Position numbers and translations under genes: made by a program. Source: Siphonodentalium dalli (lineage: Eukaryota; Mollusca; Scaphopoda; Gadilida; Siphonodentaliidae). From it: a stretch of 64,000 bases of DNA. The notes beneath the pieces were generated by a model that saw only the letters and a list, made by a program, of their open reading frames with translations, did no database searches and had not been told where the DNA came from. Positions 1 to 64,000 of the stretch are shown in pieces (positions within the stretch are counted from its first letter, which is position 1; each line of letters opens with the position of its first letter). The stretch covers positions 217,154,373 to 217,218,372 of the forward strand of contig CP136061.1 of NCBI GenBank assembly GCA_032622095.1. Direction: 5' to 3'.

Positions 1-56
1 TCCAACTTTGGTGTACTTTCGCCACCGGTTAAACTCAAATACTAATAAATTATAAC

Positions 57-381
57 TATGAGCACAAGCAATACACTCATGAGATTAAAAATATTTATCA
101 TGAAAAATTCAACACAACCAGCTGACACAACCAGTGAAACAACTTTTAAAAAATAATTATTTTATCTAATTATTTATTCCAGACTTTGCACTGGACTTTG
201 TGTAATGTGCATTTATCAATGAAATGCACTCGTGTTTACTTTATATGTTTTTTAAAGTTGCTAGTTAAAGTGAAGTTGTAAACACACAACACGCCGGAAA
301 ATTATATGCTGCCCAGGTTGAGATGGGGTTTTCAAGAAAAATGTTTTAAATCTCATATGAGTGTATTGCTTGTGCTGAGAG
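57..381. repeat. Inverted repeat, arms about 45 bases
   Basis: The segment at 57-105 (GAGCACAAGCAATACACTCA and following) returns as its reverse complement at about 333-381. The spacer is about 230 bases with no reading frame. It looks like a small fold-back or MITE; no target duplication was resolved. Confidence 0.6.
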
Positions 382-1318
382 TTCAGCTCTTTTTGTTATG
401 CGGTATTTCATAAAGTGTATGTCCTATATATTTCCATTGGACGTGTGTCCTTATAAGTGTTTTGACTGGTGGTATAAATAAAGTTTCCTATGAACGATCC
501 ACGCCGATCTTATTGGATTTAATGGAGTCAGATGTAGCAGTGACTTTCTATGCAAAATGTATCAGATATATTCATTTTCATTTTACCATCGATGTAGTTC
601 AACTGACATTTTTAAATTGAATTTTGACAAACGTTGAAGCTGATTGAAGAATTATTTAAGTTAATTTAAACTCAGGTGAAGTTTCAATTATCGTTGTGCA
701 AAGTGACTTACAAAATCTTTATCTAATCTGGATTAAGACATGAATGAGTTTAACAAGAAACTTTGATTACATTTTCTGGCACAAAATTACCCAAGTATTT
801 CAGACTAGACACTTATCAAACTGTTTCTTGCCTGTTTTACAATGTGCAGTATACGTGGTTAGATGGATCATTTTAATATTAACACTGGCCAACCTGACCA
901 CAGAGAACTGTACCTAGTATCTTGTGTGTACACTACAGGTGTTATTTAGATCATAACACATCAAAACAATCATATATATAGGCTAAACAGCTTGTAATTA
1001 GGTCAAAAAATGGCAAAAGGAAAAAAATTGCAAACACCGGAAAAAAACGTGTTTTCAGGAGCTTCTACACCCCACCCCACCCCGGCCTTGTGTCGGAATT
1101 TTTTTTGCGCGACCCCCCCCCCCCCCCCCCCCCACCCCCCTGCGTAAGGGCGAATTTTTGTTTTCTTCATATCTTGTTTTCTTAACATTTAGAGTTCTAG
1201 ATATTGAAGCAGTATCATATCTTATATTATAATACAAGATGATTTAGATTGTGTAATTGATCAAAATAGATCGACAATCATCGACTTATTAATGGGTCAT
1301 CGAAACGTAATTTGACGG
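382..1318. other. No gene seen; poly-C tract
   Basis: No exon, RNA gene or clear repeat is recognised. An interrupted poly-C run lies at about 1110-1140 (on the minus strand it gives meaningless glycine-rich frames). Confidence 0.4.
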
Positions 1319-1655
1319 TTAAAGGTACTCAATCCGATCAGAGGGTCCTATATTACTATTTCTTTGGCTTTGGGGGTAAAAAATATTTGATTCGAGTCGA
1401 GGAACCCACCCATCAAAGCTCAGAGTGATTATATATCGATTTTTGAAATTTGTTAATTATTGGAGAAAACTGTCCCACAAGTTAGCAGAACCACGTGCTC
1501 CAAACGGACAAATTTGCGGGTGTAAGACGGATAACACTAAAATCAAGTGCTTACTATTAGCAATAATAACCACTTGATTTTAGAGTTATCCATCTTACAC
1601 CCGCAATTTGTCCGTTTTGATCACGTGGTTCCGCCAACTTGTGGGCTACATCGTG
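1319..1655. mobile_element. TTAA-flanked palindromic element, partial copy
   Basis: It begins TTAAAGGTACTCAATCCGAT at 1319, the end shared with elements at 4380-4612, 7795-8016, 9325-9814 and 57296. The centre is a palindrome around 1555, where both arms read CACTTGATTTTAGAGTTATCC outward from an AT-rich spacer. The right half loses similarity after about 1655, so the copy is incomplete. TTAA at the tip suggests piggyBac-type mobilisation (inference). Confidence 0.6.
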
Positions 1656-1833
1656 AAATTTCGATTTGGGAGCTTCACGTATACAGTGTAGAACATTATC
1701 AAGGAACAGATAATAACTAAGAAATATATTTTTTTCAAATTTATAATCTTCCCTGTCAAAATTTCCAACCAAGGGTTTGTACTGGTGGAATATGATCTAT
1801 ACGGGCGTTAACTATAGTAGATATTCATGGCAT

Positions 1834-1998
1834 GTCTAACCACAGGTCCCCTGGTGCGAAAACCACCTTAATAGCTTAACACAGGTCCCCTGGTGCGACA
1901 ACTCGACCACGAGTATCCACCTTAATAACTTAATATTAAGTTATTGAGGTGGATACTCGTGGTGGGGTTGTCACACCAGGGGACCAGTTGATCATCTA
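1834..1998. repeat. Fold-back repeat with added direct repeat
   Basis: About 48 bases at 1885-1934 pair with 1936-1987 (GAGTATCCACCTTAATAACTT and reverse complement). The segment CACAGGTCCCCTGGTGCGA also occurs twice directly, at about 1841 and 1879, as if the outer arm had been duplicated. Confidence 0.65.
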
Positions 1999-2502
1999 AC
2001 CAACAATTGTTTTCATTGGGCTGGAATATTTGTGACTGCTTCATTTCTTATTATAATATATGGGGGTATGATGTTATATTAAGCAATTACATATTTAACT
2101 CGATATTATGATACAACTGAAGCCTCCTCTCATAGAGACAAGACAATAAGTTATTTTAAAGTTGGACTGTTGTGTGAAATTATAATTATTCTTGCAGATA
2201 TTGGTACCGAAAGGGACCAAAAAGCAAATAGTATTTTCAAACTCTCAAATGTATTAAAAATCAATTGTTTTTGTCTTCTCTCAATAATTGCTCAGATTCT
2301 ATAATAATACAATGAAGATGCTGATATGTGAAATACAAGATTTTTCGTCAGATATATCAAGAAAAATTCTTTAATGAAAATCCCCTAAAAGTTACATAAA
2401 AATTATACAAAAATTAAAAAAATGAAGAGGGGACTAAAATGGGATCGGGAGGGGATGTAAATCAATCATGTTTTTTTATATTGGCCAAAAAGTAAAACAT
2501 AC

Positions 2503-2578
2503 CTGGACGCCTTCTCTGGCAATGACCACAGCTGGAGGCACACGCCAAGACAAACGCAACTAAAAGAAAATATTTCAT
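2503..2578 (-). CDS. First coding exon of a secreted-protein gene (signal peptide), partial
   Basis: The minus strand opens with ATG at 2578 and gives MKYFLLVAFVLACASSCGHC followed by QRRRP. It ends one base into a codon at a consensus donor (G then gtatgt, 2502-2497). This is a typical short signal peptide: one Lys, a hydrophobic core, small residues before Cys. A TATA box lies about 85 bases upstream of the ATG. The 25 coded residues do not identify a family. Later exons must lie at lower coordinates; none was recognised in 1-2500, so the rest is probably outside the window. The exon is inferred from signal peptide, donor and promoter together. A chance frame is possible but less likely. 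Confidence 0.55.
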
Positions 2579-2658
2579 ATTGATTTAATGTGTCCAATCC
2601 TGCAGGTAAAAATCCGGTGTAAACTAAACTAGACTATGTTCAAGAACCGAAAGCATTC

Positions 2659-2667
2659 TTTATATGA
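2659..2667 (-). promoter_or_regulatory. TATA box of the signal-peptide gene
   Basis: On the minus strand this reads CATATAAAG, a good TATA element. A start site about 30 bases downstream (near 2630) would leave a leader of about 50 bases before the ATG at 2578. Confidence 0.45.
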
Positions 2668-3089
2668 CTGTGGGTATATGGAGACACGCCCACCGATCAT
2701 GTTGCACAATGTGTGCATTGATTGAAAACTATAACCTTATCAGGGGATTACGTTACCAAACCAACTATATAGTAATACCTTGGCCTCAAATGAGCCAGAC
2801 TAAATGTGTGAATGTTATACAGACTAAATATATCATTCAACGTTTTATTAAGTGATGAGCTCGAGCTATATGCATATGTAAATGTAAACATGTCCTGGCA
2901 TTGGAAACGAGAATATGGAGCATTATTGCCGAATAATGCAATTCAAATTAGGCTAATTTACCCTTGGACCATATATGTGAAGAAAGTAAGGACAACGTCA
3001 ACGTAATTTAGTTAACTGCAATCCCCAATTAAGTCAACCGTAACCCGCACTGTATTAATTATGTCTACTTCATTGAAGTAATATTTAAC

Positions 3090-4379
3090 ACAAGGGTTGC
3101 GCATCAAAGATGGCTAACTGGTCGAGTTTTTTTTTCACCAAAAAGAGTGCATCTGTCTGAACGAAAAATCACTAAAAATGGACGAACTATTAAAAGAAGC
3201 ATAACTCAGAACTGAGGGCCATAACTCAGGTCAAAAACAAGATGGCTGCCAGTGGCCATGTTTTTCATCGAAAAAATTTCATATTCGATAGCTCCCATCT
3301 ACAGGTGATCCTAAACAAGCCTGTAAAGTTTCAAAACAATTCTCAAATAAATATGGGCTGCGTGCATGCATGATGTGCTGATTGATTCATTTTTGAAATC
3401 CAAGATGGCTGCTGGTGGCCATGTTTTTTTTTATTTCGGGTAAAAAGGGAGACTCCCATCTACAGTTCACCATGAAGATTGGATGATAAATGTGACCTGT
3501 AAGGTGTGCTAAAGGATTTAGTCATACAAAGAGTAAAATCCAAGATGGCCGCTGGCAGCCATGTTTTAACATAATTTGGAGAAGAAAAAAATGGTAAGCA
3601 CCCATTTAGAGGTCACCCAGATGATACATTTGAAGTTTGGTGATCGGATGAGGGATATGATCTGCAGGGTGTACTAAAGGATTTAGTGATGCAAAGAGTA
3701 AAATCCAAGACGGCTGCCAGCGGCCATGTTTTTCATCGAAAATCATTAAAATGCGATAACTCCCATCTATAGGTGATCCTAAACAAGCCTGTAAAGTTTC
3801 AACAAACAAATCTCCAACTAATTTGGTCTGTAGGGTGTGCCAAAGGATTTAGTGATGTAAAGAGTAAAATCCAAGATGGATGCTGGCGGCCATGTTTTAC
3901 GTCGAAAATCGTTCAAATTTTACAGCTCCAATCTAGAAATTATTCTAGACTCATATACCGAATGTCATTGGAATCGGGCAAAGTTTGTATGAGTTAGCAA
4001 ACGATCAAAATCGCTAAGAAAAAAATAGACAAATTAAGACCCATAACTCTCGTATAAAAGATTGGACAAACCTGGTTTTCTAATTCGAGCTAAATATTGT
4101 TGCAACAGACCCATATACCAAATACCAATTGAATCGCTTGCCGTTTGGTTGAGTTATCGCCCTAATGGTCGCGAACGATAAAAATCGCTAAAATTAGACA
4201 AACTAAGTTCCATAACTATTGTATAAAAGATTGGACAAACCTGGTTTTGATCTCGAATGAGATATTGTTGCAACAGACCCACATACCAAATATGAATGAA
4301 TTTGGTTGACGTTTGTTTGAGTTACCGACCTTGCCGAACCATAAGTCGAGATTTGTTTTTTGTTATTATTGTTAATAGT
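3090..4379. repeat. Decayed tandem array of a Helitron-like element
   Basis: Repeated 'AAGATGGCTGCTGG..GGCCATGTTTTT' units with 'GTGTGCTAAAGGATTTAGT' between them recur about every 160 bases, clearly diverged. From about 4010 the unit changes to the 'CCATAACT..TTGGACAAACCTGG' type. The same two unit types appear in better condition at 60362-62236 and 18477-19266. No coding capacity. Confidence 0.6.
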
Positions 4380-4612
4380 AAGCACTTGATTTTAGAGTTA
4401 TCCATCTTACACCCGCAATTTGTCCGTTTTGAGCACGTGGTTCTCTAACTTGTGGGACAGATCTCGGAAAATAAATAGATTTTAAAAATCGATATATAAT
4501 CACTCTAAGCTTTGATGGGTGAGTTCCTCGACTCGAATCAAATATTGTTTACCCCCAAAGCCAAAGAAATAGTAATATAGGACCCTCTGATCGGATTGAG
4601 TACCTTTAAGAT
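4380..4612. mobile_element. TTAA element, right half
   Basis: It runs from the palindrome centre (CACTTGATTTTAGAGTTATCC) to the tip GGATTGAGTACCTTTAA at 4596-4612. It matches the inverse of 1319-1550. Confidence 0.6.
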
Positions 4613-6144
4613 ATCGCAGAAGAATAAATCGCTCACACCGCTCCGTGCGATACAATGGCACTTAAATTAAACATGCAGCTATAATGAACCGTTTTCAACC
4701 CGAATAGCCTTACCCCATGAACTTGCATGTATATCTCTGCAATTAGAACGAAGTTTGGTGAGTGCGTCGATAAATTCGTTTCGGGTGAATATCAAGCTTT
4801 TGTTTGACACCACAATCCCATCCCGATAAGCGGTTTGTCACCTTGTTCAATGCCCCCTATACAATTCAGTGAAAAACATAATTTCGTCGGATATATATAG
4901 GTATACCTGGGTATACGAACTAATATCCGATATGCCGCGGAAATATATTATATCAGGTGCGTTGTAAGCCGATGTTCTAAATAGCTCGCAGTAAATTCCT
5001 GTCTGCACGCACAAAGCATTATACTTATGCATAACACAATCTTAGTTAAGTAATAATCAATAAGTATTATTATATAAGTAATCTAATGTTTCAAAGGAAT
5101 GTGCAATATTGGGAAAGTTGGGTACGAAATAATACGGGAGGACAACCCGTCAATCGAGTCTCGAGTGACTCGATATGTACATGCAGTTAAAGATACGGTC
5201 ACATCCGCTAAAACTGCCATAAACAGAAAGATTATATAATAGACATATACAACAGATATTGTTTTTATACCAATCATAAGTATCGCGTACATTGCATGTT
5301 ATTGTCACGTTTGTACTCTTTGCTATGTAAACAAACATCAAAAACATTACAGAACCGTTTGTTTATAGACAAATAAACACTTGGATTTATCGGATCGTCC
5401 AATGAAAATGTTCCGTTGCGCTATAGTATTTTCTCCTAACCTATATATGGTAATACATACCAAATAAGGAATTTACTATGAGCACCAAATTAGGGGTTTT
5501 ACAACCGACGTATAATGCGCGCGAACCTAAATAAGGAAATGACGCAACATCGTGACTGATTATAAACAATCCACTGCGCTTTTTGCGAGAAACTAAATAA
5601 CAATCAACCTCTATTTTCTCCGACACAAAGCGTGTTTTGTGAATAATATTGCATTCATATAATCATTATGCTATACTATTAGTATAGTCTTGAGGAAATT
5701 ATCATAATTTGATAAATGTTATTTCTAAATTATAACCTACGGCGAAGGCCGTCGGCCGTCCCTTTAACGTTACAATTCTCTAATCACATAACATTTCTCA
5801 TTAAAGAGACATATTATGTACTTATTTCAGTGAATCAATGCTCACCGAGACTATTCAACTAATATTACCGAAAATTCCTACCAAACCAATCTGGCCATTT
5901 CAGAAACACACCATGTGAACTATAGGCACACATGCAAACAATTATTTCTTTAATTCGGGACGAAAACGATAAACAAACGACACTGATGACGCAAACGAGA
6001 TTCGCTGCATACTATAATATATATCACTACGCTGGTCTGACAGCTGCATCATTTTCGTAATTAAATCTAACAATTTTTTATATATGTGTTTTGTCAGTTA
6101 CAATTAATTCTGGCTTGATCTCGCCAATTTTCAAATAAATATGG
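4613..6144. other. Apparently unique DNA, no gene seen
   Basis: No long frame, splice-supported exon or recognisable repeat was found on either strand. Confidence 0.35.
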
Positions 6145-6900
6145 ACAGTTCGGTTTGTGAGCTGCAGGGTGTGCCAATGGATTGAAATGGGAAATCCAAG
6201 ATGATGGTTGCTGGCGCCATGTTACATCGAAATTTTGAAACAAAATTCGTAGCTCCTATCTGGTGGTCACCCCTAAGTACCATATGAAGTTTGGTGACGA
6301 TCGGATGAGGGATATGGCCTGTACAGTGTGCACGCCAAATGATTTAGTCAAGCAAAGCAAAATCTAAGATGGCCATGTCCTTCTTTTTTTTTAACGAAAA
6401 TTGAACTATTTGATGGCTCCCATCTATTGTGGTCGCCCCGAAGATCCATATAAAGTTTTGTGATGGTCGGATGAGTGATGTGGTTGTAGGGTGTGCCAAA
6501 ACGTGGCCACCTTGGATTGTACTCATTGCATTTTTACTCATTAAATTTTGGCTGCCGGTGGCCATGTTTTTCATCGAGAATCGTTAAGATTTGATAGCAC
6601 CCATCTGGAGGTGATCCTAAACATGCCTGTAATTTTTCAAAAAATTCTCCAATAAATGTGCGCTGCAGGGTATGCCGATGAAATCAAATGTCAAATCCAA
6701 GATGGCTGCTGGTGGTCGTGTTTTTCATCGACATGAACAAATCCTTTGGCACACCATTTGGCCATGATTTAAACAAATTCGGGGAAAATTGATGGCTCCA
6801 ATCTATATAGAGGTCGACTACCACGAAGAATCATATGAAGTTTGTTGTCGATCGGATAAGGGGTGTGGTCTGTAGGGTGTGCCAAAGGAATTTTTTTATG
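6145..6900. repeat. Decayed Helitron-like tandem array
   Basis: About four or five diverged units with 'CCAAGATGG', 'GGCCATGTTTTTCATCGA' and 'GGTGTGCCAAA' marks. Same family as 3090-4000. Confidence 0.55.
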
Positions 6901-7794
6901 GACGTACTTATGCACTTAAAGAGAGTATAAATTTAAGAGTTTTCACTGTATACTTTATTACTTTCCATTCGAAAAGCATTGGGCACTTTAATGGACAGCA
7001 TTATACTGCTATTTTTGAGCGGTGCATGGTTCACACAACTGCCGTCCCGATGTCTCGGGGATCAATCCTACTACAAACCCATAATGCAAAATTCATACAT
7101 TCATATCAAACCACAAAACATCTCCGTCCAGAATGATATACCAACGATACGGGAAATCTGGTGCTGTTGGAAAAGTATTTCATTATTGGGAACTCGGTAC
7201 ACAATGGAGATGCAGTGAGCAAGGAACCGGCGATGTGCTCTAACAGATTTGGGTCAACGCAGCCTTTGTTAATTACTCGAAGACAGATTGGGGTCCAGGC
7301 AGGCCTTGTTACTCAAAGACAGATTGTGGTCCAGACATAACATGTTTACGTGTCTGCAAGTAATAGTTTATCTCTCATATATACTGGCATGTTATCTTTC
7401 TATGCATAGACCCCAATTTCGTGAAACATAATTATCAGCTCAAATTTCTAATAACCCGATACATGGGAGGACATATTCATTAGCTGTGACTAATTGGGAA
7501 TATAATAGATTAACTTGATAACTCTCTCCATACCAATCTCATGTCATATACGTATAGTGTGTATCATGCACTCATATTAGGTCATGGCCACATTTTCTTG
7601 GGACTAGTTTCGGTACAAACATGGGAATGTATATTCAACGGACATGGCTCGTTTTAACCCCTCAATTATCCATACATAATTTGGTAAGAGGTATCTAAAA
7701 AAAATACCTACGCGACAGATTTCCAAACAAATTCGTTGAAATAGCGCTGAATATACGTGTTTTGTTTCTTATTTTTTTTTTATCAATATTAATA
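6901..7794. other. No feature recognised
   Basis: The only notable item is a short direct repeat near 7235-7330 (GACAGATTGGGGTCCAG and a variant). No coding evidence. Confidence 0.3.
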
Positions 7795-8016
7795 ATAACC
7801 ACTTGATTTTAGAGTTATCCATCTTTATCTGCAAGACCGTCCATTTGACCTCGTGCTTCTGGCCCAGAAACAATTGAAATAACAAACTTCAAAAATTGAT
7901 ATCTTATCACTCTTGAGCTTTGGTGGGTAGGTTCCTCGACTCGAATATTTTTTACCCCCGAAGCCAAAGAAACAGTAATTTAGGAGCGTCTGATCGGATT
8001 GAGTACCTTTAACTAC
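7795..8016. mobile_element. TTAA element, right half (diverged)
   Basis: Starts at the CACTTGATTTTAGAGTTATCC centre and ends GGATTGAGTACCTTTAA at 8016. Several deletions compared with 4380-4612. Confidence 0.55.
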
Positions 8017-9324
8017 TTTGAGCTGGATTGTTCTTAATTTCTATTCAATCACCCTGCCAGAGTGTTTCACATCACTCTAATGTATTTTTCGACCTATTTC
8101 GATACCGGAAAATAAAAAAAAACGAATATTATTAGGTGTATTATGCCCAGAGATCAACGAAGAGTACCAAATCAGCACTGGTAATGGAGTTGACTATCAC
8201 AAAAGAGTGGTCCAAAAGGAGGAATAGTCCACAAGCCGCAGAAATATGGTGGATTTGGTAGATACTGTCACAAAATTTATATATATAGTGTAGCTGATCT
8301 TGTCACGATTTCTATTTTACCACAAATTTTGTAAATTTTTCTCCTATTTTACAGTCTGGTAGGAGAGTTTACCGAATCAGAATTACTGCTCAAAGACCCA
8401 TATATTCAATTATTTATCATAAATCACAATTAACAATGAGATATCAGTAAAGATTGACCGTCAACCTCTTCGGAAAGGTGGTTGAGAGGTCGGTCCCACG
8501 AATATGATCACATGACATAAAACACAAAAGAAACCGGATAAGAGGAAAATCAAAGAAACTCAATTCCCAGTGAATAGCATCAGCGCTTAGGAGTGTATCA
8601 ACTCAATCTCAAAATAGCTAACACCGACCAATATAAACATTCGTTCTTCGTTGGCACAATCTTGGACCTGGAGGACGACGCATGTGCCACACATGGAAGA
8701 CTACGCATGTGCCACTATCACATCAAAAACATCTTAGTACAAGAAAACCATAGTCAGAAATGGTAACGCGCTCAAGATCATATATTATTTACCCATGCTT
8801 GTAATTATAGAATATATAAAATATATTGGTTTCGCGAATGACCAACTCAGAATTCCGTTAAAATAACAATAACAACCAGCACCTAATTAACGAACTGGCG
8901 GCCGACTCGGCCGTCTCCGACCACAACCATCAGTGGGCTGCAGAACGAAATATATCTATAAAAGTTGAAATATAAGACTTACAAATTATCTTTTTAATTT
9001 CTTTTATTGGTAATTGACATAGCTTGTCACAAACCAAAAATCAACATTATAGACTTAATAATGTAAAGGACAATAAACGAAATTGAAATTCCAAACTACA
9101 CCTTTTACCGGACTCTGCCTCCTGGTCGCGCCGTGTGACTTTTAAACCGGAAAAAAAACAATTATTTGCAGAACAGTATACATGCGGTACGCGCTAACAA
9201 CCAGCGCAATCACAGTCGAAAGGCACAGGCGCTATACAACAGAGATGTCTGCACAGAGCAGAAGTTAATATTCACTAAACTTTAAAAGTCAGAACTCCAC
9301 CAACTTGTGATGCTATGCTAGACA
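8017..9324. other. Apparently unique DNA, no gene seen
   Basis: AT-rich sequence without supported exons or recognisable repeats. Confidence 0.3.
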
Positions 9325-9814
9325 TTAAAGGTACTCAATCCGTAAAGAGGGTCCCCATCTCAACAGATTCCAACAACAACAAATGTCAATCCGATCAGAG
9401 GGTCCTATATTACTATTTCTTTGGCTTTGGGGGTAAAAAATATTTGATTCGAGTCGAGGAACCCATCAAACAAAGCTCAGAGTTATTAGATATTGATTTT
9501 TGAAATTTGTTATTTTCTCGAGATAAGTACTAATAATTGCCTTCAACTTCGTAATATGCTCGAGATGTGTACACCAAAACACTATTCAAACAGACAAGGA
9601 TGGATAACTCTAAAATCAAGTGGTAATAATAACGCAATTTTGACTGTGATCTGGGACAGAAAGTATTCCCGATAATGAAAAATAATAGATTTCTAAAATC
9701 GATATCTAAAAAATCTGAGCTTTGATGGGTGGCTTCCTCAACTCGAATATTTTTGACCCCCGAAGTCATTGAAATAGTAATTGAGAGGAGTTTTATCGGA
9801 TTGAGTACCTTTAA
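9325..9814. mobile_element. TTAA-flanked palindromic element with both ends
   Basis: Both tips are present: TTAAAGGTACTCAATCCG at 9325 and its complement ending TTAA at 9814. The element is 490 bp with TTAA on each side and the shared CACTTGATTTTAGAG mark near 9605. It carries no transposase. It is the most complete copy of this family here. Assignment to piggyBac-type elements rests on the TTAA and is inference. Confidence 0.65.
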
Positions 9815-10000
9815 CTAGGATAGTTAACAGTTGGATTCTAACAGAAATAGTATAGCAGTATGCAGCAAATCAGAACTTGTGACAGTCACTTGAAGTTTAA
9901 TATCAGCCACAGGCATGTGTAACTTGAAATGTGTGTTACTATGGTATTGCTATGGAGATGCACAAGGTGGGAACAGTCAGATGAATTCATGGCGCCAAAC

Positions 10001-10141
10001 TTACAGTAATGCCCTAATTAATCGACTCCTTAACCACAGCAGAATTATAGGTAACTTTTCAGGATTTAGTCGGATTTAGTCAGAATTGTTGCCCATAATT
10101 CTGCTGTGGTTAAGGAGTCGATTAATTAGGGCATTACTGTA
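10001..10141. mobile_element. MITE with about 45-base terminal inverted repeats
   Basis: The tip ACAGTAATGCCCTAATTAAT and the following ACTCCTTAACCACAGCAGAATTAT are present in both orientations around a 45-base centre. Half copies lie at 15370-15448 and, much shorter, near 16369 and 31312. Resembles Tc1/mariner-type MITEs, but no TA duplication was proved. Confidence 0.7.
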
Positions 10142-12075
10142 CACATTTTAGATATTGGTTATCAGTTAACGTCTTGCGAAACTTGTAAATAATAGTCTGA
10201 CGAGAGCAATTGGCCGCAATGCGATCAGCAACACACTCAATTAGCTTCAATCAAATTAAGATCTCATTGTGCAGTCGAATCTCTGCATGCACAACATTGA
10301 TCAAGCATTCGGTTATCAGAAGATTAGATTAATCTTCTTCGCTACAAGTTTAGACTGTGTACGTGTAGGTCAAATAGTCATGTGAGTCAGGTGACGTCCA
10401 TAGGCAATGGTAAGACACAATACAACTTACATTTACGTGCAACTGAACCTGGCTATTGTTATATGGTTAAGATACAGAAATATAGTGATGTATGAATAAA
10501 ATCAGAATTAAAAAGACGTCATTGATTTCAAGTATTTATTAAAATATGAACAGAATGTACAAGGATGAAAATGTAAGAATGATGTATGGCTATATATGGT
10601 TGGTGCAAATTACAACTCGGCCGACAATCGTTTTGTTAATAATCAGAGGTTGCTAACCACAGAATATTGTAAGACTAGTTGGGGGCATCTTACACAGTAT
10701 TCACTGCTAAGCATGCCACTCGGTGCTTAATAATTAAACAAATGTAAATACTGAGTCTTCAAACATCTTAAGTTATATCTCTTCGTCAAAATAGAGCTTT
10801 TGAAACCATGCCGCCATCCATACTTGTTCACACCAAGACAGTCAATGGCTGTTGAGATGCTCAACTGACTTTAAAGAATGAGACTAACAGTCAGTTCTTG
10901 ATAGAATTACTTTAAAACAAGTAGTTCTAAACAGGGTCTCTGTTGAGCGGTGGGGGATGTCCAGCTTTAAATTTTCAACTGAACACCATCCCACACCCCC
11001 CAATAGCTTATAACCGGTCCCCTACCAATGGGACCAAACTCCAGAGTTCCTCAAATTCCTTTTGCACATTTGCATTAGGTTGGCATTTTAAAACTGATAT
11101 GTCAAGCTTTCCCAATTAATTTCCAACATGACAACCTGACCCCATTTAATCATATATGAATCCCAACTATCCATGAACACTATACATCAATGTCAGATTA
11201 ATCAGTCATGTGGTTGCAGAGAAGATGTTTTAATGAGTTTCGTGTATCAATGATTTCATTGGACAGAAAACTGTTAAGTCCTTTTAGCCCCGACATTTCT
11301 TGACCAGTTGACCACATTTTAACAAATCTGTATCCCAGTTACTCAAGGACCCTTCATACTATATATAAGCTAAACTGACCTCATGGCCCTTGAGGAAAAG
11401 ACAAATTTTAAGAATAACTATGGAGAAAAAAACCTGGTCTCGCCCCTATATTGACCTGGTGATCCTATTTGAACAGTCATCAAAGGACCCTCCATTCTAA
11501 ATAGTCCTCGGATGACATGTATATTTCTGTTCATATTTCCATATTTCCCAGCTAAATAGGCCAGATTGTTCTTGATAAACAGTTGTTTTTAAAAATTACT
11601 ATGGGGAAAAGAGTTTTGGCTATGGCTTCACCCCTAATTGACCTGGCGGCCAATCTGAACAAATCCACACCAAATAGGACTCAATTCGTACTTGTGGTCC
11701 TGAATAAGACAATTGTTGACAGATGGACAGCTGGACAACAGATGGCCGGACAACAAACGAGGCATGACTTTAGCTCCACCAGAGACTTTGTCTCAGGTAA
11801 GCTAAAAACTGATTAATACCCATGGCAAATACCAAGTAATATCATACAATTATCATATTGTTAGGAGGTTGACAAGATGAATTTTTAACCCAAAGAAGTC
11901 AATTTATCACCGAGGGCATGTTAACTTTGAAACAATACAATATCTCTTTTATTTTATACATGTTTGATACCACAGTAATAAATAGCTGGCCTGCCCCGAT
12001 ATTAAAATCTGGTTAAAATTTAATTGGCTGGCTAATTAAGTTGTATTGTATTTATGTGATAGTCAATAGTATGGG
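10142..12075. other. No gene seen; traces of array-type repeats
   Basis: 10920-11800 contains phrases typical of decayed ~160 bp array repeats ('CCCCTAATTGACCTGG', 'GACAGATGGACAGCTGGACAACAGATGG' near 11720). No exon is supported. Confidence 0.3.
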
Positions 12076-12133
12076 ATTTTGGTTGGTCAATTTATATCTA
12101 TTATATGAGTATAAATTGACCAACCAAAATCCT
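12076..12133. repeat. Hairpin, 24-base arms
   Basis: GGATTTTGGTTGGTCAATTTATA and its complement lie on either side of a short AT-rich loop. Confidence 0.7.
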
Positions 12134-13121
12134 AAATAAATGTTGGTAACATTCAGTGTGTTAATTCATTCTATTTTACATGAATTTCAAATGTTCGGTC
12201 TGTGGTCTGCTAGATCATGCATAGTACAACTATTATATTAGAGATTCAAATATCAGATTCAACTACAAAGAATGTGAGACTTGCAGGAACATACAGAGCA
12301 TTCTCACTCATTATTGTGCACTAACATATTTTTCCTCTGATCTTTCCAATGTCACTCATAAGATTTATCTCAAAACGAAGAGTAACCTCGGAGTAATCAG
12401 AAATATAGAACTAAAATATTTGTAAATTTATATTTACAGAATGAGAACAATGAACTTTTTATCTGAACTCTAATGATATGAAAACATCAACAAAACAATG
12501 AAATTAATTGACTAGTTCCAGCCTAGTTTTCATTTGTAAAGAATGTCGAATGAGATAAATGGGTGAGATGCTATGGGAAACTCATGTGTTATCAATTTTC
12601 ATAAGATGTGTGCAAAGCTTATTTGAAACTGCATGTTCATTTATAGTGGACAACCTACATATAGTGAGCTGTTATACTAGTTGGAGTTTTCAGCACTTTC
12701 ATCAGCTATGGCGACAGCATGCACTTCTATGATACCCCATTCTCCTCTTTGAGATAATAGAGTATATTTAGTTACTCAGATAATAAAAAACTAAGGGAGT
12801 ATCTTGAAGAAAATCATTCACCAAAGCAAACAAGAGCACATACTTGCACACTTCAAGAGGCAAAATCGGACTAATGTTGGCAAAGAAACTTCTGAATGTG
12901 AAGCCAGGGTTTATGCCAGTGGTACAGATGGTCCCATTTAAGGTCCCTTCCCCCAGCCAATATTTCCCCTCAGACACATTCCCCTGCATAATTTACAAAT
13001 AATGCCTTCCACTATATAAAACAAATTGGGTGATAAACAAAGATAATTTTATTTGCAATGCAATTTCACTCAATTCCCTGAAAAATAATTCTCTTCAATG
13101 TTAGACACAGTGACAATTTAA

Positions 13122-13345
13122 TCCTTTAAGCTGTGCTTGTGCATCATTAAAGATCCTGTGCCAGTGCATTCTCTTATATATGCGAGTCTCCAATAGGGGG
13201 CCTTGCATTTATAAGAGAACGCACTGGCTTACAAGATAAAAGGTAAATATTGTTAGGCCAATGTATTCTCTTATATATGCGAGGCTCCCTATGGGAGACT
13301 CATATATATAAGAGAATGCATTGGCACAGGGTTTTTGCGATTGTT
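13122..13345. mobile_element. Double-hairpin element, TTAACCC family (diverged ends)
   Basis: Two hairpins made of TGCATTCTCTTATATATGCG and its complement (about 13155-13235 and 13258-13327) are separated by a short spacer. The left flank resembles the family's TTAA..CCTTT..GGATC end. Related elements are at 56305-56551, 57563-57962, 59655-59844 and 60210-62303. Confidence 0.65.
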
Positions 13346-13445
13346 ATATTTTGGTGTTTAAGCCATTGAAATGACAGAATTTGAGAGATATGTATAAGGT
13401 GACTGAAGGGATGCAACCCAATTCATTTATCCAATCATACATTAC

Positions 13446-14866
13446 TAGTGATGAGCCGATAATCGGGAACGACAATCGGAATCGGCCGATTGTGGCCCAT
13501 CGGATGACAATCGGTACTCGGGTTTCAACATCAGCATTTCCGATTGTCTAAATAAAAATCAGGTGCTTGTTTTTCTTCAATAAACTGTTTTAAATATGAC
13601 GATGTTTTGTTGAATAAATGACCAGTAAACGTGGGGAAAGTGATTTACCAAACACAAACTTGCTATACAGCCATGTCCTCTTCAATACCTCGGCCGTACC
13701 TGGGTCTATGTTTGAACAATATATTACAGTGGGGATCACCGGGAAGCACGTGACACTTTGGGTTAGAGCCAGGCTGCGTTGATGACGCCATGATTGCGCG
13801 TAATCATAAATTATATGATGATGTACACAAATTACATCTCATGGGACTCATGTACGCCGATATGTAACTTTATTGTGTGTCAACATGTAGACATTTTGAT
13901 TTATGTATGTCAGACTATCAAAAATCAAAATGTATGCATACCGCAGCACAACAAATCTATCTATATAGTACACACAGCGTAAAACAGGTAAACTGTAGAA
14001 ACCGAAAGTGCATGTCACGTGACATTTAATTGCGCAGCTGACTTCACTGTTTGTTCAATTAAATTGAGCATATTATAACATGTGTGTCAGTTGTCAGGAC
14101 GTAGGAATAAAAACTGTACAAGCATTAATAGTCAGATATTAAAAAGAATTAAAGAAATTTATTTATTAATTTTACTATCTGTAATTAATCTTTTCAAAGT
14201 CTTTCACCCAACACAACTTTCCATTAATGATTAACTTTAAATAGTCGAAGACAATGTCATTCCATCCAGTCAGCCTCGTGTGACGTCACGTTTTGGTCCC
14301 ACCAATGATTATTTTGATGACCATGCCGAAATCGACAATCAAATCGTTTCTGCGAAATTGACATGAACATGGTGTAACTTGCAACTAGTTCAGTCAATTC
14401 ATTTCCTTTGATGTGATGTCTTTGGGATCAAAGAAAAATGCCGTTTGATGAATTGTTATCAAAAACTGGCCGTGGATATGTCGTCATGCACGTGGCTACA
14501 TCAAACTTTCAAACAATTTGTTGTGGAATATCCTAGAATACATGGGTAAGTTAATGCATTGTATCGTCGATACAATACAATAAATACACCGAGGCGCCGT
14601 ATCACAGCCTCTGCAGGACATGTGCCTGTATTCGATCACAAGTCTGCCCATACCTACCTATATACTTTAATACCCAAACGTATACTTATGTATACTGTGT
14701 ACTGACATATTACTACGGTTGTTGCTTGCTTCTAATTCTAAGTATTATATAACACATTCTGGTATAATTATTACAATAATCGGAATCGGCACCTGAGTCG
14801 GCCGATTGTGATCTCAAATAATCGGCAATCAGCGCAAGGCTCTATTTGACAATCGGCTCATCACTA
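13446..14866. mobile_element. Non-autonomous hAT-like element, 8-bp TSD
   Basis: The ends are TAGTGATGAGCCGAT (13446) and its complement ending at 14866. They are flanked by an exact 8-bp duplication TACATTAC (13438-13445 and 14867-14874). The 1421-bp interior has no transposase frame; subterminal AATCGGCCGATT-type repeats occur at both ends. An 8-bp duplication with short TIRs is typical of hAT. Confidence 0.8.
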
Positions 14867-15301
14867 TACATTACAATAACTCAAGTCTGCATTCATGGTA
14901 TACACATTATGAATTGTTTGAAAAAGAACATTAATTTTTTCTTTATATACGACTTAATACAAGCACAGGTGACCAAAATAAAATCATACATTGCTTAACA
15001 TAATGCCACTTATGAGAGGAACAATGGACACAAAATTGGTTTGGACATATAATCATGATCATTGTGAAAGCTATTCAATACCGGTCATCTTCTGGTCGGT
15101 TAGATGAAATCGGTTGACGGATGGAGAAGTAAAGGAAATTGGATACAAAGTAATCAAGCATTAAATTAAATTATTTTGCTTGGAATGAATGTAAGCATTA
15201 TTTAATTCAAAATGTTTCTTGATTTAGATATGAAATGGATGAAGGAATGATCAACGTGAATAAATATATCAGGAAGACTATTATTTAATTGTCTTCAATA
15301 T

Positions 15302-15307
15302 TTTATT
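15302..15307 (-). terminator. Candidate WDR82 polyadenylation signal
   Basis: On the minus strand this reads AATAAA, about 480 bases after the WDR82 stop. If used, a MITE half (15370-15448) lies within the 3' UTR. No transcript evidence. Confidence 0.3.
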
Positions 15308-15369
15308 AAAACATGCATTCATCGGAAAGCTCTCAGTGAGAGCTTTTTCGTTGAATGGCAACAAGCCAT

Positions 15370-15448
15370 ATTTCCGACTAAATCCTGAAAAGTTACCCAT
15401 AATTCTGCTGTAGTTAAGGAGTCGATTATTTAGGACATTACTGTATAT
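15370..15448. mobile_element. Half copy of the CAGTAATG MITE
   Basis: Matches the right half of 10001-10141 from the 'GACTAAATCCTGAAAAGTTA' centre to the ATTACTGT tip. It lies in the probable WDR82 3' UTR. Confidence 0.6.
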
Positions 15449-15788
15449 TAAAATTCATGCTTTAAGAATGATAAACTAATTTATATAGATAGTATGTTTT
15501 TCAAATGATCTATTGATATCCAACAATAATCTTTTCTCTAAACCTTAAATATGGCTTACAAAATTTCAGAAAGATCATTCAATATGATAAGATTGGACGA
15601 AAGGTCTGGAGTTGGGAGTTGTGCAAATTTCTGTGCGGCAGTGTTACTAAGTCAATATATTTTGGTAACTTGCATAGTAAAGCTGTTCAATATAAACAAG
15701 ACAAGATGAGAATGTTACAAGATGAGATTCTTGATGAATTTTGATGAATGAATCTTTGTTGGATGAACTGATTGGAGGCTTCTGTGTG

Positions 15789-15818
15789 TCACTCATCCAC
15801 ATACGGTAACCAGAATGA
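15789..15818 (-). CDS. WDR82: WDR82 exon 9 with stop
   Basis: Acceptor tctatccttttcag, then ten codons SFWLPYVDE and TGA at 15791-15789. Corresponds to the human AFWLPTIDD end. Confidence 0.94.
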   Translation of the reverse strand, partial: SFWLPYVDE

Positions 15819-18800
15819 CTGAAAAGGATAGAAAATGGTTAAATTATTACCAAGACCATTAATATATATACACAGTGATAATGACATTACCTGCCATAAT
15901 CCTCTCGAAACAGTTACATTAACAGTCACATCTGAATTCAAATGGTATATTATACAATGGGCTATGCAGTGCATAGAGGTGGGATGGATACAAAATGACT
16001 CCCAAAAACAGCTCGAATTAGCTTAACATGTGATGTCAATTCTGGTCTATGCTGTAATATTCTACTAAGTTTTTTGTTATACAGGTCATATGTATCAACC
16101 ATGGAATAAATACTGTTTAAAGACCCGCAAGGTCTTTGTAATATATTCTGTTTGAAACAAATTGTATTGAAATTCCTACCAAATCATGAACATGAACATT
16201 GTAAAATGCCACAGCATTAAAAATCATTCCATACAATCTAGATATTCCACCAAAATGTTTGAATTAAAATCAACAAATTGTCTTGAAAACTGGATATCTT
16301 ACTTCAACATAATTGCGATGTGCGTGGTTTGCGACCTGTCATTCAATGGAGGACATGCAGTCGCAGAACTAAGGAGTCGATTCGCATAATGATGAGTGCA
16401 TTTGCAATAATGAATATAAGAACAATATTTATCTATTTCTCAATGATCTTCTTGTGATGTTTTTTACAGACTTATATATTTATTAAACATTTACCCACTG
16501 CAAGTGCCGTAGCTTCCTTCAAGTATGATTTTATTTTGTAGCTTGATAAGAGACTCACCATATTTTGACAAGCAGTGGCCATCATCATGAATTTAGGGTT
16601 GAACTGCATACACTGTATAGGTCCAGGATGGTCAGAGTTTATAATTGCTACTTTAGCTCCAGTTTCTGTGCTCCAGCAATGTATCCGACCATCAGTTGAA
16701 CCTGTGGCAACAGAGACAAGAAGTTCATTGGAGATGAATCCTCAACTTAGAGAGGGGATAATGTCATGCATTACAGTCAATGGAGCGATAAGGAATGTGG
16801 AAAGTTTAAATGTTTAAGTAATACCAGAGGTCAACCCGAAGAGCCATTTGAAAGTTGGAATCAATTGGTAAAAAATGTTGGCTGCAAGTCATGCCAAAGT
16901 AATTAGTGATGCAAAGAGTAAAATACAAGATGGATGCTGGCAGTCATGTTTTTGATCGAATACCATTCAAATTCGATAGCTCCCATCTAGAAGTGATCCT
17001 GAACATGACTGTAAATTTTCAAAACATTTCTCCAATAAAAGTTGGCTGCAGGGTGTGCTAATAGATTCAAATTTGAAAATCCAAGATGGCTGCAGACGGT
17101 CATGTTTTTTAACAACATATGAAATGAAAGTGTCAATGACACTGTAGCTCAACTTAGGTAGGGGAATAATTTAATGGTTGACAACAGATGGGCTTGCAGC
17201 CCATGCTAATGGATTTGTAGAAATATTTAGTCATACAAAGAGTAAAAACAAACTGGCCATTGGCGGCCATATTTTTTTGCCGAATGACCCCAAAATGACT
17301 CGTTCCCATCTAGGTCACCCCGATAATCAATATGAAGTTTGGTGATGATCAGATCAGGGATATGGTCTGTAGGGTGTGTCAAAGGATTTAGTGATCTTAA
17401 GAATAAAATGCAAGATGGCCTCTGGTGGCCATGTTTTTTGGCCGATTGACCCTAAAATGACTCGTTCCCATCTTCATCTCAATGTCAACATCCATGATAA
17501 TTTTTATGATCATCAGACAAACAGTACGGCCTGTAGCCCGCATCAACGGATTCAATTTGAAATCAAAGATGGCCACAAGCGGCCATGTTTTTTGGCTGAA
17601 TGACCCCCAAAATGACTCGTTCCCATCTACATGTCAATATCAACATTCATGACAGTTTCATAATGATCGGATCAGGGATGTGGTCTGTAGGGTGTGCCAA
17701 AGGGATTAGTGATGCAAGAATAAATTATAAAATGGCCACCGGCGGCCATGTTTTTTTGCCGAATGACCCCAAAATGACTTGTTCCCATCTACATTTCAAT
17801 GTCAACATCCATGACAAATTTCATGAAGATCAAACAAACAGATCGTTCTATAACACATGCTAATGGATTTTGTAGAAATATTTAGTCATACAAAGAGTAA
17901 AATCCAAAATGGCCATTGGTGGCCATATTTTTTTGCCGAATGACCCAAAAATGACTCGTTAACATCAAGAGGTCGCCCCGATGATCCATATGAAGTTTGG
18001 TGATGATCGGATCACAGATGTGGTCTGTAGGATGTGTCAAAGGATTTAGTGATGCAAAGAGTAAAATCCAAGATGGCCACCAGCGGCCATGTTTATAGGC
18101 CGATTGATCCTAAAATGACTCGTTCCCATCTACATGTAAATGTCAACATTCAGGATAAATTTTATGATGATCAGACAAACAGTACGGCCTGTAGCCAGCG
18201 CCAATGGATTCAATTTTGAAATACAAGATGGCCACCAGCGGCCATGTTTTTTGGCCGAATTACCCCAACATGATTCGTGCCCAACTAGGGGCCACCCCAA
18301 TGATGAATATCAAGTTTGGTGATGATCGTCTCAGGGTTGTGGTCTGTAGGATGTGTAAAAGTATTTAGTGATGCAAAGAGTAAAATCCAAGATGGCTGAC
18401 GGCGGCCATGTTTTTTGGCCAAATGACCCCAAAATGACTCGTCCCCATCTAGAGGTCACCCGATGACCACAAAACAAGAGGTGGCATCAGAGATGCTGTG
18501 TCTCGTTTTCGGTGGCTCACCGCCGGTGGCTACCGCCAATTGGTGTGCATCAGTATCGGTAGACTAATTAATAGGTAAAATCGAAAAATGATTAATTAAG
18601 GGCCATAACTCCATCAAATTTTATCGGGCCAGGCTGGTTTTCGAACTCGTCCGAAATATTCTTGGCAAGTATGTCTATTCCAAATTTTAAACAAATCGGG
18701 TGGACGTTTGTTGAAGTTATCGCGCTAACGAGCTAAAAATTCACGAAAAATGACTAATTAAGGGCCATAACTCTATCAAATTTTATTGGGCCAGGCTGGT

Positions 18801-21800
18801 TTTCGAACTCGTCCAGGATATTATTGGAAGACACTTATATACCAAATTTTAGTTGAATCGGATGACGTTTGTTGAAGTTATCGCGCTAACGAGCTCAAAA
18901 TTCGTACAAAATGACTACTTAAGGGCCATAACTCTATCAAATTTTATCGGACCAGGCCGGTTTTCGAACTCGTCCGTGATATTCTTGGGAGACACCTATA
19001 TACCAAATTTCAATCAAATCGGATAACGTTTGTTGAAGTTATCGTGCTAACAAGCTGAAAATTCGTGAAAAATGACTAATTAAGGGCCATAACTCTATAA
19101 AATTTTATCGGACCAGGCCGGATTTCGAAGAAAAAAAATTTAATCCGTCAATAAACGGTTGAGTTATAAGCAAAACACGTCGCCCGCCCGTCCGCCGCCC
19201 GCCTGCCCGCCTGCCCGCCGTCCCCCATCAAACTATAAGTCGAGTTTTGGAAAAAAACTCGACTAATAACTCGTTCCCATCTACATATAATTACGTGCGC
19301 TCGCGCAACAGTATGGCAATCAGTCAGATTCGTAGGTAAGTACGTTGGTGTCACCCTACCGATTCACTTATGAACTACTACCAGCTCACGGAAGAATATC
19401 TTATACTTTATATAGTAACAAACTGCCAATTGCTTAATCAAGTTATAGATTTCACCAACTGAACATTTAAAAATTCTACTTGAGTGCGTTTTGGAGCGCA
19501 TCCTTTGATCTTTTAGAAAGTTGTTGCACGAAAATACGTTGTGTATGTTGACGTTTCTAAGGACGCTGTCACTAACAACGGAAACCAGCATGGTCCGTTC
19601 TAATGATGCTCCATAACGTTGTTACGACCCAGTGACGTCACTCACGAACTGCTGGAGGTTAACTGCTCCAAGTTCTTGTAACCTTTCTTCCTTGCATATT
19701 TTAAGTTTATCTGTCTAGTAGAGGATGCTTTATCTGTCTAGTAGACTGATAGAGGCGTGGCTTATGTGATGGGCTTTATCTGTATAGTAGACAGGGGTAG
19801 GAGGTGGATAAATAGGGGTATTCCTTATTCCTTACATCATATAAATAGGGGTATTCCTTATTCCTTCCCCTTCTCTGTTTTGTTTGTTCCCATAGTGTTC
19901 CCATGGTCGGTCGGTCGCCCAATTTATTCTCGACCCAATTTCCCATTTTCCGTTAAAAGAACAGCTGAAGTCCAGACACAAGTATCACTTGGGTAGTTTT
20001 ACTATTTTAGTGTTTTATATATAGTTTCTTTAAACAAAATAGTTTAATCACCAACTAATATGCGGATTGTCATAATTATAAGCAAGCAACGTCGTTTTCG
20101 ATGCATCTGTCGGCGTATAGAAGTGTCTGATGCCAAACTACATACTAAGCGAAATTATACAGTATGTAATTCGGCATCCGACACTTCTATATGCCGACAG
20201 ATGCATCGAAAACGACGTTGATAGCATATGTAATTGTCAACATTCATGACAAATTTTATGATGATCAGACAAACAGTACGGCCTGTATTAATGATGTTCC
20301 GATAGTGAAAAAGCCAATGGATTCAAATTTGAAATCCAAGATGGCCCCATCTACATGTCAAAGTCAACATTCATGACAAATTTCATAAAGATCCGACCAA
20401 AGATACGACCTGTAGCCCGCGCGAAAGTATTTAGTGATGCAAAGAGTAAAATCCAAGATGGCTGATGGCGGCCATGTTTTTAGGCCAAATGACCCCAAAA
20501 TGACTCGTTCCCATCTAGAGGTCGCCCCGATGATCCATATGAAGTTTGGTGATGATCGGATCAGAGATGTGGTCTGTAGGATGTGTCAAATGATTTAGTG
20601 ATGCAAAGAGTAAAATCCAAGATGGCCACCAGCGGCCATGTTTTTTGGCCGAATGATCCTAAAATGACTCGTTCCCATCTACATGTAAATGTCAACATTC
20701 ATGAAAAATTTTATGAAGATTAGACAAACAGTACAGCCTGTAGCTCGCGCCAATGGATTTAATTTTGAAATCAAAGATGGCCACCAGCGGCCATGTTTTT
20801 TGGCCGAATGACCCCAATATGACTCGTTCCCATCTACATGTCAATGTCAACATTCATGACAAATTTTATAAAGATCAGACCAAAGATACGACCTGTAGCC
20901 CGCGCCAAAGGAAATTGTTGACGGACACACGGACGACGGATGCCAACCCATGGCAATAGCTCAAACTTACAAAGTAAGTTGAGCTAAAAATTGGATGGCT
21001 CCCATCTAGTGGTCATCCCGACGATTCATATTAAGTTTTGTGACAATCGGATGGCCTGTATGGTGTGCCGAAGGATTCGGCAATGCAAAGAGTAAAATCA
21101 AAGATGGCCGCTTGTAGATATGTTTTTCAATGAAATTCAGAAAAAAATTTGATGGCTTCCATCAAGTGGTCAACCAGAATGAGATGTGACCTGTAGGGTG
21201 TGCTAAAGAAAATTGTTGACGGTTGATGGACACCAAACCATGGCAATAGCTCAAACTTTAACTCAAGTTATGCTAAAGATGATCCATTAATGATGTTCCG
21301 ATAGTGAAAAAGCCAATCAGACTGATTACCGATTACTGGAGGCACAATCGGCCGATTTCCGATTCCGATGTATATTGGGCGTTTGTTCCCGTATACACCC
21401 ATTGCTGTGCGCTGCCTTTGATATATGCCAGCAATTGCTTTGACAAAGAGATTAAAGGTGCCGACTCAGAGAGGTGCTGATTCAGAGAGGTGACTACCGT
21501 GTAACCATGAGTAAAACAGGTGCATGCGGTGTAAAAGTCTTTGACTTGTGATTGAATACTTGTAAGTTGAGACCATTTATGGAATGATGGATAATAATTG
21601 CTGTCCAATAGACTTGGAGTATACTGAGCCACAGTGATAGTACGGGAGTTTTGCATGGTATCATCACGGACAGGCTGTCTGACATGTTTCAGCTATAACT
21701 TGTTTAATGTTTATAATTATAAACATATTTCCCAAAAGCCCTGATTTTGGATATTGTGCATTGCCACTCACGTTGGTCATTATTGCAGAAAGTTCTGATC

Positions 21801-24800
21801 ACAACTGTTCTAATTCATTCAGTGTGTGCTTCAAATTATTGACACAGTATATGACGTCACATGTCATGTGCTCAACAGGAAACTACAATGTAATGAGGTC
21901 TGCTGTTTACAGGTTTCTTTGAGTCTCATCATGTCCACACAATTGAACAAATAATTTATATATTACACGTCATAAGCATGTGATTGCCGTTAGGTGTATT
22001 GACATGCTTATCTATAATAACATCATACTGTTTGGACAATTCCAACTGTTACAACTGTTCTCTACAGTCAAAACATATATTTATTAAAGCATGCATATTG
22101 CGCTTAGATACAACAGATATTTTTGTTTTGGCAACCGATGTTCAACTGCGAGGTATGATTAATATCTGATGACCGATTCCAATTCAGATTATCGGAACAT
22201 ACTATGATCCAGAATTAATGTTACTGCACTATATAGATATTTATTTGACTCTGACATCCACATTAAGTCAGTAAGCCCAAGAAGATAACTTTAAAATAAC
22301 ATTGACGCAAACATCAATGAAATAAGTTGTGTCATACCAGAAAACATGGAAACTGAACTTGGTAAAAATGTAAATATTCATTCAAATGAATTAATCCTTG
22401 AGAAACATGTGATAATCACTATACCAATGAGAAGCACTGCATAGAGTTCATAACTGAAATGATTCTCTCATTCAGTTGAAAATTGGAATGGAATGGTCAA
22501 TTCCTCAATTGGATGGGTTGTTTTGAAAACAGAAATCAAATGAAGACATGTGATTCCTATCCAGTCATTTGGCACGAATGTTCAAATAATATGTGAAACA
22601 AACAGCCTACATTTGTTGAACTTATTTCCCAGGTGAACAGCAAGTATGTAGTCATCTAAGGGTTAATATATAGAGAATACCTACAGTGTTTATTTGAGAA
22701 CCAAAATATCTTATGAGTGTCTAGAAAGAAATATAAAATTTTGCCGAGTTGCTACATGCAAGCAGAGAGTGAAAATTCAATAATTCTTTCCAGACACGAA
22801 TGAGATGTTTCAGGTAGGTAGGTAGGTACTCTTTTTATTATATGCACCTTATTAATGCTCAAAGCTGCTAAATTATGCAGCATTTTCACTTTTAATAGTA
22901 CAAATTAAAGAAAATCTGATATACCCCTAATTTCAAGCCAAAATGTGGTCAAATTCTAAGTCGAAAAATGGCCATAACTCATGTAAAAATAATTAGACAG
23001 AATGTATATTCAAACTTGGTGGGTAGTTTTAGCTGGGAAATACACATACCAGCTTTGGTTCAGCTCAAATAATAAAAACTGGAGTTATCGGTCGGAAACC
23101 AAAATGTTATGAAATTGGTCAAATTTTAAGTTGAAAAAGGGCCGTAACTCATGTAAAAATAATTGGACGGAACCCATATTCGAACTTGGCCTGTATCTTT
23201 AGCTGGGAAATACACATACCAACTTTGGTTCAGATCAAATAATCCAAACTGGAGTTATCGGTCGGAAACCAAAAATATTAACCGACGGTAAAATTCTAAG
23301 TTGAAAAAGGGCCGTAACTCATGTAAAAATAATTGGACGGAACCCATATTCGAACTTGGCCTGTATCTTTAGCTGGGAAATACACATACCAACTTTGGTT
23401 CAGATCAAATAATCCAAACTGGAGTTATCGGTCGGAAACCAAAAATGTTAACAGACGGTAAAATTCTAAGTCGATAAAGGGCCGTAACTCATGTAAAAAT
23501 AATTGGACATAACCCATATTCGAACTTGGCCTGTATCTTTAGCTGGGAAATACACATAACAACTTTGGTTCAGATCAAATAATCCAAACTGGAGTTATCG
23601 ATCGGAAACCAAAAATGTTAACGGACGGACGGACGGACGGACGGACAGACGGACAGACTGATAACATAATACGACCTTTTTTCAAAAAGGGCGTATAAAA
23701 ATTGAACAATGCTATGAAAGAAACTGCCGGCAAGCTACAGTGAAATAACAAAAGCTACAAAGAAATACAAAATCAAATTTAATAGGGGTGCCACGATTAA
23801 TCGTATAATTGATGAACCGTTGATAAAGCCGATATTCGATTACCATTTCCATTGTCAGTTAATCTGCGTTATTGATATCGGATGTCAGAAAATGCCGGGT
23901 ATTATTGAATACCGTGTTTATTTTACACAGTTTAACATCCTTTGATCGCGTACCAAAGAGATTCCAATAACATGAGTACTACTGATATATGTTGGAAACA
24001 GTCGGCAGTTCATTTGATGATGCGACATGGTTTCTCGTCGGGTCATTGGATATTCTACAAATTGGCGGCACTGCAGATTTGAACACATTGCGACGTCGTT
24101 GTATATTTTAATATACTTGAAAGGTGGCACTATGTCTTTGAAATGTGCCGACTGTCACCGTGTTCAATGAACTGAATGCACTCGCCCTTGAATCTGATTG
24201 GACCAATGGGAAGTTGAAGACTGTTGATTGACATTCTCTCTAAAATCAGGGAACCAATATATATGGCATTATTTTAATCATCGATGTTCTCTGCAATGCA
24301 ATTGTGAGTGTACTTTGTTTGTACAAGTACAAATGTATACTTAGAAGTTACTAGTAAAGGCTATTGCATATCGTGTGGTGAATGCTGAATGAAACTGACT
24401 ATTATCAAATACTTAGCTTGTTCTGCGTCCTGCAATTTGCGGGTGGGGGGGGGGGGCGGGGGAGGGGGGCACACGTTTGTGATTGTTAACCACACTCTGG
24501 AAGTTTGATGAAACTTATAGTTTCCGTAACATTTGATTCCTTTCTTTAGGAACCGCCAGCGGTCCATCGTTCATTCCTACTTTTATATTGTTTGTATATG
24601 TGGCTATTCATAAAACTGAAATTAATCGCTACGTTTGTTCTAATGAACTCACAAATATTATAACCATAACATCGCCGAGAACTGTGCTGGTATTCAATAC
24701 ATTGTGCTCATTAGTCATTAACGGTGGTTTATGATGCACTTTATTAACGTAAAAATTACATCCGCCGATGCCTCAAACAACCAGCGACAGTGCAGTTATT

Positions 24801-27800
24801 GAGTTAACCAGCACCCAGGCAATAGGCCATATTACGGAATACTTCCACTGATGTTATTAATATTAGGTACGATTAATCGATTATAGTCGATTATTGATGA
24901 CCGATTATCGATTATCAAAATCAATAATCGTGGCACCTCTAAAATTTAACTGTGGCTTCTAAGAGATACATACGACAATCTATGTTTCGTCATTTTCCGC
25001 CAATTTATAGGCAAGCATATAATAAAACAAATGTTGCAAACCCTCTATATATATGTAATTGGCATAGCAATGCAAAGTTTACAAATATGGGTGATGTTTA
25101 TCAACCCATCATTTTGTGCATGTCGAACCAACAAGACCTCAGTATGATACTTACCACAGAAAACAAACTGTGAGTCTGGACTGAATGATGCTTCCAGAGG
25201 TATACCCTTATTGTTTATGTGACCCTGGAATAATTAGATTTTGTAACAATATAAGTTTAATCCCACTCCAAGTACAAAATCCAAATTCAGGAAACAAATC
25301 TCTGTGTACCCCTAATGTTGCCTGAGAGAATGATTCTTCCCCACAATAACTTAACCATTTCTATTATGAATGGATTATCTCACCCAGTTATTATAAAAGT
25401 ATACATTGGAATGGTTTATGATTCGTCTGGAGAGGTGTTCAGGAAAAATGAGCAGACGACAGGCAGATAAAATAATAAAATAAATAAAATAATAATGATA
25501 GGATAATAAAAGTGCAGGAGAATTACTTTTCACTGGGGGCAAATGTTGTTGAACTTACTATCTGAACATATTTTAGTAAAGAAAGGGGTATGCCCCCATT
25601 TCAAGTTTGATGTATTTTTTTCAGCGAATCTTCACATTCACACCAATTTCATGTCAATATCAATTGCTGAAATCAAACCGAGCATGTTATATCGTCACGA
25701 TTGTTCTATAACTTCAGCACAAAGGTCATACATATATTCCCAAATATTCATAAGTCACAACTCCTGATGTTTCGAACACAGGCTCTTATTCACTGCTGCC
25801 CCGGGTGATCTATGACATGGTATTTATATTTTATGTCATATAAGCCAACCAAATTGCCTGATACAACTGGATATCGGAATAAATAGTATTTATGGTAAGT
25901 GGATTGAATAGGACCAAGAAAGCACACTTAAGAAATGTGAACAAAACTCCTCTAAAATTCCTCATGATAGTAAAAAGACATACCAAATTCCATTCAGATC
26001 TGATAACATGGGTGAGATATCTGCACAGATGGACGGATAGATGAATAAATGTCATCCAGTATGCTTTATATCATTCACTTTTGACAAATGTCATCCAATA
26101 TACCCATCATTCACTTTTGACAAATGTCATCCAAGATACCCACCATTCACTTTTGACAAATGTCATCCAAGATACCCACCATTCACTGTTGACAAAAGTC
26201 ATCCAGTATACACACCATTTACCGTTGACAAAAAATTTAATATCATCCAATATACCCACCATTCAATTCTGACAAATGTCATCCAGTATACCCACCATTC
26301 ACCACTGTTGACAAATGTCATCCAATATACCCACCATTCACTTTTGACAAATGTCATCCAATATACCCACCATTCACTTTTTACAAATGTCATCTGGTAT
26401 ACCAACCATTCACTGTTGACAAATGTCATCCGGTGTAGCCACCATTCACTTTTGACAAATGTCATCACCATTCAATTTTGACAAATGCCATCTGGTATAC
26501 CCACCATTCACTATTCACAAATGTCATCCAGTATACCCACACCATTCACTTTGCTTGTGAGGGAATAATTATAATTAAATTTGGTAAATCATCTATGTGC
26601 TATAAGTAGGTTATAGAATGGAGATTAGAGATCACTCAAAATACACTAAAACACTAAATCACCTTTCTATAACCTATATATGGTTTATCTCCTTGCTCAA
26701 TAATGGAGATTTAAAAAAAATATCGATAACATACCATGAACGTTTGTAAGGGAGTGCCTTGAAATGCATCAATCAGACGGACAACTGTGCCATTTGTTGA
26801 AATAATTATCAGCTTTCCATCAGCACTAAATTTCATCCCTGTCCAATCACAATCCTTGTCTTGCGGTAGTTTGAATGTGGCAAATGGACCCTGCAACAGA
26901 CATATTTGCAAGATGAGACCTTCTCCAAAGCACAAGTTTGATAAGAGTCAGGCTCAGTTACATATAAATTTTATTTCTGACATATGTTGCTTTTGAAAAT
27001 AAAAGACACAGACAACTTGTGGACATTGATACACAAAGAGAATGCACAAAGATTTGCCAGTTGATAAATTGACGTGAACGCCATATTACAAACAAATACA
27101 CTAAATCTATCATAAAATGAAGAATTTATCAAACAACTGATCGTATATCCTTAAAGAAGAGTGCGCAAACTGAAGAATGCTTGAGAACAATAGATTAGTT
27201 TTATAAAACATTACCGCTGCTAATCAGTCACATGCAACTTTATGCAGAGGAATTACCAGTTTTATAAATTTTATAAATTGACATCAGCTGCATGACTTTT
27301 ATGTACTAGCTGAAACAGGCTACAATGTCAATGGATCGCTGGACTGAAGATAACATACCCTGTCAAAGGATGTCCAGACTGAATATAACATACCCTGTCA
27401 AAGGATCTCAAGTCGTACAACTTGACACATTCTGAGTTGATTCCTGCTGAAAAGATGAGACCCTCAGGGTCAAATGCTGCAACAGGCCGTCCCGGTAAAT
27501 GGAGTAGACCCTGAAAATTAAATAGTGAAGAGAATCAAAAGAAATCTCAGTGATCAAGCAGCTAATACAGCAACTAATGATATACAGTAACAAGAAACTC
27601 AACACATATCACTGACCTGTGGTACAGTATGAGTAAATCACAGACTCGGCATAGCCTGTATATTGTCTGACATTAGTTAGATATCAAACCTGTTAGATCG
27701 CTTATGTTTCTCTATACAGTTGAATTGCCTCATTCTAATATGATCTGATCATATGTTATCGCCGACATAACGCTAAGAATAATAATGCAGTGGCCCAGTG

Positions 27801-30800
27801 GAGACGACATGAAAAGTGCAATCTTGTCTGGACACTGGCCCACAAAGTCAAATGACATTATGAACTGTGCCATGACGTCATCACTGGTTTTCATTAAGCT
27901 CCCCAATGAAATATGTCTAAATGAAACTAATAGGCATAGGCCTAAATCACATGGAATATTCTTCAGAAGTTGTATATTCCATCTCATTGGTCTATTGCCA
28001 ATTCCGCGCTAAAACAATCTCCATGCAGTTGCTAAACGGAAGTCACATTATAAAATTGAAAACATCCATACCCACTCTCTGAATTTTCCTTACCATATAC
28101 ACGTAGGGAAAAAAAATCACATGACGTCATTCACATGTCTGTAACATATAGACAACCAACCAATGCACGACTTGTCTTTGCTATAATAGTTTACAATTCA
28201 AGTTTGAGTTAATCGCACAAAATTCCTTCCAAATGCTTAGATTGTGTAAACATACTCCATTAAAATAGACACACACTGAGAATTAAAGAATTAATAACAA
28301 TTACGTGTTAGCCTTGTTTTGATTGTGGCAGTGTTCTCTTGGAATGTTCTAGAAATAATTGTTGACAAGTGATGTTTTGAATTAAATTCCTTAGCCTCAC
28401 TATTTGCCATTGAAGGAATTTTGAGTTTCATACATGGTCCCCTATAGGCTATACAAAGCTTCCTTTGGCTTCGCCATCAGGTGGCATCAGTTGAGAAAGA
28501 CACTATGACAAAAAGTCAATCTATGCCACCCTTAGCACACAATTCAGGCCCTACTATTAACATTCAAGTTGGAGTTGACACTGCAATGTCACTGGCTGGA
28601 GAAGTTATGAAGGAAATATGGTCTTGAGTTCGCTTTTTAAAATATTTTAAGCATACCTGAAAATATGGTGCCGAATATTTGTAGAATGATGTCCCCAGAG
28701 GGTGAATTTAGTGATGCTACCCCAGACAGTTTGGTTAATTTGATAATAAAGATACTCTCCAGAGATGAGGCCTAAGCAGAATGATGTCCCCAGAGGGTGA
28801 ATTTAGTGATGCTACCCCACACAGTGGGGTTAATTTGATAATAAAGATACTTTCCAGAGATGATGCCTAAGCGGAATGATGTCCCAGGAGGAATTTAGTG
28901 ATGTTAGCCCACTGTGCAGGGTAGCGTGACTAAATTCACCTTCTGGGAACCTCATTCTGCAAATGTCCAGCACCATATTTTCAGGTCTGGATGTTATGTC
29001 ATCGCTAGAATAGATGTAGTTTACAGACATAAGGAGGTACATTGTAAACGAACTGACAAACTTGATGAACTATTCAGGATAGAACACACCTTACAGGTGC
29101 TTTGAGAGTACTATTATGACAATTGTTGCTAAAAAAAACAATAAACAGATACATTTCTGAATATCATATTGTCTTTCAAAAGATTGATTATAATATTTCC
29201 ACTAAATTTGTGTTTTTAGTGCATAATACCTGACAATTCTGTGACCTGAGATCCCATAATCTGATGGTTTTGTCCAATGATCCTGATATGAATGTGTCAT
29301 CTATGGGTGACATACAAAGAGCAACAACTCTGGAAATAAAGTGAGACATTTTAATAGTTAATGGCTTTCAGTTCTTATGTTGTGAATCACTATCTGTAAT
29401 AGGTAATATGGGAATTCATCAATGTCGTAATACTGTCATTTAAATAGTAGCAATGACTGCTATTCCCCAAGATATTTGTAGGTCGGTTATTCCAAGATGC
29501 TGTTACCATCATGTAAATGATGCATATTTCCTGATATACTAGGACAATATTGCCATATGACAATTTCCAATTGTCATCATTGTAAGACAGATTTCTTCAC
29601 TTCTTTGAGTTAAAACATCCATAAGATATGAAATATGATTATACATAATCTTAATAAAGTGTGCACATGAAATATTAATGTAAGCTTCCGGACATATATT
29701 TGTCAGTTAAATCTGATTGACAGATCAAATATAACTAGAGGTGTGACTGTCCCAATGGGACTACGGATACCCCCCTGTTTTTAAAATACTAAGATGTTTC
29801 ACATGTCAGTAAACATTTAGTTAAAATAATAAATTAACAGTTCCCATTGCAGGTGTACAACCATAACCCTAATCTTAAACCTATTGACCGAAAAATGTAG
29901 GAATAAAAGCTTGGACAAAATTATGTATGTTGCGAAAATATTTCTGAGTCGAAAAAGGGGAATAACTCCACACAAAAAATGTCGGACAGACGTCATAATG
30001 GCAGGTGCACAGGGTCCCATGGTACTAAATAACAGTACCAAGATTAAAAAACATTGACCGAAATGTAGGAATAAAAGCTCGGACAAAATTATGCATGTTG
30101 CAAAAAATGTTTCTAAGTCGAAAAAGGAGGGTAAATCAACCAAAAAATGTCGGACAGACGTCATAATCGCAGGTGCACAAGTTCCCATGGTACTAAATAT
30201 CTGTGCCGCGTTTTAAAAAAATTGACCTAAAAATGTAGGAATAAAAGCTCGGACAAAAGTATACATGTTGCGAAAAATTTCTAAGTCGAAAAAGGGGGGA
30301 TAACTCCACCAAAAAAAGTCCGACAGACGTCATAATCGCAGGTGCACAGGTTCCCATGGTGGTTGATGTCTGTGCCAAGTTTCAACGGAAATTGATCAAA
30401 AAACGACTGAGAAAAACTCCGGACAAATTTGTGTCCACGGACGGACGGACGACGGACAGACGGACGGACAAGCTGACTTCGTTGCGGGGGGTATAAAAAC
30501 AGTGCAGTGTTGAAGAGAATACCATTATACAGAGACATGGCATCACCATTTCATCCTCACAGTTATAAACTGCTGAAAAATTGAATTGATAAATACTAGT
30601 GATGTCATCACAGATTTTACAAAGAAATTTATATAAAAGATTCTTACTTTTTAGTGTGGCCAGGAAAATATCTCAGATATTTATTGTCATGCAGAGACAG
30701 GTATCTGATAGTGTCTGAAAAGAGAAATAAATAAGATATATATATAGGAACTATTAATAACTTACGATAAATAAAAATTTAAGTTCTTATATTAAGGAAT

Positions 30801-33800
30801 GCTATCATTTCCCATGCATTAAATGAAACATCAAACGCTTGTGAGGAATACTCAAAGGACAACAAAGATTTGACAAGGATATACACAAACTTACATCATA
30901 AGTTCAAAGGTTGTGATTCTGATTGCAATTCCATTCATCTTTCTAGCACAAAGCTTTCTGTCCAGGATTTTTTTGGGGACACCTGTTTCTGTGCTGATGA
31001 TGTCCCCAAATAAATTACTACTATTGAATATTGATATTCCAAATACCACACAAATGTGGCACCTACTATCTACAAATGAACCACGAGTGCATGATTTCAC
31101 CATGAATATTAATCAACAACAGGTACAATGATATGAGGAATTCATAGTTTCAGGTTTTTATCCCCGATTTCATTTGGTCTTCAAAATTTGGGCACCCATA
31201 CCTGTTAGAGGTATACACATTTAATTGATACAATAATTATGAAAGAATTATTAATGAATTATCAAACTGAAACACTAGACTAGGCTAATATTAAAAAAGA
31301 ACATAGATAACTCCTTAACAACAGCAGATTGAAAATTAATTTGTTAAATAGCATTTTAATTTGCATTCAAGCTGATAGCAGATCTCACATGTTGAAGTAT
31401 CCAACATTAAAATTTAATTTGTGAAGTAGCCAGAGTCACATACCAGTATGAAATTTACAAACTGTTCCACTCTGTTCTATTATCCCTGGATATAACAAGA
31501 GCATCGCTAGGGGGTGGCAAAATACGCCCTTTAGCCATTTTGAATTGTACTCCCACAAAATAATATAATAATTTGAGCTTACAAAGAATATCTGATATAC
31601 CCCTAATTTCAATGCCAAAATGCGGTCAAATTCTAAGTAGTAAAATGGCCGTAATTCATATGAAAATAATTGGACAGATCCTATATTCGAACTTGGCCTG
31701 TAGTTTTAGCTGGGAAACACACAAACCAGCTTGGTTCAGATAAAAGAATCCAAACTGGAGTTATCGGACCGAAATGTTATGAAATCGGTCAAATTCTAAG
31801 TTGAAAAAGGACCATAACTCATGTAAAAATAATATGAACTTGGCCTGTACCTTTAGCCGGGAAATACACATACCAACTTTGGTTCAGATCAAATAATTCA
31901 AACTGGAGTTTGGTCGTAAACCAAAAGTGTTAACAGACGGTCAGATTCTAAGTAATAAAAAGGGCTGTAACTCATGTGAAAATAATTGGACAGAACCCAT
32001 ATACGAAATTTGCCTGTATCTTTAGCTGGGAAATGCACATACCAACTTTGGTTCAGATCAAATAATCCAAACCGGAGTTATTGGTCAGAAACCAAAAATG
32101 TTAACAGATGGTCAAATTCTAAATCGAAAAAGGGCCGTAACTCATGTAAAAATGATTGGACAGAACCCATATTAAAACTTGGCCTGTATTTTTAGCTGGG
32201 AAATACACATACCAACTTTGGTTCTGATAAAATAATCCAAACTGGAGTTATCGATCGGAAACAAAAAAAATTTAATGGACAGACGGACAGACAGACTGAT
32301 TACATAATACAACCTTTTTCAAAAGAGCGTATAAAAAGCACAGTGTTTTTAGTTTAGTTACAACATGATTTGTAATATTGACTGACAGTCATGCTCCAAT
32401 ATACAATACAGGTGGGAAATTTATCTGAAATTAAACAAGCAGTCGCAGACGGTGGTATCCCCCGTCGAATTGTGCAGTTGGGGAAGTGCATTCTCAATAA
32501 TGTTTGCTTTCTCAGTATGTGCTAAACAAGAGGTGGGATTTTGTCAAAAAGCCTGGCTTGTGAACTCATTTTAGGCACTGACATTTGTGGAAATTAGCCA
32601 TGTGACGTCGTCCATTTGCACAAAAAATAATAAACAAAGTCCAATAACTCTGCTGAATATATCCGGCCGGACCTGGCTTGCGAACTCATTCTAGATACTG
32701 GTCATGTGAACTCATATACCAAATATCTTTTAAATCTGTTGAGATTTGTGGAAATGAGCCCTGTGACGTTGTCTATTTGCTATTTGGTAAATTAGACAAA
32801 AATAATAAACAAAGTCCAATAACTCCGGTAAAAATATCCGGCCGGACCTGGCTTGCGAACTCATTTTAGGTAATGGTCACACCAGGTGAACTCATATACC
32901 AAAAAACTTTGAAATCCGTTGACATTTGTTCAAGTTATGACTCTTACAAATTCGGGACGGTACGACGGACAGACGGACGGACGGACGGAACCAATTCCAT
33001 TCATTTATGCTTATTTGGCACTCAAAAGTACATGTTATTCACAGATACAAATGACATTTTTAAATTCGAATAAGATCTTATATTATACTCACCATCAACT
33101 TTCGTTGAACAATGTAAAGCAGTATTCTGTGCATGGGTATACCGAATAAGATCAACACCATATTTCTTACTGTTTAGAGTTTTCTTAGGCCTTCAAAAGA
33201 GAAGAAAATAGGTGCTGCAAACTTTCAATTTAGATTTACAAAAACTCCATGTCATAGGTATTTAAATTTTAGTACACACATCATTTCAAATTAAAAGTTT
33301 CCAGAACATGCTGAACATATTAGGATCTTTTCTCACATTAATGACAAATTTGAACTGTTCCTCATTTAAACAGAAACTGAATTATCATCAATCAAACACA
33401 ATCGTCATTTCATTAAATATTACAGTGGGCGAAATCCGATACTCATTTTGGGATTCAAATATTTGCTGCATAATATTCTAATTTTGATCTTATGGTAATC
33501 ACTTGAAAACTCAATTTCCAAACTCATTTATTAGTAATATCCTATTATGATCAGATTTGAGGGGAGGTGGTAAAAAGAATTAATATATATGTACCTACAT
33601 GTATATGTGTATTGTGTGTACATTGTTTGATTTGGAATAAAAGGTCGCTATGCCACACATCCCTAATAAGGTGGCTTTATTTGACCGGTGGCTTTTTTTA
33701 AATGAAAAATCTAATTTTGGAAAAAATCATTGAATCAAACTTTACTTCCAGCGGTCTATGTTGTTAACATATTGATTAGATACCAGAATAATAATCGGTG

Positions 33801-36800
33801 AATTCTTAGTCAAATAAAAGGCCATATGAACCCTGAATAAGGTGGCTTTGAATCAAACTTTTCTGTCTATGTTAACTTTTTTCAATCATGCAATAACAGC
33901 GCAAAATTCATTGGATGTATTCTCAAATTATAAGTTGTAACCCAGATTCAAACTGGGCCCTAAGTCGACAAGGACCATGACTGGGGTAAAAATGGGCGGA
34001 CAAAGCTAAATTCGAACTTGATCTATACTTTCATATGAGTAATCCATATACCAAATTTGAAAACAATCAGATAGCAATATAGGCCGACGGAACCCAAATT
34101 CAAACTTTACCTGCATTTTCATATGGGTAATCCACATCCAAAATTTGAAAACAATAAGATAACTAAAACTAAAGTTATCATCAGGAAACCATCTGCGACA
34201 GACAGTCAATGCTGATTTCTGTAGTACCCCCAATTTTTTTTTTTTTCGTGGACAAAAAGGGGCATGACTCCCATAAAAAATGGTAAGACCGAACCCAAAT
34301 TTGAAATTGACTCCATTTTCATGTGATTAATACAAAAATTAAATTTGAAACCTATCGGATAATAATAACTTGAGTTATCATCCAGCCAACAAAACACTCA
34401 GCAAAGTCTGTTGAAAAAGGGCATAACTCCACTTAATTAACTCCATAATTCGAACTTGATCGGGATCTTCTCATACCAAGTTTCATAAAATTCTTTTTTT
34501 TTATTACAGTAAAACCTCTCCAAACCGAACACCCTACGGACTTACCATTCCGTTCGGTTTAGAGAGGTGTTCGGTTTATATAAAAATCGCACTACGATCA
34601 GAATGTATTGACATCGTTACTAAGAATTGTCAAGCACAACCAATCACAATATTGATTAATTAAACTTTTATTCAATAAAGTACCAAATAAAATATAAACA
34701 AGAGATTGCACCGGCAGTGCTGGCATACCCCAAGGTGGCAAATTCAAACCGACAAAGTATGGGTGAGATATTTGCTTGGATGAGAAAACGAGAGGCCGAT
34801 CACGATCGGCAGATGTTTAACCTATACCTTGGCGATAGTGATTAGCTATTTTCATAAATCTTTACACCAACCTTTTCTTGAGTGCAAGACTTTCAACAAT
34901 TCACAGCTTACTATTAATTAATAGTTCCCAAGTGGAATCAAGACTTATTGGGCAACTTGCTCACATAAACACAATAGGAACATGTCATTCGATTTCAACC
35001 TATTAGGTCACTCCAACACAGACACATGTATATGTTATAGAGTGATAAAGCTAAATAAGCCCAACCATGGTCAGACATACGCAGCTGTTCAAGATATAAT
35101 AGTTACGAAATTAAGTAAATAACAACATAATAACTCTATTTATCTACTTCTTACATTGGAACCTGAGTCATAACATATTATGTTGTTGTGTTAGCTGCAT
35201 ATTAGAAAGTTATGGGATCATTGAAATTAGAGACCAATCAATACCTGAACATCTATAAAAGTGAGGGGTGTATAGACCTGGATATAAAATATTTTAATGC
35301 AGAATTATCAGATAACTAAAAGGTGAGATATGAGAATGGTCAGATTGAAAATATTAGTCATAACATTGGATCGCATACAGTATATCAATGGTTAATTTTA
35401 TTCTAAGCTGATCATTGGAAAGACACAATGTCTGTAAACAGCAGAAATATTATTAAATGTAGGGTTAAAATTTTCAAAACTATTCAATCAATACCAAAAT
35501 CTATACAGGTGAATAATGTGTCATGATTAACCTGAATGAGATTATGAAAGTGTTCAGGTAGAAAAATATTTGACCAATAAGTCAGTCTCAAAAATATCAG
35601 CACCATTATTATTATCCTGCAGCCCAAATGCAATTGAGGGAATTTCAAAATAATATATTTCCTCTAATGATGAATATTCAATTGGTGGCTTATAGAAATC
35701 CTTACCGAACCTGGCTCAAGGTGAAAGAGATAATTTAATATCTGCCTATGGAATGGGTTAATTTTAATCCCAAATTCCATGTAAGTGAAAAGTGGATCAC
35801 CATCAACCTGGCCACAGAATAGGAGAATGATCAGATGAAAAACATCACAAGACCATTATGGCATATGATGTGTGGAGAGGGTTAATCATTTTCAATGACA
35901 TCATATGATGGAACTACGGAATGGGTGGGTTAATTTATTTCTAAGATACAGTGTCTGTAAACAACCATGTCTATAAACAGCAATGTCTGTAAAACATCCC
36001 TACACATAAACTATGGACCATTCCAATTTAATCTTTTAGAATTGGTGTCTTATTGAGTGTATATTAATGAACCTGTTTCAACAAAGGGGTTAACTTAATA
36101 TTGCACAGAAAACTAATAGAGAGCCATCCATTAATTATATTTTTGACAGATTTTATCAACAGACTAGTGGCTGTTTATACAGCAATTCAAAGCAGAAGGC
36201 TAATACTTTAACAGCAGATGATGTTGGCCAATCTGTCAGTCACATGTAATTACAACCATGTGTCATGATCTCCCAACACACTGACACTATTAATTTATGG
36301 TTTCATTACTAAATATTTAAAGGGACACATTGGGAACCTTTTTATCAACTTGTATCATAATCAGCAATATCTAAATGAAAACATATTAAAGTGTCAATGA
36401 CATTTTTTTTTTAATAAAATTATTTTTTTATTATTATAAATGTTAAAACAAAAATGTTAATAATTTTTTTTTTGGTTAAATTGAGCAAGGAGTTTAATCT
36501 AAAAATCTATATATATATATATATATATATATTTTATTTTTTTTCAAAAAAGGGTCATAACTCCTTTAAAATAAATCTGATCAAACCCACATTCGAACTC
36601 TATTAGTATTTTAGGTTGAGAAACTCACATACCAATCAGATAACAAATGTTTGAGTTATGGCAGAATGCGTGAATTCTAAGTCGAAAAAGGGCCATAACA
36701 CTGTTTAAAAAAGTCGGATGAAACCCATATTTGAACTCGATCTGTATTTTGGCCTGAGAAACGCATATGCAAAATTTGGTTCCGATCGGATAGAAAATGT

Positions 36801-39800
36801 TTGTTATGGCATTATGCATAAAGTGTCTACGGACGGACGGACAGACAGACAGATGGTCAAACGACGAGTGGTCAATCCAGACGTCGACACTATGTGTACC
36901 ATACTATGGTATGGGTACACATAAAAAACCCTAACATTTTCATATAATCAAAGATAAATAACTGTAGAACGGGAAAGATGAACAAAACGATAGAACACTC
37001 AATTGATTGCCATCATAATAGTGAACATCCATACCAAATTTCATTGATATCCGTCAACCGGTGTGTATCTAGATACAGACAAAAAAACCAACACTTCCAA
37101 ATGTACAAAGGTTAATAACTAGAACGTAAAATCGGAAAAAAAACACGATTGAACACTCAATAAAACGATTGAACACTCCGTTGAATGCCCTCATAGTAGT
37201 GAACATCCATACCAATTTTCATTGAGATTCATCAACCGGTGGTGGAGATATCTGCTCTGACCGACAAAAAACCAACATTTCCAGATAAACAAAGATGAAT
37301 AACTCAAAAACGGAAAAAACAATTGAACATTCCATTGAATGCCCTCAGAGTAATGGTGTTTGAGATATCTGCCCAGACGGATGGATGGAAAAACGGACGG
37401 ATAGATGTCCGGACGGACTGACGGATGGACGAGGTCTCTATGTCCCCAATTGCAAACACCCAGTAAATCTATAGAGCGTCTTGACCGCTATAAGCAGCAA
37501 TCTGCGAAAGTGGTCATGTTGACCTAATCTTAGAAGCTCATGATGGGCCTGCGATGCCAAAGGGTGAATGATGACTGAATCATTGAATGGCCTGAACAGG
37601 TCAGGGAAATCCTGAAATCTAGGTTTTAAACCTCGAATTAAGTACAAAACCCCGATCTAGGTTCTTGGAGATCATGTGATCAGTTACATGGACTCACCTG
37701 CATAGTGTAAGATGAAATACTCTACAGTATATTACTTCCAACAGTATCATTTTTGGTTTAGAGTGTTTGCCGTTATGTCATGGGTGAGTATTTTGGCCAG
37801 TGGTCACATGATCTCGAAGAACCTCGATCAAGGTTTTTTTACACAAATCGAGGTTTAGTACACCGAGTTTGGGTTTTCCCTAACCTGCTGAATGAGTGGG
37901 ACTTTTATGCCAAATTCTGGTGACGATATCACAAAGGGGATATTTATATATTCGGATCAACTTTGCATACATAAAAATGGTCTTTTGAATTTCTTTGTGA
38001 TAGGATTCGTTCATGAAATTATGATTGGATTCACTACATGTACTAAATGATAGTAAATCTACTAAATCACTTTCTTTAGCAACATAACATGCTTTTTTGT
38101 TTTTGAGATTTTTTTGAAATATTTTGCATATTGTAGTAATGTAGAACATAAACATAACCATTTGATTGAGTTTCACAACTTAGAATTGGTCTAAGTTCGA
38201 AAATTTGACTTTGAAAAAATTTAAGTTTTAAGATATGAGAAATTTATATTTCGAGAAATGCTCCAAAGTCGAACCCATGACATAGAACACACCAGGATTC
38301 ATTCAGTTAGGTAATATTGTGTCCTTGTCTTACTTATGGTTATAATCTGTTGAAACTGATGGAATTAATTGTCAGTAAAGACAGTAATGAATGTGCCATG
38401 AGGGGAAAGTGGCGGACAACATGAAAAGTCGAAAGAAAATTGCAACATTTTGCGAGTAATGTATATATATCTGAAAGACAGCCTACAGAACGACACAGCA
38501 TGCTGCAGCTAAGTTATATGAATGACACTCCAGCTCACTTTATTGAATGTCCTTGATTTGATATTGATAATATTGCCTTTCACTTCTTTAGAACTCCAAG
38601 AATGTGAAGTTCAAAATGTGTCACTTGACCTCCCCCTTAATTAACTAAAAACTATGTCCCCTGAGCACACTGGAGACCATATTGGAAATAAATGGGCATT
38701 GACCTGCTTATTATGTTATCCTGATAACATTCAGTCATGTGACAGTGCAGTGAGTGCACCCAACTGATTTTCAATATTCTGTGCTCTTACTGTTACACAT
38801 CACAGCTTTAAATAAGATTATTACATTATACGTACATCACAGTTACAGTATAATCTATAGAAACCAATCTTACTTATGTTAAACAGTAATAAACAAAGTT
38901 TATATACCTATAAAGTTATACTATTTTCTGTAACACTGCACTGTCAACATGTATACATATGAATGCTATCAAAATAAAATCTAATCTAACACCTGTAGCG
39001 ATCAGCTGTTTTGACCTGGTAGGGTACTCAGGTAACTAGTAAAACTGATAATTAACGGCAATCAGCAATGACAACAATTGATAAGTCGTGTTGGAGGCAA
39101 TGGGAACAAGGTCATGGCATTCAGAATATACGTGTTCAATGTTTAGCTTCACCTACCATAAAACAAACGACTGAAATATATTGTTAATATTCAATTAATA
39201 TAGCTTTTGCTTCGTTTAAAGTGTCCCGTCGTAAACGTGGTTTGCTTCAGGATTTTAAAAGCGGAAGTGACAACTATTCAGTGAATTATCCCCCTTCGGC
39301 TTGCCATCTAATTTGTCTATTTATAGCCACTATAATTTTTATTATGCCATTACTCTAACCACGGATTTTTCCGTGTAGCCGGTGAGAGTGCGGCAGGTAA
39401 ATTATTTTTTGTTCTATCTCAAATATTAGTTTTTATCCATGTGAAGTTCGGATTGGACCAATTACAGTGTCCGCCTAATTTTCGAAAAATTCTTTTATCA
39501 GGTTCTAATTGATCGGGGTGGTTTATTTGAGCACTAAATGATAGCATATTTATTCGGCTTTCGTTTTAGCGTGAAATACAAAAAAGATCTAGAAAGAACG
39601 ATTGTCATGTGATTCAATTGAATGCAACACACCGTTCCATGTCCATGTTCGGTTGCCTTTTTTAGAATACCGGAATTCAGCTTACGAGCGACATCTCGGG
39701 GGAGGTAATTTACCTACTTTCTTATAAAATTTAAATTTTCAATTTCATGGGTGAAAACTTACGTGCCATTTTGGCAATCATATATCACAATTGATTCATC

Positions 39801-39923
39801 GTCACTACTCGATATGAGTGTCTCGCCATTTGCAGCAAAGTCTAAGCTGTTTATTTTGTCAGTATTCTCTCGGAATACTTTCGCTATTCGAAAATTACGA
39901 ACAACATTGTCCGTAAGTTTCAT
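15789..39923 (-). CDS. WDR82: WDR82, complete spliced coding region (9 exons, 313 aa)
   Basis: WD-repeat protein WDR82 (Swd2 family). The family anchors SETD1A/B (COMPASS) H3K4 methyltransferases to Ser5-phosphorylated RNA polymerase II and joins the PNUTS-PP1 and ZC3H4 termination complexes in the nucleus. Joined exons, minus strand: 39923-39763, 33190-33093, 30714-30648, 29329-29230, 27510-27394, 26890-26735, 25224-25155, 16701-16559, 15818-15789. The total is 942 bases, so 313 residues plus stop, equal to human WDR82. All junctions are GT-AG and all phases match. Diagnostic stretches: [20 protein letters not shown] at the N-terminus, [31 protein letters not shown] at the end. The seven-bladed propeller is complete, without premature stops. 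Introns 1 (6.6 kb) and 7 (8.5 kb) are the longest and hold most of the mobile DNA. Its divergent neighbour is GLYCTK. Confidence 0.96.
16559..16701 (-). CDS. WDR82: WDR82 exon 8
   Basis: Acceptor tctctgttgccacag before GTTCAACTG; with the base from exon 7 this restores [11 protein letters not shown]. It runs to [15 protein letters not shown] and the donor gtgagt. Helitron-like repeat sequence begins at about 16741, only some 40 bases upstream of the acceptor. Confidence 0.95.
18477..19266. mobile_element. Second Helitron-like family: ~170-bp units, G/C-rich tract, hairpin
   Basis: About four units marked 'AATTAAGGGCCATAACTC', 'CCAGGC.GGTTTTCGAACTCG' and 'GTTTGTTGAAGTTATCG' are followed by a CGCCCGCC/CTGCCCGC tract (19181-19215). 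The terminal hairpin AGTCGAGTTT...AAACTCGACT is at 19230-19266. Nested in the 17126-20987 element. Confidence 0.65.
20087..20221. repeat. Fold-back with about 48-base arms
   Basis: ACGTCGTTTTCGATGCATCT and the next 28 bases recur inverted after a 37-base loop. The arms differ at only a few positions, so the element looks young. Confidence 0.75.
21287..22203. mobile_element. Non-autonomous hAT-like element, 8-bp TSD
   Basis: Ends share ATGTTCCGATA in inverted orientation. The flanks are an exact 8-bp duplication ATGATCCA (21279-21286 and 22204-22211). The 917-bp interior has no transposase. Its first ~31 bases also occur at about 20288-20318 inside the neighbouring Helitron-like array. Confidence 0.65.
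22815..22829. repeat. (GGTA)n microsatellite
   Basis: Four GGTA units. Confidence 0.7.
22905..23700. mobile_element. CvA/pearl-like element: four ~170-bp units and ACGG microsatellite
   Basis: Units marked 'GCCGTAACTCATGTAAAAAT', 'AACTTTGGTTCAGATCAAAT' and 'GGAGTTATCGGTCGGAAACC' start near 22953, 23122, 23292 and 23462. They are followed by ACGG repeats (23622-23656) and a tail 'ACATAATACGACCTTTTTTC..GTATAAAA'. The middle units are almost identical to each other, pointing to recent homogenisation. Lies in WDR82 intron 7. Confidence 0.75.
23783..24941. mobile_element. Non-autonomous hAT-like element, 8-bp TSD
   Basis: Ends TAGGGGTGCCACGATTAAT and complementary AATCGTGGCACCTCTA, flanked by the exact 8-bp duplication AAATTTAA (23775-23782 and 24942-24949). 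The 1159-bp interior contains a G-rich tract (24436-24470) and no transposase. In WDR82 intron 7. Confidence 0.82.
25155..25224 (-). CDS. WDR82: WDR82 exon 7
   Basis: Acceptor taattattccag, donor gtaagt. Codes [20 protein letters not shown], then VFC and one base. GHINN-K replaces GGYANSK of the human protein at the same place. Confidence 0.94.
26055..26560. repeat. 36-bp minisatellite, about 14 copies
   Basis: Unit CATTCACTTTTGACAAATGT plus CATCCAATATACCCAC, period about 36, with variants (ACTGTTGAC, GATACCC). It lies in WDR82 intron 6, within 180 bases of exon 6. Because 36 is a multiple of three, it keeps repetitive frames open on both strands; these are not genes. Confidence 0.9.
26735..26890 (-). 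CDS. WDR82: WDR82 exon 6
   Basis: Acceptor tgtctgttgcag, donor gtatgt. Fifty-two codons in phase 0: [20 protein letters not shown] and on to [14 protein letters not shown]. Confidence 0.96.
27342..27406. repeat. Tandem copy of the WDR82 exon 5 end and donor
   Basis: Thirty bases (GACTGAAGATAACATACCCT and next 10) at 27342-27371 repeat at 27377-27406 with one mismatch. The second copy contains the real exon 5 end and gtatgt donor. The first carries an identical donor in intron 5. Confidence 0.85.
27394..27510 (-). CDS. WDR82: WDR82 exon 5
   Basis: Acceptor ttaattttcag, donor gtatgt. Thirty-nine codons in phase 0, from [20 protein letters not shown] to LYDLRSFDR. The exon end and donor are duplicated in tandem just downstream (27342-27371), giving a second possible donor 35 bases further on. 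Confidence 0.95.
28684..28960. repeat. 95-bp tandem repeat with an inverted partial unit
   Basis: GAATGATGTCCCCAGAGGGT and the following sequence start at 28684, 28779 and 28874 (period 95). The third unit is cut short and followed by an inverted fragment (GGTAGCGTGACTAAATTCAC, about 28919-28960). In WDR82 intron 4. Confidence 0.8.
29230..29329 (-). CDS. WDR82: WDR82 exon 4
   Basis: Acceptor tttatttccag, donor gtatta. Codes [20 protein letters not shown] and [13 protein letters not shown], the clearest WD repeat of the protein. Confidence 0.96.
29735..30505. mobile_element. Helitron-like array with ACGG tract, intron 3 of WDR82
   Basis: Three units with 'AATGTCGGACAGACGTCATAAT', 'GCAGGTGCACA' and 'TTCCCATGGTACTAAATA' (split marks) precede a GGACGGACGGACGACGGACA tract (30437-30470) and a 'GCGGGGGGTATAAAAA' tail. 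Related to 44400-44822. Confidence 0.65.
30648..30714 (-). CDS. WDR82: WDR82 exon 3
   Basis: Acceptor ttctcttttcag, donor gtaaga. Codes [20 protein letters not shown], then K; enters in phase 1 and leaves in phase 2. Confidence 0.95.
31493..32340. mobile_element. CvA/pearl-like element, WDR82 intron 2
   Basis: The start 'ACAAGAGCATCGCTAGGGGG' is shared with 62752. About four ~165-bp units of the 22905-23700 type follow, then a short ACGGACAGACAG tract and the 'ACATAATAC.ACCTTTTTC..GTATAAAA' end. Confidence 0.7.
32560..33000. mobile_element. Short tandem element ending in an ACGG tract
   Basis: Two or three units marked 'ATATCCGGCCGGACCTGGCT' and 'TGCGAACTCATT.TAGG' are followed by a tract of GACGGACGGACGG at 32958-32989. 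The tract is about 100 bases upstream (in + coordinates) of WDR82 exon 2. Confidence 0.6.
33093..33190 (-). CDS. WDR82: WDR82 exon 2
   Basis: Acceptor cttctcttttgaag before GCCTAAG; a nearer AG at 33184-33185 breaks the frame and was not used. Codes [20 protein letters not shown] and following, to VD; ends one base into a codon before gtgagt. Confidence 0.95.
33950..34500. repeat. Decayed array of ~170-bp units
   Basis: Marks 'AATTCGAACTTGA.CT', 'CATATACCAAATTTGAAAAC' and 'AAAGTTATCATC.GGAAACCA' recur two to three times. Same type as 62752-63262. Confidence 0.5.
34507..34585. mobile_element. Single pogo/Tigger-like TIR end
   Basis: ACAGTAAAACCTCTCCAAAC followed by an inverted TTCGGTTTAGAGAGG makes a short hairpin resembling pogo-type ends. 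Only one end was found, so this is a fragment at most. Confidence 0.35.
34586..36320. other. WDR82 intron 1, no feature recognised
   Basis: AT-rich; no exon-like stretch on either strand. The phrase 'AACGAGAGGCCGATCACGAT' (34788) recurs at about 47081, a trace of a dispersed repeat. Confidence 0.3.
36511..36533. repeat. (TA)n microsatellite
   Basis: About eleven TA units in an A/T-rich stretch. Confidence 0.8.
36540..36925. mobile_element. Helitron-like element with ACGG tract and terminal hairpin
   Basis: Two units, an ACGGACGGACAGACAGACAG tract (36831-36852), 'GACGAGTGGTCAATCC', then the hairpin TGTGTACCATACTATGGTAT..GGGTACACA at 36891-36922. The same 3' end is at 47826-47925. Confidence 0.65.
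37000..37440. repeat. Decayed short-unit array with GGAC-rich tail
   Basis: Three diverged 'AACATCCATACCAATTTTCATTGA' type units (about 37022, 37202, partial at 37330) are followed by a GGACGGATAGATGTCCGGAC-like tract. Confidence 0.5.
37441..39762. other. WDR82 intron 1 (5' part), nothing recognised
   Basis: No exon, RNA gene or named repeat identified on either strand. I looked for a let-7-type miRNA, because vertebrate WDR82 hosts let-7g in an intron, and saw none. Confidence 0.3.
39763..39923 (-). CDS. WDR82: WDR82 exon 1
   Basis: ATG at 39923, followed by 53 codons and two bases. Donor AC|gtaagt at 39762. Codes the N-terminal strand and first WD repeat ([14 protein letters not shown]). 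The start matches the family's MKLTD start exactly. Confidence 0.96.
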
Positions 39924-40765
39924 TTTTGCAACGACAAAAACGCCGATAATTCAAGGGAAATAACTCGAGACGAGTTTCGGAATATAAAAAGTTTATACTC
40001 AATGAAACGGAACGATTTTTAATCATTACTGTATGACACCGGCAAACTGACAGTGTTTCCAGGTGTTTCAGGCCAAATTCAGGGTGAAATAAGAACAACC
40101 TAACTGAGATTGATATTTTTCAAAAGTTATCACCGAATGGTCCCGTGCTTCCCAAAAGGCATTTCGATATTTGTTTTACACATGAGGCGATATTGACATG
40201 ATAATGATATAAAAATGAAATGGAATATCTGTTTTTATCATACAATAATACCGGTGATTAGGCCTACATGCACCGTAATTGGACATATATATAGCTAACA
40301 TCGTGTATGTACCGGTATATACATGAACATTTACGTTCACGCTTGAAATCCTTGAAATCGTGGAAGCAATTAAATTTTATTATGATTACATTGAGATTAG
40401 TTTAGCGCTGCTGCGACTAATAATATCCGCTTCCTTTTTCGTACTATAGTAAAATATTTACTTTCGATTTCAGTAAAACCTGATATTTCCTGTTGTAAAG
40501 ATTGTGGGGAAAACAGGGAATTTGACAGCTGAATTTGAGAGAACATATTGCACGCGTCCGAGTCATAAGCATTTGGTTATATTGCGACTCGCATATTAGT
40601 TTAGTCTTGATTAATCAACATATTATTTCTTCTTGATTTATAGATCCTACGTGTCTTCTTTATTTGACCTTAGTCTGGCTTAGACTCGTTAGAGAAAATC
40701 ACACATATCATTTTAATTGTCTTTCCAAGCTCTTTCCAGCAAATTAACTTTCAGTGAATAATAAT
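39924..40765. promoter_or_regulatory. WDR82 5' leader and probable promoter region
   Basis: This is the DNA directly upstream of the WDR82 ATG, facing GLYCTK. No TATA box is evident. The first 87 bases (39924-40010) are duplicated at 44006-44091. Start sites cannot be placed from sequence alone. Confidence 0.4.
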
Positions 40766-42290
40766 CAATTTGAATTTTTTTGTCACGTCCCTAGACATAG
40801 TCCTTATATCTAAATCCAAAGATGGACTTCAATCCTCACTCAATAAGCTACAAGACTTCTGTAAGATGTGGGATCTCACCATTAATATAAATAAATCTAA
40901 ACCCATGGTTTTTAATAAATCTGGTAAGCTATTAAAAAATATGAATTTCCTAATTAATAACCAAAACATAGAGAATGTGAAAGAATATAAATATCTCGGC
41001 TTTATCTTCAAACCATCAGAGGTGTTGTCGGCTCCGCTCGGATACTTAGATAAGAAAGCCACAAAAGCCTCATTTTGTATAAGAAGTAAATTCTACGGGG
41101 CTAAGAAAAACACCATGACATTATTAAAACTGTACCATAGTTGTGTTAAACCCATATCCTTATATGGCGGGGAGCTGACCACTCCCGACCATATTGTTCG
41201 GAGAGCATCTGATTTTGAGACAAGATCAAGTACATTTCTCCCAGATAAAAATCAAATGAAATTCATGAAATTTGTTCTTGGTGTTAACAGATCTGCCACC
41301 AATATGGCCTGTTTTGGAGAATTAGGAATATTTCCCGTCTACATTTCTGGAATAAAGAACAGCTTAAACTACCATAACCACTTGGTTCAATCTAACCCTG
41401 AGTCATTAGTATACAATGCTTATTTGGAAAATCAGAAACTTGAGATGGGCTTTTGGGATCAAATAAAAATAATATTGGAAAAAGTAGACTTAGGTAGTGA
41501 ATCGGTTAAACATAGTAATAACTATACTATCAGGGGAGTATCTCGAGAGGTTGAAAAGAAATTACAAATCAGATTTACCGAGTTTTGGAAAAAACAACTA
41601 TTTAACGATGAGAATAAACCCAACGGTAACAAATTAAGGTTTTATAGAAAACTGAAAAATTGGTATCAGTGTGAAAGTTACCTATTAGCCGACTTAGATA
41701 ATGAAGTAAAAACTACGTATACTAAGATTAGGATTAGTGACAGTCAGTTATTAATTGAAAAGGGCAGATCAAAACTTGAACTAAAAGATCGAATTTGTCC
41801 TATCTGTAAGAATGGAGTGGAGGATGAAAAGCATTTTATTATAGACTGTAAGCCCCTAAAAGTTGAGAGGAAGACAATGCTTGAGAAAATTCAGTCTAAT
41901 ATTCCAGAATTTAGTAACTACAGCGATGATGAAAAAGTTATTTTCATATTAAGTCCAAATGAAGTTGACACATCCATAAATAAAATATGTATGATGGGAG
42001 TTTATAAAATGTATAAAAAAAGGAATGAGCTTGCTATTGGGATGGTATCGAAATATAACAAGATATAGGCAAACATGTATTTAATATCAGTAAGATCCAC
42101 CAAACCTCTATTCTAATTAGAAAGTTAGATAACTTATGAATATTCTAACCTACAATTTCACTTTGTGTATTTATGTACTTGAATGTATACATGTACTAGT
42201 ATTGATGTAAATGTCCTTTTTGTTATGTTCTTTATATGTGTTGGTAATAATCTAATATTGGATTCTATACCAAATAAACAATTTGAATTT
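40766..42290 (+). mobile_element. 5'-truncated LINE (non-LTR retrotransposon), 12-bp TSD candidate
   Basis: The insert is bounded by CAATTTGAATTT at 40766-40777 and 42279-42290, a likely target duplication. It keeps only the 3' part of the reverse transcriptase, the zinc-knuckle tail and a short AT-rich 3' end. The long intact frame suggests a recent insertion. It sits between the WDR82 promoter and GLYCTK. Confidence 0.75.
40770..42068 (+). pseudogene. Truncated reverse transcriptase C-terminal half
   Basis: A continuous frame of about 430 codons ends TAG at 42066-42068. It begins in the palm domain just after the catalytic (F/Y)xDD motif, of which only '..LDIVLIS' remains. It then shows the thumb-like part (GLQSSLNKLQDFCKMWDLTI, EYKYLGF) and a terminal Cys-His cluster (ICPICKNGVEDEKHFIIDC). 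The endonuclease, fingers and most of the palm are missing, so no activity is expected. The composition fits an I/Jockey-like LINE of invertebrates; the exact clade is not determined. The upstream in-frame residues come from the target and filler bases, so there is no natural start. Confidence 0.8.
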
Positions 42291-42295
42291 GAAAT

Positions 42296-42398
42296 AAATA
42301 ATTAAAATATATTTGTTATTAATATTTACCTATAAGTACGGTAGATATCTACTTATAGGTAAATATTAATAAAAAAAATACATTTTAATTATTTATCA
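42296..42398. repeat. Fold-back, about 45-base arms
   Basis: AATAATTAAAATATATTTGT..ATTAATATTTACCTATAAGTA is mirrored after a 16-base loop (centre about 42347). It starts within ten bases of the LINE tail. Confidence 0.75.
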
Positions 42399-42493
42399 CT
42401 CACTGTTTAGAAAGCCTGCGCTTTAAACACTGTTAAATAGCATGCTGATGAAGGTGTTTTCGTTTAGTTTAGGAACTAGCATGCAACTTGAGT

Positions 42494-42586
42494 CTTGATT
42501 ATATTAGATCATGCCATGAATCTCTACTAATGCTAACGCCCGTACGTTAGCATTAGTAGAGATTCATGGCATGATCTAGATTATAT
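42494..42586. repeat. Near-perfect 92-base palindrome
   Basis: GATCATGCCATGAATCTCTA plus CTAATGCTAACG is followed almost at once by its complement, with GCCCGTAC at the centre (42538-42547). Confidence 0.85.
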
Positions 42587-42752
42587 ATAAACACTGACAA
42601 TTCTGTATCTGTATCTGCATGTAGAGTTTTCAGTGCAGGGGCCAATACTGGCCATAGGTACACTGGGATCAAGTAGATCAACCACCCAATTTGTTCACGA
42701 TTGTTTTTGCCGAATTTGTGACTTCTTCGCCCAAATGTCATACCTGGTTCGC

Positions 42753-43950
42753 TATGGGAGGCCGCTTTCATGTTTTTTAAATAATTGGACTTAAGTGCAA
42801 TCAATTGCTCTAAAAGTACAATTAATTGCACTTAAGCTCAATTAGTTGTACACAAATGAAATTCAGTTGCGCTTAAGCGCAATTCTTCTAACATTATGTG
42901 GGCAGTAATTGTGCTTAAGCGCAATTAAAATCTCTGTAATTTCAATTGCGCTTAAGCACAATTATTGATCATCATTAACAAAACCCCCTTAATTATTATA
43001 GAATAGTCTGCACGAATTGGGAAGCCATTTTCACATTTATTAAATAATTGGATTTAAGCAGCCCTGGGAATTGAGGAAAATACACCTAGGCAATATTTTT
43101 TCCTAGGCATAAGAAATCGGCCTAGGCAAAGCCAGATTTTACGTAGGAAATTTTGAAAAAAACATTGCATTTTGTAGCAATATTGCCATTTCAAATAAAT
43201 AATAACCTTACAACCCAGGTATGCTATTTTATTATGATTAGTCAGCAAAGAAATTGTAGACAATAATAAATTCTTACTAGTAGTTATCTTGGGGAACAAT
43301 GTTTCCAGGCCACTACTAAAAACATATATGTACACTTCCCCAACCATCTCCCAAAATAGTGTCCTGATAGTTTTGTAATGCCATAGTGCCATGGATGATA
43401 TAGGACAATACTTGTAAAGAAGAGTGAAAGGAAGTCAGTTTAGGAAAAGAGGTTGTATATCTGATTGACACAATGAAAATTTAGTAACCCAATGAACTTA
43501 TTTTACCTAGGCAATATTATTGCCTAGGCAAATTGATTTTACCTCTGCTTTTACCTAGGCATTGCCTATTGCCTTAGGCTAATTCACAGGGCTGTTTAAG
43601 TGCAATTAGTTGAATACAAATGTAATCCAATTGCACTTAAGTGCAATCCAATTGCACTTAAGCACAATTAAATTGTGCTTAAGAGCAATTAATTTAATAT
43701 TATGTGGGTAGCAATTGCATTGAAGCACAATTAAAAATTATGTAATTTCAATTGCGCTTAAGCGCAATTATTGATCACCATGCATAAACAAAACCCCTTA
43801 ATTCATATAGAATAGTCTGCAATTCAATTTTTTAAGCGCAATAGGGTAGAGATTTAAGTAATTGTGCTTAAGCGCAATAGAATTGCACTTAAGCATAATT
43901 GAATTGTGCTTCAGTCCAATTATTAATAAATGTGAAAATGGCCTCCCATA
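42753..43950. mobile_element. TIR element with TTAAGC-palindrome core (copy 1)
   Basis: Ends TATGGGAGGCC..TTTCA and the inverse TGTGAAAATGGCCTCCCATA, followed inward by TTAAATAATTGGACT. The inside is filled with AATTGCGCTTAAGCGCAATT-like palindromes at irregular spacing. A 536-bp element (43059-43594) interrupts it; without that insert it is about 660 bp, close to copy 2 (50559-51243, 685 bp). Confidence 0.7.
43059..43594. mobile_element. Nested DNA transposon fragment with CAGCCCTG ends
   Basis: CAGCCCTGGGAATT at the left and AATTCACAGGGCTG at the right, flanked by a 6-bp duplication TTTAAG (43053-43058 and 43595-43600). CCTAGGCAAT-type repeats lie near both ends. No transposase. Confidence 0.65.
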
Positions 43951-44005
43951 TCAGGATGACTATATATCCAGCCAAACCTGATTATGAACCTCATTTGATC
44001 TTCGA

Positions 44006-44091
44006 TTTTGCAATGACAAAACGCCGATAATTCAAGGGAAATAGCTCGAGACGAGTTTTGGAATATAAAAAGTTCATACTCAATGTAACGG
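44006..44091. repeat. Second copy of the WDR82 5' leader
   Basis: Eighty-six bases match 39924-40010 in the same orientation with about six differences (for example CGCCGATAATTCAAGGGAAA is identical). The match starts immediately after the WDR82 ATG and does not include coding sequence. Confidence 0.85.
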
Positions 44092-44399
44092 TCCAGTCAA
44101 TTGAAACCAACAATGCTGGCATCATGCCAAATACATGTGTAGCTGATCTCCACGACAGCCATAGACCTACAGGTGCTTTCTGGAGCAGTGACCGACACCG
44201 CTAATGGCTAATTTAAGTGACAACCAATTACAGGATTTACTGAATTAACAATTTATGATTAAATTATTAAATAATCAATATCTGAGAGTCACACTCTCTC
44301 TTGTAAGTTGTTCCCTTCTATATGTATGATCACTCACAATGCTTTCAGTACTAGTTCTTTTAATTCAATTCACTCAACTAAATCCAACACTGATAACTA

Positions 44400-44822
44400 G
44401 ATATGGGCCTGTCCCAGGTGGGACTAAGGTATACCCCCCCCCCCCCCCCCCCCCCGAGTCAAAAAAGGGGGATAACTCCACAAAAAAGTCGGACAGACAG
44501 GTTCCCATGGTATTAAATATCTGTTCCAAGTTTTTAAATAATTGACAAAAAAATGGAGGAATAAAAGCTCAGACAAATGTATACCCCTGTATTGAACATT
44601 TTCTAAGTCATAAAAGGGGGATAACTCCACATAAAAGTCAAACAGACCTCATAATCGCAGGTGCACAGGTTCTCATGGTAATAAATATCTGTGCCAAAAA
44701 ATGTAGGAATAAAGCTCATACAAAATTGTGTCCACAGACGGACAGACAGCTAGACAGATGGAAGGACAAGCTGATTCCAGTATACCCCCCCCCCACAACT
44801 CGTTGTGGGGGGGGTTATAACT
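44400..44822. mobile_element. Helitron-like element with poly-C start and hairpin end
   Basis: A C(23) run at 44433-44455 is followed by two units ('GGGGGATAACTCCAC', 'GGTTCCCATGGTA.TAAATATCTG'), an ACGGACAGACAGC tract, and a hairpin CCCCCCCCCACAACTCG/TTGTGGGGGGG (44786-44816). Related to 29735-30505. Confidence 0.65.
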
Positions 44823-45209
44823 ACTGAAAAGGCATATTTAGCAACATGTCCAAGCAGATGATAATCATAGTCTCCGAAATATGGCTTTGACAGTTTGGTA
44901 TATTCAAATTTCTAATCTTTACTACATCTATATACAGTGGCTTTGACATCTTCGTTTTATTATTATACACCATGCTGGCAGTTAGCTATGCATGGGTGCG
45001 TAATTTACAGCACAGTGGACTCTGAATTAATATATTGTGTTTTACACACAGTGACATATATTACTTGTGTATTGTTCATATGCATAAATTATACTGTATA
45101 TGAAAATATTCTATATAATCAGTATTTCAATGTAACCATTTCATAGAGATTTTTTACTTTTAGAAGACGGCTTGATCACTATGAATTGAGACAAAAACAC
45201 CAGTGTCCC

Positions 45210-45637
45210 ATGAGCTTCCAAACAGCAAGGCTGGGCCGGCTGTGTCGACCTTTGTGGATTTGTCAGAGAACGAAGTTGACACACAGAGAGTTGAACTGGA
45301 AATTCAGTGTTCAGCTCTCGCAGACTGCTGCCATGTCCAGAATGTACAATATGACATCACAGAAGGAACACTTGAATATGATATTCAATGGTAGTGTTGA
45401 TGCAGTACTGCCCAGGAGCATCACCCAATCAAAGATAGATTTCAATCCTGAGACAAGATACTTGAGGGTGGAAGGACAAAGTTATCAACTGAACAAGAAC
45501 CTATACATAGTTGGGTTTGGGAAGGCAGTTATTGGAATGGCCAGGGCTGTAGAGGATGTTCTACATGACCACATAGTGAAGGGTATCATCAGTGTACCGA
45601 CTGGGATTCAGAAGTCTCTGGCTTCAGCAGGGAAAAT
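45210..45637 (+). CDS. GLYCTK: GLYCTK exon 1 (coding)
   Basis: ATG at 45210 is the first Met in the open frame. The frame is open upstream to the tract TTTTTTACTTTTAG (ends 45173), which looks like a splice acceptor. Donor after GGG AAA AT at 45638 (gtaata). Carries the presequence and the GFGKAVIGMA glycine loop. Confidence 0.9.
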
Positions 45638-48600
45638 GTAATAATTTGCTTGTAGATTATACATGTACATGTATATCTAATTTACGACAAATTATGTTGT
45701 TTCCGTGATATTTTTCTTGTGATTTTGTTCAGGTTTGACATTTGGCGTACATGGAGTTTTCAATATTTATTGCTAGCTTAAGTTATTCCGTCCATAATCT
45801 TGCTAGTCTTTTGGTAATCAAGTTATTTAGGACTATATTCAGCCAACTTTTAATTCCAGTTGAGTGAACTCTCATTATGGTTTGATGAAATACACAAGTA
45901 TATTCATACAGCCAACATTTAATACCAGTCAGTAAACTCACATTTATATTGGTTGATGAAATATAATCAAAAGAGTTCTTTTAGGAATGTTGGGCTTTGA
46001 TGGAGGCTGATTGAATTTAAATTTCTTAGATTTAGCCAGCAGATGTGATAGTCATCTCCTATATATTTTGGAACTTCTGTCTGTCTGTATGTATGTTTGT
46101 TTGTTATAGACTGGAAAACTGATTGACCGATCTGACTCAAATTTGGTATGTAGGCTACTTTGATCCTGGGAACAATATGGGCAGGTCCAATTTTATAGGT
46201 ATGTTTCTGGACCGATCGAACAATAGTTTTTTTCTTTCTCTTCAGACGGAGGCGATCACAAAGAAATCTCTAAATAGCCCAGACAAAGTCGGGCACATCC
46301 AGCTGGCACATCAGCTAGTTTTCTATAAGCATAAACCTAGGCTGATAGTCTCGGTCAACATAAAAGGGACCACAAGGAATTGAATATTTGCAGCTTGAGT
46401 TTTACATACATGTTGCCACAAAGACCATTTAGTCATGCGACTTATGCTATTGTGGTATTTAGGTGCCTTATGATATTATAAATGAAAATTATGGACTTTT
46501 GTTTATCATGCTCCTTGGTGGTTTTCTGAGAAATAAAGGATTTTCTGTATCTATACAGGGACATGCTACCCATGAACTCATCGAAAATCAAGGTGCGAGA
46601 AGGAGCTACTGGAAACTTACCAGATGAATCCGCTATGCATACGGCTGAGGAGATCGAGGCTTTGGCAAGTGAGCTGAATGATGGTGATATTCTTCTGGTT
46701 CTCATATCTGGTATGTTGCTAAGAATGAATGGTTTGTTTTAAAAATAACTGTTTTATTTTGTTAGGTCATTCGCACATATTTACATGAGCATAATAGTGC
46801 TTCCTCTTTTCCGATGGTGTAATAAACACTCCCAATGAGTCAACATGTTTATAAACTTATAATCAGTCTGCAAAGAGTCAACATGTTTTGGCATGAAAAA
46901 AACATTTGTTTCCACTAAACCGACCGACCATAATCCAAATCATTTACTCTGTACATTTTATTGAGATCTGTTCATTTAAATGGAATTTGGAGGGTTAGCA
47001 CTGAGGGCACTGTATTGTTAATAAAAATAGTAAAATAAAAATAAAATATGTTTTACCTGCCACTGTAACCACTTCAGAACGAGAGGCCGATCACGATCAG
47101 CAGATGTTAACCCATCCCTTGACGATAGTAAATTACTATGATCAGAATCATAAATGAGAGTTTTGATGTTGAATTATAGAGTATACTGTTATGTACTATT
47201 ATAGACAATGTACATAACACAAATTATTGGAATTTATGGGTCACTCGCATTTATATAAGAGAATGCACTGGAACAGGATCTGTAATGCTGCACCACCACA
47301 GCCTTGGGTTAAATGTGAAAAGGTGACCTGGACATGGAATACTTGGTCAATAGATTCCAATTTAAGTTTACAATGATAATGTATCAAATTCTACCAACAA
47401 TAGCCATCAAGATAAGACACCTCACTGCTGACCCATTAGTATCAATTATACAGCAGAACTGTCAACAAATCACAGGAATTGTTTATGATGAAGGCTGGCT
47501 TCTCTATTAAACCAATAACATTTATAACTTTAATGTCGCTCCAAACAAATTTACCAGCATATAACACAATATTTTTGACCGATTTAAACCAAATTTGGTG
47601 TGCTGACTCGGGGTACCCTTAGCGGAGTTATAATGGTGTTAGTTTTTAACCTTAAAAAAAATTGTTTTTAATCATTTAAACAATTTTTTTTTTTTTTTTT
47701 TTTTTTAAGAGTGAATATTTTTTCGAAAAATGGCCATAACTCAGTTAAAAATATATAGTCGGATCAAAATTTTGTTGCGATCAGATAGAAAATGTATGAG
47801 TTATTGCACCATGCATAAAGTGTCTACGGACAGACAGACAGGCGGACGAACGACGAGTGGTCAATCCGGACATCGACACTATGTTTACCATACTATGGTA
47901 TGGGTAAACATAAAAATGACCACTTAATGACTGGTTTATGATACAAAATACCACTTAATGTACCCAAAGTATGTGCTGAATGATGGACAGGCAGGCTAGC
48001 TGTTCCAGTAGACATGGGGGGGGGGTATAAAAATATTGAGTCAAGTTAAATTATGGTTGGAACACAATGTACAGATAGATGAGTAATAACTTATATATTG
48101 CAAAAAGTTCACCTGATTTAGACAGACATGACAAGTAGGTAAGATAGATGGGAACTTGAAATTTGTAGGGAGCTTGTTCCTAACTGTGACAAAGATATCA
48201 TTTCCATTTAGCAGTGAGTTAATGAACACTTGATATTGTAACATTTTTCCTGGGAAGTGTCCAAGGTGATTTTACTGGTGGCTGTATCATTAATTTCACG
48301 CTGGCCATCACAATATAAATTTCATTCCAATTTTTGCATTATTGTTAAGGTTTACTATTCCCTTTTGTGGATTGTGCATCATTATTTGGTACTATTTTGA
48401 TAATATTCTATTGTTTAGAACAGTTTTATTTCCAGTTGATATATGTACTACCTACACCAGGCATATTGGAATTTGGAATACTAAATTTCACTTAACAAAT
48501 ATTTTAGATTACTTGAAATTAACATAGAATCTCTCTTTAATTTATTGCCATATTTAAATGAATTTTTATCTCATATGTTTCCTTCAGGTGGGGGATCAGC

Positions 48601-51600
48601 ACTTTTACCTCTGCCAGTAAATTCAGTTACACTTGAGGAAACATTGAAGACTACAAGATTATTATCACAAAATGGTGCCAGTATTAATCAGCTGAACTGT
48701 GTTAGGAAGAACATAGAGAGACTCAAAGGAGGTGGGCTACTAAAGATGGCTTACCCTGCACAGGTGACTGGATAATGTGATTGATAATCTTTTCTGAACA
48801 CTATACTAATCTGTAGGCTAGTTCTAGTGTATTTCATTCAGTGCAGCATCCAATGCAGTTCTGATTAAAACCATACTCAGACTCTAAAAGTACTCAGTCT
48901 GATGAAACCCGCTATCTGTCGCATTACTGTCGCTATAAATAACTTCCACAGACAACCCCCTGCAGTATGATGTCACCGCCCACATGTCTTTAAAAATAGC
49001 TTTGATTAACATAATGTAGTTTCGGTTTTGTTTCCGCAGACTCTTTATGCCAGTTCCTGGGAGAATTGATGCTACACATTCTCTCAGAATATCTTCTGCG
49101 CCTTGTGATATAATTTTAACTGAGATTAATCACGTTTAACAAACTTTAAATGCGTTTATGACTCGAAACAAAATAATATTTTCTTTGTTTAATTTCGAAG
49201 TTAACATCATATGCCGGAAATTAAATCAATTTACAACAACGCGACTTCTAAATTATTCGGTACTAAATGTTGAATTTCTTATAACATTCACTTATATTAC
49301 ATATTAAAGTGATGTGAAACGTAAATTGAACCTCACAATTGAGTTCCCTGCGTCATTCTGTGGGAAGAGTGAATAAAATAACTCAGATACACGAAATCCC
49401 CCATCCTGAAGTCAGTTTGTACACATTATACGGCCATTCGGCTAACTATTTATATTTCATCAATCGTCCCGATTAATCTCGCCATAATACCACGAAAAAA
49501 CAAACCGAATCGTTGTCTTGTGCAGTCACGGAAATGCCCGAGCACTTCCGACTCGATTGGGATTGAATCGGGTTTCGTTCTCACTTCTCAGAAATGGCTT
49601 CTAGGGAGGATGACCGTTCGCTGGAATAGCGTCACATCAGAATATTAAAGCGAAAAACTAATTGACATCGCAATCGGGTAGTCGATTCGACAGGGAAGGA
49701 ATAGAAAGGGAATTGTTGCGTGAAATCACAAACGGAAGAACATTGGCCGAGTTAGTGGCAAAGATTATAATCGAACAGTGATCGAGAGGTAATAATTCCA
49801 AAATGTTACTATTTATAGAAAATTGTAAGCGCATTGACCGAATTTTTACATCAATCTGGCCGCAAGCACAGTACCGTGCAGAAAGAGTTGTCTTACTTTT
49901 ATAACTCAAAATTGTTTAATTACATTATACCTGTACAATAGTACAATAATTGGTATTCAATATGCCAATACTGCATGACCATTTGTTAGCTCATTGGCCA
50001 TGAAATATTTTTAAGGGCAAATTCTGTTGTCAAGCTTTAGTCAGCACTATTCATTCTGATAGATGATAACTATAATGGAAGGCCTTTTTCACATGTATTA
50101 GCTAATTGCACTTTAGCGTAAGTGAATTACACGTAAGCGTAATGTATTACACTCAGCCTCAGGTGTAATGCACACATATAAAGCGTAATTCACTAACGCT
50201 TAACCGTATGATGTAGATAAAGAATTACTCCTATGAGTAATAGAATTATGACTAGTGTGCTTAAGCGTAATTGATTTAAGTGTGCTTAAGCGTAATTGAT
50301 TTACGCTTAAGCGTAATTGATTTACGCTTAAGCATAATTGATTTACGCTTAAGCTCACTGGTCATTCATTTTCATTGATAGATTAATTACACTTAATCGT
50401 AAATGAATTATGCTTAAGCGATTATACGAGAAGCCGTTTTCACATTTATTCTGATTCTGCTTAATCGCAAATCATTTACGCTTAAGTGTAAATCATTTGC
50501 ACTTAAGAGCAAATCATTTATACTTAAATCCAAATCATATGTGCATTAGCGGAAATAGTTTGGGAGGCCTTTTTCACATTTATTATTTATTTGCGCTTAA
50601 GCGCAAATATTTGTGCTTAAGCGTAAATCATTTGCGCTTAAGTGCAAATATGTGTCTATCAATTTATTTGCGCTTAAGCGCAAATACCTAACACTCCCTT
50701 ACATCCCTCTGATGTGAATGATTGAGTCCATCTCATATTATATTATCATGGGCCCATATATATAGTACAGACTGGAAAGTTGAAAAAAGAAATCCATATG
50801 CATATCTGGTTACTGGGGTTTGCTTCCCTCATATGGTGTGCTCATTGACCTGAAGTAGGCAAAAACCCCTATTTTCATAATATCAGCATCCCTGTCCCCA
50901 AGAATTTGTGTCTCCATCCCAGAGATATAGTATATTTTATAAAAGAGACATATCCTACACAGATCTATATCATTTCCATTCCATGGTCATAAAACAGATC
51001 TTGGGGTTTCTGGGGGATTGTTTCCTTCATATGGTGGGGCTATATCAACTTTAGTGATGTGTTTAGGCCTGTGCCATGTAAAATTAATTCAGGGGGGATC
51101 AATGCATATTGATTTTTATTTGCGCTTAAGTGCAAATGATTTGCGCTTAAGCGAAAATATGATCTATTTGCTTAAGCGCAAATGATAGAGGTTATTTGCG
51201 CTTAAGCGTAAATAAATAATAAATGTGAAAAGGGCCTCCCATAAAATAGATCACATTTATGGCAATTTTATGCTAAAGCGCAAATATATTATTAAACACA
51301 TATTTTTTGCGCTTCAGCGCAATTGAATTTTACAATAATAAATAATATATTTGAAAAGGCTGTCTCCCATGCGATTCCCTCTAAACTCAAATTTACTCTG
51401 GCAATAAGACATCAATCAAACATCGGTTTAGACTCCCCCATATACTATGAGATGGACTCAATTATTCAGACAGAGGAAATCAGTTGGAGTTCAAATAGGT
51501 ATTTGCTTAAGCATTATTCATTTTAATTATGCTTAAGTGTAAATGAGTTCCGCGCTTAAGCATAAATGAAGTACGCTTAAACGTAATTCATATACACTCT

Positions 51601-54600
51601 CATTGAACTCCCCTCACGCTGAAATGGATGCAACCGCATTACTAATGCCAGTAACCTACATCAGGTTATACCAATATACATGAGGTATATGGGGAGCCAA
51701 GCGATATAATTGAGCTTAAGTGATATAATAAGGGAAGAGATAATTGCGATTAAGTTCAATAAGGAAATATCTAATTGCGCTTAGCAAAATAAGGAATATC
51801 TTATTGCACTTAAGCACAAAAAGGAATATCATATTGCACTTAAGCGCAATAAGGAATCTCTAAGCGCAATAAGGAATATTCTTATTGCGCTTAAGCGCGA
51901 TAAGAAATATTCTTATTGCACTTAAGTGTAATTAGAGATTCCTTGATTGGGGGGGGGGGCTTTAGCTCAATTATTTATTAAATGTTAATTTGGCTTCCTC
52001 CCATAGAGGTGAGATAGCTGATGAACCCAATTACACTTAAGCGTAATTCAAATGTATTACGCTTATCGTAAGTTGATTATGCTTAAGCGTAAATAATTTA
52101 CGCTTAAGTGTAATTAGCTACTATAAAGTGAATCTGGGATAAGGGAGTACTCTAAATTGTTCTTTCGACCAGCTGTTTCTACCAATTAAAAAGAATTCTC
52201 ATTTATTTTGAAACTAATGAAAGACAACGGTATAATTTTTAACTGGTAATATTCATTATAAACTTGTACAAATCTGAAAACAAACAAAATTTTAATATTT
52301 AAGAAATTTAGAGTTCCCTCTCTTACAGCAGCGACCACTATGCCAGGAAGACCAATCGATCTAGTTCAGCCCGATTGGGCTATTATAATAATTTATAGAT
52401 CGATCGGTGGTTCACTTTCTGCATTTCAAATATTGCTAATAATTTCCATTTACAGAAGTCAATAATGCCATTGCAGATAACTTCATCTTAAATTCGACCA
52501 AATATGTTGACGTTTGATAAGAAACGCAGGAATTCCCCGATTTGTTTATTTTCAATCGATGAGAAGCATGACCACCTGGATCAGTTGGGAGGTGTGCCAA
52601 TCGTATTTTGCATGCTGTGAATACCCATTCACGCATAAATTTGCAAACAATCCATATATAACATATACACAGTGTGTACACTTTGTTAGTTGCCAATTAA
52701 TTCTCGATATTTCAATTAGAAAACATGAGATATCGATGCAAAAATCAAGACATTATCTAGTTTGTGTTTTGTTGAATCTACTTTCGGTTATCGACATGCC
52801 GGCTATTGTTTTGGCTGTTCTGTCAACCGTGCGTGCCAGCCGATCGTCGTTTTTCGGGCGGTTCCGATTTCTTCTGAATATAATTCCATGACCTCCACGC
52901 GATGATTCGCGCCGAAAATGTGGTTGTATCTGAGAAGATTTCTTACTCTGACCGCAGTTTTCAACAATTTAATACGGGGCGAATACCGCATCAATAATAT
53001 TCAACCTTGGGATTTTATTTCTAGTTTTTTATGACCTTTCTTATGGTATATCGGATACAGTTCTGCCTGACATGAAATATATACCCACCGGGAGTGAAGC
53101 TAATGACTTTAAGTAAAATTGGTCAATTCTGCACTCTTTAAATACGCTTTTCAATGTTAAATTTGCTATCGTAAAACTCTGAATTTGTAAACATTAGCCA
53201 TGCGGCGGAAAAGTTATTGTGCTATTTATAACTATTGGGAGGGGTTTACTGGAATCGGCACCGGCTGAAGGAATTCCCCTAGTCTTGGGAATTCCATGCG
53301 ACTATCGCCTGATTGGTTACCTCGCATTCTTGAGGATATTGTGATTGGCTGGCAATTACGTAATTCCTGCTGGGAGTAATGGAACCTCTACTCATTGTCA
53401 TCAGACTCAGTACTTTTAGAGTCTGAGTATGGTTTTAATCAGAACTGCATCCAATGACTGAACTTCACGCTACTGATTTAACTGGTGCAATGGCGAATTC
53501 CCCGCATATTCATTAGTGGGAGGTTATGGTTTTCTAGGAGACAAGGCTCTGCAGAAATAGTTTTATTAGTTTTACAGCACCTGCCTATATGCTATAATGG
53601 ACCAGAGAATATAATAATAGACAACAGAAAATTGTTTTAAAATAGGCAATTTAGCACTGAAAGTATGCAAGGATATCAAAATTAGGGTGAACAAAAAATG
53701 CTCATGCAGAAAGCGACCAGCTCGGTCACTCGATTTTAGAAAACACTTGCTAATAATTATTTGATTGACATATGTAGAAAGGTCCATTGGTAGTGCGTGT
53801 TTGTGTACCACCAATGATGGGATTGGTGCTCCATCTTTGTTTGAAGTGAACTGACTGGGAAGTAACTAATCTAGGAGGCATGAATATTATTTATTGTCTG
53901 TCAAACAGAAATGAAAGGCTACTTGGTTTCTCCATCAAAAAGGATGGCAAACATCTTGAGGTATTAGCTCTTTTTGACATTGCAACTCACAAGAGGCTGT
54001 GCTTACATATCTGGGAAAACACAAGAGGCTGTGCTTACATATCTGGGAAAACATTTCACTTTCATGAGCCACCATTCAGAAATGTGGCAGTTATGTTCAC
54101 CAGAAAGAATCTTTTAGTAAAGCCCATATTTATGGTTTTATTGCCACGGAACTTCACAAGCTTGTTGGAGCAATCAAACTGTTTAAACTATCCAAATGTG
54201 TGCAAAGCGCACATAGCGGGCCATAGGTCCCTAACGCATAAAGGGGCCGAAGGGAGCCTGTTTCAGCTAGTTTTTAATAATTTGATCGCAAACCTTATAG
54301 TACAGTGCCTTGCTAATGTTAACTTGAGCTTCAGTGTGCATGATTGACACTTTTTTTTTTTTTAATGTTGTAATGGTTTATTCTCAGACACATCCATGAG
54401 TAACAAATATACAAGGATGTGTGCACTGTGCACATATACAATAATTCATCGAAACGTACATGTAAGTATATATGTGTCAATATAAGGCAACATCATTTCA
54501 ACTTAAAGGGGTACTGTACGCCATTTTCAATAAATTTCCAGTGATAACAACGATCTAATATCAATAATATATAGAAACATAAGTAATTTGAGTCGAAGAT

Positions 54601-56163
54601 GTATTCTGTAAATGCTCAGGTTAATAGGCTATCTTAAAATCAAGTTAATAATTTGATATAAATTGAATTTATGACTGGAGCCATAAAATGGCGTCAATTA
54701 AATTACGAATTTCCGTGTACAAAACGTAATCAAATTAATTGAGGGATACTGGATTGGTAAACCCATCGCACACACGATCGTTTAAAACATTATGATACGG
54801 GGAGAAAACTCGAGCCACTCACTCACTAGTGACGATACAATAACTTAAATGAGTATATGGGACTAGTATGCATATAATATAACTTTTATTTGATACATTT
54901 GGTTGAAAACTGTACAAAAATTACTGGACAACGACAATTTGTATTTTTGCATTCCGGTAAATTTGCCATCCGTAACACTACTTCGTACTCAACAGACTTT
55001 CAAATAATGGAAAAAGTGTTACCTTATTCTCCGACTCGGAGACTATAGAAACCAACAACAACATTTTGGGTACAGTATCCCTTTAATTAAGTTGGAATGA
55101 AACGGTGTTATTTAATTTTATTGCTCCCAAGGCCCTTCCTGATGTAAATTGAGAGTTTCTTCACTGTATTCTCATTAGTGTCATTGAGAAGTTCATAAAA
55201 AGTTTAATTTTTCATTTGGAGTTATGGGACTGCATGTACTCTCAACTACTAGTTTTGTATATTTTCCAGGTTATATCACTCATCCTCTCAGATGTCATCG
55301 AAGACAAACTAGACATCATCGCAAGTGGACCAACAGTGGCTGACAACTCAACACCATCACAGTGCCTGCAAGTGTTTAAAAGCTGTGGTGTGGCAAATGA
55401 TATTCCAACATCAATTTTAGATTTGCTATCAATGCCAGTAATTACAGACACTTCTGTTGAAGGGGCCTTACTAAATGAAAAAGTGCAAAATATCATTGTT
55501 GGCAGCAATACCATAGCAACGGAAGCAGCAGAAGAGATCACAAAACATCTGGGATACATTCCATATATTCTTTCAAACATGATACAAGGAGATGCTGTGG
55601 AGTGGGGCAAGAATTTTGCCAAGCTAGCTACATTTATCTGCATGCTCATGTCACAGTCCAACAGAAATTCGAACCCAGACTTTGCAGGATTAGAGCTTGA
55701 TTTAGTGAAATCTGGGATAACAAAATCATCAATCAACAGCCTTGTGAACACGGTGAATTTATGTAAAAGTCAGAAGAAGGACTTATGTGTGATAACAGGA
55801 GGGGAAACAACCGTCATTGTGAAAGGGCGAGGAAAGGGTGGGCGTAATCAAGAATTGACTCTGTCAATGGCAAATACATTGCACAAGATGGCCACACATT
55901 TTTCAGAAAGGTTTTCAGTTGATTTTCTGAGCGGGGGAACTGATGGACAAGATGGACCAACAGATGCAGCCGGGGCTTTCGTTGATCTAGACTTTGTTCC
56001 TGCGTGTGACAAATTTGGTCTAAATATAGAACAAAATTTGCAAGATAATGATTCGTATAGCCTATTTAGCAAACTGTGTGAAGGTCATTATCATTTGAAG
56101 ACTGGCCTGACAGGGACAAATGTTATGGATATGCAAATTTTGTTGATTCGAAGAAAGCAGTAA
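45210..56163 (+). CDS. GLYCTK: Glycerate kinase, complete spliced coding region (4 exons, ~549 aa)
   Basis: Glycerate kinase phosphorylates D-glycerate with ATP (the class to which human GLYCTK belongs makes 2-phosphoglycerate), in serine and fructose breakdown. Exons 45210-45637, 46559-46710, 48588-48763 and 55270-56163 join with GT-AG junctions and matching phases to 1650 bases. Residues 1-45 are rich in Arg, with few acids (MSFQTARLGRLCRPLWICQR), a plausible mitochondrial presequence. NLYIVGFGKAVIGMA, LLVLISGGGSALLPLP and LKGGGL follow in the N-terminal kinase (DUF4147) domain. GRGKGGRNQELTLSMA and SGGTDGQDGPTDAAGAFVD mark the C-terminal MOFRL domain, ending TGLTGTNVMD. Human GLYCTK has 523 residues; the excess is mainly N-terminal. 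The acceptor-like tract ending at 45173 suggests an untranslated first exon upstream. Later in-frame Met codons (e.g. in MSRMYNM) could start a cytosolic form. Confidence 0.94.
46060..46345. repeat. Dispersed repeat in GLYCTK intron 1
   Basis: A CTGTCTGTCTGTATGTATGT tract (46077-46100) is followed by 'GATTGACCGATCTGACTCAA' and a small hairpin AGCTGGCACATCAGCT near 46300-46316. Looks like another short Helitron-like element; no second copy here to prove it. Confidence 0.35.
46559..46710 (+). CDS. GLYCTK: GLYCTK exon 2
   Basis: Acceptor tgtatctatacag, donor gtatgt. Codes DMLPMNSSKIKVREGATGNL and on to DGDILLVLIS; the NLPD motif is conserved. Confidence 0.94.
47247..47308. mobile_element. Right-half fragment of the TTAACCC hairpin family
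   Basis: TATATAAGAGAATGCACTGG, CAGGATCT.TAATGCTGCACCA and a final GGGTTAA match the right end of 59655-59844. Confidence 0.55.
47640..47925. mobile_element. Helitron-like 3' end with hairpin, GLYCTK intron 2
   Basis: A poly-T run (47682-47706), one unit, a GGACAGACAGACAGGCGGAC tract, and the hairpin TGTTTACCATACTATGGTATGGGTAAACA (split as TGTTTACCATA / TATGGGTAAACA). Same 3' end as 36540-36925. Confidence 0.6.
48588..48763 (+). CDS. GLYCTK: GLYCTK exon 3
   Basis: Acceptor atgtttccttcag, donor gtgact. Codes GGGSALLPLPVNSVTLEE to GGGLLKMAYPAQ, 58 codons plus two bases. A 4.6-kb TIR element lies 92 bases downstream. Confidence 0.95.
50100..52125. repeat. TTAAGC palindromic-motif arrays
   Basis: More than fifty CTTAAG-centred motifs occur at irregular spacing. 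Sub-blocks use different spellings: TTACGCTTAAGCGTAA (50240-50345), ATTTGCGCTTAAGCGCAAAT (50580-51240), TATTGCGCTTAAGCGCAATA with AAGGAATAT spacers (51700-51940). No coding capacity. The family's TIR phrase GGGAGGCC.TTTTCACATTTATT appears several times. Confidence 0.8.
50559..51243. mobile_element. TIR element with TTAAGC core (copy 2)
   Basis: Nearly perfect ~40-base TIRs (TTTGGGAGGCCTTTTTCACA inward to TATTTATTTGCGCTTAAGCG) and a 6-bp duplication AAATAG (50553-50558 and 51244-51249). 685 bp, filled with TTTGCGCTTAAGCGCAAA palindromes. Nested within 48856-53447. Confidence 0.7.
53988..54054. repeat. 33-bp tandem duplication
   Basis: ACAAGAGGCTGTGCTTACAT plus ATCTGGGAAAACA occurs twice in a row. 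The 33-base period leaves a frame open, but nothing supports a gene. Confidence 0.8.
54503..55086. mobile_element. TTAA-flanked MITE in GLYCTK intron 3
   Basis: TTAAAGGGGTACTGTACGCC at the left and TGGGTACAGTATCCCTTTAA at the right. TTAA at both tips; 584 bp; no frame of note. Confidence 0.7.
55270..56163 (+). CDS. GLYCTK: GLYCTK exon 4 with stop
   Basis: Acceptor tatattttccag; 297 codons and TAA at 56161-56163. It holds VISLILSDVIEDKLDIIASG, IVGSNT, the GRNQEL motif and the whole MOFRL domain. An AATAAA follows the stop within two bases (56165-56170). Confidence 0.95.
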   Translation, partial: VISLILSDVIEDKLDIIASGPTVADNSTPSQCLQVFKSCGVANDIPTSILDLLSMPVITDTSVEGALLNEKVQNIIVGSNTIATEAAEEITKHLGYIPYILSNMIQGDAVEWGKNFAKLATFICMLMSQSNRNSNPDFAGLELDLVKSGITKSSINSLVNTVNLCKSQKKDLCVITGGETTVIVKGRGKGGRNQELTLSMANTLHKMATHFSERFSVDFLSGGTDGQDGPTDAAGAFVDLDFVPACDKFGLNIEQNLQDNDSYSLFSKLCEGHYHLKTGLTGTNVMDMQILLIRRKQ

Positions 56164-56164
56164 A

Positions 56165-56170
56165 AATAAA
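56165..56170 (+). terminator. Candidate GLYCTK polyadenylation signal
   Basis: AATAAA directly after the stop, with GTGTGAT downstream. Use of this site would give a very short 3' UTR; a later site is equally possible. Confidence 0.35.
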
Positions 56171-56304
56171 AGTGTGATATAGATAGTAAAGAGGAAGTGA
56201 TCATTTTAAACAGAAATTGTTTGGAAGAATTCAAATGGTTCATGTGATGTTGAACAGGTTCCATAGGTCTGAAGGAGTGTCACATGATCTGATTTGCCCA
56301 CTAA

Positions 56305-56551
56305 AACCCTTTCGTGATGGGAGCTTCCTGAAAATTTTTGAAAACCCTGTGCCAATGCACTATCTTATATATGCGAGTATCCCATAGGGAGCCTCGCATA
56401 TATAAGAGAATACATTGGCCTAACAATATTTACCTTGACCTTGTAAGCCAGTGCATTCTCTTATATATGCAAGGCTCGCATATATAAGAGAATGCACTGG
56501 CACATGATCATTAATGATGCACCAGCACAGCTCCCATCACATAAGGGTTAA
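56305..56551. mobile_element. TTAACCC double-hairpin element
   Basis: Left AACCCTTTCGTGATGGGAGC and right GCTCCCATCACATAAGGGTTAA ends enclose two TGCATTCTCTTATATATGC hairpins (about 56355-56417 and 56450-56505). Confidence 0.75.
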
Positions 56552-56896
56552 TGGCAGCTCTGGAATGAGATTTGGCTCATACTGACACACATGAAATAGA
56601 TATGCTCACTGACAAATAATATATAATGATTGAAAGAATATAAGAAACTGTAAAAATGTATTCAAAATATGGGTTGTTTATGCCATTCAAAGTCAAATTC
56701 TCATTTCTCAGGCATGCGCACATGGTCCCGAAAGGCCGTGCATGCAAAATGTTTATTCGCGTTCAATCTGCGGGAAAATTTTAATCAGTATAAAATAATT
56801 GTATGTTTTTCACATGTGTGGAAGTGAGACCCGTTTCCGATTAATTAATGTATTTTGGTAACTATGTTCACACATTTGTTAAAGATGCATAATCCG

Positions 56897-57296
56897 ATTA
56901 AGCGCCCCTCAAATACTATTTATTTGGATTCGGGAGTAAAAAATTATTTGATTCGAGTCGAGAAACCAACCTATCAAAGCTGAGAGTTATTAGATATAAA
57001 TTTTTCACCATCAAGACTTATTAGTGGCCCAGTAAAAAGTCGACGAGTTGGCGGTCTCGGACCAAATTGCAGTTGAAGATGGATAACTTTAAAATCAAGA
57101 GGCTTTGTGTTGATAATGAGGCCAAATTTCATCGAACAACGATAAATAACACGTTTAGGGCAATTTTATACTATAGTTGACAGTGGTTAGCATTATTTTT
57201 GGGCAATTAAACGATTCTGATAACTGAAGAGTATTTCTAAAAATGTTGTTGTTGTTGTTGGAATCTGTATTATCGAATCGGATTGAGTACCTTTAA
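56897..57296. mobile_element. Diverged TTAA element (TTAAAGGTACTC family)
   Basis: The right tip CGGATTGAGTACCTTTAA ends at 57296. The inner part shares TTTGATTCGAGTCGAG with 1319-1420 and a TTGTTGTTGTTGTTGGAATC stretch with 9360 (inverted). The left tip is eroded. Confidence 0.55.
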
Positions 57297-57562
57297 ACAT
57301 GTGATATATTGAGTCTGCAATATCCATAAATAATATGTTGATATTTTATTGGGCGATTAATAAATCACATGGAATCGATCAACTAACTTTTTATGAAATC
57401 ATGAAAAATGGCCATGAGCAACTGAAATTAAACATAAGAGCTAGCAGGTGCAGAGGTGAAATGCTTCCTTGGCGTGTGCTCCAGTATTAAATAATTAAAT
57501 TAAATTGATGCGTGCGCAAAATGTTTTGGCCTGAGAAATGGGGAAATTGACTTTGCATGGCC

Positions 57563-57962
57563 TTAACCCTTTACCCAACAAACCGGCCAAAACCGGCCAA
57601 ATAAAGCTGCAACAGCCTAAATTATCTTGGGTCTGTCTCAATAAAACCATACAAATATGGATATCATTGGAATCGTCTCCTTGACCACATTGTGATAGTT
57701 ACAGTTATGCCCTGTGCCAATGCATTCTCTTATATATGCGAGTCGACCATAGGTCGCCTCGCATATATAAGAGAATGCATTGGCCTAAAAAAAATCTTTT
57801 TTTAACACTTTTTACCATTTTTTCTTACATTCTTTAACAATTTTATAATTTTTAATGTGTTAAGCCAATGCATTCTCTTATATATGCGAGGCGACCTATG
57901 GTCGACTCGCATATATAAGAGAATGCATTGGCACAGGGCCCTTCTGTTGGGTAAAGGGTTAA
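57563..57962. mobile_element. TTAACCC element, cruciform-forming, complete
   Basis: TTAACCCTTTACCCAACA and its complement form the ends, with TTAA at both tips (400 bp). Inside are two nearly perfect 27-base-arm hairpins (57716-57784 and 57865-57933). They are also reverse complements of each other, so the whole element can fold as one long stem or as two hairpins. No frame. Confidence 0.8.
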
Positions 57963-58317
57963 CCCTTTCTATAGTAAATTCTCATTGACAAATAGTTCCC
58001 TCTGGAAATGTTCAGATACATGTAATAAGTTCAAGAACTGATCATAGGCAGGTCGACACCCCCTCCATAGGCAGGTCGACACCCCCTCCATAGGCAGGTC
58101 GACACCCCCTCCATAGGCAGGTCGACACCCCCTCCATAGGCAGGTCAATTGTTAAACTTATTACCTGAACATTTCCCACCAATGAATATGAATCCTTTTG
58201 TACTTGAATTATATTTTGTATGTCTGTCGTCGGCTCATTTTTTCTGGACATCCCCTCCAGATGAATGATAGAAATTTTATAACTGAATGGAAATCCATTT
58301 AGTATAGAAAGGGTTAA
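57959..58317. mobile_element. Second TTAA element sharing its TTAA with the first
   Basis: Ends TTAACCCTTTCTATAGTAAA and the inverse TTTAGTATAGAAAGGGTTAA. Its left TTAA (57959-57962) is the right TTAA of 57563-57962. Inner arms (AATAAGTT / AACTTATT, TTCAGATA / ACCTGAAC region) surround a minisatellite. Confidence 0.7.
58045..58147. repeat. 23-bp minisatellite, about 4.5 copies
   Basis: Unit CAGGTCGACACCCCCTCCAT plus AGG, starts at 58049, 58072 and 58095; copies are identical, so recent expansion. Inside the 57959-58317 element. Confidence 0.9.
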
Positions 58318-58663
58318 TAGACAACAATTTAGTACATTAAAATATTAAACTTTTTTTTGCGATGTGAAACAGTCCATAACATGCAGTGAAAAGTAATCTC
58401 TGAAACCATTAAGATTATGTGTTATATCCACATCTGATGCCAATAATTTTTTAATAGAAACCATACACCGGAAACGCCTCAACCAAAACTGTACTTGTCG
58501 ATTCCATACAGTGATTATGAAAACTGTTTAACTGTTCCCATTTTTTGGTGAAGATGAGCTGTTTCTGACAGATTATTTTGTTACACATACTGGTATTCAT
58601 TCAGAGAATATATAATTTAAGAACTATTGTGTAGTTTGAAATTCTCTGAGTTACACACCCACA

Positions 58664-59109
58664 TTAAAGGGGCCCCAATGCCTTCACATGTTCTCCAATA
58701 ACAAAATTTTGCAAGCTGAAATTGTGGTTATGTAAACAAAACAGATACAGTTATTTGTCAACAAACATTGCTATTAAATCACGTAGTTAGTTCAAATATA
58801 GTCTAAATATTATTTTTATAATATATTTCAATGCTTTAACCTTTTCAGATGTTTCATGTCAAGTTTTGATTAAATTTTGGTGTTATTGGACTAATTGGAC
58901 ATTCAATGGCAATGCTATAGTGACAGTAGTGTTTACATAACAATTGCTTCGAAATATGAAATCTCATTATTGACGAGTTATTAATAATGAAAATTAGAAA
59001 AAAATTGGTCTATTTTTAAATTTACTTGTAAATTTAGTTGTTTTACAGACTTTTATAAAATTTCTCTTATTTCACATGAACGCTCTTTGAAGGCAATGGG
59101 GTCCTTTAT
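58664..59109. mobile_element. TTAA-type MITE
   Basis: TTAAAGGGGCCCCAATGCCT at the left and GAAGGCAATGGGGTCCTTTAT at the right (21-base arm, split by one change); the final TTAA is mutated to TTAT. 446 bp, AT-rich interior. Confidence 0.6.
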
Positions 59110-59654
59110 GTGTTTTTCTTAAAGTAAGCTTTTTTTTAGAATGCAGGTCACAGGAAATCTATTGACTCGAAAGACTACCAATTGAGAATTGTTTTACTAC
59201 CCAAAGGATAAGAGGGTAGAGTGGATTTTAGATGTTAAAAACTTATACCAGAAAAATCTTCTACTCCAACTGTCCAATGTGGGAGGTAAAATTAGTATCA
59301 CTTTGGGATAAAAGCAGCCATATTTAATAGTCAGCTGAAAATGGTGGGTGAGGGGTTGTCCCTATCAATCTCTGCAGTATAAGTTCAGTTAGTTGGATAA
59401 CTTATATTTGTGAATATGGCGGTATAATCTGTTACAAGTTATCAATTGAGTGTAAGTTTGTTTGAAAGTTGACAACATGCCTTCCGCCATCATTCTGCTG
59501 ATAAATTTACTAACTGAGATTCCACTTCTGTAGACTCAGAGTAACAGTATCGTCAATCTATCTCATGGGCCAGTCGATAGTAAGAGTGCAATTAGGAAAC
59601 TTGGTTCAATGTACTTAGTATTCAGTGGGGAAACATATAAACATGAATACATAC
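59110..59654. other. No feature recognised
   Basis: AT-rich sequence without exons or clear repeats. Confidence 0.3.
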
Positions 59655-59844
59655 CGGTAATATATATGGGAGTCTCGCATATATAAGAGAATGCATTGGC
59701 CTAACAATATTTACCTTGATCTTGTAAGCCAGTGCATTCTCATATATGGGAGGCTCCATATGGGAGACTCGCATATATAAGAGAATATACTGACACAGGA
59801 TCTTTAATGCTGCACCAGAGCAGCTCCCATCATTAAAGGGTTAA
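59655..59844. mobile_element. TTAACCC double-hairpin element, left-truncated
   Basis: Two TATATAAGAGAATGCATTGG-type arms, the GATCTTTAATGCTGCACCAG segment and the right tip AAAGGGTTAA at 59844. The left tip is missing. Confidence 0.65.
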
Positions 59845-60361
59845 TCATGCTGAATTGATCATTGATGCATGGTATCGTGTCAAATCCAGGATCTCTCAAA
59901 TGTGCAAAAAGACACACAGAATCTTCCAAATGTGCAAAAGGTCACTCAGCATGTCAAAGTCTCGTTTGTCTGCGACAGTCAATCTCAACACAATCGCAAT
60001 ACCCATTAAAATTCCATTGAAAATCAAAAATAAATAATTACTGTAAAAATAATTAACATGCAACTAAATTAAAATCAATTTTTTAGGAGACTTGAGAAAA
60101 GCTGGGTGACTTTTTCACATTTGGGAGATCCTGGGTGTCTTTTTTTTCATGTTTAGGAGATCCTGGGTGTCTTTTTGCATGAAACCATTTGACAATAATC
60201 AAATCAGCCTTAACCCTTCCATGATTGTAGCTTCACGAAATTTCCCACAGGGAGCCTCGCATATATAAGATAATACATTGCCCAAACAATATTTATCGTG
60301 ACCTTGGAAGCCAATGTAATCTCTTATGTATACGAAGCTCCCTATGTGAGACTCACATATA

Positions 60362-62236
60362 TGAAAGTGTCAATGACACTGTAGCTTAACTTGGAAAGGG
60401 AATAATTTAATGTATTACAATCAATGGAGCGATTAGGAATGTGGAAAGTTGAATGTCTAATACTAGTTTATCGACATGAAGATATATATAAAATCTAAGA
60501 TGGTTGCTGGCGGCTATGTTTTTCAATAAAATTCAAAAGCATTTGATAGCTTTAGTCATGCAAATAGTAAAATGCAAGATGGCTACCAGCAACCATGTTT
60601 TTTGGCCAAATAACCCCAAAATGACTCGTTCCCATCTACATTCCAATTTCAACAGCCATGACAAATTTTATGATGATCAGACTAAAGGTACGACATGTAG
60701 CCCGTGCTAAAGGATTTAGTCATACAAAGAGTAAAATCCAAGATGGCTGCTGGCGGCCATGTTTTTGGCCGAATGACCCCAAAATGACTCGTTCCCATCT
60801 ACATGTCATTATTAACATTCATGACAAATTTTACGATGATCAGACTAAAGGTACGACCTGTAGCCCGTGCTAAAGGATTTAGTCATACAAAGAGTAAAAT
60901 CCAAGATGGCTGCTGGTGGCCATGTTTTTCGGCCGAATGACCCCAAAATGAATCGTTCCCATCTACATGTCAATATTAACATCCATGACAAATTTCATGA
61001 TGATCAGACTAAAGGTACGACCTGTGGCCCGTGCTAATGGATTAATTTTTGAAATCCAAGATGGCCACTGACGGCCATATTTTTTGTCCGAATGACCCCA
61101 AAATGACTCGTTCCCATCTACATGTCATTATTAACATTCATGACAAATTTTATGATGATCAGACTAAAGGTACGACCTGTAGCCCGTGCTAAAGGATTTA
61201 GTCATACAAAGAGTAAAATCCAAGATGGCTGCTGGCGGCCATGTTTTTCGGGCGATTGACCCCAAAATGAGTCGTTCCCATCTACATGTCATTGTTAACA
61301 TCCATGACAAATTTTATGATGATCAGACTAAAGGTACGACCTGTAGCCCGTGCTAAAGAATTTAGTCATACAAAGAGTAAAATCCAAGATGGCTGCTGGC
61401 GGCCATGTTTTTTGACCGAATGGCCCCAAAATTACTCGTTCCCATCTACATGTCAATATTATCATCCATGACAAATTTCATGATGATCAGACGAACAGTA
61501 CGACCTGTGGCCAGTGCTAATGGATTCAATTTTGAAATCCAAAATGGCCACTGGTGGCCATGTTTTTCGTCCGAATGACCCCAAAATGACTCGTTCCCAT
61601 CTACATTCCAATTTCAACAGCCATGACAAATTTTATGATGATCAGACCAAAGGTATGACCTGTAGCCCGTGCTAAAGATTTAGTCATACAAAGAGTAAAA
61701 TCCAAGATGGCTGCTGGTGGCCATGTTTTTTGGCCGAATGACCCCAAAATGACTCGTTCCCATCTACATGTCATTATTAACATTCATGACAAATTTTATG
61801 ATGATCAGACTAAAAGTACGACCTGTAGCCCGTGCTAAAGAATTTATTCATACAAAGAGTAAAATTCAAGATGGCTGCTGGCGGCCATGTTTTTGGGCCG
61901 AATGACCCCAAAATGACTCGTTCCCTTCTACATGTCAATATTAACATCCATGACAAATTTCATGACGATCAGACAAACAATACAGCCTGTAGCCCGTGCT
62001 AATGGATTGAATTTTGAAATCCAAGATGGCCACTGACGGCCATGTTTTTTTTCCGAATGAGCCCAAAATAATCATTCTGGTCTAAATGTTGATGTCAACA
62101 GCTATGACAAATTTCATAATGATCCGACCAAAGGTACGACCTGTAGCCTGTATTGTTGACGCCTTACGTACACACGCACACACGGACGACAAAGCCATGG
62201 CAATAGCTCAAACTTTACAAAGTAAAGTTGAGCTAA
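60362..62236. mobile_element. Complete Helitron-like non-autonomous element (HINE), 1875 bp
   Basis: 5' end TGAAAGTGTCAATGACACTG with a GTGTCA/TGACAC palindrome and TAGCTTAACTT. 3' end: ACACACGGACGAC tract, hairpin CTCAAACTTTAC/GTAAAGTTGAG, and GAGCTAA. The pieces AGCTTAACTT and AAGTTGAGCT are terminal inverted repeats. The core is ten or so 155-164-bp units. Inserted between A and T with no duplication, as the restored host element shows. No Rep/helicase coding, so mobilised in trans if at all. Confidence 0.8.
60738..62183. repeat. Higher-order tandem repeat, trimer A-A-B x3, period 482
   Basis: The marker CCAAGATGG (or close variant) starts at 60738, 60901, 61056, 61220, 61384, 61539, 61702, 61865 and 62021. 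The steps are 163, 155, 164, 164, 155, 163, 163, 156. Long units (A) carry GATTTAGTCATACAAAGAGT before the marker; short units (B) carry AATGGATT.AATTTTGAAATC and GGCCACTG after it. Confidence 0.8.
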
Positions 62237-62303
62237 TAAGGGAATGCACTGGCACAGGATCTTTAATGTTGCACCAGTGCAGCTCCTGTCATGAAAGGGT
62301 TAA

Positions 62304-62751
62304 TAATGGCCATCAAGCTCAAATATTAGAAAGTGCAGAAACCTTATAGGTTGATGGGAATGAGCAGACGACTGCAGGTGTAATTAATAGCAGGAATAGG
62401 ATTTTGTTCTCATTCTGGACTCTGAGAGAAACACCATGACATTACAAGTCATCTTAAATTTTCTTGAACATATTTTGAGGGGGTCATAAATTTTTGGTTA
62501 TGCACAACCGTGAAACCACAAACATTGGACCATCACAAAAAAATGTGATTTTACTGTATGCCTGATAATTATGGGTAAAAGAATCTCATTCTCAAATCTC
62601 CACAGACATTATTACTTTGGTGTTCCCATGCCTTTTCAGAACAGATTTTAGGTGTGATGAAAGAACTATCGTTGAAGCTGCTACATGTATGTAACTCCAA
62701 CAACATGTTCAGATAGATATCATCATTATCTAGAAAACCAAGTATTTACAA
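62304..62751. other. No gene seen
   Basis: No supported exon. The phrase AATGAGCAGACGAC (62357) also occurs at about 25447. Confidence 0.3.
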
Positions 62752-63262
62752 GAACATCGCTAGGGCTTGGCAAACTACGCCCATGGTAATTTCAACAAAG
62801 GGCCATAACGAATAATCCATATGCCAAATTTAAAAACAAACAGATAACTGTAACCAAAGCTATCACCAGGAAACCAAAATAATCGTCAAATTCTAAGTTG
62901 ACAAGGACCATAACTCTGGCAAAAATGGGCAGACCAAATCCAAATTCGAACTTGACCTGTTTTTCATTTTGCTAATCTACATACAAAATTTGAAAACAGT
63001 CAGACAACAAAACTAAAGTTATCATCTGGAAACCAAAATAATTGGCAAATTCTAAGTCGAAAAGGACCATAAACTCCTGCAAAAATTAGCGGGCAGAACC
63101 CAAATTCGAACTTGACCTGTATTTTGGGCTAGTAAACTCACTCGCATACCAAATTTCATTCCATTCAGTTCAGATTTACTAAAGTTATCATCCCAAAACG
63201 AAAAAAGCAAACAGATGGACGGACCAACCATTAACATAATACGTTCCAGCATATAAAAATTA
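62752..63262. mobile_element. CvA/pearl-like element, short copy
   Basis: Start ACAAGAACATCGCTAGGGCT, two to three ~170-bp units ('CAAATTCGAACTTGACCTGT', 'AAAGTTATCATC'), a weak ACAGATGGACGGACC tract and the tail ACATAATACGTTCCAGCATATAAAA. Shares both ends with 31493-32340. Confidence 0.65.
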
Positions 63263-63428
63263 ATGAGATTTTCCAATCAGAAACCACCCATTGAAATAAG
63301 ACAAATAACACAGCTTATAACAACATATTAAAAACAGGACTGTTCTGAGATTAACCAATTTATTTTATCTCATTCTTCAAGATCTCAACATAATAATTGC
63401 AATAGTATATTATTACCACATGGTGTGC

Positions 63429-63546
63429 TTAACCCTCTCGCAGGCGAGTTTATTATATGATCATTAATTTTCTCCCGCAAACCCTATAATAATTTATTGG
63501 CATAGCCGGGTTGATAAATCACAATATTAACCCGGCACGGGGTTAA
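63429..63546. mobile_element. Short TTAA-flanked element
   Basis: TTAACCCTCTCGCAGG at the left and CCCGGCACGGGGTTAA at the right, 118 bp. Confidence 0.45.
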
Positions 63547-63778
63547 TAAACAAATATGTGTTACATCACGCGTAAGAGGTGGCTGTCCAATCACGTTACG
63601 CATAGCTTTGCAACCAGCCAATCAAATTGGCTTATACATAACTCATTTGTCGTTGATTTTCAGAAGAGAGTTTCAGTAAATCTGATGTTTGTTGAACATA
63701 TTTGTCTGTTCAACACCTACAGTAGTACTCTAATTGGCTACCAGGTAAAGAATGCCGCTAGTTCATATGATAAAACAC

Positions 63779-63908
63779 TTGTTGCATGGTTTCGAGGTTG
63801 ACATGAGGATTTATCAACTCTTGGAAGATAATATTCACCTCGGCCTCGGTGAATATTAACTTCCTCGGGTTAATAAATCCTCATGTCAACCTCGAAACCA
63901 TGCAACAA
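63779..63908. repeat. Nested fold-back, 36-base outer arms and 28-base inner palindrome
   Basis: TTGTTGCATGGTTTCGAGGT and the next 16 bases recur inverted at 63873-63908. Between them AATATTCACCTCGGCCTCGGTGAATATT (63830-63857, written here as AATATTCACC / GGTGAATATT) is its own palindrome. Confidence 0.8.
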
Positions 63909-64000
63909 ATGTATGTCATATATGATGTAACATATGACGTCATATCCATATGTGAATATATTTTTGCAAATAAACTGAGTAATATTGTAATATTGGCCTA

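Follow-up and report, generated by a model that had tools for sequence, protein, structure and literature searches.

Numerous short transposase-binding sites near both ends are a feature of CACTA (En/Spm), Ac/Ds, and Tol2 transposons; these sites are not known to be perfect 12- to 20-bp palindromes, and the target duplications (TSDs) and transposases differ from those considered here. PiggyBac and piggyBat carry only a few sites at each end, three in the case of the piggyBat left end, and have a TTAA duplication; the satellite-carrying MITEs and Helentrons of bivalves are of the rolling-circle type, with arrays that are not known to be fixed beside terminal inverted repeats (TIRs). In piggyBac and piggyBat, both monomers of the dimeric transposase are described as binding these sites through a C-terminal cysteine-rich domain (PMC11707139), and the bivalve elements are described as high-copy non-autonomous elements with short tandem arrays within them (PMC7492417). 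As published, the IS3EU superfamily is characterized by TA..TA termini, usually with 6-bp TSDs (PMC10045372); TAYGG..CCRTA termini are reported for an IS3EU set from rust fungi (PMC12730594), and a table in PMC8268682 lists two oyster satellites, with monomers of 690 and 129 bp, as related to IS3EU.

The window analyzed here is a stretch of 64,000 nucleotides from Siphonodentalium dalli, and its arrays of CTTAAG-centered palindromes lie subterminally in non-autonomous DNA transposons that have TATGGGAGGCC...GGCCTCCCATA termini and 6-bp target duplications. With a probability of about 0.75, these are subterminal repeats of MITEs of the IS3EU/GingerRoot kind, in several families nested in each other, whose palindromes are recognized by the transposase. 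Features in common with IS3EU/GingerRoot are the TA..TA (TAYGG..CCRTA) termini, the 6-bp TSDs and, in transposase-bearing relatives in this genome, an integrase-like DDE transposase (PMC10045372, PMC12730594). Palindromic subterminal sites are shared with piggyBac and piggyBat, whereas the transposase and the palindromes are unrelated and here there are 4 to about 40 sites and a 6-bp TSD. Multiple subterminal repeats near both ends are shared with CACTA (En/Spm), Ac/Ds, and Tol2, and short arrays in high-copy non-autonomous elements with the bivalve MITEs and Helentrons. In the portions of the literature searched, no description was found of element-specific palindrome arrays near both IS3EU/GingerRoot ends, and a search by exact motif sequence returned only other subjects, as judged by title and the start of the abstract.

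An earlier note on this DNA had claimed that the palindromes form arrays without a fixed period, each block with its own flank "dialect," and had suggested either a protein-binding array or hairpin-primed copying, unless alignment were to reveal a regular long unit that had merely decayed. The arrays themselves are borne out: GCTTAAGC occurs exactly 21 times in the window, against a mean of 0.41 in 100 dinucleotide shuffles (0/100 reach 21), and all occurrences fall within two clusters, at 42871-43873 (n = 5, in copy 1, as the note had said) and 50259-52088 (n = 16). The 16-bp motif TTRYRCTTAAGYRYAA has 24 perfect matches, with 0 for each of four permuted-core controls; with up to 3 mismatches, 59 matches are found, 50 of them inside the two cluster regions, a loose count that is not discriminating (controls 59, 51, 19, and 12). 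Across the 2.23-Gb genome, the count that had been proposed as a check gives 55,278 GCTTAAGC per strand versus 23,025 for the reversed string, which is an imperfect control because it contains a CpG.

The absence of a fixed period does not hold. Tandem Repeats Finder reports a period of 20-21 in most window blocks and 30-31 in the AAGGAATAT block, and the same classes are found among the motif spacings, with 115 at 20-21 bp and 35 at 30-31 bp among 303 distinct neighboring pairs ≤130 bp apart in the sequence examined; values of 25, 36, 46, 60, 68, and 72-73 bp recur too. The note's refuting condition of a long regular unit in decay is partly borne out: a regular unit exists, but its length is no more than 20-21 or 30-31 bp, and it comes in several families. 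Helical phasing of the spacings is gone after removal of the 19-22 bp class, and without that class it is unsupported as proof of protein binding. The differences in flank spelling are likewise real, and what they mark is several families of elements, one nested in another (Table 1).

Table 1. Transposon-derived features and palindrome arrays of the window
Feature	Position	Strand	Basis
Copy 1, family-B-like element(s), AATTG dialect	42753..43950	.	TIR and self-BLAST; termini TATGGGAGGCC..GGCCTCCCATA
Unrelated MITE nested in copy 1	43059..43594	.	TIR CAGCCCTG..CAGGGCTG; 6 CCTAGG palindromes
Element D, outer, degraded, ATTACG dialect	50073..52140 (right end approximate)	.	Left TIR-like TAATGGAAGGCC
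Second-level element	50425..51371	.	TIR scan; degraded TIRs TACGAGAAGCC / CTGTCTCCCATG
Family-A element, 685 bp, ATTTG dialect, inside second-level element	50559..51243	.	Perfect 6-bp TSD AAATAG
Family-A left subterminal palindrome array, 4 units	50591..50683	.	Motif matches
Family-A right subterminal palindrome array, 4 units	51120..51211	.	Motif matches
Family-C element, 318 bp, AAGGAATAT dialect, 30-31 bp period	51688..52005	.	Termini TATGGGGAGCC..GGCTTCCTCCCATA

Copy 1 carries an internal partial duplication (42791-43012 versus 43596-43821) with an additional TIR, degraded, near 43018; its middle part, the nested MITE, matches other genomic copies. Its ends lack a 6-bp TSD (flanks GTTCGC / TCAGGA), and no clear one is seen at L011, L040, or L008. 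Element D has an inverted match, 50096-50143 / 52076-52123, and the window family-A element has inverted arms of 49 nt at 96%. The flanks of the second-level element (CGATTA / CGATTC) and of the family-C element (GAGGTA / GAGGTG) are each identical at 5/6 positions.

The termini of families A and B (TATGGGAGGCC..GGCCTCCCATA) and of family C (TATGGGGAGCC/TATGGGAAACC) are of the TA..TA (TAYGG..CCRTA) form, and those of element D and the second-level element are degraded. As a 25-mer with ≤2 mismatches, the TIR has 2,666 + 2,636 genomic sites, with 0 for the reversed control. The 6-bp flanks match at 5-6/6 positions in 11 of 28 TIR-like pairs, against a shuffled expectation of about 1.1, where the 28 include wrong pairings and 4 of the 11 are copies of one composite. 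When the element and one TSD copy are taken out of locus L058, its flanks align to L090 at 96% over 248 columns, with no gap at the junction and a single TGTCTC, and this empty site confirms the element boundaries. The empty site in L090 was a chance find; an empty-site pattern search for the composite gave 0 matches, and a flank search in the loci read gave paralogous matches only, among the matches listed. Together, the TAYGG...CCRTA termini and 6-bp duplications match the published IS3EU signature. The elements also have the character of MITEs, being short (520-975 bp without evident nested inserts), non-coding (reading frames judged by eye rather than against a family library), bounded by TIRs and TSDs, and high in copy number (about 5,300 TIRs). 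The candidates L035 and L036 (both 3.6 kb) and L055 (2.1 kb) were set aside as MITEs with other inserts, on sequence and alignments.

As the flanks are nearly always TAT..ATA, which at first resembles a TA duplication, it is conceivable that these are MITEs of another superfamily with similar ends, such as Tc1/mariner (TA), PHIS (AT), or pogo, but the 6-bp TSDs and the empty site make this very unlikely. The 2-bp TA duplication of Tc1/mariner/pogo is at odds with both, the TSD of PHIS (Harbinger/ISL2EU, with DDE_Tnp_4) is 0-4 bp rather than 6 bp, and the TTAA duplication of piggyBac does not agree with 6-bp TSDs that vary in sequence. In addition, neither GCTTAAGC nor a TIR pair with arrays was found in 32 loci of PF13359 (12 loci), PF13358 (10), and PF03184 (10), sampled from 390 matches listed (150, 90, and 150, respectively); for PF13359, loci with GCTTAAGC or any TIR pair number 0 of the 12 read. 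One pogo-like gene beside a 55-bp tandem repeat with two TATGGGAGGCC (L060) was rejected, as the transposon ends of the gene differ by eye.

Within the elements of families A and B, the first palindrome keeps a near-constant position. In family A, the first palindrome lies 39-41 bp from both ends in 10/10 copies, 4 of which are copies of one composite (40 and 40 bp in the window element), and 77 of 81 palindromes lie ≤250 bp from an end, the remaining 4 adjoining nested inserts. Family B, including copy 1 (40 and 39 bp), has its first palindrome 39-41 bp in at 5/5 ends, and that of element D is at 41 bp; in family C the offset is variable (30, 40, and 64 bp). Array length, by comparison, changes: the differences between near-identical genomic copies are mostly of 20, 21, or 42 bp, and 34 and 35 bp each occur once, a statement that leaves out L035 (77% alignment, poor), and unit number per array differs among copies. 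In L018-L020, an insert or an absent segment spoils the alignment on the left. Arrays thus grow and shrink mostly by whole ~21-bp units, like ordinary tandem arrays.

The second suggestion of the note, that free-standing arrays spread through hairpin-primed copying, could draw on the ability of 20-bp palindromes to fold back and on a stem-loop model for MITE-derived repeats cited in PMC8268682. It is highly improbable here, as TIRs and 6-bp TSDs bound the arrays, an empty site exists, length changes are mostly direct-repeat steps, and 62 of 72 GCTTAAGC sites (the first 72 distinct ones among those listed, which all come from the beginning of C1) have a neighbor within 500 bp, against an expectation of about 2.5%. 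Such copying is disfavored and not needed, as array differences follow the steps of ordinary tandem arrays. The same whole-unit changes and differing unit numbers would also be expected if the MITEs are IS3EU-like and the arrays are passenger minisatellites, a slippage-multiplied palindromic unit with no role in transposition, and animals are known to have tandem repeats that derive from MITEs or are carried by transposons (PMC8268682, PMC7492417). We regard this as unlikely in view of the near-constant first-unit offset, seen in three transposase-bearing elements as well as in families A and B, and of the distribution of arrays among transposase loci described below.

Integrase-like transposase genes (Pfam rva_4) have 126 matches in the genome, of which nine loci were read. 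Arrays of period 20-23 bp with >5 copies are present in 7/9 rva_4 loci versus 0/32 PF13359/PF03184/PF13358 loci (Fisher 1.6e-6, with a criterion chosen after seeing the data and one rva_4 locus counted via a 43-bp double). In four of the seven the arrays are palindromic, each with a different palindrome, and perfect palindromes are repeated as CTGATATATCAG x34, TCGTGGCCACGA x41, and GCGTTTAAACGC x27, against a control maximum of 3 (32 loci); perfect palindromes alone give 3/9 versus 0/32 (Fisher 0.008, or 0.001 counting L086). The arrays of L084, L085, and L087 are not clearly palindromic, and L079 and L081 have no array in the stretch read. That arrays occur in several MITE families and most rva_4 loci read and in none of the loci read from three other superfamilies, and are palindromic in the MITEs and four rva_4 loci despite different letters, argues against passenger minisatellites.

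In L080, L082, and L083, whose palindromes are CCTGATATATCAGG, TCGTGGCCACGA, and GCGTTTAAACGC, respectively, the first palindrome center lies 47.0 bp from the transposon end. Most of the rva_4 genes read are thus accompanied by a layout resembling that of the MITEs. One complete rva_4 element spans 3,069 bp and has arrays on either side; each end carries TIR TACGGAAGCCTATTAGGGCC, the flanks being AGAACA/ATAACA, and its first palindrome lies about 150-165 bp in, not 47. Elements with TAYGG ends are present among the rva_4 loci, and CTTAAG palindromes are found in 0/9 read; GCTTAAGC is likewise absent from all nine (of 126 matches), so the autonomous partner of the CTTAAG elements was not found among them. 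The rva_4 proteins give Pfam matches to rva_4 plus weak rve matches, with only weak helix-turn-helix matches, below cut-off, N-terminal to the core, and a PDB search with the rva_4 alignment gave no credible solved structure. That rva_4 corresponds to IS3EU is inferred from the integrase-like core, the termini, and a single imperfect TSD, rather than from a tree.

In L080, L082, L083, L084, and L085, the array borders the transposase reading frame at its 5' end, a promoter position, and a multi-copy symmetric site would fit any dimeric DNA-binding protein. It could therefore be speculated that the palindromes are bound not by the transposase but by a protein of the host, such as a homeodomain-type or chromatin factor, that drives or silences the elements. 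This is decidedly unlikely, as four transposase loci have four different palindromes, which one host factor would not be expected to recognize, and as arrays flank the complete rva_4 element on both sides; among the C1 matches listed, two other palindromes also come as paired blocks, three of the pairs being spaced by about 3.3 kb and two by about 1.8 kb. The palindromes are most likely transposase-binding sites, and the protein-binding array of the note is the better half of its guess, with the difference that these arrays are parts of transposons, where they sit directly within TAT...ATA ends that are flanked by 6-bp duplications.

Under recognition by the transposase, an integrase-like transposase dimer would use a DNA-binding part that lies outside the catalytic core to read the element-specific palindrome and would cleave at the TIR tip, with the active geometry set by a first palindrome 40 or 47 bp in. 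Additional palindrome units may load more transposase, and MITEs could be mobilized in trans while tip and palindromes are retained. Slippage or unequal exchange of units would alter array length, and CpG decay and family divergence would alter spelling. It is nearly an even question whether this extends to a modular code, in which a constant TAYGG tip is combined with a family-specific palindrome array 40/47 bp inside each end. Letters would be swapped wholesale between families while symmetry, the 20-23 bp period, and the offset are kept, and DNA-binding domain and palindrome would co-diverge, each family mobilizing only its own MITEs. As several transposase families in one genome each have their own visible palindrome, both the recognition code and mutual independence are directly testable, and orthogonal transposon tools are a possible use. 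An IS3EU-like layout would account for the 55,278 occurrences of the palindrome in this 2.2-Gb genome and would supply a little-studied transposon superfamily with an architecture that implies a mechanism. Genome counts are 1,293 for GGCGTTTAAACGCC versus 1 reversed, and 3,921 for CCTGATATATCAGG versus 5.

The CTTAAG palindrome arrays reported in the earlier note are a real feature: the window holds 21 exact copies of GCTTAAGC, every one inside 42871-43873 or 50259-52088. The 16-bp motif TTRYRCTTAAGYRYAA occurs 24 times in the window without mismatch, against none for each of four permuted-core controls; at up to three mismatches there is no excess, both the motif and the commonest such control giving 59 matches. 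The arrays had been described as lacking a fixed period, which is too strong. Most window blocks have a period of 20-21 bp and the AAGGAATAT block one of 30-31 bp, and of 303 distinct pairs of adjacent palindromes counted, 115 are spaced at 20-21 bp and 35 at 30-31 bp, the remainder being variable. Across 311 distinct units, conservation is 91-98% at each base of CTTAAG, 73-77% at the flanking CpG bases, where substitutions are mostly transitions, and 65-67% at the base just outside each CpG.

Window self-comparison places inverted termini GGGAGGCC.TTTTCACATTTATTA around the palindrome blocks, and terminus pairing gives complete element ends TATGGGAGGCC...GGCCTCCCATA. Genome-wide, 2,666 + 2,636 sites match the 25-bp terminus with up to two mismatches; its reversed string has none. 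Outside the ends lie 6-bp direct repeats (TGTCTC, CATAAA, AGCAAC, AGGATA, ATTGTC, AAATTG and, for the composite of nested MITEs, AAATAG/CTATTT). The 6-bp flanks agree at 5 or 6 positions in 11 of 28 TIR-like pairs against a shuffled expectation of ~1.1, the 28 including wrong pairings and the 11 including four copies of one composite. Flank comparison found no clear 6-bp duplication at copy 1 or at three comparison loci (L011, L040, L008). Locus L090 holds a paralogous empty site for the element at L058, with a single TGTCTC and a gap-free alignment across the junction.

Complete IS3EU families are described as always having TA..TA termini and usually 6-bp target duplications, and as forming one lineage with GingerRoot (PMC10045372); a rust-fungus set is given termini TAYGG..CCRTA (PMC12730594). 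The TAT..ATA ends and 6-bp duplications of the palindrome MITEs point to an IS3EU-type origin, an assignment based on these features rather than on a protein tree.

The local dialects of flank spelling also exist, and they arise because different elements sit nested inside one another, each dialect belonging to a different nested element. The CCTAGG MITE of copy 1 and loci L026-L034 is of a different kind and makes up a second family rich in palindromes.

Elements, inserts and repeats (plain coordinates, window; L, comparison loci of the same genome)
Feature	Position	Details
Element D, old, outermost	50073-52140	ATTACG dialect
Degraded element inside D	50425-51371	flanks CGATTA/CGATTC
Family-A element inside the degraded element	50559-51243	ATTTG dialect; perfect duplication AAATAG
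Family-C element, right part of D	51688-52005	TATTG + AAGGAATAT dialect; flanks GAGGTA/GAGGTG
Copy 1, family-B-like	42753-43950	AATTG dialect; unrelated MITE inside
Unrelated MITE in copy 1	43059-43594	TIR CAGCCCTG..CAGGGCTG; 6 CCTAGG palindromes; flanks GATTTAAG / TTTAAGTG
rva_4 arrays of 20-23 bp, units not clearly palindromic	L085:84-651, L087:2977-3301, L084:914-1016	
Recurrent composite	C1:63658200-63666700 (L057), C4:165.53 Mb, C1:207.10 Mb	every ~3.75-4.9 kb
Constantly spaced family-A elements (at least two)	L056:300-2001	another amplified composite
TTAA-target elements in palindromes	L036:323-3266, L058:269-547, L018:2564-3044, L008:773-1247	TIRs CACGTTGAGTGCC, CCCTTTACCC, AGGTACTCAACCCG
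Helitron-like insert in a family-A element	L035:1020-3850	ends TC...CTAGT, by eye
~155-170 bp repeat arrays	17225-23622, 29883-32268, 60551-62148	AAGATGGCC..GGCCATG cores in some; higher-order periods of 319/482 bp in one

The distance from the ends is nearly constant in families A and B. The first palindrome centre lies 39-41 bp from each end in 10/10 family-A copies (L004, L010, L011, L016, L018, L055, two at L056, L058 and the window), seven of them independent, as those of L004, L016, L018 and the window derive from one composite. Of 81 family-A palindromes, 77 are no further than 250 bp from an end; the remaining four (L055, L058) adjoin nested inserts. Family B gives 39-41 bp at all five ends measured, copy 1 included; the left end of element D gives 41 bp, and family C 30, 40 and 64 bp. 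Family A dominates this sample, the searches having used its terminus and its window copy, and places of pattern matches are those among the matches listed, which start at chromosome C1.

A similar architecture is present in transposase-bearing relatives. As search model we took Pfam rva_4 (PF24764, integrase core), presumably the transposase of IS3EU-like elements, which has 126 matches in the genome. Arrays with a period of 20-23 bp and more than five copies adjoin the transposase in 7/9 rva_4 loci versus 0/32 loci of three other superfamilies (Fisher 1.6e-6), with loci picked non-randomly from the matches listed and a criterion set after the arrays were seen; the seven include L080, whose array is reported as its double, 43. 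Four controls carry arrays of other periods (13, 33, 43-49, 56). Perfect palindromes form arrays at three rva_4 loci (CTGATATATCAG, 34; TCGTGGCCACGA, 41; GCGTTTAAACGC, 27), whereas no single palindrome exceeds a count of 3 at any control; this contrast alone is 3/9 versus 0/32 (Fisher 0.008). A fourth locus, L086, has an odd palindrome, CTCCCNGGGAG, in 22 + 10 units on two sides (at most one mismatch). In L080 and L082-L086 the arrays are bordered on the outside by TAYGG-type ends. L080, L082 and L083, with three different palindromes, each have the first palindrome centred 47.0 bp in from the end. The exception is the complete 3,069-bp element formed by L086 and L088 (matching termini, flanks AGAACA/ATAACA), whose first clear palindrome lies ~150-165 bp from the end. 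The strings GGCGTTTAAACGCC and CCTGATATATCAGG occur 1,293 and 3,921 times in the genome (reversed, 1 and 5); among the C1 matches listed, three sets of the former are paired blocks ~3.3 kb apart and two of the latter ~1.8 kb apart, the others being unpaired. The arrays without clear palindromes may be either decayed or read in a different mode. No autonomous element with CTTAAG palindromes was found, including among the nine rva_4 loci examined of the 126 matches.

A transposase dimer probably reads the palindrome. D, D and E are invariant in the core of seven aligned rva_4 proteins, which we read as a putative catalytic triad; as Pfam helix-turn-helix matches N-terminal to this core are weak and below cut-off, any DNA-binding part placed there is conjectural. 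The closest structural analogues of such reading are piggyBac, in which two cysteine-rich domains of the dimer are described as holding a subterminal palindrome, and piggyBat, whose activity is inhibited by subterminal sequences (PMC11707139). By this analogy, inner palindrome units could activate or restrain transposition.

The composite of nested MITEs also has copies elsewhere in the genome: its right part (from 50808 on) is common to 9/9 other loci, the best of 40 scored candidates, at 94-99%, and its left parts are less similar or interrupted. From copy to copy the arrays of D and A mostly change by steps of 20, 21 or 42 bp, with a single case each of 34 and 35 bp, and those of family C by 22-86 bp. 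The composite recurs at intervals of ~3.75-4.9 kb, so some of its copies seem to have spread by tandem duplication of a larger unit and not by transposition. Another amplified composite, with two or more family-A elements a constant distance apart, is seen at L056 and at four C1 sites whose divergent TIRs are separated by 296 bp.

Three different TTAA-target elements are inserted within CTTAAG palindromes, and because every unit presents a TTAA, the arrays can serve as landing sites for other transposons. The insert interrupting a family-A element at L035 is Helitron-like by the terminal signature of that group, and further repeat arrays of ~155-170 bp occur in the window.
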